A program made the translations under genes and the position numbers. Under the pieces are notes generated by a model. That model was not told where the DNA came from. It made no database searches and saw only the letters and a program-made list of their open reading frames with translations. A stretch of DNA of 64,000 nt. Source: Tetrahymena thermophila SB210. Taxonomy: Eukaryota; Ciliophora; Oligohymenophorea; Hymenostomatida; Tetrahymenidae. The stretch is from contig NW_002476218.1 in NCBI RefSeq assembly GCF_000189635.1, positions 310,001 through 374,000 on the forward strand, given 5' to 3'. Shown one piece after another: positions 1 to 64,000 of this stretch (position 1 is the first letter of the stretch; every line of letters starts with the position of its first letter).

Positions 1-3000
1 AGTCTTTCAAAATTTTTTACTTCAGTATGATTATAAAACAATAACACAAAAAAGACTAAGGAATATTGATACATTTGTTAAAACAAATTACAATTCATGC
101 GAACCTCAAGAGTCACACAAATAAAGTATTGATATGTTTACAATTAAATAATAAATAAGCTGTTACATAGCTCTTTGACTTACTGAAGTGGTTAATATGT
201 AACTTGAGTAATACTTATTTAATCATTTTATAATTTACATAGAAATCATATAAATTAAATATTGAATGACATTTTTTTCAATTATTATTAAAAATTTTGT
301 AGAAATTTATATGTTTATTTGCTTGATTGCTTGTAAATAAATTTGCCTAGAAGAATAAATTTTTTGAAAAATTTTAAATTTAATAATTTACCATACTATT
401 AATTTTAACATATTGATAAATACGCTTTAATAATTAATAGAAATTATAACTCTTTTAAATAAAATATTTCACACCATATTTCCATAATTCAAATAAAAAT
501 ATATTTAACCCATGCTTAACTAAAAATTTTTATTTTTAATTTGACTTTTTCTCTTTCACTAAATAGATTAACAATTAATTTACGATTCTTTTTATTTATT
601 CCAACATATCTTTTAAATGACGCTTATCGAAAAAAATTAATAAATTACATACAAAAAAGTATTGCATCAACAAATTTTTAAACATTTTGAATGTAAGATT
701 ACAATAATTAACCAGGGAACATAGAATTTATATACTTGATATGCTTATTATAAGTATTAATTTAAAGAAATTTCTAGAGCTATTATGAACTTTATATCGA
801 TTATCAATTTTTTAAATTTATAAAAAATTTACTTAACAAATCTGTGATATAAAAATATAGATAGATTATAACTTTTATGGATTTCAAATTTATCTTAAGA
901 TATTTTCTTTTTTAAACTTTTTAAATACATCTGTCTAATTTTCATCAAATAATATTTTTAAATACAAAGAAAAAGAGGCTTTTAAGTTACATTGATTATT
1001 ACTTTCAAATAATATTTACATTTTCATTTACACAACATATACTAAAAACTCAACTTTAAAATATGTTAAAAGTAAAATATTATTACAGAATTTAAGAAGA
1101 ATAATGATAAAATGTAATTTTCATCAGGATTTTTTTTCATTTAAATTAATTAATTTCTTTTTTATAAAGTTTATTATTTATTTTATAATTTATAAAAGTA
1201 ATTTCATACTTTAGATTGTTTTTACCTTCATAAATAATTTACTAACATCTTTTAACTTGCTAGATTTTATCTAAAATAATATTATTATGTTAAAAATTTA
1301 AATTTAGTTGTAAAATAATTGTTAATTTTTTAAATAATAGTTTTCAAATAATTTAGCTTACAAATGTAAAATCTGAAATTCTTTAAAAAATTTACGATGT
1401 TACTTATTATGATAAAATAAAAATATATTTATTAAAAAATACAAAATTAATTACTGCTTTTAGTAAGAAAAAAGCTAATAACTAATATTATTTTCATTTC
1501 ATATATATGGCAGCTTTACTTTTGAAATTTATTTTACAATAAAATAATTATTTTTTGCCTTCATAAATCTCAATTAACTTATAAATTCCTTAAGCAAGCT
1601 TTAAATATTTGATATTAAGTATTTAAATATAAAACTTAATATTAAAATTTAAGGTTTTTATATTATTTTTAAAATTTGTAAATGAATTCTTTATATAATC
1701 AATGAATATTTTTAGTTTTTATTTTTATTAATTTATTATTTAAAACTGTTTAAATGTAAATTATTTTACCTTTTAACAAAATACCTTGATATGAAGATAA
1801 ATAATTTTCATTTTACATATATATAAGTAAATATTACCAAATATAAAGGCATTTAACAGGGAAAAAATATTATAACTAAGCTTTTAAAAGAATTTGAATA
1901 TTATCATTTACATAATATATAATAATTTTTAATTGCCAATTGTAAATAAATCAAAAAAAAAAAAAACTAAAAAGCTTTTATTTTTTTAATTTAAAAAAGT
2001 GATGATTTTATTTGATTTCAAAATTTTTAAAAATTTTGTATTTTGTTACATCTTTTACAAACTGAAGTCAATTATTGTCTTAGTTATGGAGTAATTGTTT
2101 TGTTCTAGATACTTTACTTTAAATATACTTAAATTTGATTAATAATATAAGCAAATTTATTTTATTAGACTAAAAGTAATAACTAGAAAATATTGTTTTT
2201 AACTAAATATCGAACTGATATAACCAAATCAATTTAACTCTCTCACTTTAAGTTTATAAATATTTTAAATGATAAATGTAAAAGAAGCTCAAATAAACTA
2301 GATAAATAGGAATATATATCTTTAGTTTTATACTTATTTTAGCTAAATATTACTTCACTGTAGGAATTTATATGATATAATAATTACGTTTTCTTTTTTG
2401 AAGTAGTATATATAATCTTTCATAAGTAATTTCATTTTATTTTTACAAAAATCAAAGGAAATTTAACAAGGTTAAATTATGTAATCTTTAGGTTATAATT
2501 TTAATAAGGAGTTTCTCAATATGCTTATTTATTTAAGTTCCCAAACCACAAATTTATATTTTCAAATTTATATACGCCTATAGGGAACACAATATTTGAA
2601 TTGGTTTTAAAAATTATGTTGAATAAATAAAAATAAGTAGCTTTATTACGAGAAAAAATAATTAATATGTCATATTTTTTCATATTATATTAATTTACAT
2701 TAAAATATTGGTAAATATTAAGAGATAGATCTAAGAGATATTTATCATTATGTTAAGTAATCTTCTTAGTTTTTGATTAATTTTGACTATTACACTCTTC
2801 TTAATTTTAGAATGGTGGTTTTGATGATTTTACATTTACAATTAATACCAGTTTAGCATAGTTTTATCCTTCAATTTTTATATTTGATTAGTATAATTTA
2901 ATTTCTAAGTAAATTTGGTTCTATAAATCAGACAGTGGTGGTATTTTTGAAAATTTATACCTGATTTTTTTTTACTTTTCAAGTAAAAATACATTTTGTT

Positions 3001-3481
3001 TAAATTAATAACTTGCATAGAACTTTAAATTTAAAATTTTAAAATCATTCCATGAAATTGAAAGTGTAATCAATCGATCTTTGCTAATTTTATACTTTTA
3101 AATATCTAATTAAATACATGCATACATTCATACAGACATATGTATGGTCAAAAAGCAGAGATAGCAATACTTACAAGATATCTTTTGGATTATCATGAAT
3201 ACTAATATTTGTTAAAGCACAATGTATTTCAAGGTATTTATTTCTTGACTAATTTTATTAATTAGTACATTTAACAAATAAAGTTGGATGTGGGTAAAAA
3301 TATTAAATTAATTGAAAAGTTGGTAATATTTTTGTTGGTGCCACTATATAGATTATTCTACATTCAAAAAGCAGCATTTAATTTTTGATTATAAATACTT
3401 TTTTAATCTGACAAAATAAATAATAATAATTATTAAATCAAATAAAAATAAAAAAAAATAAATTAAAGTCTAACATATAAA
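1..3481. other. AT-rich intergenic DNA, no gene seen
   Basis: I see no coding signal on either strand: no long TGA-free frame with normal amino-acid composition, no RNA gene and no tandem array. The sequence is homopolymer-rich A/T. The last ~100 bases precede the cystatin start and would hold its promoter and 5' leader, but no defined element is recognisable. Confidence 0.7.
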
Positions 3482-4465
3482 ATGAACAAAGCTATTGTCT
3501 TTATTGCTTTATTAGCACTCACAGTCGCTAATATCGATGATTCTACTATGCCCGGTGGATGGCATAATTACAACTTCAGTAATGGTTTCTAGTTTGATAA
3601 CTCTAATCCTCTTACTAAAATTTTCAGAAAGCTCTCTGCTGAACTCGAAGAAAAAGGTATTTCTGATATCACATTCACCTCTGCCACAACTCAACTTGTT
3701 AATGGCTAAAACTTTAAGATTAGATTCACTTATACTGAAGAAGACACCATCAAGACTGGCTACTGCCTTGCTTATGTTTCTTTCTCTGGTGAAACCTGTG
3801 AAATCCATGAAGTTGAATTAGAAGAATCTCCTTTAACTTCTGATAAGGACACTAAGTATGGTGGCTGGTCTAACTACACTATTCCTTCTGGTTTTGAATA
3901 GGATCCCACTCATCCCCTTAAATTGGCCATGGTCAACCTTTCTCACAGATTATTTAATTTGAATATGACCTTTGTTAAGTTTGTAAACATCCAATCTCAA
4001 GTAGTTGCTGGTTACAAATTTAAGATTGAATTCTAATTCTTAAACAAGAACGGTAAAGAAAGAATCGGAACTTGTGTAATTTACGTCAGACCTTGGGATA
4101 AGCACGTTGAAATTCTTGAATTATCTGTTGCTACTCCACTTTAAATGTCTGCTGAAGATAATTAAAACAAGGATGGTGGTTGGTAAACTTACAACTACAA
4201 TCTCAGTGAATTGTAAAATGGAACTTCTTCTTTCGCAACTGCTTACAACAAGCTCGTTAAAACCCTTCTCAAGAAAGCCATCAAGATAGTATCTATTTCT
4301 AATGTTTAATAATAGATAGTCTCTGGAGTTAACTACAAGATTTCATTCATCTATGCTGAAAACAACAATTTGAAGGTTGGTCATGCCATCGTTTACGTTC
4401 AAGATTGGACTAAAACTATCAAGATCACTTCATTGGAATTAACTGGATAAATCATCCATTACTGA
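3482..4465 (+). CDS. secreted three-domain cystatin (papain-family protease inhibitor)
   Basis: Single exon, 327 residues, stop TGA. The N-terminus (MNKAIVFIALLALTVAN) is a signal peptide, so the product should enter the secretory or phagosomal route. Three tandem repeats of ~100 residues each start with a GGW (25-27, 127-129, 232-234). Each carries the cystatin first-loop signature QxVxG: QLVNG 71-75, QVVAG 173-177, QIVSG 278-282. Trp of the second binding loop is present in repeat 2 (RPW ~203-205) and repeat 3 (QDW), but not in repeat 1. Cystatins insert these loops into the active-site cleft of papain-fold proteases, so each domain could bind one enzyme. Codon use has more C/G-ending codons than most neighbours (GGC, ATC, AAC, GTC), which suggests high expression. 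A cathepsin C gene lies 8.5 kb downstream, but no direct link is shown. Confidence 0.9.
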
Positions 4466-5865
4466 AGCAATTCAGTCATTTCATGAAGAAGCACACAACA
4501 TTAAAGTGGAAAATTCATGATCTATTTTCATGAAAAATTTTTTCATGAAAGTAATAATAATAAAAAGAAATATACATATATATAATATAAATAATAAATA
4601 TTACAAGAACTTTAGTATTTTATCTATATAAGAAGTCATTTAAAAATTTTTATAAATAAATTTTTACATTCATTTTAAAATTTTTTGATATTTTATTCAA
4701 AATAATCTTTATACACATATATACGCTATACATGCTGCTACACATGTTCTAATTTACCTTTTTTAAAAAAATTATCAAACAAACAATTTTTGACAAAATA
4801 TTTGAAGTATGATCGTAAAAATTAATATAAGCCGTCAAAATTTATCAAAACATAATTACTTCAATAATTAACTTTCTTCTATTTAAGCCACAAATTATTT
4901 AAAGTACAGAAAGTCATAACATTCACTAGATACATATTTCATTATAAAATCAAGATTGTATAATAATTAAATAAAGTATCAAAATATTATCTAGAAAATC
5001 AATTTTAACTTATCTTACAAACTAAATAATTTAAAGATTTCAAAAAAATTTCTATTTTATTTATTTTATTGATATGTGAGATTATAAATTAATTAAAAAT
5101 AAATTTAATTCATCAAAAATTTTAATTACTGTAAAAAAACTTACACTTATTTGGATTATTTACTCATTATTGTTAAATTAATAAAATTTTCTCATTATTA
5201 TTATCATTTTTTGATTTATTTATGTAAACGCCCATACTTATATGAATAACTAACATATAACATTAAATTATTTTTAATTTTTAAATTCTCAATAAAAATT
5301 AAATGGTATTGCTATTTTATAAAAGCTTTTATCATAATAATTTTTATAGTAACCCAAGTGAGAAGGACATTTACTTTACTCATAAGAGCTAGAGCGCATA
5401 CTTATAGCTTAGGAAAAACATAGATGTAATAATATTTTTATACACTGCAGGCATCGAATATCTAATTCTACCTATTTTTTAGGATATTATTTAGAAACTT
5501 AAATACTTTATAAATACTGAAAAATAATAAATAAATTTAATTATTTAATAAATTATTTTTTATAAATCTATGTATACAAAAATAATGAATAAGAAATCTA
5601 AATCTTAATCTAAATTTAGTAGCTAATAAAAATTAATGTTTTAAATTGTTTTTTAGTAGAATCAAAGCCATGAAGGAGGACGACCAGAGATTATAAATAG
5701 CTAAAAAGAAAAAATGAAAGAAAACTAGACATATCTCATCAATTTTTTTAATTCCAGAATTTATCATGTTATTATTAGAAGATAAGCATAAATAGTATTA
5801 ATTAACTATTGTTTTAATATCTTTAGATTTATAATTATTTATATCACTTGTTTTTAGTATTGTTA
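4466..5865. other. intergenic; possible leader exon of the CHAT gene
   Basis: Besides the palindrome cluster above, there is no coding sequence. A 15-codon ORF starts at ATG ~5670. A good splice acceptor (TTTTTAG) ends at 5857, nine bases before the CHAT start codon, so the mRNA may carry an upstream non-coding or short coding exon. I could not define a donor with confidence. Confidence 0.45.
4480..4550. repeat. cluster of TTCATGAA palindromes in the cystatin 3' flank
   Basis: Within 85 bases after the cystatin stop there are TTCATGAA copies at 4480-4487, ~4527-4534 and ~4542-4549, with a partial copy near 4514. Bases 4526-4537 and 4539-4550 form a perfect 12-bp inverted repeat around one T. 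This could fold in the 3' UTR as a transcript-end or stability hairpin; that role is inferred. Confidence 0.5.
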
Positions 5866-8800
5866 ATGAGTAAAAAAGAGAAAAAAAACAAGAAAAATAA
5901 CAATAATATTAACATCAATAATAGCTTATTAAGCTCTTAGCAAAATATTTTAAGCCAATCTCCAACAGAATTTTATTTTATACAATGCAGATTTGTAGAT
6001 GATTATGGTGAACATGGAGAGTTGATTGAACTTGATATTTCTCAATATTTAAAATAGGTTAATTATGGTTTAACAGCAGCCGTATTGACTGATTTTTTAT
6101 TTGCAAATTTACATAATTTAGACGAAACTAAAATATAAATAAGCTATGATGAATTGAATTATGTTTATCTCAATCAGCTAGATTAAAAAGTCAAATTAAA
6201 TTTTATAAACAACTGCATAAAGTTAAGACTTAGAAGGGCTTAATTCTCCATTTTCTAGAGACTTCTAAGGCTGGAAGAGGAAAACAAAGAGCTTAAAATT
6301 AAGATATAATAAATGCAAATCGATAAGTAGAATGATTTAAAAATTAGCATTATGAATAGTAAAAATGACGAAGAAGAGGAAGAAATCGATGATAATTTAA
6401 TAGATTTAGCGATTTTATATAGCGATCCTTTAGTAGAGATGAAAAGAACAATTTAACCATATTAGCAATCTGTTTCTTATCAAAAAGAAATTATTGATTT
6501 AAAATAAGAACTTCAAAGCACTTCTAAATAAATTAAAATTAAGATAGCTAATTTAACTATAGATAATCTTTAAAAAGTTTGCATGCATAATAAGCCAACA
6601 ATACTGCATATTATATGTCATGGATAGGTAGATAATAAAGATAAATATCTCCATTTTGAAAATTCTGATTACTCATTACAAAAAATAAATCCTGATGATT
6701 TGCGAAAAATTCTTACTCACTTAGAAGATAAAAAACCAAAAGTAAAAATATTATGTTTATCAATGCAGTCAAATAAATTTTAATTTCATTAAATGGCCTC
6801 AAGTAGGTTAAATTTAGCTAAATATATTGCATATTTTAAGTATTTAAAATACTCAGCCAAATTCAGTTTTAATAATATTTTTATTTATAAAAGTATATCT
6901 TTAGATACCATTAATCATATGATGTACTTATTAAATCATAAATATTTTTATTAAAAAGTTAGTTTTTGTTAATGCATGCAATTCAGCAATAGTCAGTGAT
7001 GTTTTTAGAGAAGCTGGGATACCTTTTGTGGTCAGTGTAGATTAGAATCATTCAATTTTAGATGAAGTTGCCTAGAATTTCAGCAAATATTTTTATAGAA
7101 ACATTATTTAATATGGGAAATCTATTCAAGATTTGTTTTTGAATGCTTAGGAGATTACTGACAAAGTAATTTAAGGTACAAAAAATTATCCTTGTTGCTG
7201 CCTACATGAACACAAGTCTGATTGCAAATGGTTTAACGGAGACGATTAAAATCCTAACCATGAAGATCACATTTTAGATTGCAACTGCTCATAAAAACAA
7301 TAGTAAAAGCATTATAATTCGTGCAAAGAGGCAAAAGAATTCCTTTAAAAGTATAAACCATAATCATTATAATCATTAGAAAAATCTACATAAAATTTTC
7401 TTTTTACCTGTTGCTGCTATACTTATCAAGAATTGTAAGAAAAGAATCTACTTTATCATTAAGAATGCCAAAAATTTAAGCTTGATTATGACCCTCAAGA
7501 TGATTTTTTTAAGTAGTTTTGAAATATTAATTAATTTCTATTTTTAAACTGAATCCATTAATTTAATAAAACAAGCAAACCGCTTTTCAAATCAAAAAAG
7601 ACAGGTAGATTGATAGATAAATCAGATTTTGAAATTGAAAAAATTTCTTCTTCACTTTTTGTCAGAAAAGTAGAAACTTTTAATGTTCTTAAAACACTGA
7701 GAGACCCAAACTAAAAATGTATTAGTGTTATAGGTAAAAAAAGAGTTGGCAAGAGCTTATTCGTCACAAAATTAATTGAATACTCTAAATTGAGAGGTCT
7801 TTACCCTGATTTTGTATAAGAAATTGATGTAATAGCTTATTTTAATTATTGGAAATAACTTGTTTTAATTTTTAAAAAAATATATTTAGATGAAAGACAT
7901 CTACTATTGTGAATAAATATGGCCATATTTTAAAAAAAATTCAAAGAAAGAAATGCTAGATCATGTCTAAAGTTTAGATGGTCTTATTTATTTCAAAGAT
8001 TGTGATAAGATTTTCGAGAAAGATGAGAATAACTTCAAGTAGCTACTATAAGATTTATCACGCTATACAAAATAGTTGAAAATAATTCTTACGGTACAAA
8101 AAGAGTACCATTCTCCGTTTTTTACATTTTATTTAAAAGACTATTTGGCATATGATACCAGAGTTTACTTAAATTATTTACTACTTTAAGAAAATGTTAC
8201 AATTAATAAAAGAAAGCAATATATCAATGATTTTTTAAATAATCCTAAGATACAAAGAACTACTTTTAATATTTAATATTTTGCCAAATACAAATACTTT
8301 AGTGGTATAGAGACCATAGAAGACAATTAAAAGTAGATTCTTGATGAAATATAATAAGATCCATAGCTATTTAAATTATGCTGTATTCTCAGCTTTTTTA
8401 AATATGGATTGAATGAATAGGATTTCAATATTTTAGCTTTAAGCAATTTAATTCCAAAAGACTGGCTTGAATAAATTCAAAAAATAATACTGAAAGTAGA
8501 TAATCGTTAAACTAACTATGTTGCTCATAAATTTTAAGATTTATATGATATTGTGAGAGGAAAGACAATAGGAATATCTAGAGGAAGATTAAAATTTTTT
8601 AACATAAATATGAGAGAACTGTTTGTTGAACAAGGAAGCAAGCATTTTGAGTCTATTCTTATTTCTTTATATTTATTTTCAAGTGTTTTAACTAAGAGAG
8701 AAAGGAAAACAGACTGGAAGTTATTAAAATTAATAGATTTTTCTATTTTTTCTTTGAATGTCGAAGTTTTTAAGGACATTATTCCTAAAATAAAAAATCC

Positions 8801-11800
8801 AGTCATTGAGGCAGAGGATAGGTTAGAATAAGAAAGTCAAGATAGAGGATAAAAAATTAGCTGGATAAATGAAACATCTTAATACATATTTTCTTTGCTT
8901 GATAAACACGACTTAATCAATGATTCTATGAGGAGTGAGGAAATAGAAGCTATTGTTTAAGTAGTTTTGGCTTTATTTTTCTAATTAGTGTCTTTAATGA
9001 AGTTAAATATAACTAAAAATTTTTTAATTAAGCCTATTTGTTATTGGGGTTAGCGCTTCTTTTAAAAATATCTCTAGTTGGTACCTGAAAAAAAACTCAC
9101 AAAAGAAAATTAAATTAAAAAAGCAGAAATATATCTAGATTTGTTATTACTAGACATAGGTATTAATGAAAAGAACGGGCATGAATTAATTAAACAACAT
9201 TTCGAAAATATAAATTTTATTCTAAAAAAGCTAGAAGGAATGGATTTTTAGCAAGTGTAAGCAAGTTACTCTTTATTTTTAGATAGCTTAAAGCATTAAT
9301 TTATTTTAAAATTAGGATAGAATCATAGCTCTATTAATGCAAGGCTTATTTGCTCATCCTTAAAGACTAATTTGAATACTTAAATAATGGAAAATTAGAC
9401 TTAGTTGAGCATTAAAAAGACAGAGAGTAAATTTTAGAAAATTTAATAAAATCTGACTAGTGTTTGTCAAATGATGGGTATTCTGAAAATTTTGTTTATA
9501 AGGAGTTAAACGCAGTAATAAAGCACAAAAATACAATTTTCTTATAAGAATAAAAGATTCTTTTTGAACCTCATACTCTCACTTCTGAAGACAAAGCAGC
9601 AGTGCACACCATATAGTAAAAGTATATCAAAAATAAATTCTATAAAAATATCTGCATTATTTATGAAACAATGATGAATCACATCTAATTTCAGATCTAC
9701 AGTAATTAAATTTAAAACGGCATAACAGAAGCATTCAACAATCTCAACAGCCATATTGAATAAAAATTTCCATAGTTTAAAGATCGAGAGGTAGAAATTA
9801 AATGCTGCTATTTTAAATAAAATTAATTAATTTATCTAAAATAATAATAGAATTTCTATGGAACTGTCAGGTTATAAATATACAAGTCAATTATTCAGAG
9901 GTACAGAGAAGAATGCAATAAAGGTTTAATATACATAATGCATAGCTAGCCATTGATAGATTTCATAGCAGAACAAAATGATAGTTTGGGTAATAGCTTT
10001 GGTACTTAGAAAAGTTAAAAGTAGCAATTTAAATATCTTGATTAACCTTATTATAGCATATGGAATTATAATGAAATTCTTCGCTCATAAGTATTCTAAA
10101 AATGCAAAAAATAAATAAAATACAGCTTTTTAAGTTTTAATAGAAGGAATTACAATCTGGCAACAAATTCTGGATGTTAAATAATGTCAATTAATTCAAA
10201 CTTTAATGAAGACTCATCTCTAAAGACATTATAATTTGAAGGATGTTAGCTACTAGAAGTTGATTAATATGATAATGAGTAAGAGAAAATATTAGAAAAA
10301 ATTTAATAGCTTTAAAATGTTAGAATACTTATTTTATGTGTAAACAATGGATAAGCTCTTAAAAATATAATTTAAGAAAATATTTTAGAACGCTAATAAT
10401 AACAATAAAGAGTAATTATTTATTTCCCATTCAAGGAAACTTGCAAATCTTTCGATAAAGTGCTAATTTGTTAAAAATTCTAGCTTGAATTTTTTAAGCA
10501 ATATCTAAATCAAAATAACAAAACGATTAAAGAATCTTTTGATGTAGCTAAAGAATAGACTAAAAACTTTATCCTTAAAAAATTTGATCTTAAAAAAGTT
10601 TAAAACATAAATTTTGATAAAGTTTTTGGCGATGTTCCATCAATTTATTCTAGTTCTGATAGTTTTTTAGAATAACCATTTGTAATTGATGAGATAGAAA
10701 AACCTTAAGAAATAACTCCATTGATAAAACAAAGTAATATCTTAGAGTAAATAAACATGGATAAAGTCATATTGAAAAGTAGAGATATCTATTATTTAAA
10801 GCACTTTTTTAATGAGTCAGAGATTAGACTCGTGAACTTGTATAATTAGAATAATACAACTAAAACAGGAAAGACAACTCTTGCTTTATCTTTTGCAATG
10901 ACTATGCTAGAAAGAAATCTACACTTCACAGGAGGAGTACACTTTATTTAAAATAGACACAGCAGTCTAGGATCCATTTCATCTTAGAAAGGTGTTGCAT
11001 TTAATTTGAAACAAACTCACTCTGCAGGTGTTGGAGGATAAAGTTTTAATGATAGTCAAATGAATTAATCTATTCAATCTCATTCTTCTAACTGCACAAC
11101 AACTTTTAATAGCTGCCATATTTAAGGTGGAAGCATCTCCTCGCTTAAGTAAACTCTAGAAAGTTTAAATAGTAGTTTGTTCAAGATAAAAAGCTCAAAT
11201 TTTCATAACATTAATAGTAGCTAAAGCTCTTACGGGCAATTTAATTAGTATAACTACCATGCCCATGCAGATCCCATTTTAATTATTTTATCTGGATTCG
11301 ATTGCTTTTCTCCGAAGCAATTTGAATTTCTATTTGAAAGAAATTATCTTCCAAATTATAAGTTTTTAAACATTTCAAACCGTAAATTTTCACTTCCTTA
11401 ATAAATATATTCAAAGATGTTCAAAAACCACGAAGTTATGTCATATAAAAATATCTTAAATAGACTAGTATAAATAAAAATTGAGGAAGAAGAGGAAGAA
11501 ATTACTAGCACTTAGAAAAAGGTTGATAGCCACCATCATAATCATCATAACCATTAGTCAAACAAAAGTAAATCAAAATAGAGTAAATATTAAAAAAATT
11601 AACCGCAAAAGCATAGTACTAATAACAATAGTCATCACCACCAAATTATGACCTCTTAAGCATTAAGCCTTCTAGACCCTTGCCCTAAAAGTGTAGGCTA
11701 AAGCCAAATATAGCAATAAGTTTCTTACATAATACCTAAAACAACACCATTTTTAGTTTCATAAAAATCCTAGAATAAAAATTCGTCAAAGTCATTTAGT

Positions 11801-12445
11801 AGCGATAACACAAATTCTAATTACCAATCTTAATCTTTAAATTTGCATGATATTTAAATTAATACTGTAAACTCTTGTGATGCATTCATGCTTAAAGGTA
11901 CAGTTTCTGAAATATAGAAGGAAAATAAGGAAAATGATGAATTTTTTGATGATATAGATAATGAAATTTTTAAGTCAGACAACAGATCAATATCAAATTC
12001 AATTTAATTGACACCTTTTTCATAACAAAGTACCAAAAAATCATAAACAAATTTACCTATCATTGGAAATAAATAGATTGGAGATATTGTAAACAATGGA
12101 AATTTGTATGAACCACTAGATTCTAACTTCGAAGAGTCTGATAATTTGAAAACAGAATTATTTAAAGAATAAAATGAGACCTTTAGTGAAATTTGCGAAA
12201 GTAATAATGATTATAATAAATATAATAAAAAAAATAAAGATTTCTATCATTCAAGTGAAAACCTAAACACAAGCAAAACAGAAAACTAAATCAGAAAACC
12301 TAAATACTCTTCTTCCTAGGAATAATAAAATATAAAACTTTGCACTAGTTCATACGATGACAACAATTAATATGAGGAAAATGGAGAAACATTTTAAGAT
12401 GATTCAGAAAAAGAAGAGTTGGAAAATGATAGAACTTTTGACTGA
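5866..12445 (+). CDS. CHAT protease-like / STAND-type P-loop NTPase, tandem architecture, 2059 aa
   Basis: Exons 5866-6741, 6959-7512, 7576-7828, 7890-9256 and 9316-12445 join in frame; introns are 217, 63, 61 and 59 nt. Order: basic Asn/Lys-rich N-terminus; coiled helix (~130-160); CHAT domain (~245-360) with HIICHG (His252) and FVNACNSA (Cys299), the expected His-Cys dyad. Next comes a Cys/His-rich linker (~360-475), then a P-loop GKKRVGKS (530-537), a Walker-B-like LIYFKDCD and a sensor-like LKIILT. A long helical stretch follows (~650-1250). A second, degenerate CHAT-like segment (~1325-1425) lacks the Cys and His and is followed by TKTGKTT (~1532-1538) and ILIILSGFD. The tail is low complexity and His-rich (HHHNHHNH), with an acidic end. 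CHAT domains are caspase/separase-clan peptidases; STAND NTPases are signal-dependent switches. The substrate is unknown. The start is the first Met in frame, but a 5' exon is possible. Identification rests on motifs and order. Confidence 0.75.
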
Positions 12446-13011
12446 TTGGGTTCGTACCCAAAAAAAAATTAATTTTATAAATTTTTTGATTATTTTAAAA
12501 GAATATTTGTATTGTAAATATTAAATTTCTTCTTCTTATATATATATAATTAATTATTAAAATTTTATTCTTCAAAAATTTTTTGCACTTTCTTAACTTC
12601 AATCAATATTTTATAAAAGGAAATTTTTAAAATAGAGTTTTAAATAACATTAAATTTTATATTCAAATTTTAATGAAGTATTTCTAATTAAATTAAAAAG
12701 CAGCTCTGCAAATATTTGAAGTAATCTCAAGTTTAATGGATGAGTTATTGTTTATAATAAAACATCTAATTTTCATATTGAAATAATATTGAGTTAACAT
12801 AATTTTCTTTTATTACTTCTTTATTCTTTTATTATTTTTAATAATATCTCTATGAAATAATGCGTTTTAAAATTAATTTCAAATATGTAAAATAACTTTG
12901 TATTCTGAATCGATCAAGATTTATTGTATAAAAATACTGTTAAAAACAATACCAAAAATAATATTTTATATTTCTTTATTTGTAATTATTAAAATATTTA
13001 TTTTTCATTTA
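12446..13011. other. convergent intergenic spacer
   Basis: AT-rich DNA between two genes that converge (CHAT gene on +, cathepsin C on -). It should contain both 3' ends. No clear hairpin or other element was seen. Confidence 0.6.
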
Positions 13012-15108
13012 TCATTATTTTCTTTTAGATTTTTCAACAAAGTATTTGTCTGAGTGAGATGAATAAGTTGATGAAAATTCAGTTGTGTTAGGAGATTTTC
13101 TTGCAGTCTTTACAATATTAGCTCTTTCACCCATACTTTCAATGTTTGATTCATCAGTTCCTCTTCTCATTCTATTATAAAAGCAAAATTGTTAAAATAA
13201 AAAATATGATAAATATTTAATCTTTACCTGAAGTTACCATTCTCACCCCATTCTTCACCCCATGAGTTTTGTAATAACCAGAATTTGCCGTTTTCATCTT
13301 CTCCCCAACCATAGCAGAGAACTGAGTGATCAACTTTTTACCAGACAGGATTTTCTTCATTGTTTTAAATCCATTGGTTAGCATCAACTGAGTGATATAT
13401 ACCCTTGTTGTAATACATGAAATCCATTTTAGGTTCAAAACTGACTACAATAGGACCGTTTTTATATATTTCTTCCATCATCAATCTTTCAGTTGATTTT
13501 CCATATGATCCACCGATATATCTTTAAAATATCAAAATAAATTAAATTTTAAACATGCTTTTTAAATATATATTATTTACTCGTAATCAGTAACTGTGAA
13601 TACTTCACTGAGAGATTCGACATTGCAATGATTGCATTAACCATCTCTAGCTTCATAAGGATGACAACTTTCAGGGACAGCTTCGAACTCACTGTAAAAT
13701 TTGCTTACCAAAAATCCATAACCACCATCGCAACCTTAGTTATAATAATTACATGCCAAGGAGTGTTGGGGTGAGAGTTAAGTATTATCACCGTATTTAA
13801 TCCACAAACGAGATGAAAGCATAGAAGTTGTGGCAATAGCATAGCAACTTCCACAATCTTCTTAAGAACGAGGAGCATGGATATATTCAGCCCAATCAAA
13901 AGACTTAGGAAGATCTGATATGTTCTCCATAGAAAAGTGGGCATAATCGGTAGTTGCTTTGTTACCTCTCAAGGAAGATGATGATTTTTAAATAAAGGAG
14001 CCTTATTTGTTGTCGTAACTGAATTTAGGCTTATCCATTCTTAGACCAGCTCTTGTGTTCATCTACTCAAGACTCATTTTGCTTATGAAAGAAGGAACTT
14101 TAGCTTACCATGTACTTCCTTTAATTGAGTTTAATCTCTTAACGATTTCTTAATGGTTTAATAATGTTGCAGGTGTTTGTTTCATTTAAGCAAATACATT
14201 TTCATGAGGCTTCAAGTAAATTGATTCTAAAATTTTAATAAAATTAGTTTAAATTTTTACTTATTTAACAATAATTTTGCATTTCCATTAATATACAAGA
14301 CTTGCTTTTAAAAACGGTCATATGCCACTATAAAAATTAATCAAATTTTGTTTTTTTTTAACATATTATTTCATATTTTTTTTTCGTAAACTCTAAGCAT
14401 AATAAATAAAAAAAAGCTATAATAATATTAATTACGATGGAACTTGTTTTTGGAAGAAAGCTATTATCTTTTAAGAGAGTTAGAAGCATTAATTTTTTAG
14501 CTTTTTTATTATTCTTATTAGCTGCTTAATTTATTCATTGTAGATGAAATTTCAGAAAAAATGTATTGAGTTTCCTTGGGTTATACAACATGAGCTTACT
14601 ATACATTATCTGAGAATTCTTAAGATGCGTCTGCTTTAATAGCTTAAGAGCATCCTCTAGATTTTTTTTGAATGTGGTTGAACCAACCAACTAAGGTTTG
14701 AGAGCAAACAGATTTATATTATCCTGAGTCGTCTTTAGCATACTTAAAAAAGTGAGTATATTTAACTCCATTATATTCAATTTCCCAACCTTCATCATAG
14801 ACTAAGGTCCATCTACCTTTACCTTCTTTTCCTCTTACTGTGAAGTCTTCATCTAAAAATACTTCATACTCTCTTTCAACTTCAGTTAAAACACCACCCA
14901 TGGCGCTATTGCTTGATTCTGCTTTATCAGGAATTTAATGACCACAAGAAACAGGCTTGTTATTACTTGATGCTAGAACTTTTCCTTCTTTAAGTAACCA
15001 TTTACCAGTTATTTAAGATCTAACGCAATGAACAGGTAAATCAGCTTATACCAATAAGCTTTAGACTGCAAACAAGAGCAATATTGCAGCTAATCTACTT
15101 TTAACCAT
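13012..15108 (-). CDS. CTSC: cathepsin C / dipeptidyl peptidase 1 (papain family C1)
   Basis: Exons (transcript order) 15108-14436, 14226-13581, 13521-13228 and 13171-13012 give 590 residues; introns are 209, 59 and 56 nt. A signal peptide (~1-24) is followed by DLPVHC and a region resembling the cathepsin C exclusion domain, including FFKYA and VGWFNH. A propeptide linker follows, then a C1 catalytic domain: SQEDCGSCYA with Cys352 nucleophile and oxyanion Gln346, DHSVLCYGWG with His505, and LLQNSWGEEWG with Asn525. Family members remove N-terminal dipeptides in lysosomes or phagolysosomes and can activate other proteases; the exclusion domain blocks the far end of the cleft. The C-terminus extends ~45 residues past the usual RRGTDE motif with a Ser/Lys-rich tail. 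Gln346 is a TAA codon, direct evidence for the ciliate code. Confidence 0.93.
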
Positions 15109-15749
15109 ATTTATTTTTCAAACAAATGATTTTATACTTTTGATATACTAAGTATATATCCTTTCAATATTTTATTTAATTTTGTTTGTCGAATTATTAT
15201 TACATATATTTCGAACTTAATTTTGATTAATGATTGGCAAAACATTATTCAAAATCAATCAATTAACATACAGTAAACAATTTATAAAATATATACTCGA
15301 AATGCTTGCTAAATTCTTTGTAGAAAAAATCATAGAAGGATTTCATGATTTTTAATAGTTAAAACGGAATTTATTTGTATTAAAATCTATGAAAGTGAAT
15401 AAAACGAATTTTACAATAGCTTCATAATTAAAAATTTCTTGAATTAAAAAAAATGTTCCAATGAGTTTTCATGCATGATTAATTTAATTTCAATTCTATC
15501 AAGTAAAATCACTTATAAAGTGTGAAAAATGGTAATGTTTTTATCAATTCTCAAAAATACAATCCATGGTTTTATAATAAACTTGCTTAATTTATAAAAA
15601 TTATTATTAAATAAATTTTTAATATTCATCATTCAATTTTACTTTATAAAAAAACACACACAAAACAAAACTAAAAATAGAATTAATGTTTAGCTTATGA
15701 TAAATATTTGTTATTTTATTTCAAAAATTAAGAAAATTGATCAAAATTT
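15109..15749. other. intergenic spacer upstream of cathepsin C
   Basis: AT-rich. It contains the cathepsin C promoter (minus strand) and the 3' end of the LRR-like gene. No specific motif is recognisable. Confidence 0.55.
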
Positions 15750-18365
15750 TCAAATCAAGAACTAAGTTACTGCTTCCAAAATAATTTCATGGCGAATTTT
15801 AGAATTTTTATTTATTAATTTCAGTAATTAGATTATTTTTATAAATTTTGTCTTGCTGTTAAAATTAAAAATTCTTTTTGTTTTTTTTGATGGAAAAATA
15901 TCGACAATTTTTTACTTATCAAATCCTCTTAACAAATTCTTCATGTTATGTAGAAATGAACTAGAAAAGCTTTGAATTCCATAAAAAACTACTTTATGAA
16001 GATTTTTCTGGTTAATTAAATATTAGGTAGGCTCTAGGTTGCTAATAAAATTATCACTTTTATTGTTTATAAACAAATTTAAAAACTTAATATTTTAAAA
16101 AATATCTGTTTGTTAGTTGTTTCTGATAAAGTTCTAATAATCAATATACAAATACAACTATTTTCTACTAAAATCTTTTATAAAATTCAGAATCTTATAA
16201 TCAATCTATGGTTGTTTGAAAATAATCTTTTGAGAAGAAATTTCTAAAGAAAAATATTTAGTATTCAATCTAATTTAATTTATATCTTTAATTAAATCTA
16301 GCAATTATAGAATTATATTTGATTCAAATTTTTTATCGAAATCTATATCAATTTCAATTGATTTTATAGATTTTTCCTGTCTTGATTTTAAAATAATTAT
16401 CTATACCTATTCAAATAAGTCAACACTATGGGAAGATAATTATATTTTTACATTTTTAAATGATAAGTTAGGCATTAAATTTAAAAATTCTTAAGTTTAA
16501 TTTGTCAGTTTTAACATAAATTAGCCGTTTGGCTTATCTATTTTAATATTTTAAGCTACTTCAAAATAATCTAATTTGCAAACGCAAATGCTCTAAAGCA
16601 ACAACTTATTAAACGTAATATCATAAATAGTATTTTTTACTTCCACTCTTTTTAACTATTTATAGTTTATTGGTTGCAAAAAATTTATTATCATCTACTC
16701 AAAAGGTTTCCTTTATTAAGTTTTTAAATCAGTAATTTTATCTATTATAAAAGAATCTTCATATTTCATGTTTTTTGTCTACAAACCCTCATAAAATAAT
16801 ATGTTACAAGTAATGGATTGAATAGATTTTTTACAATTCATAAATAACTCATTTATGAGAATAATCCATATCTCATCTATTTAATTCTCTAATATAATAT
16901 GTAATAAATTTATTGAAACTACACTATTACCTTCTTATTAGTTTTTTAGTTATTCTTCTCCAAGAGACTTCGAAATACTTTCTATTGTTCCCTTTGAATT
17001 ACCAAACAAAAGAATTTGACTGAAATCGACTTTCTTTTTTGCAAATGATCTTAATTCTTTTAATCCTTTGAACTCAAGTTTTATATGTCTAACTAAATTT
17101 TCATTCTGGTACTCTTCAACTCCAAATTTATTAGCCTACATAAAGAAATTTAAATAATTTTACTTCTTAGCTTTTAATTTATTTGATTTATCTATAGTAA
17201 GCTATTAGATAGTATCTCCTGAATAAAATCTTACATTTAATGATTTCAGTTTATCAATTTTATTTTAAATGAATTCTACAATAGAAAGCTCCTATAAAAT
17301 CTAAAAATTATTTTAACCAATATTTGAAAATGACAGGTCTAAAATTTAAAGATCCTTTCTTGAATCACTAGACAAAATACTCAATACAAGGTGTTTGAAT
17401 ATATTACTAAATTGGCTTATTTCAATATTATTAAAATCAAGTATTATTTGAATCTAAGAAAGCTCAGTGCATTTTGATAAAAACTTTGAAAAAACAAAAA
17501 GATATTCTTTCAATAAACTGTGATATTGAAATGATTATTTAGCCTTGAAGCTCAAACTCTTTATTTTTTATGAGTCAATTTAGCTTAAAAAAGAGTTAAG
17601 AAATACAATAAAAGAAGCTGACATATCTTAAGATAAATCTATTTCACCAATATTTATAGAATCAATACTTAAAATCGGTAAAATTTTTTAGGTCTACTTT
17701 AATTAAAATTAATTGAAACAAAATAGATCATTAAAAGTTTCTTAAAAATTATTATAATTTATCATAATTTGCTCATTTAGTTCAAAAGGAAGTGTTATTT
17801 TTTATTTTATATTTTTAAAATGGATGTAAAAGTATTCTTAAGAGTTTTTTTTTTCATCTTTTTGATTATTTTGCTTATATGTTTTTTATATTTTAAGCTT
17901 TTCAGTAGATTTTGCTTTGAATTCTTCAATATTTTATTTACTTTACAACTTTTTTTTTTAAAACCTTATTTACTTAATTGTAAAGCTATACAGGTCAAAC
18001 GAGTGTTATATCTTAATGCTTAAAGCATTTAATTCGCTTTATTTCTTTAAACTTTAACCTATTCTGTTTAATTGATTAAAATCCACTTACTTTTACTACT
18101 TATTTTAATCTTAAGCTATTGAAAAGACTATAATTTCTAAATTTTTGAATATTTTTCTTTTCAATAGGCCTACTCTATCAATTATCCTTTTAGCTATCTT
18201 TAAGCTTAAACTTATATTAAGAAGCTTTAATGAAAGAGGAAGCGGAAAACTCTCAAATAATTGTAAATTTTGTTTCCAATTTTTCGAAATGAGATGAAAG
18301 TGATAAGTTTAGTTTTAAGAATAATTATTTTCTGTTTAAATTAAGGATTTATTTGCCAAACTCAT
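15750..18365 (-). CDS. leucine-rich-repeat-like protein, single exon, 871 aa
   Basis: One uninterrupted minus-strand frame of 872 codons from ATG at 18365 (A-rich start context) to TGA at 15750. A TGA-free run this long in such AT-rich DNA is far beyond chance, and composition is protein-like throughout. Around residues 330-380 there are LRR-like segments such as LQILDLSFSN and KSLNVRF. Further irregular Leu/Ile/Asn-rich units run to the C-terminus. The middle (~100-190) is Lys/Gln-rich and probably disordered. No signal peptide, membrane span or enzyme motif was seen. The style of repeats resembles the C-terminal half of the protein at 59768, so both may belong to a large ciliate LRR family. 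Function unknown, probably protein binding. The frame stays open upstream, so a longer N-terminus cannot be excluded. Confidence 0.7.
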
Positions 18366-18973
18366 TTCAAATTTTTTAAGTTGTTTGTTTCTGATAAAAA
18401 TTAAAAATTTTAAATTTTAAAATAGGAATAATTATTTTAAAAACTCAAAAAAAATGTTCACCAAATATTTAATTTTACTTTTAAAAACTACTCTTTAAAA
18501 TATAAAAATAAATTTTTAGCAGCTTAATAAATAAATACTTTGAATTGTCAAATGATTTTAAATAAATTTTATCATACTTTTTTATGAATAATAATTGTAT
18601 AAACTAAAGATATTGATATTAACTTTTATACTCAAAATTTTTACAAAGCAAAATCTACTCAATTGCAGATGATATCCAAAATGAAATACATATTAAAATA
18701 TAATAGATTAATTTTGCTAAATATTAATTAATAGTTTTTAGAAATTTTATTTTGCTTAGATTCTAAATTCAATTCGATTCTAGATAAAATTCTGTAAATT
18801 AAATAACTTTTATTTTAAAAAGGTCAAAGATTACAAATCTAACAATAAAAAAGACATAAAAGATGCGTTGTTTTCCAATAAAATTAATTAAAAAATATAT
18901 TTAATTAAATATCAGAAAAACTTAATTTGTAAATCAACAACTAAAATATCATTTAATAGAGAAATACCGAAAA
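18366..18973. other. divergent promoter region
   Basis: 608 bases between the LRR-like gene (-) and the ADA2-like gene (+). AT-rich, with no individual element identifiable. It must hold both promoters. Confidence 0.55.
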
Positions 18974-20740
18974 ATGGAAGAGTATTTAGCAAAAAGAGAA
19001 AAGTTATTAAAAGAAATCAACGATAGAAAATTCAGCGGATTAAGCTTTACTCCCCAAGAAGAAGCTGCAAATGAAACATTTAAAAATATGCTTCTCAAGG
19101 AAAAGCAATAGTTGAAAGGCAACTTCTTCTAAAGATACACTTTGTAATATAAGTAGTAGATTGAAGAAAGCAATTGTTTCAAAGTTATTAGATAGATGCC
19201 TAAAGGAGCCACCCTCCACATCCATTTTGACACTGCAAATGATGTTGAATGGGTATAATACCTTTTGTTTACCTTTAAATATAACTTTTTTTGATATTTA
19301 TGTTCATTTTCTATTTATTTCTACTTAATTTTTTATTTAGGAAACACACGGAATATTTTTATTATTTAAAAAAGCCATTCTAAAAAATGAATTTTTATTT
19401 GAACTACTCTGTTTTATTCCTTTATTAATCTGTATTTATTTAATTCAATAGTTCTTTTAGAATCTTGCCTATTTGCCTACAACATTCTACAATTAATCAA
19501 ACCTCAGATTTAGATACTTCAAAAACGAAAAAGTTGCAGAACCTGGATATGTTATGCTTTCTAAGTTAAGGGATTAGCACCCAGATAAACATTAATTTGA
19601 AGCTGATATTAAGAAGAGACTTCAAATTACATAAGAAGAGGCTCATGACTTGAAGGCTGACATTTGGTAGATTTTCGAATAAAAGATTCAAGCAATGTGG
19701 TAGTTAATTTTGCACAAGGACTACTTCAAACAATACCTTTATCGTGTATTCTAAGTATTTTTCAATGATGGAATCTATCGCATTGAGGCAAGAGCTTTGC
19801 TACATTCTATTTTTGACGATGATCTCAATCCTCTTCCTTTGGATGAAGAATACTAAGTGTATCAAGAAGTTATTAATCGTGCCAAAAAAGAAATTCACCC
19901 ATAATTTTCTTATGCCACAATTATTTAAGGATTAAAGTAATGGAATAAAGAAACAATTTAAAAATATCTTGATGAATCAATTCTTGCCAAGACAAAATAC
20001 CCAGATTTTTTCATTGGATTTGATTTAGTACAACAAGAAGATGCTAATTAGCCTCTTGAGTTTTATGCTCCCGTTCTTTTGAAAAAGTAATAATTAGAAT
20101 AATCGATGGGCATATCTCTTCCTTACATATTCCATGGTAATTAATTTAACAAAATCTTTTTAAAGTAAATATTTAAATGGATTTTTTTATTTTTAAAAAA
20201 TAGGTGGACAAAGCTTAAACAACTTTAGCAATACCAATATTATTGATATGATTTTAATGGATACAAAGAGAATAGGACATGGATATAACCTAACAAACCA
20301 TGCTTATTTGATGGAATATGTAAAGGAGAACAAAATTTGTATTGAAATTAATCCTATGTCTTGTTAAATTTTAAGATATATTCATGACTTACGTCTTCAT
20401 CCTGCAAAACTTTTCCTCAATTACGGTATTCCTATTTGCATCAACCCAGATGATCCAGGTTTCTTTGGAGTTTTAGGTGTTAGCTACGATTTCTATACTT
20501 TAGCTATAGCTTAGGAATTTGGTAATTAATTAATTAAATACCCTTTTAATAAGTAAATATACTTAATTTTTTAAATTTTATATAGACTTAAAAGACCTTA
20601 AGCTGTGTTGTTATTATAGTATTAAACACTCCTTAGCAAATGAAGAAGAAAAATAACATCTAATGCAATTATGGCTCAATAATTGGTAAGAATTTATAGC
20701 CAAATTCACCTAATAATACCCCTCTGTTATAAAGGAGTGA
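18974..20740 (+). CDS. ADA2/ADGF-family adenosine deaminase homologue with altered catalytic residue
   Basis: Exons 18974-19252, 19452-20136, 20204-20521 and 20586-20740 encode 478 residues; introns are 199, 67 and 64 nt. The ADGF/CECR1 fingerprint is clear. MPKGATLHIHFDTA supplies the zinc ligands His82 and His84, RIGHGYNL the catalytic-region His347, and NPDDPGFFG the Asp404/Asp405 pair. SYDFYTLA and a C-terminal DLKDLK helix also match. Family enzymes convert adenosine to inosine with a zinc-bound water. The general acid Glu of the usual HAGE(T) motif is Gln here (HGGQS, Gln324, codon CAA). The enzyme may therefore be inactive, weak or of changed specificity. There is no signal peptide, unlike secreted animal ADA2, so a cytosolic location is likely. 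The HGGQS motif straddles the intron-2 junction, but frame and flanks fit well. Confidence 0.85.
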
Positions 20741-21334
20741 TTATTAAGTCTATTAAAAACAAAATGGTTTAATCAATTAAAAATTTATTTATTTTATTTA
20801 ATTCTTTATTAGAATTACTGTATTTTTATAATTATATATTAATAAATAAATAAATAATATTTTTTACAAATACATTATAAAATATTAGCTTACAATTAAA
20901 TGTTAATAAAATTTATCATTAAAGTGTAATTAAAATAGCTAGTCTACTCTCTTACTGTTTATAATATTGAATAAAAAAATTATTGATATATGTGTTATAT
21001 GTAATAAATAAGCTGTTTTAAATGATAAAGAATATGTGGAAATGACGATATAATAAGATATATTTAATGATTACATTTAATACAAATAATTATTCTTATA
21101 TGAATTTTATAAATTATAGTCATCCATCAAATTCCAATAAAATTTATACACTTTTAATTTGCCTTTTTAACTGCTATTTTTCTTTCAACTTAGTTTTATG
21201 AATTTATTTAATTTACAAGTAAATCAATATTACAAAAAACAATAAAATACAACTAGGAAGTAATAAATAAACAAAGAACAATTTTGCAATTTTAAGTTAA
21301 AGATTATATTTTATAGTGATTCGTTTAAATATTT
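20741..21334. other. intergenic spacer
   Basis: AT-rich DNA between two plus-strand genes. It holds the ADA2-like 3' end and the promoter of the coiled-coil gene. No RNA gene or repeat array was seen. Confidence 0.6.
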
Positions 21335-24300
21335 ATGGCATCTAAAAGGGATCTAAATTATTTTGAGAAGAAAGGACTTATATTGAGTCCTCCTCTTTTG
21401 CTAACAAATTAGATTTTACCACCTGAAATATCATAGCCTTAATAGCATCCTTTGTAACGCAAAATAATTTTATATAATATATATTTAATAAGAACCTATC
21501 TAATTTATAAATATGCTATTTAAACTAAATATTTATCAACTCTTTTTAAAATAAAGCATAAAAGATCTTCCTAAGCCCAGGTAATAAGATGGCTTAATAG
21601 CAAATAATTTTAATAGTAGAATCGATTCATAATAATAATAATAGTAGTAAGGTAGAGAAGGTATTGAGAGTACTTAGATTCTTATTTAAAAAGCATTAGC
21701 TTATGAGAAAGAGTTAGAATAGAGATAATTATAGATTTTAAAGCTAACTAGTGATTATGAAAAACAAAGAATGCAAGCATTTGAGCTAGAGCAAAAGCTA
21801 GTGCTCCTAAATGAAGAAAATTTGAAGTTTAGGGAGTCAATTAACCAAAGCAAAAAGCTGGCTGAAAAGAGCTTGGAATAGGAAATTATTTTTAAGTAAA
21901 AGCAAAATTAATTTTAGAGTGAAAAAGAAAGCATGGAAAAACTTTTAAGTAGTAAATAAGAGAATGCAATGTTATAAGAAAAATTACTAGAGACAGAATA
22001 AAGAGTATTGTTGTACTAATAAGAAATAGACGACTTAAAGAATTAGCTTAATGAATATGATACAACTTAAACCTGCTTATTCGAAGTAACAAATAATTGT
22101 TCAAACAAGAAAAAATTGAATAAAATATTTTTTATATAAGGAAAAGTGTTAACAAGTATAAAATAATTTCGAAAGAGAGAAAAAGATTTTGAAAGATGAA
22201 ATAGAGAAAATTAATTTTGAAAAGAAAGAAATGTTTTAAGAATTCTAAAATAAACTCAGGAATTTAGAAATAGAAAATGCTTCTTTGAGAGAGAATGCTT
22301 CATAAGCTTAATCTGTATAAGGTAATTTGGTTTTATAACTTAAGAATCAAATAGCTTCATTATTAGAACAATAACAGCTACTTGAGTAATAAAATAATTC
22401 AGTCGAACAGTAGCTAATACAAGCATAAAGAAATCTCATCGAAACATAATCTTAGATGTAGCATGAAAACGAGAGATTAATCAATGAAAAAGGTCAGCTT
22501 TCTGATTAAGTTTAGAGTCTTAATAGTATGATAAGAAGTAATATGATTTATTCTTCAGTGTATTAATTATAGCTTTTTAAAAGAAATATAATAGTAAGTT
22601 GAAGATTTATAATGTGAGAGACTCAGCTTCCAAAACGAAAGAGAGAGTTTAACTATGAATTTAAAATAAAAAACTTTTGATTTAGAAAATTTAAACAAAA
22701 TATATAATGAAAGTTAGAAAAGAAATGAATAGAAGCTAGAAACAATTTTAATATAGCACTAAAGCGAGATTTAATAATTAATTGAAAATCATAAAATCGA
22801 GATAGTTTTGATGGAATAAAAAATAGATTCTTCAGAGCAATAAAAAAATATCATTTTAGAAAAAATAGATAATCTCTAGGAAACTCTAATAAGTTCTAAT
22901 AAGCAAGTTATTACTGAAGATTTTTAAGAAAATCTCATAAAAACTTACCAATCACTTGTAAATCTGATAAGTCCAAGAAAAGATTCTGTTATTATTGAAT
23001 AAAACTCTGAAAAGGATGAAATAAATTTTAATATAATTTAAGAAAATAATAAATTACATTAAATCATAGAAGAAAAATCTTAAGAATATACCAAATTATA
23101 AAATTAATACGAGATATTATAAGAGGAACTATTGTAATTAAAATAGTAAACATCAGCAGAAGATACAGTTAAAAGAAATAAAAAACTATCTTAAAGTGAT
23201 AATGATACAACATAAGATATAAATATTTCACCATCTCCTTTACGTCCTCAAGTATTTTTTAATTTTTTATTCTTAATTTTTTGTTAAAATTTTAATTTAT
23301 TTCGAATCTTCATAAATGAATTGTCACTTTTAAATTAGTTTAAAATAAAATTTAATTTTTAGCACTCACTTTGTTTAGAATAGGTTTTTAAAATAATTTA
23401 TTTAAAAGGCTTTTGAATAAGATTAGCATATTAGGAACAGCTAAGATATTAATAATATGAGTTAGCTTATTAATGATATGAAAAAATAAATATCAGATCT
23501 TGAAGAGAAGCTGAATAAGGAGTTAGAAGATAAAACTGCTATGGAGAATGAAAATTCTAAACTAAGATTATCTATTTAAAGATATGAGATGCTTGGTGGG
23601 ATATAAAGCTTTGAATTTCATTCAGCTTAAAACCACAACCAAATAAAAAAGGATGAAAATTCTATAAACCACAATGAAGATATTTCTGAGAATTTCGAAG
23701 TTAGCAGATACTTGTAAGAAGAAGTATCGCGTCTGAAAGGGCTGCTTGATGGTCAAAAACAAGAATACGAGTAATAAATTAGTGTATTAAAAGAATAAAT
23801 TGTAATGACTGAATCTTTTTCAATAAGTAATATTAGTTTAATCAGTCCTCATCTTAAATATTAAAAACCACCTCACTGTAATGATATTTTAAACGATTGC
23901 ATATATGAAGAATTAAATGAATAAAGTCAAAGTGATTCAAATTAAAACGCTGCTAATGTTTAAGATAGTATCATGTAAAATGAAATAAATAAAACAATTT
24001 AAAGTCGTTGCAAAACTCTTGATGATATCTAAAGAAGCTCTGAAGCTGAATCATCTGATAATAGAATGTATTTCAGCTTTTAAGATTAAATCATGTATTT
24101 AAATGGATAAGTTCGTAAAGCAGAGGAAAATTTAAGCGAATGCTACGATAAGATAAAGTACCAAGAAAAATTAATTTAAGAATAGAATTCAATTATTGAA
24201 AAAAATTGTATGATCATTTAACAGTTTTAAGATAATTTGAAAGAAAGCAGAAATGAATTTGAACATTCTGAAAGTAAGAATAAGCTACTCGAAACATCAG

Positions 24301-27300
24301 TTGTGAGTTATCAAACTTAACTTTAGTAATATGTTGAATAGATGCATAAAAATATTGAGTAGCTCAACTAATATGAATAAATTATTAAAGCTTTAGAATA
24401 AGAAGTGTAAACGAAAGAACTTCTTTTGAACGATGCACACACTATTATTGGAAATCTTAATTAAAAAATTGATAATATATAATAACTATAGCCTTAACAA
24501 TAAATTATTATTTAGTCTTAAAGCGATGAATCTGAAAAGATTAAAAGAGCTAGAAAAAATAATGATTTAGAAAATGAAGAAAACCATATATCTGATTTAA
24601 AGAATAAAATTGATAATCTCAACCTATTAATTGAACAAGCTAATTAAGATTAATGTATATTAAAAAGTGAAAATTAGATTTTGATAGATTAAAATAATGC
24701 TTACCTAAATAAAATAGTAAATTTGTAGGAAAATTAAAAAGAACTGGTAATCAATATATTAAATAGTAAAAATGCTGAAATAAATATATAATGTATTTCA
24801 AATAATGATCTAACAAAAGAATTATTAGGTGAAGATATTTTGAACGAATTGATACAATTTATTGAAGAAATTTCAGTTTAAAAAAAAGATGTTTAGTTAA
24901 TAATAGAAAAAAATAATTAACTTGAAAAAGCCAATAAAATTTTGAAGCAATAATATGAAGATATCTTCAAATAAAATAATTCTACTGATGAACAAAAAGA
25001 TCTTATAATTTAAAATTTGCAAGAAGAATGCTCTTAATTAAAGTCTTAGAATGAAGAATATGTTTAAGAGATTTAGAAACTCACAGAGTTTGTAGAATAA
25101 TTTGAACAAAAATTCAACGAAGATCGTGAATAAATCTCTGAACTTGAGAAAAAAGCTACTAATCTTATTAACCTTGAAAAGGTTTAAAGCGACATAATAG
25201 ATTAATAGTAAAAGAGAGATAAATAGCTATAGGAATAGTGTGAAGAATAACTCAAAATTATTGCAGATTTAAAATAAAAACTTCAGCAAAACTAAAATGA
25301 AAAAATAATTGAATTAACAAATAAATTAGCAGATTTCGAATTAAAGTTATAATAAAGTGAACAAAATCGAATTTAAGGAGAGAATTTAATGTCTGAAACT
25401 TCTAACTTAATAGATAGTCTTAACAATCAAATAAATAATTATAAGTCACAAATAGAATAATAGTAAGAGATTATTATGCATGAAGCTTAAAAATTAGAAG
25501 ATTTATAAAAAGAATATTCACAGTTGCAAATATCTTAGAAACAGCAAATAGAGTCTTAAACCAAAATAATTTAAAATTTGCAGTCATAAATTTAGAGCAA
25601 GGAATATTAAATTAGTCCTCTGCAAGTAGCTATGGATTAGATTTAGCAGATTCTGCAGTGCAAAACCAAAGAACTTGAGAAATGTTAAAGCTTGATTTCT
25701 GATTTATAAAATTAAGAGAAACAATCTTATGAAATTATTAAATAATAGGAAGTTTTCTTGCTAGAATTTTAAAAAATAAAAAAGCAAAACTAACTTGAAA
25801 AGGAGTAGCACTAAAAACTTATACATAGCTTGCAACACTCACTTGATAGATCTCAGAAAGAATTTTCTTTTGTTGAATAAAGCAATAGGTCTATGCAGAA
25901 TAAACTTTAAGAAGTCTAATAAGCTTATGAAAATCAAATAATGGTTAATTCATAATTGTAAAATTCTCTTAATCAAGTAAAAAGTAGATAAAATTCCTCA
26001 AACTAGATTTAAGATACACAAATAAGTGAAAACATTTAAAGCAGCATTAAACTAAACTAATAAAATGAATTAAAAGAGGATTTTTTGAAGCAAGATGAAT
26101 AAGATATCGATTACAAAAAGCAGTATGAAGAGCTTAAGTAAATTTTAGAAGATTAAAATTATTTGGATACTCTAAATAAGTATGCAAAATAAGTAATAAA
26201 ATATTGAATAATTTATTATATTTTCAATCTGATTTTAATAAAATTATTATATCAAATAAAATTTAATCTGTATTTCAATCTTATTTTTTGTAGATAAAAA
26301 ATTATTAATAATTAATTAAATATTCTTATTATTCATTTGTTATCATTTAGGAAATTGTTTTAACCAGAGAATTAGAAGAAGCTAAAAATTAGAAAAATTA
26401 ATTTTAACAATTATATGAAGAAGCCTCTAATTAAATTATAAGTTTAAATCAGAAGCTTAATGATACAAAATTAGAATTTTCAATTTAAAATTAGAAATTA
26501 GTAAATTTCTTCAAATTATTAAAAAAATTTTTTTTAAAAGCTTATTTAAAAAAAGTAGTAAATATACGAACTTAAGTGTAAAGAAAAAAGTAATCAGGAG
26601 GAATAAAATTAGTCTTTAAGAAAATTAGCTGAGGAACTTCAGAATATTGTGAATAATCAAGAAAAGAATAATTTATTTATTGTAACTGAAAATGAAAAAT
26701 TAAATTTAATTATTTAAGAATTAAATATGAAGATAGAAAATTTAGAAGTAGTAAATTAAAAGTAGGTAGCGGATAAAACTATTTAGGAATCTTAAAAAAT
26801 AAGAAACGAATAAAGCGAGTAAACAAACTCTCTAAGAAATTAAGTAAAGCAGCTTTAATCAGAAATAAATTCTATTCAATAAGAAAAACAGTAACTAAAC
26901 TAATAACTTGAAAGGCTTCAGTATTAATTGAACATTAGTTCTACAAATCTAAATTAAAAATAGTCTTATATAGTAACTTTAGAGAACTAAATTGCTTAAT
27001 TTAATAATTCTTCTAAAATTTTATACAATTCTTCTGAAAGAAATGAAATTGGGACTTAGAGCAGCAATCTCCAATAAACCTCAAACCGTCTTTAAGTAAG
27101 TGTAGTAGAAGGAGAAATGAAAATCTCTGATCTTAAGGATTATTTTGGTTAAATAAACTAATAAAATAATTAAAATGTTGCATTTTAACCTTCCTGTGTT
27201 AACGTAATATGAAAATAAAATATTTAATTTTTTAAAAATTTTTGTTAAAAAAGCCAAAAATATACAATTTGAAGATAAATTAGTGCACTCAATCACTTGA

Positions 27301-27665
27301 AAACTCACCAAATAGCAACTCATAAAAAGATTTCTGCCAGGATTAATTTGTTTAGAATGAAAATATTTACTTATCTGATTAGAGGTAAAGCAACCATTAT
27401 GAAAACACCTATCCTTATTATTTTTAATAAAAGAAAACTAGAAGATATTTAAAATATATCGAGCTCAGTAAATTCTGAAAAAAAGAAGGCTTCTTCATTG
27501 ATGAATCCAAAAGTATAAAAATATTTTCTTAAAAATATAGATTAAAAAGAAAAATTTATTTAGGACATAAGGAAGAGTATCACAGAATCTGGCATGAAGT
27601 AATATAAAATGGGAGAAGGAGTGGAATAAAAATTAGAATTAAACAATTTAGAAAATTAATTTTGA
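21335..27665 (+). CDS. giant coiled-coil protein, 1888 aa
   Basis: Nine exons: 21335-21453, 21557-22085, 22141-22537, 22584-23251, 23379-26192, 26351-26500, 26556-27203, 27275-27384 and 27434-27665. Introns are 46-158 nt and all junctions keep frame. After a short N-terminal region with a Gln run (~75) almost the whole protein is Glu/Lys/Gln/Leu-rich heptad sequence, broken by Ser/Asn/Pro-rich hinges (for example SPSPLRPQ near 570). The tail is basic/Ser-rich. Very many Gln codons are TAA/TAG. No motor, kinase, SMC-type ATPase or membrane segment was found. Long rods of this sort in ciliates are commonly basal-body, cortical or Golgi tethers, but composition alone cannot choose. The acceptor of exon 5 has an equally framed alternative at 23409, and that of exon 3 one at 22147. 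Confidence 0.8.
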
Positions 27666-27836
27666 GATAAATTAATAATAAATTCCTTATAAAAAATTTA
27701 ATTAATAAATAAAAATCTTATCATCAACTATAAAATGAATATTTTATGGTTTCCATAAATAAATAAATATATAAAAATAAAATATAATTTTTAGATTTTA
27801 CACGATGAATTAATAATATGTACATACATGCAACAA

Positions 27837-27852
27837 ATCTATCTATCTATCT
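27837..27852. repeat. (ATCT)4 microsatellite
   Basis: Four perfect ATCT units directly visible. Confidence 0.85.
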
Positions 27853-27996
27853 ACTCTTATAATTATAAATTTTTAAATATAATCGTTATTCGTTCTAGAA
27901 AATAGAATACTTTTATAAATAATTTTCTATTATTTTTTTGTTACTTCTTTATTTATTTATGAATTTATTTTTTTATATTTTTTGTTTAATTGTTAG

Positions 27997-28026
27997 TTTA
28001 TTTATTTATTTACTTATTTATTTATT
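27997..28026. repeat. TTTA-type microsatellite
   Basis: About seven TTTA units, one changed to TTAC, directly visible. Confidence 0.75.
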
Positions 28027-28169
28027 GCACTTCCTAAATAGTAAATGAGTTTTTTTTTTTTGAAATTTATTTTGTTTATTATTTTAATTAGTAATTTTTC
28101 TTATTAAGATTTTTGAGTAATAATTAATTTAAATAGCACTATTAGTTTTGAGTTTAATGAATTATTTCA

Positions 28170-30968
28170 TCATAAATTACTTTTCATTCTATGATGATCA
28201 ACACCATTGTTAATATTATTTTGATAAGGGATAAGCAATTCACTTTTACAGTAAAAGAGCAAGTAAGGGCTTTATCTACCTGATGACTAATATCTATTTA
28301 TTGACTCTTAACTAATTGATCCTGCATGACTATCATTATAATTATACCATTTACCATCATATGGGTTGAGTGATTCTCTTTTTTTATTTTAAGATATTGA
28401 TTTAATTTTTAAGTTTATATTTTTAAAAATTTTAATACGATGTGTAGTGACCACCTGAAAGGCTACCGCTATGATTAACTATTCCAAACAATTCATATTT
28501 ACTATTCTTCACACTATTATCAGCTATTAAAAGCATAAATTAATATAAAATATGATTTTCTATTTAAAAATTACTTGAGCTCTATATGAACTACTATACA
28601 TCAAAATTTGTTACAGGAAATGACACGTTTGAAGAGATTTTATTTCTATAAGACCTTCCAAAATTAAATCTTTTAAGGTGGATAACTAATATTTGAGGTA
28701 ATTTGTATAGCTCAAATTATCTCCTAGATTTAGTTCTTGCTTTACATTTAGAGCAATAATAATCATCATCTAAATTTTCTTCTTTAAGAAATGCTTTTAA
28801 AAGATCTACCAAATCTGCTTCATTTTCTTGACCTCTGCTAAAACTTAAAGAAAGATCCATAAAATTATCAAAAGCTAAGCTCTCATTTTTACACTTAGAG
28901 CATATGACTTTGCTCAAAAGCTGTCCACTAAAAAAGTCAGTAACTACACTATCATCTCTGCCTTTGTAGTATTAATACCAATCATCACTCTATTTAATCA
29001 TAAATTGTTAAAAGAATTTAATATTTATTTTAAATTACAATCTCTTATAGTGTTCTTTTGTTGGTATCAGCTTCAAGTTCCCTGTATTTTGGTTTAGCTC
29101 TAACTCTATTTAAGTCTTCATGAAGCCCATCAAGTAGGCATCTTAGCAACTCTTAAGCATCTTGTTAATCTGTGCCATAAAACTAAGAAGAAACCCTTTC
29201 TATAATATTTAATTAATAAATGAACTAGCTAACTTGCTAAATTTTATTTACCTATGCTTTTTTTTAGTGCATAAGGAGCTTAAGAAGAAGAGTTACCAGT
29301 ATTTCTGACTTATTTAATCAGCACAGAGTAACTTTGGGCTACTCCTTTGTTTTTTGGGTTAATATCTTTTTCAAAAGATCCAGAAAAAAAGAACTCATTA
29401 AAAACAGGAGTATTGAATACACATTACAGAGCTGAGTTCCTATTAAAAAAATATTTATTATAATTATACTTTTAAATAATATATGTGCATGTAATGCTAG
29501 TTACATGAAGCAAGTATTTCCAATATTGTTAAGACCTGCTGAAGATCTTTTGCTAAATGTAAAATTAAATTTTGAGAAATCAAAATCATATTTATAATAT
29601 CTTATCAATGGGTTTGTGCTTTACTATTATTCTACTTTGTTCTTCATTTAAAAAGATTATCTACTATCAACAGAATTTTAATTTTGTACTTCCAGTTTTG
29701 AGTTTTCATTTGGTGTTAGTTTATTATTAGAATTTATAATTTCAGATTTTTATATTTTTGGTTAAAGTTTATTTAAACTCTCTTCTTAAAATGCCAATCT
29801 TTCTTTATTTTCTATTTTTACGTTTTCCTTGTCATCAATTTCTTTTTCTTTTTATAAATTTATTTTTTTAATTGATAGTTTTAATTTAAATAATACTTAT
29901 AATTTTAGGAGGAAGTGATGTATTGTTTTGAGATATGCTTATACTTTTACCAGTATCGTATATTTTTTCAAACTTTTCTTCTAGACTATCCTTAGCAACA
30001 TTTTAGACTTGACTATTAGGTACCTTCTTAGGTTCTTTTGAATTAAGCATTTTATCATCAAACTATTTTGATATACTGCTATTGTTATTATTATTATTTG
30101 GAGGAGTAGTTGAAAAGCTAAATTTTTAGTTTGCACTAAGGGTAGCATTTTTTGTTTTAGGATTATTTATGAAATCATTTCCTCTAAATTCAATATGGTT
30201 TTCTTTTGAACTATCTAAATGGGCATAATCATTTTATTTTTATTGGTATTCACTGTTAAAGTAAGGCTTATTTTGATTTTATTTATTTAGAGTCAAATTT
30301 TCTGCTTATTTTTGATAATAGCTTTCAGTTTAAACATTTTATTTAGGAATTTATGGTAATTGACTCTCTCTTTTATTTATTTCATGTAAGTTTTCTTTGC
30401 TTGATAAATTTTTGTCATTGATCATTGACTTTAAAGGTGGTTTAATTATCTTAGAGCTATTTTGTGCTTTACTATTTAAATCGTTGCTACTTTTTTCAAA
30501 GAGTGACTAATTATGCTATTGTCCTTAGTAATATTCACTTTTTTTATCACTATTATCAACTCCTCCATATTTAGTTGTAGATTTTTAAGGGCTGTGATTA
30601 AGCTAAGGTAATATTTATTAATTTTTAACTTTTATAGTTTTATATTATTATTCTTCATTTTAAAATTGATAAGCTTAACCATTTTGTAAAGAATATTATT
30701 ATTTATTTGTTCTAGTATTCCATGGATTACTATTTCCTATAAAATTTGCTTATTAACTATTCAGACTTCTTTTTAGTGATAAAGATATTTGCCCATTTTA
30801 TGAATTATTTATTTTGTTGAGAGATACTTTTCTTTCCTATTTGGTTTATGTCAGTTTATATTCATCATTTTTTGAGTATTTTGGATTGCTCTTTTACATT
30901 AATAGTTTAGCTCCGTTTTTAACACTATCTATAATTTGTTTATTTTATATCTTTTTGATACTGCTCAT
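28170..30968 (-). CDS. ubiquitin-specific protease (USP, peptidase C19)
   Basis: Seven exons in transcript order: 30968-29897, 29847-29505, 29439-29252, 29199-29039, 28989-28575, 28523-28439 and 28377-28170, giving 823 residues; introns are 49-65 nt. Residues 1-~450 form a Gln/Asn/Ser-rich, probably disordered extension. The catalytic domain follows: Cys box GLNNIGNTCFMNS (Cys470), the GTDQQDAQELL box, and a zinc ribbon with two CxxC pairs (CSKC...CSKC). Then come LVIHLKRFNFG, the His box GSLSGGHYTS (His752) and the Asp of WYNYNDSHAG (Asp770). USPs remove ubiquitin from substrates or chains; all catalytic parts are intact. The chain ends ~50 residues past the His box with the usual LLFYCK strand. 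The start is the most upstream Met in the frame. Which USP subfamily it belongs to is not clear. Confidence 0.92.
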
Positions 30969-31793
30969 ACTTAATACTTACTTACTTTCAGTCTACTTTC
31001 ACTATTTTGTAAATTTTTAAAAACAGTTAGATCTTTTGCAAATTTACAAGAAATTCTTAATTAAAAAATTTTTTAACAAAAAACTTTAAAGTATGAGTTT
31101 ATGCAAAAAATTATTATTAAAATTCACACGCACAATATTTAAAATTAAAGTAACGTAATAACTAAATTATTAATTTAAGTAACATGTAATTACTTTCAAA
31201 TTTTTATAAATATTTAAGTATCATTTACAGCAAAAAAAAAGAAATCATTTTAAAAATTGATTTTATAAAAATTTTATATTTTTTGTTAATTTAAATATTT
31301 TTCATTTATTATTTTCAAAAAAAAATTAAGTGCTCAAAATAAATAAATAATGAAACTATTTATGGGCATTTTAAAGATTTGTAACTCCTTTGATCAAGGT
31401 TAAAATATAAGATAATATTAAATAGATATGTCTAAGTTTTAATTAGAATAAAATACTTTTTATTAATAAAAACAAATAAATATTTAGAAACTTAAAATTT
31501 ATAAATAAAAGGATACAATTATTTGAAAATTAAAATGGATAAGTTTTGTTATTATAGGAATCTTATAAGAATTAAATTATTTAGGAGTAGAGATTCTTCT
31601 GATAATTTTTAATATTTAGGTTCATTTTAGTTAATAGTTTCATTTATTATATTTTCAATATTTCTTTAAATTAAAGTTTGTTTATATATATATATAGTTT
31701 TGATTAGTCTAATTTAATCAATTTTCATTATGTTATTAATCTATCTAATATTATAGATTTAGAATAAAGATAATCAAAAGATTTAAAGACTTT
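30969..31793. other. intergenic spacer
   Basis: AT-rich DNA between two minus-strand genes: the promoter side of the USP gene and the 3' side of the kinase gene. A short T-rich ORF antisense to the USP N-terminus is not a gene. Nothing else was seen. Confidence 0.6.
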
Positions 31794-33218
31794 TCAATTT
31801 TTTTCATGATCTTCGCCTATGAGAAGAGAATTAGGGTTGTAAGTAAACTCAGGAAAGTTATACATAGGTTTTTTATTTGCTGCTCTAGGAGATTCTATGA
31901 TAGTCTTTTCTCGGTATGCTCTATCAGGTTTTTTAGAAATATATTATTTTAACAAAGATTCTAATTCTTTTCTATATATTTTGTCCCAATCAATTTTTTC
32001 AAAGAAAGGATGGGATTTCAACTCTGCAAAATTGTTGCTGCCTAATCTTTTATTGCCAATATTTTAAAGAAGCTTTTTGATTAAGTCTACAGCTTAAGCT
32101 GAAAAATAACTAGGAAATATAGGTTTGTTTATAATTATATCTTTCATTAGGTTTTTGCCTGATCCAAATGGAGGCTTGCCAGAAAGCAGCTCAAAGAGTA
32201 GAATACCTAATGTCCAAAGATCAATATTTTTATCATAGGGTTTTTAGAGGACTATTTCAGGAGCTAAATATTAAGGAGTTCCTAAAAATGCATTTTCTTT
32301 ATCTTCTTTATTTACGAATTGCTTTGCTAATCCAAAATCAGAGAGTTTAATATGACAATCTTCTCCAATTAGAATATTTTCTGGTTTTAAATCTCTGTAC
32401 ATAGTATTTTGTTCTTCATGCAAATATTGAAGTCCTAGTATAACCTAAGTTTTTAAAGAAAAAATAATAAATACTTAAAAAATATCTCTGACAGAAAATA
32501 TAAAATTTTAAAATTCATTTAAGACTTTTTATTATTAAACAAAATTATAAATTGCACAATACAACAAAATCATATAAATACGTGTTCATAGCTTATTTCA
32601 AAACAACTTGATAACATTTAATTCTAAAAAATGAATCTTATCAAAATGAATAAAAGTTACCTCAGCAAAAATAAACCTTGCTGTATTTTCATCAAATCTT
32701 TTAACCTTCTATAGAACAGAGTATAAATCTCCATTAGCCATGTATTCCATAATTATATACAATTTGCCTTCTGTTTGAAAAGACTAAGAAAGCTTAACAA
32801 TAAATGGGTGTCTGCTTTTTTTAAGAATCTTTTACTCTAGTAAGGTAGCTTCAACCATTTTTCTATTAATAGCAACCTTTTCTTTTTTCACAACTTTCAT
32901 TGCATATAACTTGCCGTCTTTCTTCTTCCTAACTAGAGATACTTCTCCATAAGCACCAGAACCAAGATTTGCAAGTTTTTGATAATCATCAAAAGGGTGC
33001 TTTTCTTGATGTACTTTTTTTTACTAAGAAGAATGCGATCTCAATGAACTTATTTGTGATACTTTAGTACCTTATTAATTCTAGTCTGGTGGAGAAAGAA
33101 AGTTAGGATTATTTTAATTGGCTGTTTTAGTTAGTTCCTAGTTATTTTTATTTAAAAATGAGTATCCCATCTAACTTGGCCCATTATTTTGATTTGGAAC
33201 ACAACAATTATTTCCCAT
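31794..33218 (-). CDS. AGC-family Ser/Thr protein kinase with predicted dual-lipid anchor
   Basis: Two exons, 33218-32661 and 32444-31794, separated by a 216-nt intron; 402 residues. MGNNCC at the N-terminus fits N-myristoylation of Gly2 plus palmitoylation of Cys5/Cys6, so the kinase is probably on the plasma or ciliary membrane. The Gly-rich loop is GSGAYGEV (86-93), the VAIK-type Lys is Lys108, the catalytic loop is YRDLKPEN (Asp204, Asn209) and SDFG holds Asp222; APE is present. The C-terminal tail carries the AGC hydrophobic motif FPEFTY (383-388) with Thr387 as likely phosphosite. No cyclic-nucleotide, PH or C2 domain is present. The activation segment reads NAFLGTP, with Ala where PDK1-activated AGC kinases have Thr/Ser. 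The core is complete, so activity is expected, but without that switch. Confidence 0.92.
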
Positions 33219-33980
33219 TTAATTCTATTTACAGATCTATAATTGAATAAAATTTATCACCACCTAGTTTATTTAGAATAAAATAATTTTTTCTATCCTG
33301 CTAAGTTCTTTTAGAAAGCTAAATGGATTCTTTTAATTTTGTTTATTTTTAAGATAAAAAAATATTGAATTTATTTATTAATTAATTAATAAATATTTAT
33401 GGCAAACTAATTATATTTTTTAATTATAATTTCAGTAAAAACTTTTCTCTATTTCTAATAAGATTTTAAGCTAATTATAATTCTTGTCATAATATTAAAC
33501 ATTGCTTATTTTCTTCATGACTTGAATCAAACATTATGATAGAAATAGGGTTGTAATCTATTGAATAATTAACAGCTCTCTCAAATAAAATATATCTTTG
33601 AGTTATTTTTTAGAATAGAAAAAAAAAATATAGACAAAAATACAAACAAATCTTTAATAAATACAAGTTAGGTCTTTTTATTTTTATTGTTTTTTATTTT
33701 AAAATTTTGCAAATTTTTTAGCTCGTTTAAAAAGAAGATTTTGTTTTATTTCATTTACTCTCTTCAAAGATAAACGCTATACTGGATGGAAACCTCAAAA
33801 TATATATTTTAATTTCTACATTTCATAAAGTTTTATACAAAATTATTATTTCACATGTCAAATTTTAAAATTAATTACTATCTCTTTTATATAAAAAATA
33901 TAAATTTATTAAAGAGCAATAAGATAATTATATTTATTGACTATATTTTATCAATTTATTAAATATTTTTATGTTTAATT
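33219..33980. other. intergenic spacer
   Basis: AT-rich DNA containing the kinase promoter (-) and the prolidase 3' end. No further gene, RNA or repeat was seen. Confidence 0.6.
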
Positions 33981-35913
33981 TCAATTTTTCCAAGGAAGAC
34001 CAGCACAAGCTCTTTCAACTTCTTCTACAGTTCTAGGAACATTAGTAAGATTGAAATGACCATCCTTTGTGATCAAAACATCATCTTCTAAACGAACTCC
34101 ACCAACACAAGTATACTCTTCAATCTTAGACTTATTTAAATATTTAGAAACCTCAGGATTGTTAAATGCTTGTTCCAAAATAACTTTGTTGAAATAGCAA
34201 CCAGGTTCAACTGAAATACACATACCTGCCTTAAGTGTTCTTCTTGTTCTCAAAGATCTGAGTCCAGCAAGATCCTTAAGTTTTTCAGGATGACCAGGAG
34301 CATAACCACCAACATCATGAACTCTTAAACCTAAAAAGAGATAAATTCAATTCAGTTTAAAAATTAAATAAAATATTATATACCAATCAAGTGGCCCAAT
34401 CCGTGAGGCATAAAAACAGCTCCGACTCTCTTTTAAACTAATTCATCAATAGGAGCTTCAACTACTAAACCAATCTTAATTAAATGTTCTAAAATTCTTT
34501 ATTCAGCTAAATGATGCATGTCTTACCATTAAACACCTTCTTTTATGGATCTAAGTACTGAAATATAAGCATCATATACTGCATTATATATTTCCCTTTT
34601 ATAGTTAATTTTTTCAAAAAAAATTGCTAAAATAAAATAGTTAAACATACTTTTGCTTATCGTTGAACTTGCCATTGGAAGGGAAGGTTACTGTGATATC
34701 TGAGCAATATCCGTTATACTTTAAATAAAATAAATATATATTAATAATTTAAAAAATAAAATATTTTTGAAAATTGAGTATAAATTTTTATTCAAATGCT
34801 ATTTATTACTTTTGATCCCATATCATTGAGAATAAGAGAGTTGTCTGTAACTATTCTTTAATTGTCATGGTAGTGAAGAATAGAAGGACCTTCGTTACCA
34901 GAAGCACAAATACAATCATAAGATTTTTCTTTAGATCCAGTTCTTTCTTACACATGGAACTTTAAAATTTTTAAAATAAATATTTAACAAAAAATCTTTA
35001 AAATTTTATATTGAATATTTTTTTATTCTTCTTTATTAAGAATTAACATTAATAAAATACTTTGAATAAAGCTTCCATTTAATATTCTCTAATACCAGGC
35101 TTGGTGTTAGCCATAACTCTAACGTGAGCTTCGGAAGAAACATCACCGATGAATTTCATTTAATCAACTTCTTCTTAGTGTTTAAAAACTCTCAATTCAT
35201 TGAGAATATGGTACATTTTATCATTAACAATATTGTAACTCTTTAAAAATGGTTGTTCAGGTAATGGCAAGGTTAAACCACTATCGGGATCTACTCCGAA
35301 ATATACGTGAATCTCCTCAGGATTTTTTTCTTTTAAGTAGGCTTCAAATTCATCATCATATTTAACTTCATCAACCTAGTAAGTTTATCTAAATAATTAT
35401 TATTATAAATTATGATAATAAATAAGTTTGTTTCAAATTGAAGAGCTAAAGCAATTAACTTAATCTTAAAATAAGATAAAAATAGTTTACTTGTAGTAGG
35501 GTGCTTCTTTTACTGTCATCCAAAGCTTATAAGCTTCAGGGATACGAGGGCAAATAATTACTGATTTACCAGTATCAAGTTCAAGAACAGCGTGACAATC
35601 AGGTTCATTAACACCAAAAAGGTAGAAAATGTTAGATTCTTGCTAAAAGTTTTCTTCAATATCTAATAAATAGAAAAATAAATAGTTAGTTAGCATAAAA
35701 TTGTAATATATTGCTGCTTTAAGTTTTCTAAATAATTTTACCCTAATCCTAAATTGGTTTAGTAGTGTCACCTCTAAAAAGAGCTATAGATCTTCCTTAA
35801 GCAACTCCTTTCATAGCCTCAACTAAATTTTATCTAGTCTTCTTGTGGAAGGAAACTGGTAGCTAAAGCATCTAAATTTCAGGGTTGATTAAATTTTCGT
35901 TTTTGTAATCCAT
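33981..35913 (-). CDS. PEPD: prolidase (Xaa-Pro dipeptidase, peptidase M24B)
   Basis: Seven exons in transcript order: 35913-35742, 35662-35491, 35388-35061, 34959-34810, 34718-34651, 34595-34384 and 34330-33981; introns are 53-102 nt. The 483 residues are close to the ~490 of animal prolidases. An aminopeptidase-P-like N-terminal domain (LPVSFHKKTR..., ESNIFYLFGVNEPDC) precedes the pita-bread catalytic domain. All five metal ligands are present: Asp270 (LNDMG), Asp281 (CSDIT), His365 (GLGHLIG), Glu409 (SVEPGCYF) and Glu449 (VRLEDD). The substrate-site stretches FPSNGKF and VPRTVEE are also conserved. The enzyme splits dipeptides with C-terminal proline in the cytosol, the last step in recycling proline-containing peptides. 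No signal peptide. Confidence 0.95.
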
Positions 35914-38135
35914 TTTTAATACTTGTGATTTTTAATTATTTAGTTTATTTGCAAAATTTTAATTTATGAAATCTTTCTAAAAATAATAGAAGTATTTGTT
36001 TTAGTTTATATATTTAACAATAAATTGATAATTGTTTTGATGAAAAAGATTTGTGAGATAAATAATATCAATCAATATACCATTAGAAATCAATAAAGAA
36101 AGATATAATTGCTAAGATTCTAGTATAATTCTAAAGAGAAAAATCTATTAATCAATTAGTAAATTAAACCAATGACTAGATTAGTGTATAATAAATTAGA
36201 ATCAACTTTTTAATATGACATCATATCTACCATTTTTGATGATACTAATATTACTCTTACAAGAATATTTTATGAAATTATTTGTATTAAAGAGAGTGTT
36301 AATATAACCAAAACATTACATTTATTTAATAAATTAAAAATTAAATGAAAATATAGTATTTAATTATTTATCCATGTCATCTATTAAAATTTTTTTATAT
36401 CTGCTGTACTACCAATAATACATGATTTTATTTAAATATAAATGAAGTAGATATATTAAAAAAATATTGATGTTTCATTATATTTTAATTCAAAAACAGA
36501 GTATTCTTCTTTTATAAAAAGCAAAACACATATATTCTTTTCAAAATATTTTTACTAAAACACTTTTTTAATTATATTTTGTAATTACTTTATTATAGCG
36601 GTGTTAAAGGAAAAAAACATTATTAAAAGCAAAAGTAATATCTATATTTAGATTTTATAAAATGAGATCTTTAGTGGAAATTAATTTAACTATTAAAAAT
36701 ATTAAAATCAATATTATGAAAAATATAAAACAGAATTAAAAATTTTTAAAAAAGAAATTTAACTAATTTTGCTTATATTTTATACTTTAAATTAACCTAA
36801 AATATTTTAAGTTTTTAATTTTTATGAAAGTAAATGAAGTTATTAGTAGAAAATAAAAGATCATATCAATTTTTTACTATTTAAATGAATTTTTAGCAAA
36901 TATAATTTTGGATAAAACTTTAAAAGTTTGAAATGCAGAATTTATTTTATAGAGATATTTTTATTAAATTAGTCTTGAAAGTGCTATTTGTAGAGTTTTA
37001 ATTGAAATAAATCTTAATAAAACCCTTTATTTTTATAATCAATTATGGCTGATATAAGAAGTAAAGAAAAAGCATTGATAAAATAAATTAATTTACTAAT
37101 TTGTGTGATTTAAAAATATATTAATAAAAAAATAACAAATAAAATAAATATTTTATTTGAAACATATACCAAAACAGATATTTTTAATATAAATATTCCT
37201 AATTAACAAGTTTTGAATAAAAAAATTTAATTACTTAAGATCATCTCTAGTAGATACAATCAAATTAAATGTTTAATATTTTAATAACTTTTATTTATAC
37301 ATTTTAATAATAAAGATTATATGATCATTATTAATTCAATAACTTATTAGAATATTATTAATTTTTAAAATTTAAAATATCTAATGAAACTAAAATTTAT
37401 TGATAATATTTTTATTGAAATAATTTATTTTCTCTAAATAAATATCTCATTTTATTTAATTCAAATTTAAAATATTTTTTTGAAACTGTAAAAATATAAA
37501 ATAATATTTTTTTATTTGTTTATAATTAGAAGAAAAATATTAACTTTCTTTTTAAATGTTAAAATTTTTCAATAAAATAAATATGGGAGTAATCGAGACT
37601 AAAAATTATTTTTAAAACATAAAATTAAATCACTAAATTAAATATAGATAAACTGATAGGGATTTCTTTAGTATGATGATATTTTTTGGCATTAAAGCAA
37701 GCATCCAATTAATCTATTATGTGTTATTTTAAAATAAATGTTTTATTTAAATTCTAATGGTGATTGTTTATTATGAACAAAAATTATTATTTTATACTTA
37801 ATATTTAAATTTTCAAATTTAATGGTTTAAAGATTTCTGCTTTTTTAGGGTTTAAATAAAATAAAATAAAAATAATTATAAACAAGCAAGCAAGAATAAT
37901 TGAATAAAAATCAAAAATAAATAAATAGTTAGCATAGTGAAAATAATAATTGAATAAATATAAGCTAATTATTTAATTAATTAGGCATATAGCAAAAAAG
38001 ATATTTATCATAATAAATAATAGATAGATAGATTGATTGATAAATTTTGTAAGACACTTAATATACTATATAAGTTGTTTGAGATATCAAATTAGGGGAA
38101 TATAAATCCATAATATACAAGAATTATAAGAAAAA
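35914..38135. other. AT-rich divergent intergenic region
   Basis: 2.2 kb between prolidase (-) and the propeller/solenoid gene (+), among the most A+T-rich parts of the window. It holds both promoters. Short AAGC (near 37884) and ATAG/ATTG runs (near 38018) occur. No ORF of coding quality was seen. Confidence 0.65.
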
Positions 38136-41100
38136 ATGGATAAAATGATAGAAGAATAAATATAGGATAATATAAGCAATGACTAGAATATGAAAAATTT
38201 ATGTTTTAAAGATTACATTTGCTATAAAGAAGTTATGGTTGGGACTATCAAAAATATGAGATAATTAGAGATAAGCAATAAACAGTAGACTTAGAATGTA
38301 GGATAAGAAAATAAAAAGGGTAGCTTAGTGCAAACACCACATAGAGAGTTCATTCAAACATTCAGTTTTTAAAATAGCATTTATATAGCGTAATTAACAC
38401 TTAATTCAATTTTATTATTAGCAAAATTAGTTATTTTTATTTTATTAGTAGAAGATATGTTTGCTTTGTGGCGGGCATATTCTTTTAAAATCATTAAAAA
38501 AATTTGTATCTAAATATTATTTTATTATTAGTTACGTTAATGGAAATTTAATTAGAATTTTGAGACAAAGATTTGTAAAAATAATAAGTTAATAATAATC
38601 TGACTACTAAGAATTTTTTTACACATTGAATGAAAATATTTGTAACTAAATATTTTTTATGGGAGTAGAAAATGCTAATCACGATAGTTAATTGAATAAT
38701 AGTGTAATTATCATTATTCCCTGTGCAAACGGACAAATATATGTTAAGCAATTAATTGAAAGAGATGCCCTAAAGAGGGAACTCAACATCGAGTCTCATG
38801 GGCAAATTATTTACAGTATTGGATAAGTTTATTCAAATAATTTAAAGCAAAGGATTGAATTATGTGCATGTCTTGCTAATTAAAAAGTATTTTGCTATGA
38901 GATAGATGTAGGATCTTTGAATGAAAATGATTTGAATTTTATTAGACATACATCAGAAATAAAACTATTTGATAATTTTTTAAATTAATTTTACTATCAA
39001 AAACTTAAATAAAATTAAGATTAGCTATTTACTCACATTATCCCTGTCTCTCGCTTCATATTATTAGCAGTAAGTAAAGATTTTAAGCTCAAAGTCATAA
39101 ATTTCAAGCAAAAATAAGTGAAAATAGAATACTCACTTCTGAATGATAAAGAAACAATATCACTACTTGACCCTTTCAAAAATGTTAAAGTGAGTGCTCT
39201 TATTAACAATCCTCTCTAGCTCAGTACTTTAAATAACTTACAAAATGTTGTAAATGTTCTGATATCAGTTTCTTTTATTAATAACTCCATAGTTAATTAT
39301 ATCTAGCTCTTTAATTTAGAAGTTTTTCCTTAATAAGAGCTTGGCTAATTACCAATAGCTCCAGACTAGTTTTTATCAGGACTGATAGGAAATGACGAAA
39401 GAATATTAGAATCTGGGAATCCTTTGGGTTAATGCACGAATGTTAAATTTGGAGAACTAACAGAAATTTATTCTTATTAGAATAAATCAGAAATAATAGA
39501 TGTAAATTTAAGTCCAAAAGGAATATATATAGCATCAATTCCTTCAAACTTAAGCTCATCGATTCAACTTTTGAAGTATGAAGACATCATGAATATATCT
39601 AACTCTTTATCAATATCGACTGTGTTTTCTGCTGACTTTAACATAAGAAATCTTCTTCAGCAAGACCTTCTTTACTTAGAAAATGATGATTCAAATATGG
39701 CTGTAAAGTTTTTAATAGATATTTATTTAATAACTTATTATTTCAAGCATTCAACTATTTATTATTTTTATAATTTCATAGTTTAAAGAGTATCCACTGA
39801 ATAGACTATTTCGTTCTGATAGATTCCCTCTTAAATTAATACACGAATTCTACAGTCGCTATTAAGAATTTAGATTCTAAGATAATTACATTGGCAATGG
39901 TGATATAAAAAGAGTTAGTGAATAACTATTAAACTAAAATGAATTAAAATTTGAAACAGCTGTAAAAAATTCATTAATGAGTTTAACAAACAATTGGTTT
40001 ACAAAATACCCAGTTTTAGCTATTCATACAGATATCAGAAACAGCGATATGTTACCAGTAATAATTAGAGAGAATGGTTTGTTTAATCTTGTGCCTATGT
40101 GTTTTTATGAAAGCTTAAACTTTAAATTGAATGAATTTGTGTCTGAATACAACAGCTCTCTCAAAAACTAGTCAACATTCCGTGACTATAGCTCAAAAAC
40201 AGTTCCCTAAAATAAATATTCATAAGATTTTTCAAATACAAGCATTTATTTAAAATATTAAAATTGGTGTGAACAACTTACACAAGAAGACTCATCAAAT
40301 TATCTATCATAGATTTTTGAACTGCTTTCATGGACAAAGTTATTTTTAATTCCTGATATTCAAAATTGCCTAAACTAATGTCCTTATGGAATGTCATTCA
40401 TTTAATGTATACAACAAGGTATACAATCAGCATCAAACACTCTTTCATATGAAGTAAATTTTTGCATTTCATTATTTTAATATTGCTGATTAATTTCATT
40501 TTGATTCCAAAATTATTATTTAAAGATATTTTATTAATTAATTAAATATTCCTCAAATAAACATACAAAATATCATAAATATAACAAATATATTAATCTT
40601 TGGAATTAGGTTCAGTATTTTTGTTATTTTAGTAAAATTTTTGTTAATAATCATAAATTTCAAAAACCTCTCCTTATGAAAATCATTTTTTTATTGGTCC
40701 TTTTAAGTATTTTTTTGCAAAAAAATTAATTTCTAAATTTTCTAAATTCCATCAATTTTAATAAAAAATTTTTTTTCCTAATTCTTTCTAACATCATAAA
40801 AACATAAATCTGAATTTGAATAATTATTTTTTTTAGTTTACATTATTAACTCATTGAATTGTATTTATATAACACGATTATTTAAATTAAATAGAGTTTG
40901 TCAGACTAGTTTGAAAGTATTCTTTGTGATGAATAATAAAAAAATAAAGTTATTTAATAGATGAAAATACTTTTAGAGGATATATTGGTTGAGTTATTCC
41001 ATGAAAACATTGATGGAAATATTCCTATTAATATAAATTAATAACCTTTAAAAATTAACATAGATTTTTGTGTTTGGAGTAAAAATTTAATAAGTGGAAG

Positions 41101-44054
41101 TATTAGATATAAGATAAGAGAGTTAGTCGAACTTTTGTTGATAATTCTTTCCTTTTTCAAATATATAGAATACAGAAAAGTTACAGAGGAGGACTTATCT
41201 TATTTAGAAAATATTTAATAGATAGTGGCAGTTGCTTATTCTATTACTTATCTATTTGATAAACCTCTTCTATAAATTGATAAAATTAATAAGCTTGCAA
41301 TTAAAAGTGAAGATCAAACATTAGATCATGTTCTGTTTATGGATGTGCTATCTTATTTCATATCTGGTGAACTTTCATAGAGTTACCAAATAGCTGAGTA
41401 TGATCACTTGAATAAAAATAGTATTTGGATGCAATAAAATATAGATAAAGTTGAACTCTCTCTTTTCTAAAATCTAAGCCTCAAATTAACAAATAACTAC
41501 TTACCAAATATTTTGAAGTTCTTAAAAGAAAATCATCAATACGATATTTCCCTTTGTATTTCTTAGTTCCTGAATCAAACACCAGCTGTTTTATATTCAT
41601 AAGCAATGTGCTTATATCAAACATCTTAATATACGAATGTTCTAAACCTTTTACACAAAATTATCTGCTAAATACATATAAATCCCAGTATCCTCAATGA
41701 TGGTCCTTGGACAGTTGAAAAAAATATTTTAGCAATTCACTAAGAATGTAAAGAAAACAAAAAAAGTAATAAATGAATTCAAAAATTTTTTATTTTATAG
41801 TAAAGGATCTAAATATTAAAGAAGATATTAAATTCATCAGATACTGTCTTTTGTATTTTTTCAAAGAAACATTTACTGATTTAAGATGCAAACAAGAGCT
41901 AGCTTAAATGGGTTTACTTCTTTTTGACAAATATGAAGAGGAAGATATATATAGTAATTGCATAAAGAATAGTTAAAAAATACTATGCAAATTAGAATTT
42001 TTGAGGGCTTGCTTCTAATATAGCTTGCAAACTTCAAATCATCAATAAGCTTTTAATTATATAAAATAAATCAACGAAGTTTGTGTAATTTAAAATTTAT
42101 TATTTATTGCACAAAAATAACTTAATTTAAATTAATAATAAAGAAAAGAAGTGGAATTTACAAACAAATATTAGATGAGTGTATACAAAAGTTTGTTCAA
42201 AATTTATGCAATAACGAGAATATAGGATTAATTTCACAATTGATTCATGAAGATGATTTAGCAGAGCAAGTAATTTGAGATATTTCTTAAAACTAGATAT
42301 TAAAGTTGAAAGTTTAAATTTTTTAAATATAAAGGAAAAATATAAACTTATTTTTTTTGGAATTTTTACTTTTAATAAAATTTAAACTTACAATTTTAAT
42401 CTCTACTTTTAAAACATATTTTATTAATACAATTTAAAATTAAATAGATAGAAAAGGTTATAAATGAAGAAAATAAGAGATTGTTACAGAAGATAATTGA
42501 AAATTATTAACTAGAGAGTGACAAATATCTAGATCTAGATAAACAACTTTCAAAAGAAAACCTCTATAAGTTTAATTCTTCGATGAACTTTTATATTTCA
42601 ATCAAAAATTATAAATAAGTAAAATTAAAAAAAATAATTTTCTAAACATAACACAAATTAAATTAGATTCAAAGCCATGCAACTATTTATTTATTTATTA
42701 AAAAATTTAGGCTGGATTATCACAATGGTTCCTTTACAATACTCTTTTGATAATTACAAATATGGATGATTAAGATGACCCTATGCCAAGAATTTTATAT
42801 GAAAATATTATAAACCTTCAAATTTTAGCACTTGCCTAAGCCTAGTTTCTTTTTGAAATGGCTGGCTATGAATAAGACATTGTTATATATGAGAATTATA
42901 GATGTAATTAATTTTATTGTATTTTAAAGTTGCGATAGAATTCCTTATTTATTTTAAAGATTTAGAAAAAAAATAATAATCTGGATTGCTAAATGCCTAA
43001 GATGAAGATATGAACGATTATGATGAGCCAAGATATGCTTTTAACTTCAGCAGCATTTTTAAAAAATCTAGCTAAAATTAGTATATGTTTATTAGCGTCT
43101 CTATGATTCAGAAGCTTATCATCGAACTAGAATCCAAATTATTGATTGAGTAATGTAATCAATCAGATTAAGCCCTCAGGGTTAAAGACCAAGAATCTAT
43201 AATTTAATATCTAATTCAATACAAATGTTATGGACAATTGATAACTTTTTTGCATACATTCAATAAAGACTTTACAGATATTCTGATATATTTTACAGAA
43301 ATGTTTTATGGTAAAAAATTTAAAATCCTTACTTCTTTTTAATTGGTTATAATGATTTTGTTTTTAATAAAAAATTAAATTTTCAAAGATTAAAAATTAA
43401 ATCATCTAATTTATGCAAATTTAGATATTTAAAAGAATTAATATTATTAAAATATTTTCTAAATAGAATAAGACAATGGAAGATTACCTTATGAAGAAGA
43501 TGATATTGATTACTTTTAATTGATTAGAAAGATATTAATTCTTAATTAAAATGATAATTATATGAAGTATTCTGTAATTGTCCTAAAATCATATGGATCT
43601 TGTATTAAAGATAATTCTATTGTTGGAGAAAAAATGAAGAGTTTGGCATACAAATTTAATTTACCAAAAATGAGCAATTTCCTTTTCTAAGCACTTTCTG
43701 ATTTTGGAGAAGATAGAGTAAACAAACAATCATATAAATATTTCTTTAATCAACTAAATTAAATTAATAAAATTTAATTTTTTTTCTATATTTATGAAGG
43801 TTTTAGCAGAAGAAATAGCCTAATAAGCAAAGATAGAATACTAAAATGTTAACTACTTACAAGTAAATAGACAAGTAAATCAAAAATAATACATACCTCT
43901 TCAATTAATTTCTAAAGTAAAATACTATTTTATAGTTAAAAAATAACACTAAGCAATTTTAATTTGAATTATTAAGGTTTTAGACAACAAGAATGCATAA
44001 AAGGAGCATCAACTTACATTAATGCAAATTGCTTCTCTATTTTAAGTAGAATGA
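38136..44054 (+). CDS. large propeller/solenoid-like protein, candidate Nup160-type nucleoporin, ~1516 aa
   Basis: Twelve exons: 38136-38389, 38532-39702, 39782-40453, 40895-41747, 41801-42084, 42144-42269, 42448-42618, 42711-42903, 42930-43310, 43467-43717, 43800-43916 and 43977-44054. All junctions keep frame. The first ~500 residues are beta-strand-like with propeller-type phrases (YVNGNLIRIL, VIIIPCANGQIYVKQL). The rest is helical with alpha-solenoid character (LYSQAMCLYQTSQYTNVLNLLHKI; a final helix ending FQVE). Size and order match the propeller-solenoid scaffold nucleoporins, Nup160/Nup120 best in my judgement, but no signature motif proves it; a coat or vesicle-tether subunit is possible. 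The exon 8-9 intron is very short (26 nt as given, 35 nt with acceptor at 42938). The 441-nt intron 3 has a good donor and acceptor. Confidence 0.6.
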
Positions 44055-45187
44055 TTGGAAGTCCTCCACATTATTATAAATTTATATTTTCACAGTATTC
44101 ACATTTTATATTTATTTTATATTCAAAATAAAAACAGAGAGATATTAATTAATATTAAGAAAAATTCTATTTCCTAATATTAATTTGATAATAAAAAATA
44201 TCATATTACTTATATTTTTATTAATATTAATCCTTTGATTTTTAAAAAAGTTTCGCTTTTTTCACAATCTCATTTGCTAAAAAATTAATTAAATTTCGTC
44301 TAAGTTTTTAATTTGATTTATAAAAATACTTGGAAAATAAAAATGAATTCAAATTTAACAAAGACTTTCAAATTTTAATATAATTGAAAATGCTAAATTT
44401 AATTTTTTTTCTAAATAAATTGAAAATCAAATAATAAATAAGTAATTTTCAATAAATTTATTTTATGATTCTAAAAATTTTGTCAAGTAGGACTATTTAG
44501 TAGTATGTAAAGACTACTTTTTTCTTAAAGTCCTAAATAAATTAGAACTAGTTAAGAGCTAAATTAGTTTTAATATAAATTGAATGAATCAATTCATAAA
44601 AAATAATTAATATTAAAAGAGAAGAATATTTAATAAAATGATTTACGCAATGGCAAATAGTTTTTAAAATTGTAAATTAAGTAAACTATAGATTTATTGT
44701 AAGAAAGAACAACTTGTTATTTGAACTCGATAATTTAGCTAATTTGCTGCATAAATTTTATAGAGTGGATTTATGAAATATCTAAAATAAAAATTTGTAA
44801 ATAGTTTAGCAATGAAGAATTATAATATACTTAATATCGCAAAATAAAACAATTAATAAATCAGTCTTATTAGGCTAGGAACAGGCATATAAATTCATTA
44901 TTGAGCTTATATAATTAAGTATTTATAGCTTTAATCAATAAATTGGCTTTAAAAAAACAAAGCATATCATTCACTAAAGAATATTATGTATGGGAACTAT
45001 ATATGTTTGCAAAAAAATAGGACATTCATATAAAACCAAAAAAATAATTAGAAAGCTCGTACACTGTGATTATTTTATTTGATTAAGAAACAAAGTAAAA
45101 TATTAATACTTCAACACTCACAATCTTGAATAATTTAGAAAGAAAGAAAAATAAACACAAGGCCTCACATCTACCTAACCTCTCTAA
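44055..45187. other. intergenic spacer
   Basis: AT-rich DNA between two plus-strand genes. The last part is the ORC4 promoter and leader. No other gene, RNA or tandem repeat was seen. Confidence 0.6.
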
Positions 45188-47787
45188 ATGGAAGAAGAAA
45201 ATACTTTTGAGCAACGTAACATTATTTTCTCCCAAAATTTTACATTTTTAGAACGTTTTAACCGTGGTTTGTACAATAGAATTGAAAACCATTCAAAAGA
45301 AATTCAAAAAAATTGATAGTGGTATTATTGTCAAATTGGGTGAAATATACAACACACTTTTGAATACCCTAAAGGCATCAGCTCACTCTGCTACTCGCAG
45401 CAACATCATCTTATATGGTCTGCCTGGCTCTGGTAGAAAATCAGCAGTTAGATATGCTATAAGCGAGATTTTTGAAAGAGATACTATGCGCTTAATTCCT
45501 ATTTGGATTGATGCTGGAGTGTTTTAAACTGAAAATGAATTTGCACTTGAGTTAGTGAGACAGATTAAGGCCCAAATAGACGAGGAAGTTGAATTATCAA
45601 AAAATGACATCTTCGACTAAAGCTTCACATTCAAGAACATCGAAGGTTCCCTAAATGTAAACATTTTTTTATTTTAAATGGAGGGAGCAATCAATGAAAG
45701 ACAAGATTTAAGCTATAAATTGGCATATAAGAAATTGCATAAGAATCAAACAAATCAAAGCTATTTTAACTATCATAAACTAAGATTATGAATATAACAA
45801 GAAATAGAAGGAAATAATAGAAAGTAGTACCTAATTTAATTAACTCATAAAAATATAAGAGGAATTTTTTTGGTTACTACATAAATCAATTGAAACCAAT
45901 ACACTAACAATCGATAAATACTAAATTTGATCAATTTATAATTATTGCGCGTACGTAGATTTAAACATTTTCAAACTTTTTTTGATAAATGGCTGATTTT
46001 TATACATTTAAAAGAAAACTATTTTTTTCTATAAAATCAAATTTTTTTAATTTTTGCACATAAATGATGTTTGTTTTTAAATTAAGTTTGATATTCTGAT
46101 TGCTAAATTTTTTCTCAATTAATTTTGGAATGAATGAAATTAATACTTTTCTTCAATTACTTTTATTATAAATAAATCTATAAAAATTTAAGATTACATC
46201 TATAATAGCTTTTCTTTAATCAATTTATCTTCAAACAATTTAAAATAAAATAATTTGAATAAACTTTTAAAAATAATTTTTTATTTTAAAAGAGCTAAGA
46301 TGGAATTTGGGTTCTAATAGTTGACAGGATTGAAAACTTAGTTAGTTAAAAGAGACAATCAGTTCTCTATGCTCTTCTTGACTGGCTTCTAAATAACCAA
46401 AATCGCCTTACATTAATTGGTATTACTTCAGATTTAAAATTTAGTGAGAAACTAGAAAAAAGAGTTAAAAGTAGATTCTCAGCAGAGTAATATATAAAAT
46501 AAAATTTTATATTGTCTGAATTTAAATTGTATTAAAAACATTAGTCACTTGCACTGTATGGGATATGAAATATAAGATTGTGTCTAATTGATAAAAAAAA
46601 GATTTGAAAAAATAGGAGATACAGAATCATGCTAAAAGCTAAGCTAACAATTGGTATTCTTTAATTTTCCATTAAGATTTTGTTTATTCTAATAAGATTT
46701 TCAACAAATTTAGTTAAAGTGCTTTGATTCTAAGGATATATAAAAGTTGTTAGATTTGAACATCGTTTAATTGATGAAACCTATTTAATATGTTTTAAAT
46801 GTTATGTCAACTATGCTTAACTTAATTGATTGTAGAGGTAATTTATTTAACCCTTCTAAATAAATTAGATTAGTTTTTGATCTAAATTTTAATTTTTAGT
46901 AAAATATAATTTTTTTTATAAAAATATTTATTTAGTGTTAGAAAATAAGATAAAAACTAATTTTTTATCTTAATACGTTCATGATTTGCTTCAATAGGCT
47001 TTAGATTTGCATCAACCATTTACTGGTTTAATGTATGTTGAAAGTAGGATTTTATGATTTTTTTTTTATTATTTTAAGAATTAATAATTACCAAACATTT
47101 AAATTTACCAATTTAAATTAAGATTTTGTAGAACTATTTCTAAATTTTCTCAATAACTCAAATGAATACTCAAAACTCCCTATAAAAAATTACATAAATA
47201 GATTTATCTGAAGCTGAGAAGTAAGTTTTGATATGTGTAGCAAGATTGATTTAGCATGAGAAATATCCAATCACATTTAACGCCATTTAAAATGAAATTA
47301 CATAACATAGAAAAGTAAAATTAATAGAAAATTTAACAATTTCTAAATTTAAGATAATTAATATAAAGAGGATGTAATAAGGAACCCACATTTTCTTCAC
47401 ATCAAAAGTATTGTAAAAAGCTACAGAAAACCTTATTCAGCTAAAAATTTTAAGATTACAAGGTAAATAAATCTTTTTTTATATTTCATTTTTAAATTTT
47501 AATTTCACATTAATAATAAAAAGTTATAATAAAAGCTATAAAAATATCAATAAATAAATTTAATTTAATTTTGAAATAATCTAAATTTTATCAAACAAAT
47601 AATCTAAAAATGTTTTATAATATTTTCTTATTATTTTATTTTAGATAACGAAGAAGCAGAAGCTAACGGAAAATTAGACGAAACAAAAAATATAATATTG
47701 TTAGTTGATTTTCAATAACTAAGAAGTTACTTATTTGAAAATGCTGATAAATTACCTGAATCTTTAAAAGATTTAGCAGAAGTTTGA
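45188..47787 (+). CDS. ORC4: origin recognition complex subunit 4, degenerate ATPase site
   Basis: Seven exons: 45188-45215, 45280-45656, 46293-46486, 46545-46837, 46942-47043, 47079-47462 and 47645-47787, 506 residues. AAA+ core: NIILYGLPGSGRKSA (residues ~51-65) at the Walker A position, WVLIVDRIENL (142-150) at Walker B, LTLIGITSDL as sensor-1 strand, and the ORC4-like EKRVKSRFS. The C-terminal part (IDLSEAEKQVLICVARLIQHEKYP) matches the ORC4 winged-helix region. In ORC, subunit 4 normally contributes to an inter-subunit ATP site and DNA binding. The canonical GxGK[ST] is changed to GSGRKS and the Walker B Asp-Glu to Asp-Arg, so nucleotide hydrolysis is doubtful. The 9-codon first exon and the 35-nt fifth intron (47044-47078) are the least certain parts. 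The 636-nt second intron is unusually long and a small extra exon there cannot be excluded. Confidence 0.8.
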
Positions 47788-49795
47788 TTTAATTAAGATC
47801 TCTCAACTCACAAAATATTTATAATAGTAGCCTTTTTTAACTTATTTGAACAAAAATAATCTCTATTTAGCAAAAGCGAGTTTATAGTTCAAAAAAGGTA
47901 AATAAATTGATTAGATTTTTTAATTTTTAAAGCAAATTTGAAAAATGACATATGTTTTTTTCAGTTAACTCAAATTATCAAAGGCTTAGTTAATTCTGTT
48001 TTTAAAAATAAAAGCATTGCAGAAAAAAAAAAAAGAATAGATTTTTTAACTGGAATTACAATTAAAACAATTTATAAAAAAAATTAAATTACTAAATTTT
48101 GTTGTTTATTCAATATTAAACAAATTAAGCTTCATTTATTTTTATAAAATTTTAATTTTACCTTCAAAATAAGATACACATTCTTAAAATTACACTAAAT
48201 TATGTATCAACTCTCAAACCACGAAAATTTTAATCATTTTTTTTATTATATTGAAATTTTATCCCTATTTATTCTTCATCTCATTAAAAAATAGGACATT
48301 ATTAATTAATTAATTATGTTTAAATGCTAGAAATTCACAAAAATAGTTTTTTTATTTAAAATGAATTGAATAAAATAATGATCTGCAAATCGAAAAAAAC
48401 AAAGATCGACATTATTGAGATTTATATTTGCTTTTTTATAGTGAAGAATTAGAAATAGGAATTTAAGAAGAAAAATATCTTCAAATTTAACATTTTTGAA
48501 TCAAAATTTTTTAAATTTCAATATTTTTAAAATTAAGCTGTTAAGGAATCTGAGCTTTCGAATCTCTTCCTAATCAAATTTTTATTTGAATTTTTTATGA
48601 CTAATTTTAAGCAATTATTTGCTTTTTTGAAATTTAAAAAACTCAAAATAGAATTAACTATCTGAAATAACACATGAAAAATATTCTAAAATAATTTTTT
48701 TAATTAAAATTTTGTCATTAATTATTAGATGACATTGTTGCATTTAGTTTGAATAATTTAAAAGAACTTAAGTAAATTTTTTGAATAAATCAAAAAAAAG
48801 ACTTAGAATTTGATAGTAGTTTGAGTAAATTTTTGATAGTGATCAATAATTTAAAAAGAGATTAATTAAATATTGGTTCTTCTGTTTGAATTACAAAATT
48901 TCTACATCTTTTGCATTCTAAATACAAATAGTAGAAGATAAAACATGTTGTATTTTGATAATACTTTACTATTTTTATTGTTATAAATAATCAAGAAGTG
49001 TAATTAATCAATGAAGGAATCAAAATAATTCTAACTCATCTGTGGCCCCCTCTTCCATACAAACACGTGCTTTGAATGGAGCAGCGAAAAAAATATGTAT
49101 TAAAATATAAAATAGAATAAGAAAAGGAAATCTAGAATGTGTAAAGAATTGCTTGCAAGCTTTAGCTAGTTTTGTTTAGAAATATTGCTTGCTAATTAAA
49201 ATTTTTGATATTAATTAAATAAAAAATCCTCGTTTTGCAATTTTATGTAATATCTATTATATATATGTGTACTATTTATAAAAGCTTGGTGCTCTGAATT
49301 AAAATGCAAAACATTCTAGAGAAAAGAAGGACAGATGTAAGCAGAAGGAAGAGGAAAGACTATTGGGTGGTGGCACAGGAAACAAAATTAGTAGTGAATT
49401 GCGAATTTTATGAAAAATAGAACATTATAAATTCATCTTAACAAAATACTACAAGAATTACATACAGACAGGTAAGAATAAACAAGCCAGGTATTAAGCA
49501 AAGGATTTTAGAAGGAAAATACAAAAAAAATAATATAATGAAGCAAGCAAGCAAACAATGTGATAAAAAATAAATTAATTAATTTGAATACAAAAAATCT
49601 TTAATTAAAAATTGCTGCTTCTTGTTTTTTGAAATTTCTTGATCTTTTAATTTCTATCAATTAATTTCTTTCAGATTTAATGACGAAAAGAAGAAGTTAA
49701 TGATTGATTTATTGATTAGACATAAAGAAAAAAAGCGAATTATATTAAAAAAATAAAAGACTCTATAATTATTTTTACTAAACAATTTGATTGAT

Positions 49796-49840
49796 CAATT
49801 GATAGATCAATCAATCGATCCATCCATCGAATCGAATGAT
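49796..49840. repeat. degenerate GATC/ATCA/CATC tetranucleotide tract
   Basis: Successive GATC, AATC, GATC and CATC units such as atcaatcgatccatccatcg, directly visible. Confidence 0.6.
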
Positions 49841-52670
49841 TAAATTATTTAATTTACTTTTCAAATATTTTTCACTAAATCCACAGTAATTCTAATATTT
49901 TAGGATTTATTCTTTCTTTTATTCATACATACAGATGGACTGATATTTAAGAATTTTTTAGAAGATTACTATAGCTTAGAAAAGAAAGAATTTATGATGC
50001 TATCTAAATTAGAATATTTTATATTTAGCATGATTGAATTTCAAATAATTTAAAATCCATAAGATTTTTACGAATTCGCAAAGTTTAAATTCGCTGCTAT
50101 TTGCGCACTCAATTTTAGTTTGTTCTTTCTTTCTTCCTTCTCTTTCACATTTTACTGAAAATTTAATGCAAAATGAACATAAGAAAGAGTTAAGAAATTA
50201 TTTAATATGTAATGAGAATATCCTGAAATTTAAAAAATTTTTTAATAAGATTTTAATAATTCGAATATATTTTTTTAAAAATCTACTTGCTATTCGCTTT
50301 ATTATTTTACATACAGAAATTAATTAAGTTACGTTTAATCCTTTTATTTTTGCAGCTTATGTTGTAGGAAAATCAAGAAAATTGCCACAATATACAATAA
50401 AAATCATTTTTTTTGTTACTTTCTCAACTGCTACAAATTTTTACTATTGAAATTAAATATAATAAAATTGTATAGAGAAAGTATGATGCAGCAGAAAAAT
50501 AAACAACAAATAAACAAATAAAAGTAATTATTGCATGAAATTTTTAAAAACAAACAATAAATTTAAGTGTTCTGTTTTATTTGTTAATCTTTCTTTTTCT
50601 TTCTCGCTTCCCCCTTAAATATATTATTTAAATGATGAATTGTAAAAAAAGATGTATATTTTATGTGTTTGTAATCAGTAAGAGTGGGAGGATTGCGAGA
50701 AAGAAGAAGAAGTAAAAAAAACAAAATAAATGAAATGAATTTTTATATATGAATGATAATTAAAAGAATATTTACTTTTTACTAATTTTATTATTTGCTT
50801 ACGCATGTCATACGAAATAATAACAATCTATCTATCAATCAATTGCTTATAACAGCAATTGTTAAGAAGATGGAAACGAACGACAGTAATAGGTTGGGAA
50901 GGGGAAAAAATAAAAATAATATATACAAGAGACACGCAAGCATTCACAGCAAATAAAATTTAAGAAAAGAAAAAAAGGGAAAAAAAAAATCAAATAATAT
51001 CAAAAAATAAACTAAGACGTATTCAAAAAGAAAGAGGGAAAACGCGGTCTCAAAGAAAAATTAAATCAAATCAAATCAAAATAAAATAAATATGTTTGTT
51101 TGCTAGTTTTTTTGTGGGGAGGGGAGAAATCATGCAAAATTTAATTAAAGATTTACATGAGAAAAAAAAAGAGGAAAAAATAAATATTTGATTTGGTAAG
51201 GAGTCTATAATCAAAGTTAATTTTATTTGAAAAAATCAAAAACAGGAAGTGTAAGTTCTACGATGAGTTGACAGGCTTTCTAACCTGCTTTTTTTTAAAA
51301 TCTTATTCTGTGCAAATGTGCATTGAAATAGACTAACTCGTATGTCTCTATCAGACAGCGCGTCGTCTACATCAGAGATGATTTTTAAATTTTGAAGATA
51401 ATATTAATTATTACTTTAATTCTACTCTTCCTTCTCCAATTCGATTAAGAGAAGAGCTGGACATAACAAGAGATTAATATCAATAGATCACCCTATTTAA
51501 TTTATTTATAAATTCTATCGACTTTATTTATAATAATGATGAGCTCACTTAATAGGATTCTTTATTTTTTCTGATTATTTAAATATATTTTTATTGATTT
51601 AAAGGAATCAATCCAACTAATACTCACTTTTTTTCTAATGCACTTTTCATTTTAATTGATTGGTATGCTTGAATACAAAGCAGATAAATGAGGGTTTGTT
51701 TAATATAATTTTTTAATAAAATAGGGAAAGGTAAATTCATTTGAATGTTTGTTTGTTTGATTGTTTTTTTTGCTTGTTTGTTTATTTACTTTTTTCTATT
51801 TGATTTTAAAACACAATCACAAAAAAAAGAAAAAAAAGTTATTTATTTAAAGGAAATTGTTAGAGGGAGTAACGCGGTAAAGTATATTTTTTCCTTTAAC
51901 CATTTTTGCATATTTAGAGCCTTTCTCTCTAAATCAAAATAATCTATTCATAAAATTAACCATGGTATGTCAAAATTACGGTAAATAGCTATCGAAAATC
52001 ATTTTATATGCAAAAATGGTTTGTAAAAATTGTCACATACTCTATAATTATAGGGTATTTTGAAAATCATTGTTGTAAGAAAACATTTACACATTTTTTC
52101 ACTGATTTGGCGAATAAAAAGTTGAGTCACCTCCTTGCGAAGTTAAGAAAATTAAAGTATACATCTAATTTGTGATTAAAACGCAAAAATGAAATGATTT
52201 TATTGGATAATTTTGTGCTAAATTTTAGAATTTCTTTTAAAAATGTATATTAAAAAAGGAAGCTTAAGAATTTGAAATTGAGAATGATGTTCCTAATAAA
52301 TATTATCTTGTGGCGCCTTTGTGAGTTTTTGTTGATTTTTGAGATTGTTGTATTATTTTGGTAGATATCATGGCTGCGTGCATAAGAATTTAGCAAGCAG
52401 AAGCTAAGAGAAGACGAGAAAGGAAATAAAATATTTGAAAAATGAAACTAAAAATGTTAATGATTGAGTGTTGGGTACTCTTCAAGAGAAAATTAAATAA
52501 AAAACATTAAATAGGGTAGGGTAAATAAAATAAAGGGGTGGGACTTAATGTATATTTGATAAAGAGGAAAAATAAATTTTTTGCATGTATTTTATTTATT
52601 TATATAAATATATATATATTAATATATATTATCATTCGAAAATCCTAATCAAAATAAACTTAAGAATAAT

Positions 52671-52700
52671 AAATAAATGAATGAACGAACGAATGAACCA
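52671..52700. repeat. AATG/AACG tetranucleotide tract
   Basis: Tandem AATA, AATG, AACG and AATG units (aatgaatgaacgaacgaatg). A nearby tract at 52802-52851 has GATT units followed by four CAGT units. Confidence 0.65.
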
Positions 52701-52897
52701 ACTAATGTACTAATGAATGGGCGGGACATAGAAATAAGAGTTAACAATTAAGAACTAGCTATTAAAAAATGAAGAAAAATAAAATCTAAATAGAATAAAT
52801 GAATTGATTTATTGATTTATTAATTGATTGATAGATCAGTCAGTCAGTCAAGTTAATTGCGAAACAATAAAAGAAGAAACAAATAATAAAGCAAGTG

Positions 52898-52940
52898 AAT
52901 AAATAAATAAATAAAATAAATGAAAGAATGAATGAATGAA
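52898..52940. repeat. AATA/AATG tetranucleotide tract
   Basis: About five AATA units, a break, then four AATG-type units, directly visible. Confidence 0.65.
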
Positions 52941-53370
52941 AAGGGGAAAGTTTTAATTTAATTAAAATCAAATATTAAATAAAAAATGTGAAAATAAGAT
53001 GAGGGTTTTATTAAATTAAAATGCAAGATAAATTTATTTATGATTGAATTTTAATTAACAAAAAAAAAGACTTAGAAGTCTTTTAAATCAAGTGTTTATA
53101 AACTCCTTGGGGGGTACTCTTATAATTAATTAATTTTTAATTTATATCTAATTATTTGCAAATTTATCGAGAGCAGCGACTTAAAATTTGCGCCAATATT
53201 CAAGCAATCAAAACGACTCTTTCATTCAAGATAGCCTTCTTGCATAAAAACTCAAAACCCATAAAAAGAATCAAATTAAGAAAGCACTTATAATTATTAT
53301 ACAATTTAAAAGCAAAAAAGTTCATAATAAATTCTTATTAAATTAAAGACATTTGAATTAATTTGTTAAA

Positions 53371-56300
53371 ATGGATAACTTAAATAGTAACCAGGTATTT
53401 AATTAAAATTAAAATTATTTCTCCTCTTTTATTTTCTCTTTCTTTTCATATTTATATTTATTCGCTCAAGCTTTTCATATAATCCAAACATATTGTTTAT
53501 AGTAAGTTAATTAGTTAGTAGTTAGTTAGTTAGTTAGTTAGTAAAAAAGCAAATAAGTAAAAAAGTTAGAAAAAATAAATAAATAAGTTAGTGGTTAGTT
53601 AGCAAATAAGTAAGCGAATGAGCTATTTCCACCTACGCATCCAACATCTAACAATATACTTTCATACTAATAGTTTTATTGTTTATCATTAAGTTAGTAG
53701 TAGCTCCTCTCAAACTATAAATCCATCTCAAATTCCTACACTTCAAATTGTCTTTAAAAATTTTTAATAAATATAAAGCTCTCTTTAATAATTATTTTAT
53801 CTTAAAATATTTCAATTTCAATTGCGTAAAATAGTTATTTACATTCAAAGGCTTCCATTTATGCATGTAATCAAATCGTTGGTCTTTCTCTAAATTGTCT
53901 TTTATATGAATGAGAGTTCATTCATAAGTAGTTTAGGTTGATATATATCTTGTCTTTAGTAAGATTCTACTTAACGCTAAGCTATATCGAAGTAGTTGCA
54001 CATTTTCAAGCAGCAAGCAAGCATGTAGAATTAAATAGACACTAAAATTATTTAGATAGTTATATATATTATAAAGCATTCAAAAAACAAGAAGCTCACT
54101 TTTTCTAAGAAGTCCTTCAAAGATTCTAAAGATGATATTCAAATTATAATAAATTAGGTTAAAATTAAAGTTGTGTAGGATATGATGGTAGTTATGCTGA
54201 GAGAGAGTTTTTTATGAAAATTCTATGGTTTTCTTTTTTAAAAATGCGAAATTATTTAAATTAGAATTAAAATAGCTAAGCTAATTAACTAATTAACAAA
54301 CTAACTAAGTAACGCGATTTTGAGTTTTCTACATAGAGTTAATTTTTTTTTTGCAAAAGTGCAAAAATTTTTGGGAGCGAAAATATAAATGATAAGAAGA
54401 AAAAAAAAGAAAGATATTTTAAAAAAGAAAACATTTTTTGAAATTTCATAATAAAAATATTTTAAAATAAAAACAGATAAATACTCAGAACAACACCACT
54501 GTTGAGTTCTTCTTATCTTCAGAGTAATAAAGAATCATAAATGAATTGCTCCCAAAGGGATACTCTCTCTAGTTCGCTTCCAAGCCAGCCAGATCTAAAT
54601 CAGGCAGCTTTACCAAAACTATTGCTTAATTTGGTCGTTAAAATGTAATCATTTTTTTAAAATACGATTGTCTATTTTAATAATTTTTTTCGAAATGACT
54701 TTGAATTTTTTAAATTCATTTTTATGCATACAAAAAATAAATATATTTATATTTAAATATAGGATGGATAATTAAGAAACTCAAACGGCTAATTCGCTCC
54801 TTCCTCTAAAGCTTCTAAAAAATATGGAACAGGAAAGTTAGCATCATAGGAAGGATATGCTGTCCCTTCGTTAAGCTACTAAGGAATTAATTAAGCAGCT
54901 TATCCTCCTATGCAAGGAAACGGATCAAATTAAAATAACAATGGAATGAATACTCCTCAATTAAATAGTTAATCTTCTTAAATTTAGGGCTAATATAACT
55001 AAATCCCTAACTTGAATTAAAGCTAATCTCAAGTCAACTAATAATCTGGTTTAAATCAGCAATACTCTCAAAACAATAATTAACTTGGATATTAACAGTA
55101 ATAGCAAATTTAGCAATAAGCATAAATGAATTAAGGAGTATAGATGAACAATATGCAAATGTAGTAGTAATAAATGAACTAAGGAGGAGCCATGTATGGT
55201 CAAAACCAAAATAATGACTATTATCAAATGCAATAATAGAATTCCTCTTAGTATTAAACTTCAGATCAAATTCGTATGAATTAATAAATGTAATAACCAG
55301 ATATTTACAACTAACACTTAATCCACATGAAGCCTACTGGTTAACGTAAGAACACTGTCAGCAAACCTCGCAAAGAAAAAAAACTCAAGCAAAATGAAAA
55401 AGCTCAAAAATTAAATAAAAGAAAGAGCGATGCAAGTCTTGCTGCTAAAGTCTCAAAGAAGTAAAGAGCTCTTATGGCTGCTGTTGGAAATGAAGAAATC
55501 AGCTATGGAGGTATGCATCCTGTAGAATAAAAGAAGTGCTTACACATTCTACACTCTCTACAAAAGCACAAATCTTCAAAGCCTTTCTTGAAACCAGTTG
55601 ACCCAATAAAAGAAGGATGTCCTGATTATTACATGGTTATCCGCGAACCAATGGATTTATCTACTGTTGAAAAAAATCTGAAAGCTCATCTATACTAATC
55701 CCCAACATAATTTGCTGCTGATATCCACAAGATTTGGAAAAATAGCTTTATTTACAACAATCGTGACTCTTAAATATATAACATGACTCTTGAAATGGAA
55801 AAATATTTCAGCAGAAAGTTCAAAGAAATTGAAACTAACTTGTATACCAAGACTGATGGAAGAACTTCTACAACTGACATCATTTAGGCATTAACAGGCT
55901 TCTTAACCTAGAACTAAAAAGGTACAAAGAAAAACAAAATAGCTGGTCTTTAACCTATCCAAGTCCCCCTAACATCAGCTCCTTAACCCACCAAAAAGAC
56001 TAAAAATCCTACCTCAAAAATGGATATTCCCATGACAATGTAAGAAAAAAAGAATCTCGGACAAAACATTTTATTACTCCCACCTGAATGTTTACGTGGA
56101 GTTTGGGAGATTGTATAATCTGATGGAAACTAGCAGTATGACGACAAAATACTCACCTTTGACATTGATGCTCTATCAGTTCGTAAAACTCGTGAATTAG
56201 AATAGTATGTCAAGCAAAACATGGCTGCCAACAACAAAAGACTCTCCAAGAAGTAAGCAAAAATCCAAGAAAAGTCCATGAATGCTGACTAAAAGCTTAT

Positions 56301-56852
56301 CTAAAATTCAACATTCGGTTAAGATGACGAAACTGCAGCTACTCATCATGAAACAGTTATTGTTTAAGGTAATTTTCCCTTTTTAGAATTTCATTTTCAA
56401 AAAAATTATTTATAAAGAATTTTCTTTAAAAATAAACATTTTAATTTAATTTCACAAACTAAAGATTTTCAATATTTTAATTAAATTTCGTTTGATATGC
56501 TATATTAATATTAGACTATAACTATACAGATATGACTTAGAGCACAATTCAGCACACACAATAGTATCAAGTTCCTATGCACCCAAGCTAATATCAAATG
56601 GAGCAAATGCACACCTAAACCATTGGATCTTATGGAAATGGATAGACAGAGTATGCCTAACATCAACATGATATGAATTAGGGAATGGATGAATAAGGAG
56701 ATATCAACGATATAGATTCAGACTCATCTAACATTAGTGACAGTAATTTCAATTAATTAAACTATTATTTGGTTTATATAAATTGTATTTAACTCAAAAA
56801 TCTAAACTAAAATTTTTATTAAATAGATGACAGTGACAGTCAATTCAATTGA
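53371..56852 (+). CDS. BET-type chromatin reader: one bromodomain plus ET domain
   Basis: Exons 53371-53394, 54525-54644, 54763-56368, 56530-56742 and 56827-56852, 662 residues. Residues ~50-240 are Gln/Asn/Met-rich, with most Gln as TAA/TAG. A Lys-rich stretch (~250-285) follows. The bromodomain spans ~299-405 with PFLKPVD (ZA loop), DYYMVIREPMDLSTVEKNL and the acetyl-lysine Asn in IYNNRDSQIY. The ET/NET domain (~480-545) contains LLLPPECLRGVWEIV and FDIDALSVRKTRELEQYV. The C-terminus is acidic (DIDSDSSNISDNDSDS). BET proteins bind acetylated histones and recruit transcription factors through ET. Animal BETs have two bromodomains; this has one, as in plant GTE and several protist proteins. 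The tiny first exon is the least certain; donor 53387 (GTAACC) with acceptor 54522 also keeps frame. Confidence 0.88.
53511..53542. repeat. (TTAG)n microsatellite inside the first BET intron
   Basis: About eight TTAG units with one interruption at 53518-53521. This is not the ciliate telomere repeat. It lies in the 1.1-kb first intron of the BET gene. Confidence 0.75.
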
Positions 56853-59767
56853 GTAAATTGAAAATTATTCAAAAATAATTTAAGCTGATCTAAAAAAGCT
56901 CTTATCTTCACCACACAACATAATCCAACCAACCAACCAAAAAGCAATATAAAACATACCTATAAAACCTACTTTTAAAAATAATATATGCCAATAAAAA
57001 GGGTAATGAACTCACAAAAAACAAAAAAAGAGCTCCTTTTCTCTTTATATAATTAAAACATATGAATAACATGTGTATGACATAGCCATAGCCAGCTTAA
57101 AAAGGAAAATCATAGGTTGGTTTCAAACCAAACACAATAAAAATTAATTAGCTCTGATAAGAAAATGAAATATAATAATAATACTTCCTCAAACAATAAA
57201 TAAAAACCATACTTTTTATATAATGTTGCTGTAATTCTTATATCCTACCTACCTACCTAATTCATTCATAAATACATACATACAAAAAAACAAATAAACA
57301 AACATGCAAAATGAATAATGACTATAGTAAAAGACAATCCATTTCACACCTAATACTTATCTAATAGGGATCATACTACTCCTCTTTATAAAAGTTCACC
57401 TCCTCCATCCAATTCATATTAATATTAACATTAAATATATTCTCACATATATAGTCTTAAACTTACTTTATTGATAAAATTCCAAAAGAGCAGTTGCTAG
57501 TTTACCTGCAAGCAAAACATAAACAATAACATAATTTAAAACAAATATAATTTTTTAATCTTTTATATACTTACTAACTTCATTACCAAAAAAAACTCAC
57601 AATTTGTTGTTTAACTAGCTCTTAAGTAATTCAACAATGGACTAAATAAATATATTAACTATAAAAAAATCAATTAGTAATCAAACTTTGTCCTTTTATT
57701 TGTAAGAATTTACAAATTCAATTCACAAAAAGTTTGCTCATATAAAAGATTAAATTTTAACTTTTTAAATTAACCTAAATCCTAATTAAACTTGTTAATT
57801 CTCAGCTAGGATTGCTTCTACTTACCTATCTAGTTTAGATAGAATGAAAAATTAATCAACAAAAAATAATTAACAACTAATGGAAATGAAGAATTCGCAG
57901 ATCAAAAAGAATTTAAGATAATAAACTAAAAATAATAAAATAATTACAAAAAACTCAAATTCTAACTTTATCTCCTCAATTACTCTGCATTTCTTTTTGT
58001 GGCTTGCGAGGGTTTATATCCTTGTATTTATAGATTTTTCCTTCCTCTCAAATGCTTGCCATGATTAAATAAATTTATAACCATCTTTAAAGTAAAATAA
58101 TTTTGTTTACAAATTCTAGTATTTAATCAAAAAATAATAGCAATAAATAACAATAAACATACAAACAAACAAACAATCAATCAAATAAACTTGCTAAATA
58201 ATAAAATAAGATAAAAATTAATTTCACTTGCACAAAAGAAGAAGTGCAAGTAATTAAAAACCATCTTTCTTATGGATTACTAATATGTATCTATTTTCTT
58301 ATCATCTCAATAATTCGTATTTCAATTGATAACTAAAATTTAAATATCATTCCTACCTATGTGTTTCCTTTATATTTGTGTCTAGAGTATTTCTTGCCAA
58401 ATTCTATCGAGTTTTATTTCCTTTATTCAATTAATAAAATAAATTTTCACCTTTATAAAATTTATTCTTTCTTATTTAAAAATATAAAATATCCTTTAAC
58501 TTCATATTCATATTAAGCTACATTTTTTTTTTTTTATCTTTATCAAATGTTAACTTTTATATTTAATTCTTATTTAAAGATTAAATTAATCTAAAATTTC
58601 TAATTCTATAATATTTTATATTTTGTTAAAGATACATATATATCCTTTTTATCAAAATTATAATTTAACCCATAAAATGAACACTTAAGGCCTATAACTT
58701 AATACTTTTAATTTTAATTATTTTTATTTTCTTTTTGTAAAATCTACAATTCATAATATGATAGAGGATCATTTCCTAAATTATTATTTAATTTTGAAGA
58801 AATTTTTTAAAAAAGTATCAAATAACACTTAGTGATAATAAACTTTGAAATTTATATTGAAACTAAAATTTTAGGATATTTTAAAGTATATTAAATACTT
58901 TTTTCTATTTTTATTCTAAAGTTTTGATTGAAATAAATATTAATAGCACTAGTTTTTATTTGGAATTTTATTTTTTAACCTTTAATATGGAGACACATTT
59001 AGCTAGTATTCAATTGAATCTAAAATTTTTATTTTTAATATATTTTTTTGTTTAATAATTAAATAAAATGAAAAAATTGATAATTGATGTATATAAAGTT
59101 ATATTCATATTATAAATTTATTATGAATTAATATAAATTTTAAGTATATTGATAAGTCAATTAATTACTTTTATTGAATGTTGGATATAAATATAATAAG
59201 AGGTGATATTTATTTCATACTATTTTTGATAGGTTGTGTTTAACAAAACTAATAACGTTTTGATATTATTTAATCAAAGGAAATTATGATATAATTGATT
59301 ATTATAATTAACTATTATTTATGATAAATTTCTCATATAAAATGTATAAAGAGTAGTAATTGATATATCAATTTTTAAATATTTCAATAGCTTATTTAAA
59401 CAGTAAAATAAAATTAATTTGATTTAACTGTATCCTACTATATATTCATTTATAAGATATGATAAAGTTAGGCTTTTTTTTCACTTAATTATCAATTTTA
59501 AGATAACAATTAACTAATTAGTGAATAAATTCCAATGGAAAGGATATTATGTATTTCGCAAATTTAGTTTATTACCTTGTCAATATTATATAAATATTTA
59601 CACATCAATTATCTCATACTTTTAGAATTAAAATTTACTAAATTTTGGATTGATCCTTATAAATACTTAATTATTCTTTTTCAATTTTCTTATATAATTG
59701 GATTATCTGTCTTATTATTAAATATATAAATATTATAAATAATTTTTTATTATTTTAACTACTTGAT
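56853..59767. other. AT-rich intergenic region
   Basis: No gene of coding quality. A 179-codon TGA-free run from ATG 57312 has poor composition and is judged chance. There is a C/A-rich stretch just after the BET stop (ccaaccaaccaacc near 56930), CCTA units at 57246-57259, ATAC units near 57272, and CAAA/CAAT units near 58160. Confidence 0.6.
57246..57259. repeat. (CCTA)n microsatellite
   Basis: About three and a half CCTA units, followed within 15 bases by ATAC repeats, directly visible. Confidence 0.6.
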
Positions 59768-62700
59768 ATGGATAAATATATAAATTAACTAGAAATAGAA
59801 CAGATAGGGCAACTTGATAAAAAGTTATCATAAAATAGTTAAGGAAACCAACAAAATGAGGGTGAGAATTCCTAGCCTTTTTCTAGCTAAATTGCACCCA
59901 GCGAAGGAGAAAACAGAGGAGGGATACCTAATTTGTAAAATTTAATATTTTAGTTTGATATAAATCAATCTAAAATCAATCAAAATCATTTTAGGCAGCC
60001 TGAAAAGTAAAATAGCAATGTCTATGAAAACAATAGCAGTAAAATTTAAAGTGATTTTGACGAAAATGATGATCTAGATGATAGCGATTCATTGTCAACG
60101 TTGTCTTCTAAAGTAGAAAATAATTAAAAAGATTCTTTAAGTGAGTCAAGTTTAAAGAATGGGAGAAGAAATAGCTTGGAAAATTAAGAATAAAGTGGGT
60201 AAGTTGGAAGGAGAAATAGATCTTTTGACAAGAATAATAATATATTTTTAGAATGGAATAATATTTACTATAAAGCAAATTTACAAAACGCAGAAGAAAT
60301 AGATTTAAAATAATAGTATAATATTTATGAAGATCTAAAATAAGGTTAAAGGTATAACTCTGATGTAGTAATTAAATTAGTTAATTAACAATACTAAGAT
60401 TAATTTACATGCATGACAAAAGATGGATGCAGTTATATGAATGCAGATTGCACTAAAATTATCAAAGTATTCGAGGAAAACAGTGGACATAATAAACAAA
60501 CAGTCAGAATAAATTTAGTTAAGATTTTGCAGTCTTTAGAAGGTGGGTATGAAGATTTAATATAATATTTTAGTATAGCTTCTTTGACCAGATATTTATC
60601 AAGTGCAGGAGAAAAAGAAGCTTCTTTTTATATTTTAGAGTTTGAAATAGGCTTAAATACTTTATTTAATGTACTTAAACTTCTTAAAGACAAACAAATA
60701 AATCTTTAATTAATGTAGAGTTTATTTTAAGGTTTTGTTGACAATTTATTGTAAATGCATGCTCGTTTTGAAATTATGAATTAATTTGGACTGCATTCTA
60801 TATATCTACATTCGAAAAATATCTATTTCATTGACTTTTTTGACGAGTCGAAAACCTTTGAGAATCCTAAATCTGATTTGAATTATGTATAAGAGGGTGA
60901 TAATTTGGTTTCCAATAAAGATTAAGTTGATTATTTCAAAAAAGATATTTATAACATAGCTAAATGCTTGATATCAATTGAAATGATAAAGGAAGGCTAT
61001 TCATTCTTCCATGTGTTGGAGTTATTTTAAAAAGATAAAGTTGATGACCACGTGAATGACTATAACAAACAAGAAGGAAATAAAAATTAACCCTAATTCA
61101 ACTTTTTATTGTATGCCACAAAGCACAACTGCAATTAATATTTTTTGAAAACCAAAAAATTTATTGCAATTGAAGAAAATCAAATTATTATGTACGAAGT
61201 TAAAAATATTATTGAGGAAATGCTTTAAGAGGATCCAAGCAAAAGATTATCTTCTGTAAAATTGGCTATGATTTGCTAGAAGTCTAATTTGTTGATGAGA
61301 GATATAATGTACCCTTACATAAATGAGTTTCCGCCTACATTTTAGCTAGATTAAGATAACAACACAAAGATTCTAAATTACCCTTTTAAGCCTATTCAAT
61401 AAACTTAAGACATAGAAAATCATGCTACAATCACCAAAAATGGTGAAAAAATTTTTGAAGGAACTGTAGATATTCTAAGAAAACCAGTTGATATATGCGA
61501 AGCATAAATATTTTAATTTTACGTTTTTAAAGGATTCTTTATATAAGGTTTTCCTTATATGAAAGCCCAATTAAAGTGCTAAAATAATACAATCATAGAA
61601 GGAGATTGTTTCAATTTTATTTTTAAATAGTGGTTGATAAAATCTAAAATACTTCAAGAAGTTAAAATAATGTAATCTTTTATTTAATCATAATTTTATC
61701 TAAAAATTTTTTAAAAAAAAGGAATCTTTTTTAGATAAGCTCTTGGATTAATAGAAATAAATCATAAATAGAGCTTCCAAATATTATTATAGCTGGAGAT
61801 AATAAAAAAATAGTAAAATTAAATAGCAATTTCGTAATGGATATTAAAATATTTGAACAAGTCAACTAAATTATAAGCAATATTGAACTGATAAATATGA
61901 ATAACATAGATGTTAAATTGATATAAAACTCTTAGGATATTATAGAAAAACTAAAAAATGTTAAATACCTTACACTTGCATTAGATACAGAAGAAAAAAT
62001 AGTTTTTCTTATTAAATATTTAAACAGTTAATTTTGCTAAAATTTGGAAGTTTTAGATATCTCAAACTCCACAAAGCTAGATTATAAAGACTACGAGTTG
62101 AATAAAACCATCAATAACGCCAATGGTTATTTTACAAAATTAAATACCATCATTCTTACCAATTGCAAATCTAGTGCTCCAAATTCTTTCCTAGGTATTC
62201 TAATTAATTGTGAAAGTTTTAGAAAAATTCAGACTTTGGTCTTAGATGATACCTATGTAGATTAAGGAATATTTTCTAAATTTTTTGAATCCCCTTATCT
62301 AAGCACGCTTAAAAATTTATCTCTGAATGAAGTCGCTGGAATAAATGACTAATCAGTAGTGCAGCTATCTGAAAGAATATCAAAATTCAAAGTAATTTAT
62401 TTTATTTAAATTTAAAAAGCAAATTCAGATAAATTTTAAGCATTATTTTATTTAATTCATTGCAAATTTTTATTCTTGACAAAAACTTAACTTTAAATAA
62501 AAAAAATTAATCAATTTGATTTAAAAATATTAATTTTATTTAGAATTATTTATATTAAATTAATTTATATTGTTAATAGATTCATTCAATTATTATTTGT
62601 AGGTGTTTTTTTTTTAATTTAATTTTAAAAAAAATAAATTAAATTTACTAATATTTTTTTTTATTTAGAATATAGTAAAATTAAATTTAAGTGGAATGCT

Positions 62701-64000
62701 TAAGAAAAATTTTAACAAGAACTTGTTTACAGATTCTAACATATCAGCATTTAAAAAGCTTGCTTCATGCATGAGCTACCTTATTTTTTTAGAAAAGTTA
62801 GTTTTAGATGACTCTTACCTCAATGACTCTGTATTAGAAAGTATGGCAAAATCAAATATGCCTTCTCTTGAAAAAATTTATTTAAGGAGATAATAGAAAG
62901 TTACCTACAAAGGTATAAATTATCTCTTACAGACTCAAAATTTCAGAAATTTAAAACTTATTAATTGTAACTCTAGTTCTTCTGTTACTCTACCTAAAAA
63001 TATTATCTCTCATATAGAAGTTTCAGTGATGGGCTGTAAATCAGTAAATAGTACAAACGTTAGTGTAAATAATTAAAATTAATTCATTAAAACAAATATT
63101 CATTTTTAAAAATTTAATTAGGAATTTTTAAAGTCAAATCCAAGTGCTCAAAGTATTAGATTCGATGCTAAGAACATAGCTTCAGATGTTATAACAGCAA
63201 TCAACTTATCTAAATATCTGAAAAGAATAACTTTATATTGCTCAGATTCAACTGAAATATCTAAAATTATTTTACTTTTGAAAAACATTGATAACATTAA
63301 AAAAATATAATTTGTGATTAATTTCCATTTATCAAAATCATTTATAATCGAAAGTGACAATGAATTTTTAGGTTAAAATTAATATAAAAGAACAAAGCCT
63401 AATAATGGAACAGTGTAGCAAACTATTGATGATTTTAGATCTGAAATTTATAAGTGTATGGAAAGTAAGTTCATAAAAGAATAGATTTTGGAGAATCTCA
63501 TAATACATAATTAATTATTTGCTTCTTTCTATAACGATCAAAATTTTATTGAACAAGTTGATATTTCTTCTTTTATTTCTTTATCAATTTCTACTGATGA
63601 TTATAAAGAGAATTTAATTTAGGCTGAAAAAAATAGTAATTAAGAACCTGAAAATAAAAAGAAATAATAAGTGGAACCTTCCATTCTTCCTTCTTCTTAA
63701 TCGTCTTAGTAGAAGTTAATTGATACCATATAAGCTGTTTCTGGCTAAGATTAATCAGAAAACCATTTAAATAATGAACTAAAGAAAAAATTTTATAACT
63801 AACAAAACACTTTATGTAAGATGTAGTATTTAGAAGATCTTAAAAATTTTCTCTAAAATTCCAATCTAATAAAGAACTAACAATCTATAAATTTGACCCC
63901 ATTTTAAATAGGGCCTGATGAAATAAATTTCATAACATTTTCAGCCAATTTAAGCAGTGTTTAAAGCTTAATATTACAAAATTCTATGCTGAGAAGTTAA
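59768..64000 (+). CDS. pseudokinase plus leucine-rich repeats, partial at right edge (at least 1302 aa)
   Basis: Exons 59768-61671, 61722-62391 and 62669 to the window end, where the last TAA is Gln and not a stop. Residues 1-~170 are acidic and Ser/Asn-rich (DDLDDSDSLSTLSS). Residues ~205-500 follow a protein-kinase plan: a Gly/Met-rich N-lobe strand, a C-lobe HSIYLHSKNIYFIDF (343-357) at the HRD...N position, and DPSKRLSS (~489) before the last helix. But the HRD Asp, the metal-binding Asn and DFG are missing, so it should be a pseudokinase. After a linker, irregular LRR-type units begin near residue 650 (LEVLDISNSTKL, IQTLVLDDTY, LEKLVLDDSYL, LEKIYLRR), ending in a Gln/Ser-rich tail that is still open. 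Probably a scaffold or signalling adaptor; partner unknown. Confidence 0.75.

Follow-up and report, generated by a model that had tools for sequence, protein, structure and literature searches.

Fungal NLR and NLR-like proteins are described that carry a CHAT protease at the N-terminus and control gasdermins (PMC10197012, PMC12881547). The gene studied here, at 5866..12445 (+) of the 64,000-nucleotide stretch of Tetrahymena thermophila DNA that was analysed (the window), encodes a protein resembling these CHAT NLRs, as far as those reports describe them, in placing a CHAT peptidase before a probable STAND/NLR NTPase in a single eukaryotic polypeptide. In contrast to the fungal proteins, it has a Cys/His box between the two domains and a second, probably dead module; no WD40, ANK or TPR repeats were recognised in it, and the gasdermin profile PF04598 gave no match in the whole genome by exon-wise six-frame search, a weak absence.

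A prokaryote genome scan yielded 3 weak relatives out of 55, of which a cyanobacterial locus of Dolichospermum (L030) was examined closely. It encodes a CHAT domain (34.7 bits) followed directly by a STAND-like ATPase, the P-loop domain AAA_35 (154.1 bits), and its CHAT domain aligns at 98% probability; unlike the window protein, it has a single module, and the CC-x-H-x-H motif is lacking at the locus. Separase (peptidase C50) belongs to the same peptidase clan as CHAT; the source genome, however, has its own separate separase gene (one gene, C97:12069-12770; PF03568, 126.3 bits in the six-frame search). The best solved relative found by profile is the CHAT protein 8tl0_A (E 2.5e-9); this protein and the TPR-CHAT protease Csx29 (PMC10028731) differ from the window protein in belonging to CRISPR-linked bacterial systems that are triggered by RNA or a messenger and have no NTPase of the window type. 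In the ternary iSTAND systems, too, a caspase-like domain is joined to a STAND described as inactive (PMC7159879); these systems are encoded in prokaryotic multi-gene operons, and the likeness drawn here is one of description. In one open library no paper was found on the CHAT domain in ciliates or on CHAT with a STAND NTPase in Tetrahymena, and PF12770 was absent from the ten papers listed in a further search.

Since CHAT-NLR proteins are already described in fungi (PMC10197012), the window protein appears to be a version of a known architecture, and our best reading is that it would work like an NLR-type gated protease, an unusual form of a known class of cell-death or immune sensors. In fungi, CHAT-NLR proteins connect the control of a protease with cell death, as CHAT proteases do in bacteria, and a conserved and duplicated ciliate version would extend this theme to another eukaryotic branch.

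Gene structure and the first CHAT domain

The gene comprises six exons and five introns and encodes 2039 amino acids under genetic code 6, in which TAA and TAG specify Gln. A codon check placed the ATG at 5866, the close of the final sense codon at 12442 and the TGA at 12443-12445. The exon/intron model was derived by splice-aware alignment to the window of P0001, a T. malaccensis protein of 2035 aa that is itself predicted; it contains no internal stops, and the two proteins can be aligned end to end, with 1848 identical residues among 2030 aligned. Intron 1 (6742-6958, 217 nt, GT..AG) separates the His strand from the Cys strand of the CHAT domain, intron 2 (7513-7575, 63 nt) follows, intron 3 (7829-7889, 61 nt) lies within the first NTPase, and introns 4 (9257-9315, 59 nt) and 5 (9791-9850, 60 nt) lie within the helix-rich middle region, all on the forward strand; introns 2 to 4 were placed by the alignment to P0001. 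Intron 5 is missing from P0001 and, because it is in frame and free of TGA under the ciliate code, is undetectable by frame reading and was revealed only by the relative. Introns have a GC content of 13-20% versus 25-29% for exons. The window lies on contig C282 of the 101 Mb source genome.

Relatives were compared in a six-sequence alignment of the window protein, P0001, two paralogs (A and B) that lie on contig C339 of the source genome, and the metagenomic proteins P0002 and P0003. The paralog models, built by aligning the paralogs with the window protein, are approximate, especially outside the conserved domains. The two genes (L009 and L010; C339:110.7-116.6 kb and 100.0-110.1 kb) adjoin each other on the same strand, with B upstream; the source genome holds at least three CHAT genes. 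The order CHAT, Cys/His box, NTPase recurs in both paralogs and in the two metagenomic proteins. Paralog A also has the tandem order of two modules; the model of paralog B contains the first module alone, and its P-loop Lys is lost. The protein database searches contributed one, one and three proteins, the first and third of these searches among the best 8000 candidates by shared words, and a viral scan (23 pattern matches) gave no relative.

An intron at 6742-6958, immediately before the Cys strand, had already been proposed by the sequence-only reading, and the splice-aware alignment of P0001 selects the identical intron. Its junction falls inside an ungapped aligned stretch shared with paralogs A and B, each a single open frame there, and with P0002 and P0003. 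A gene-model artefact, with the His and Cys segments on separate mRNAs, might be suspected from the length of intron 1, which exceeds that of the remaining four (59-63 nt), and from the frame, which continues open beyond the region if it is left unspliced; however, the junction is identical in T. malaccensis and the CHAT domain is uninterrupted in the four other relatives, and we consider such an artefact extremely improbable. The sequence-only reading was silent on introns 2-5 and missed three features described below, namely the Cys/His box, the second module and the missing Walker B acidic residue.

With intron 1 removed, the CHAT peptidase domain spans aa 177-358 (6394..7156, +), on either side of the splice junction. 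The Pfam profile PF12770 matches the window protein at aa 172-350 with 46.9 bits (E 3.3e-12; cut-off 24) and the relatives with 39.5-66.4 bits. The motifs named earlier are in place: HIICHG bears H252 (codon 6619-6621), FVNACNSA bears C299 (codon 6977-6979) and is followed by the helix, and GKKRVGKS at aa 530-537 forms the P-loop. H248, C251, H252, G253, C299 and D327 are kept in 6/6 sequences, and 174/182 residues of the domain are identical between the window protein and T. malaccensis. With a profile match above the cut-off and the H252/C299 dyad kept throughout, the window protein is, by its sequence, a member of the CHAT family and a putative cysteine protease. When P0002 was aligned to 8tl0_A, the HG and NAC motifs paired with the dyad. 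The window sequence by itself did not retrieve 8tl0_A, a PDB search with its first 700 aa giving two unrelated weak matches. The caspase/metacaspase profile PF00656 had no match to the window protein at E <= 1 and reached 15.1 bits on P0002, under its cut-off of 21.4; NCBIfam gave no match above any cut-off, and PADLOC reported SAVED_CHAT on P0003 at only 19.5 bits.

The Cys/His box, the first NTPase and the flanking regions

The Cys/His box (aa 368-466; 7184..7480, +) is an insert between CHAT and NTPase1. Fifteen Cys and His residues in it are kept in 6/6 sequences (C371-C373, H375, H377, C381, H393, C400, C402, H410, C414, C443-C445 and H459), and 111/115 residues are identical between the window protein and T. 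malaccensis. This pattern suggests a zinc-binding insert, which we regard as probable. The window's box has no Pfam match and may represent an undescribed domain. Used as a genome query, the box of paralog A matched solely the two C339 genes; as it missed the window gene's own box, the reach of this search is limited.

NTPase1 (aa 502-690; 7649..8276, +) was delimited with the six-sequence alignment and with NACHT, NB-ARC and nSTAND3 matches of its relatives, all below threshold. Its P-loop GKKRVGKS (7733-7756) provides a Walker A motif and is followed by a degenerate Walker B, LIYFKDCD (aa 593-600; 7983-8006), and a sensor-like strand, KIILTVQ (aa 625-631; 8079-8099), all on the forward strand; the last two lie about 60 and 90 residues past the P-loop, in agreement with the earlier description. 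The acidic position of Walker B is occupied by Lys in the window protein, by Asp in paralogs A and B and P0002 (motif LDNCDD) and by Glu in P0003 (FENCDS). Identity of NTPase1 between the window protein and T. malaccensis is 180/191.

The designation of this domain as a STAND-type NTPase, made before from the window's letters, stands through the relatives only, as the window's own first NTPase has no Pfam match at E <= 1. In paralog A, NTPase1 exceeds the cut-off for AAA (23.7 bits; cut-off 21.2) and remains under those for NACHT (23.7; 26.7), NB-ARC (18.5; 23.5) and nSTAND3 (19.2; 27.2). These matches of paralog A make a STAND assignment likely for NTPase1. A STAND, NACHT or NB-ARC profile above its cut-off was reached only by NTPase2 of paralog A, and not by the window protein. 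By its relatives, the window NTPase is therefore a probable STAND member whose Walker B is without the acidic residue normally found there.

The regions flanking the first module are less well defined. The N-terminal domain (aa 36-115; 5971..6210, +) is loosely common to paralogs A and B and P0003 in a four-sequence alignment, with no Pfam match above its cut-off. Past NTPase1, a winged-helix-like segment (aa 718-760; 8358..8486, +) may be recognised by eye from a motif common to paralogs A and B and P0002. The helix-rich middle region (aa 761-1234; 8487..10027, +), which contains introns 4 and 5, was assigned by position; it is a possible sensor region and may consist of diverged helical repeats. 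No known repeats of the WD40, ANK or TPR type were recognised in it, and the precomputed Pfam annotation of P0001 lists CHAT alone. The low-complexity C-terminal tail (aa 1736-2039; 11531..12442, +) is among the least conserved regions between the window protein and T. malaccensis (259/302 identical).

The second module

A degenerate CHAT-like segment appears at aa 1235-1421 (10028..10588, +). The window/T. malaccensis pair was scanned against the CHAT1 profile in sliding stretches of 190 residues (n=62, of which 12 overlap CHAT1). Six stretches starting at aa 1231-1381 scored 28.9-29.4, the 37 clear of both CHATs reached at most 18.8, and those with partial overlap scored 15.4-22.4. The segment itself obtained an hhalign score of 28.9, versus at most 20.6 for column shuffles (n=100); with a CHAT profile built without the window protein and T. 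malaccensis it scored 24.6, versus shuffles of at most 20.1. The alignment to CHAT1 is colinear, with no His or Cys at the sites of the dyad. The corresponding hhalign probability is about 26%, or 8% with the independent profile, both below any accepted threshold, the segment has no Pfam match, and the counterpart in paralog A, compared directly with CHAT1, obtained a probability of 3.3% (E 0.013). On account of these low values we call the segment a probable, not a proven, degenerate relative of CHAT. Its identity between the two species (177/187) is similar to that of CHAT1, which argues that it is not decaying.

The same low probability and zero Pfam matches, together with the still weaker scores of paralog A's segment, would fit an unrelated alpha/beta domain, in which case the protein would have a single module followed by a C-terminal P-loop domain unrelated to it. 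We judge this unlikely, since the likeness to CHAT1 runs colinearly across the domain, beats every shuffle and occurs at a single such place in the protein, and since the domain that follows is an NTPase which, in paralog A, is homologous to NTPase1.

This domain, NTPase2 (10814..11530, +), is divided on the forward strand into a P-loop part with TKTGKTT, which lacks the first Gly (10814-10960), a low-complexity insert (10961-11245) and a Walker-B/sensor part with LIILSGFD and KFLNISNR (11246-11530), in which Ser occupies the acidic position. Against the NTPase1 profile it scored 26.3, versus at most 18.9 for shuffles (n=60). The evidence from paralog A is much stronger: its NTPase2 matched the NTPase1 profile at 97% probability (E 2.4e-11, score 73.2; shuffles at most 20.2) and exceeded the Pfam cut-offs for NACHT (35.3 bits; 26.7) and ATPase_2 (39.2 bits; 33.2). 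A BLASTP comparison of aa 1230-1735 with the second half of paralog A gave E 0.002 with 23% identity over 312 columns, and a PDB search with NTPase2 of paralog A gave no solved relative. The assignment of a second P-loop domain is thus firmer than that of the dead CHAT.

Proposed mode of action, a possible role in nuclear death, and genomic surroundings

From N- to C-terminus the protein consists of an N-terminal domain with a coiled coil, an active-looking CHAT, the Cys/His box, NTPase1 with the winged-helix-like segment, the helical region, the probable dead CHAT, NTPase2 and a disordered tail. The earlier proposal of a trigger-gated protease is, given this architecture, a fair one. We favour, with some reserve, the view that the gene product is a CHAT cysteine protease under STAND control that contains a second, regulatory copy of itself, and we propose the following hypothetical sequence of events, in which (i) the CHAT domain would be kept inactive at rest by the NTPase and helical parts; (ii) a trigger in the cytosol would bind either to the helical region or to the dead module; (iii) the NTPases, with nucleotide, would then assemble; and (iv) the CHAT domains would be brought together and cleave a single substrate or a small number of them. 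In this scheme the dead CHAT might serve as a pseudo-protease partner or as a docking site.

Both window P-loops contain GK[ST], but neither NTPase has the acidic residue that is usual in Walker B. The Lys and Ser at these positions, and the P-loop of NTPase2 without its first Gly, make a hydrolysis-driven switch doubtful in the window protein. The CHAT domain could accordingly be active while the NTPases are frozen scaffolds, which bind nucleotide in order to fold and not in order to switch. Regulation would then come from the dead module or the Cys/His box, or else from a partner protein, for example paralog A, which retains the acidic residues in both of its NTPases. The lost P-loop Lys of paralog B points in the same direction, as do the iSTAND proteins, described as inactive STANDs with caspase-like N-terminal fusions in prokaryotic conflict systems (PMC7159879). 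However, the retained GK[ST] and the high identity of NTPase1 between species suggest that nucleotide binding is under selection; we regard frozen scaffolds as conceivable, with a clearly lower probability than the STAND-controlled protease.

The CHAT protein might also be the source of the caspase-like activity that accompanies destruction of the old macronucleus during conjugation in Tetrahymena. The genome search found no PF00656 caspase/metacaspase match and yet three CHAT genes are present, and separase was found by the same kind of search. All genome profile searches were six-frame and exon by exon, and since introns split genes and PF12770 recovered just one of the three CHAT genes in this way, the absence of PF00656 is weakly shown, as are the other genome-wide absences. 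The inhibitor zVAD-fmk also acts on other cysteine proteases, which speaks against this reading. Caspase inhibitors, zVAD-fmk among them, are reported to affect nuclear elimination in Tetrahymena (PMC4021357), and a report on protists describes the origin of their caspase-like activities as unknown (PMC2829475). On the other hand, Tetrahymena nuclear death has been termed caspase-independent (PMC3191509), and CHAT enzymes need not cleave after Asp, the cutting of Csx30 by Csx29 being described as having no essential Csx30 residue (PMC10028731). A role of the CHAT protein as this source is, in our estimation, quite unlikely. We consider it very unlikely that the protein is a ciliate executioner unlike animal caspases, in which active and dead CHAT-STAND modules on one chain would pre-assemble protease, pseudo-protease regulator and two switches and supply the caspase-like activity of nuclear death. 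The three CHAT genes form a short list of candidates for the caspase-like activity reported in Tetrahymena nuclear death.

Around the CHAT gene, Pfam was run on 19 of the 172 open frames in the window, and no gasdermin was found among these 19. Immediately downstream lies a papain-family cysteine protease (13532-14317, -; PF00112, 78.2 bits). Further neighbours are a UCH deubiquitinase (28357-29370, -), a protein kinase (31794-32585, -) and a bromodomain/BET gene (54442-56535, +), and an M24 peptidase match was obtained among the scanned frames. Elsewhere in the genome, NACHT gave 14 matches at E <= 0.01, 12 of them above the cut-off, on contigs C185, C260, C196, C110 and C182 (L020, L023, L025-L027). 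One locus (L020) has a clear NACHT domain (55.5 bits) and another (L026) scored 24.9 over its whole frame, slightly under the cut-off. Five matches on C185 are spaced 8-10 kb apart, in the manner of a tandem array.
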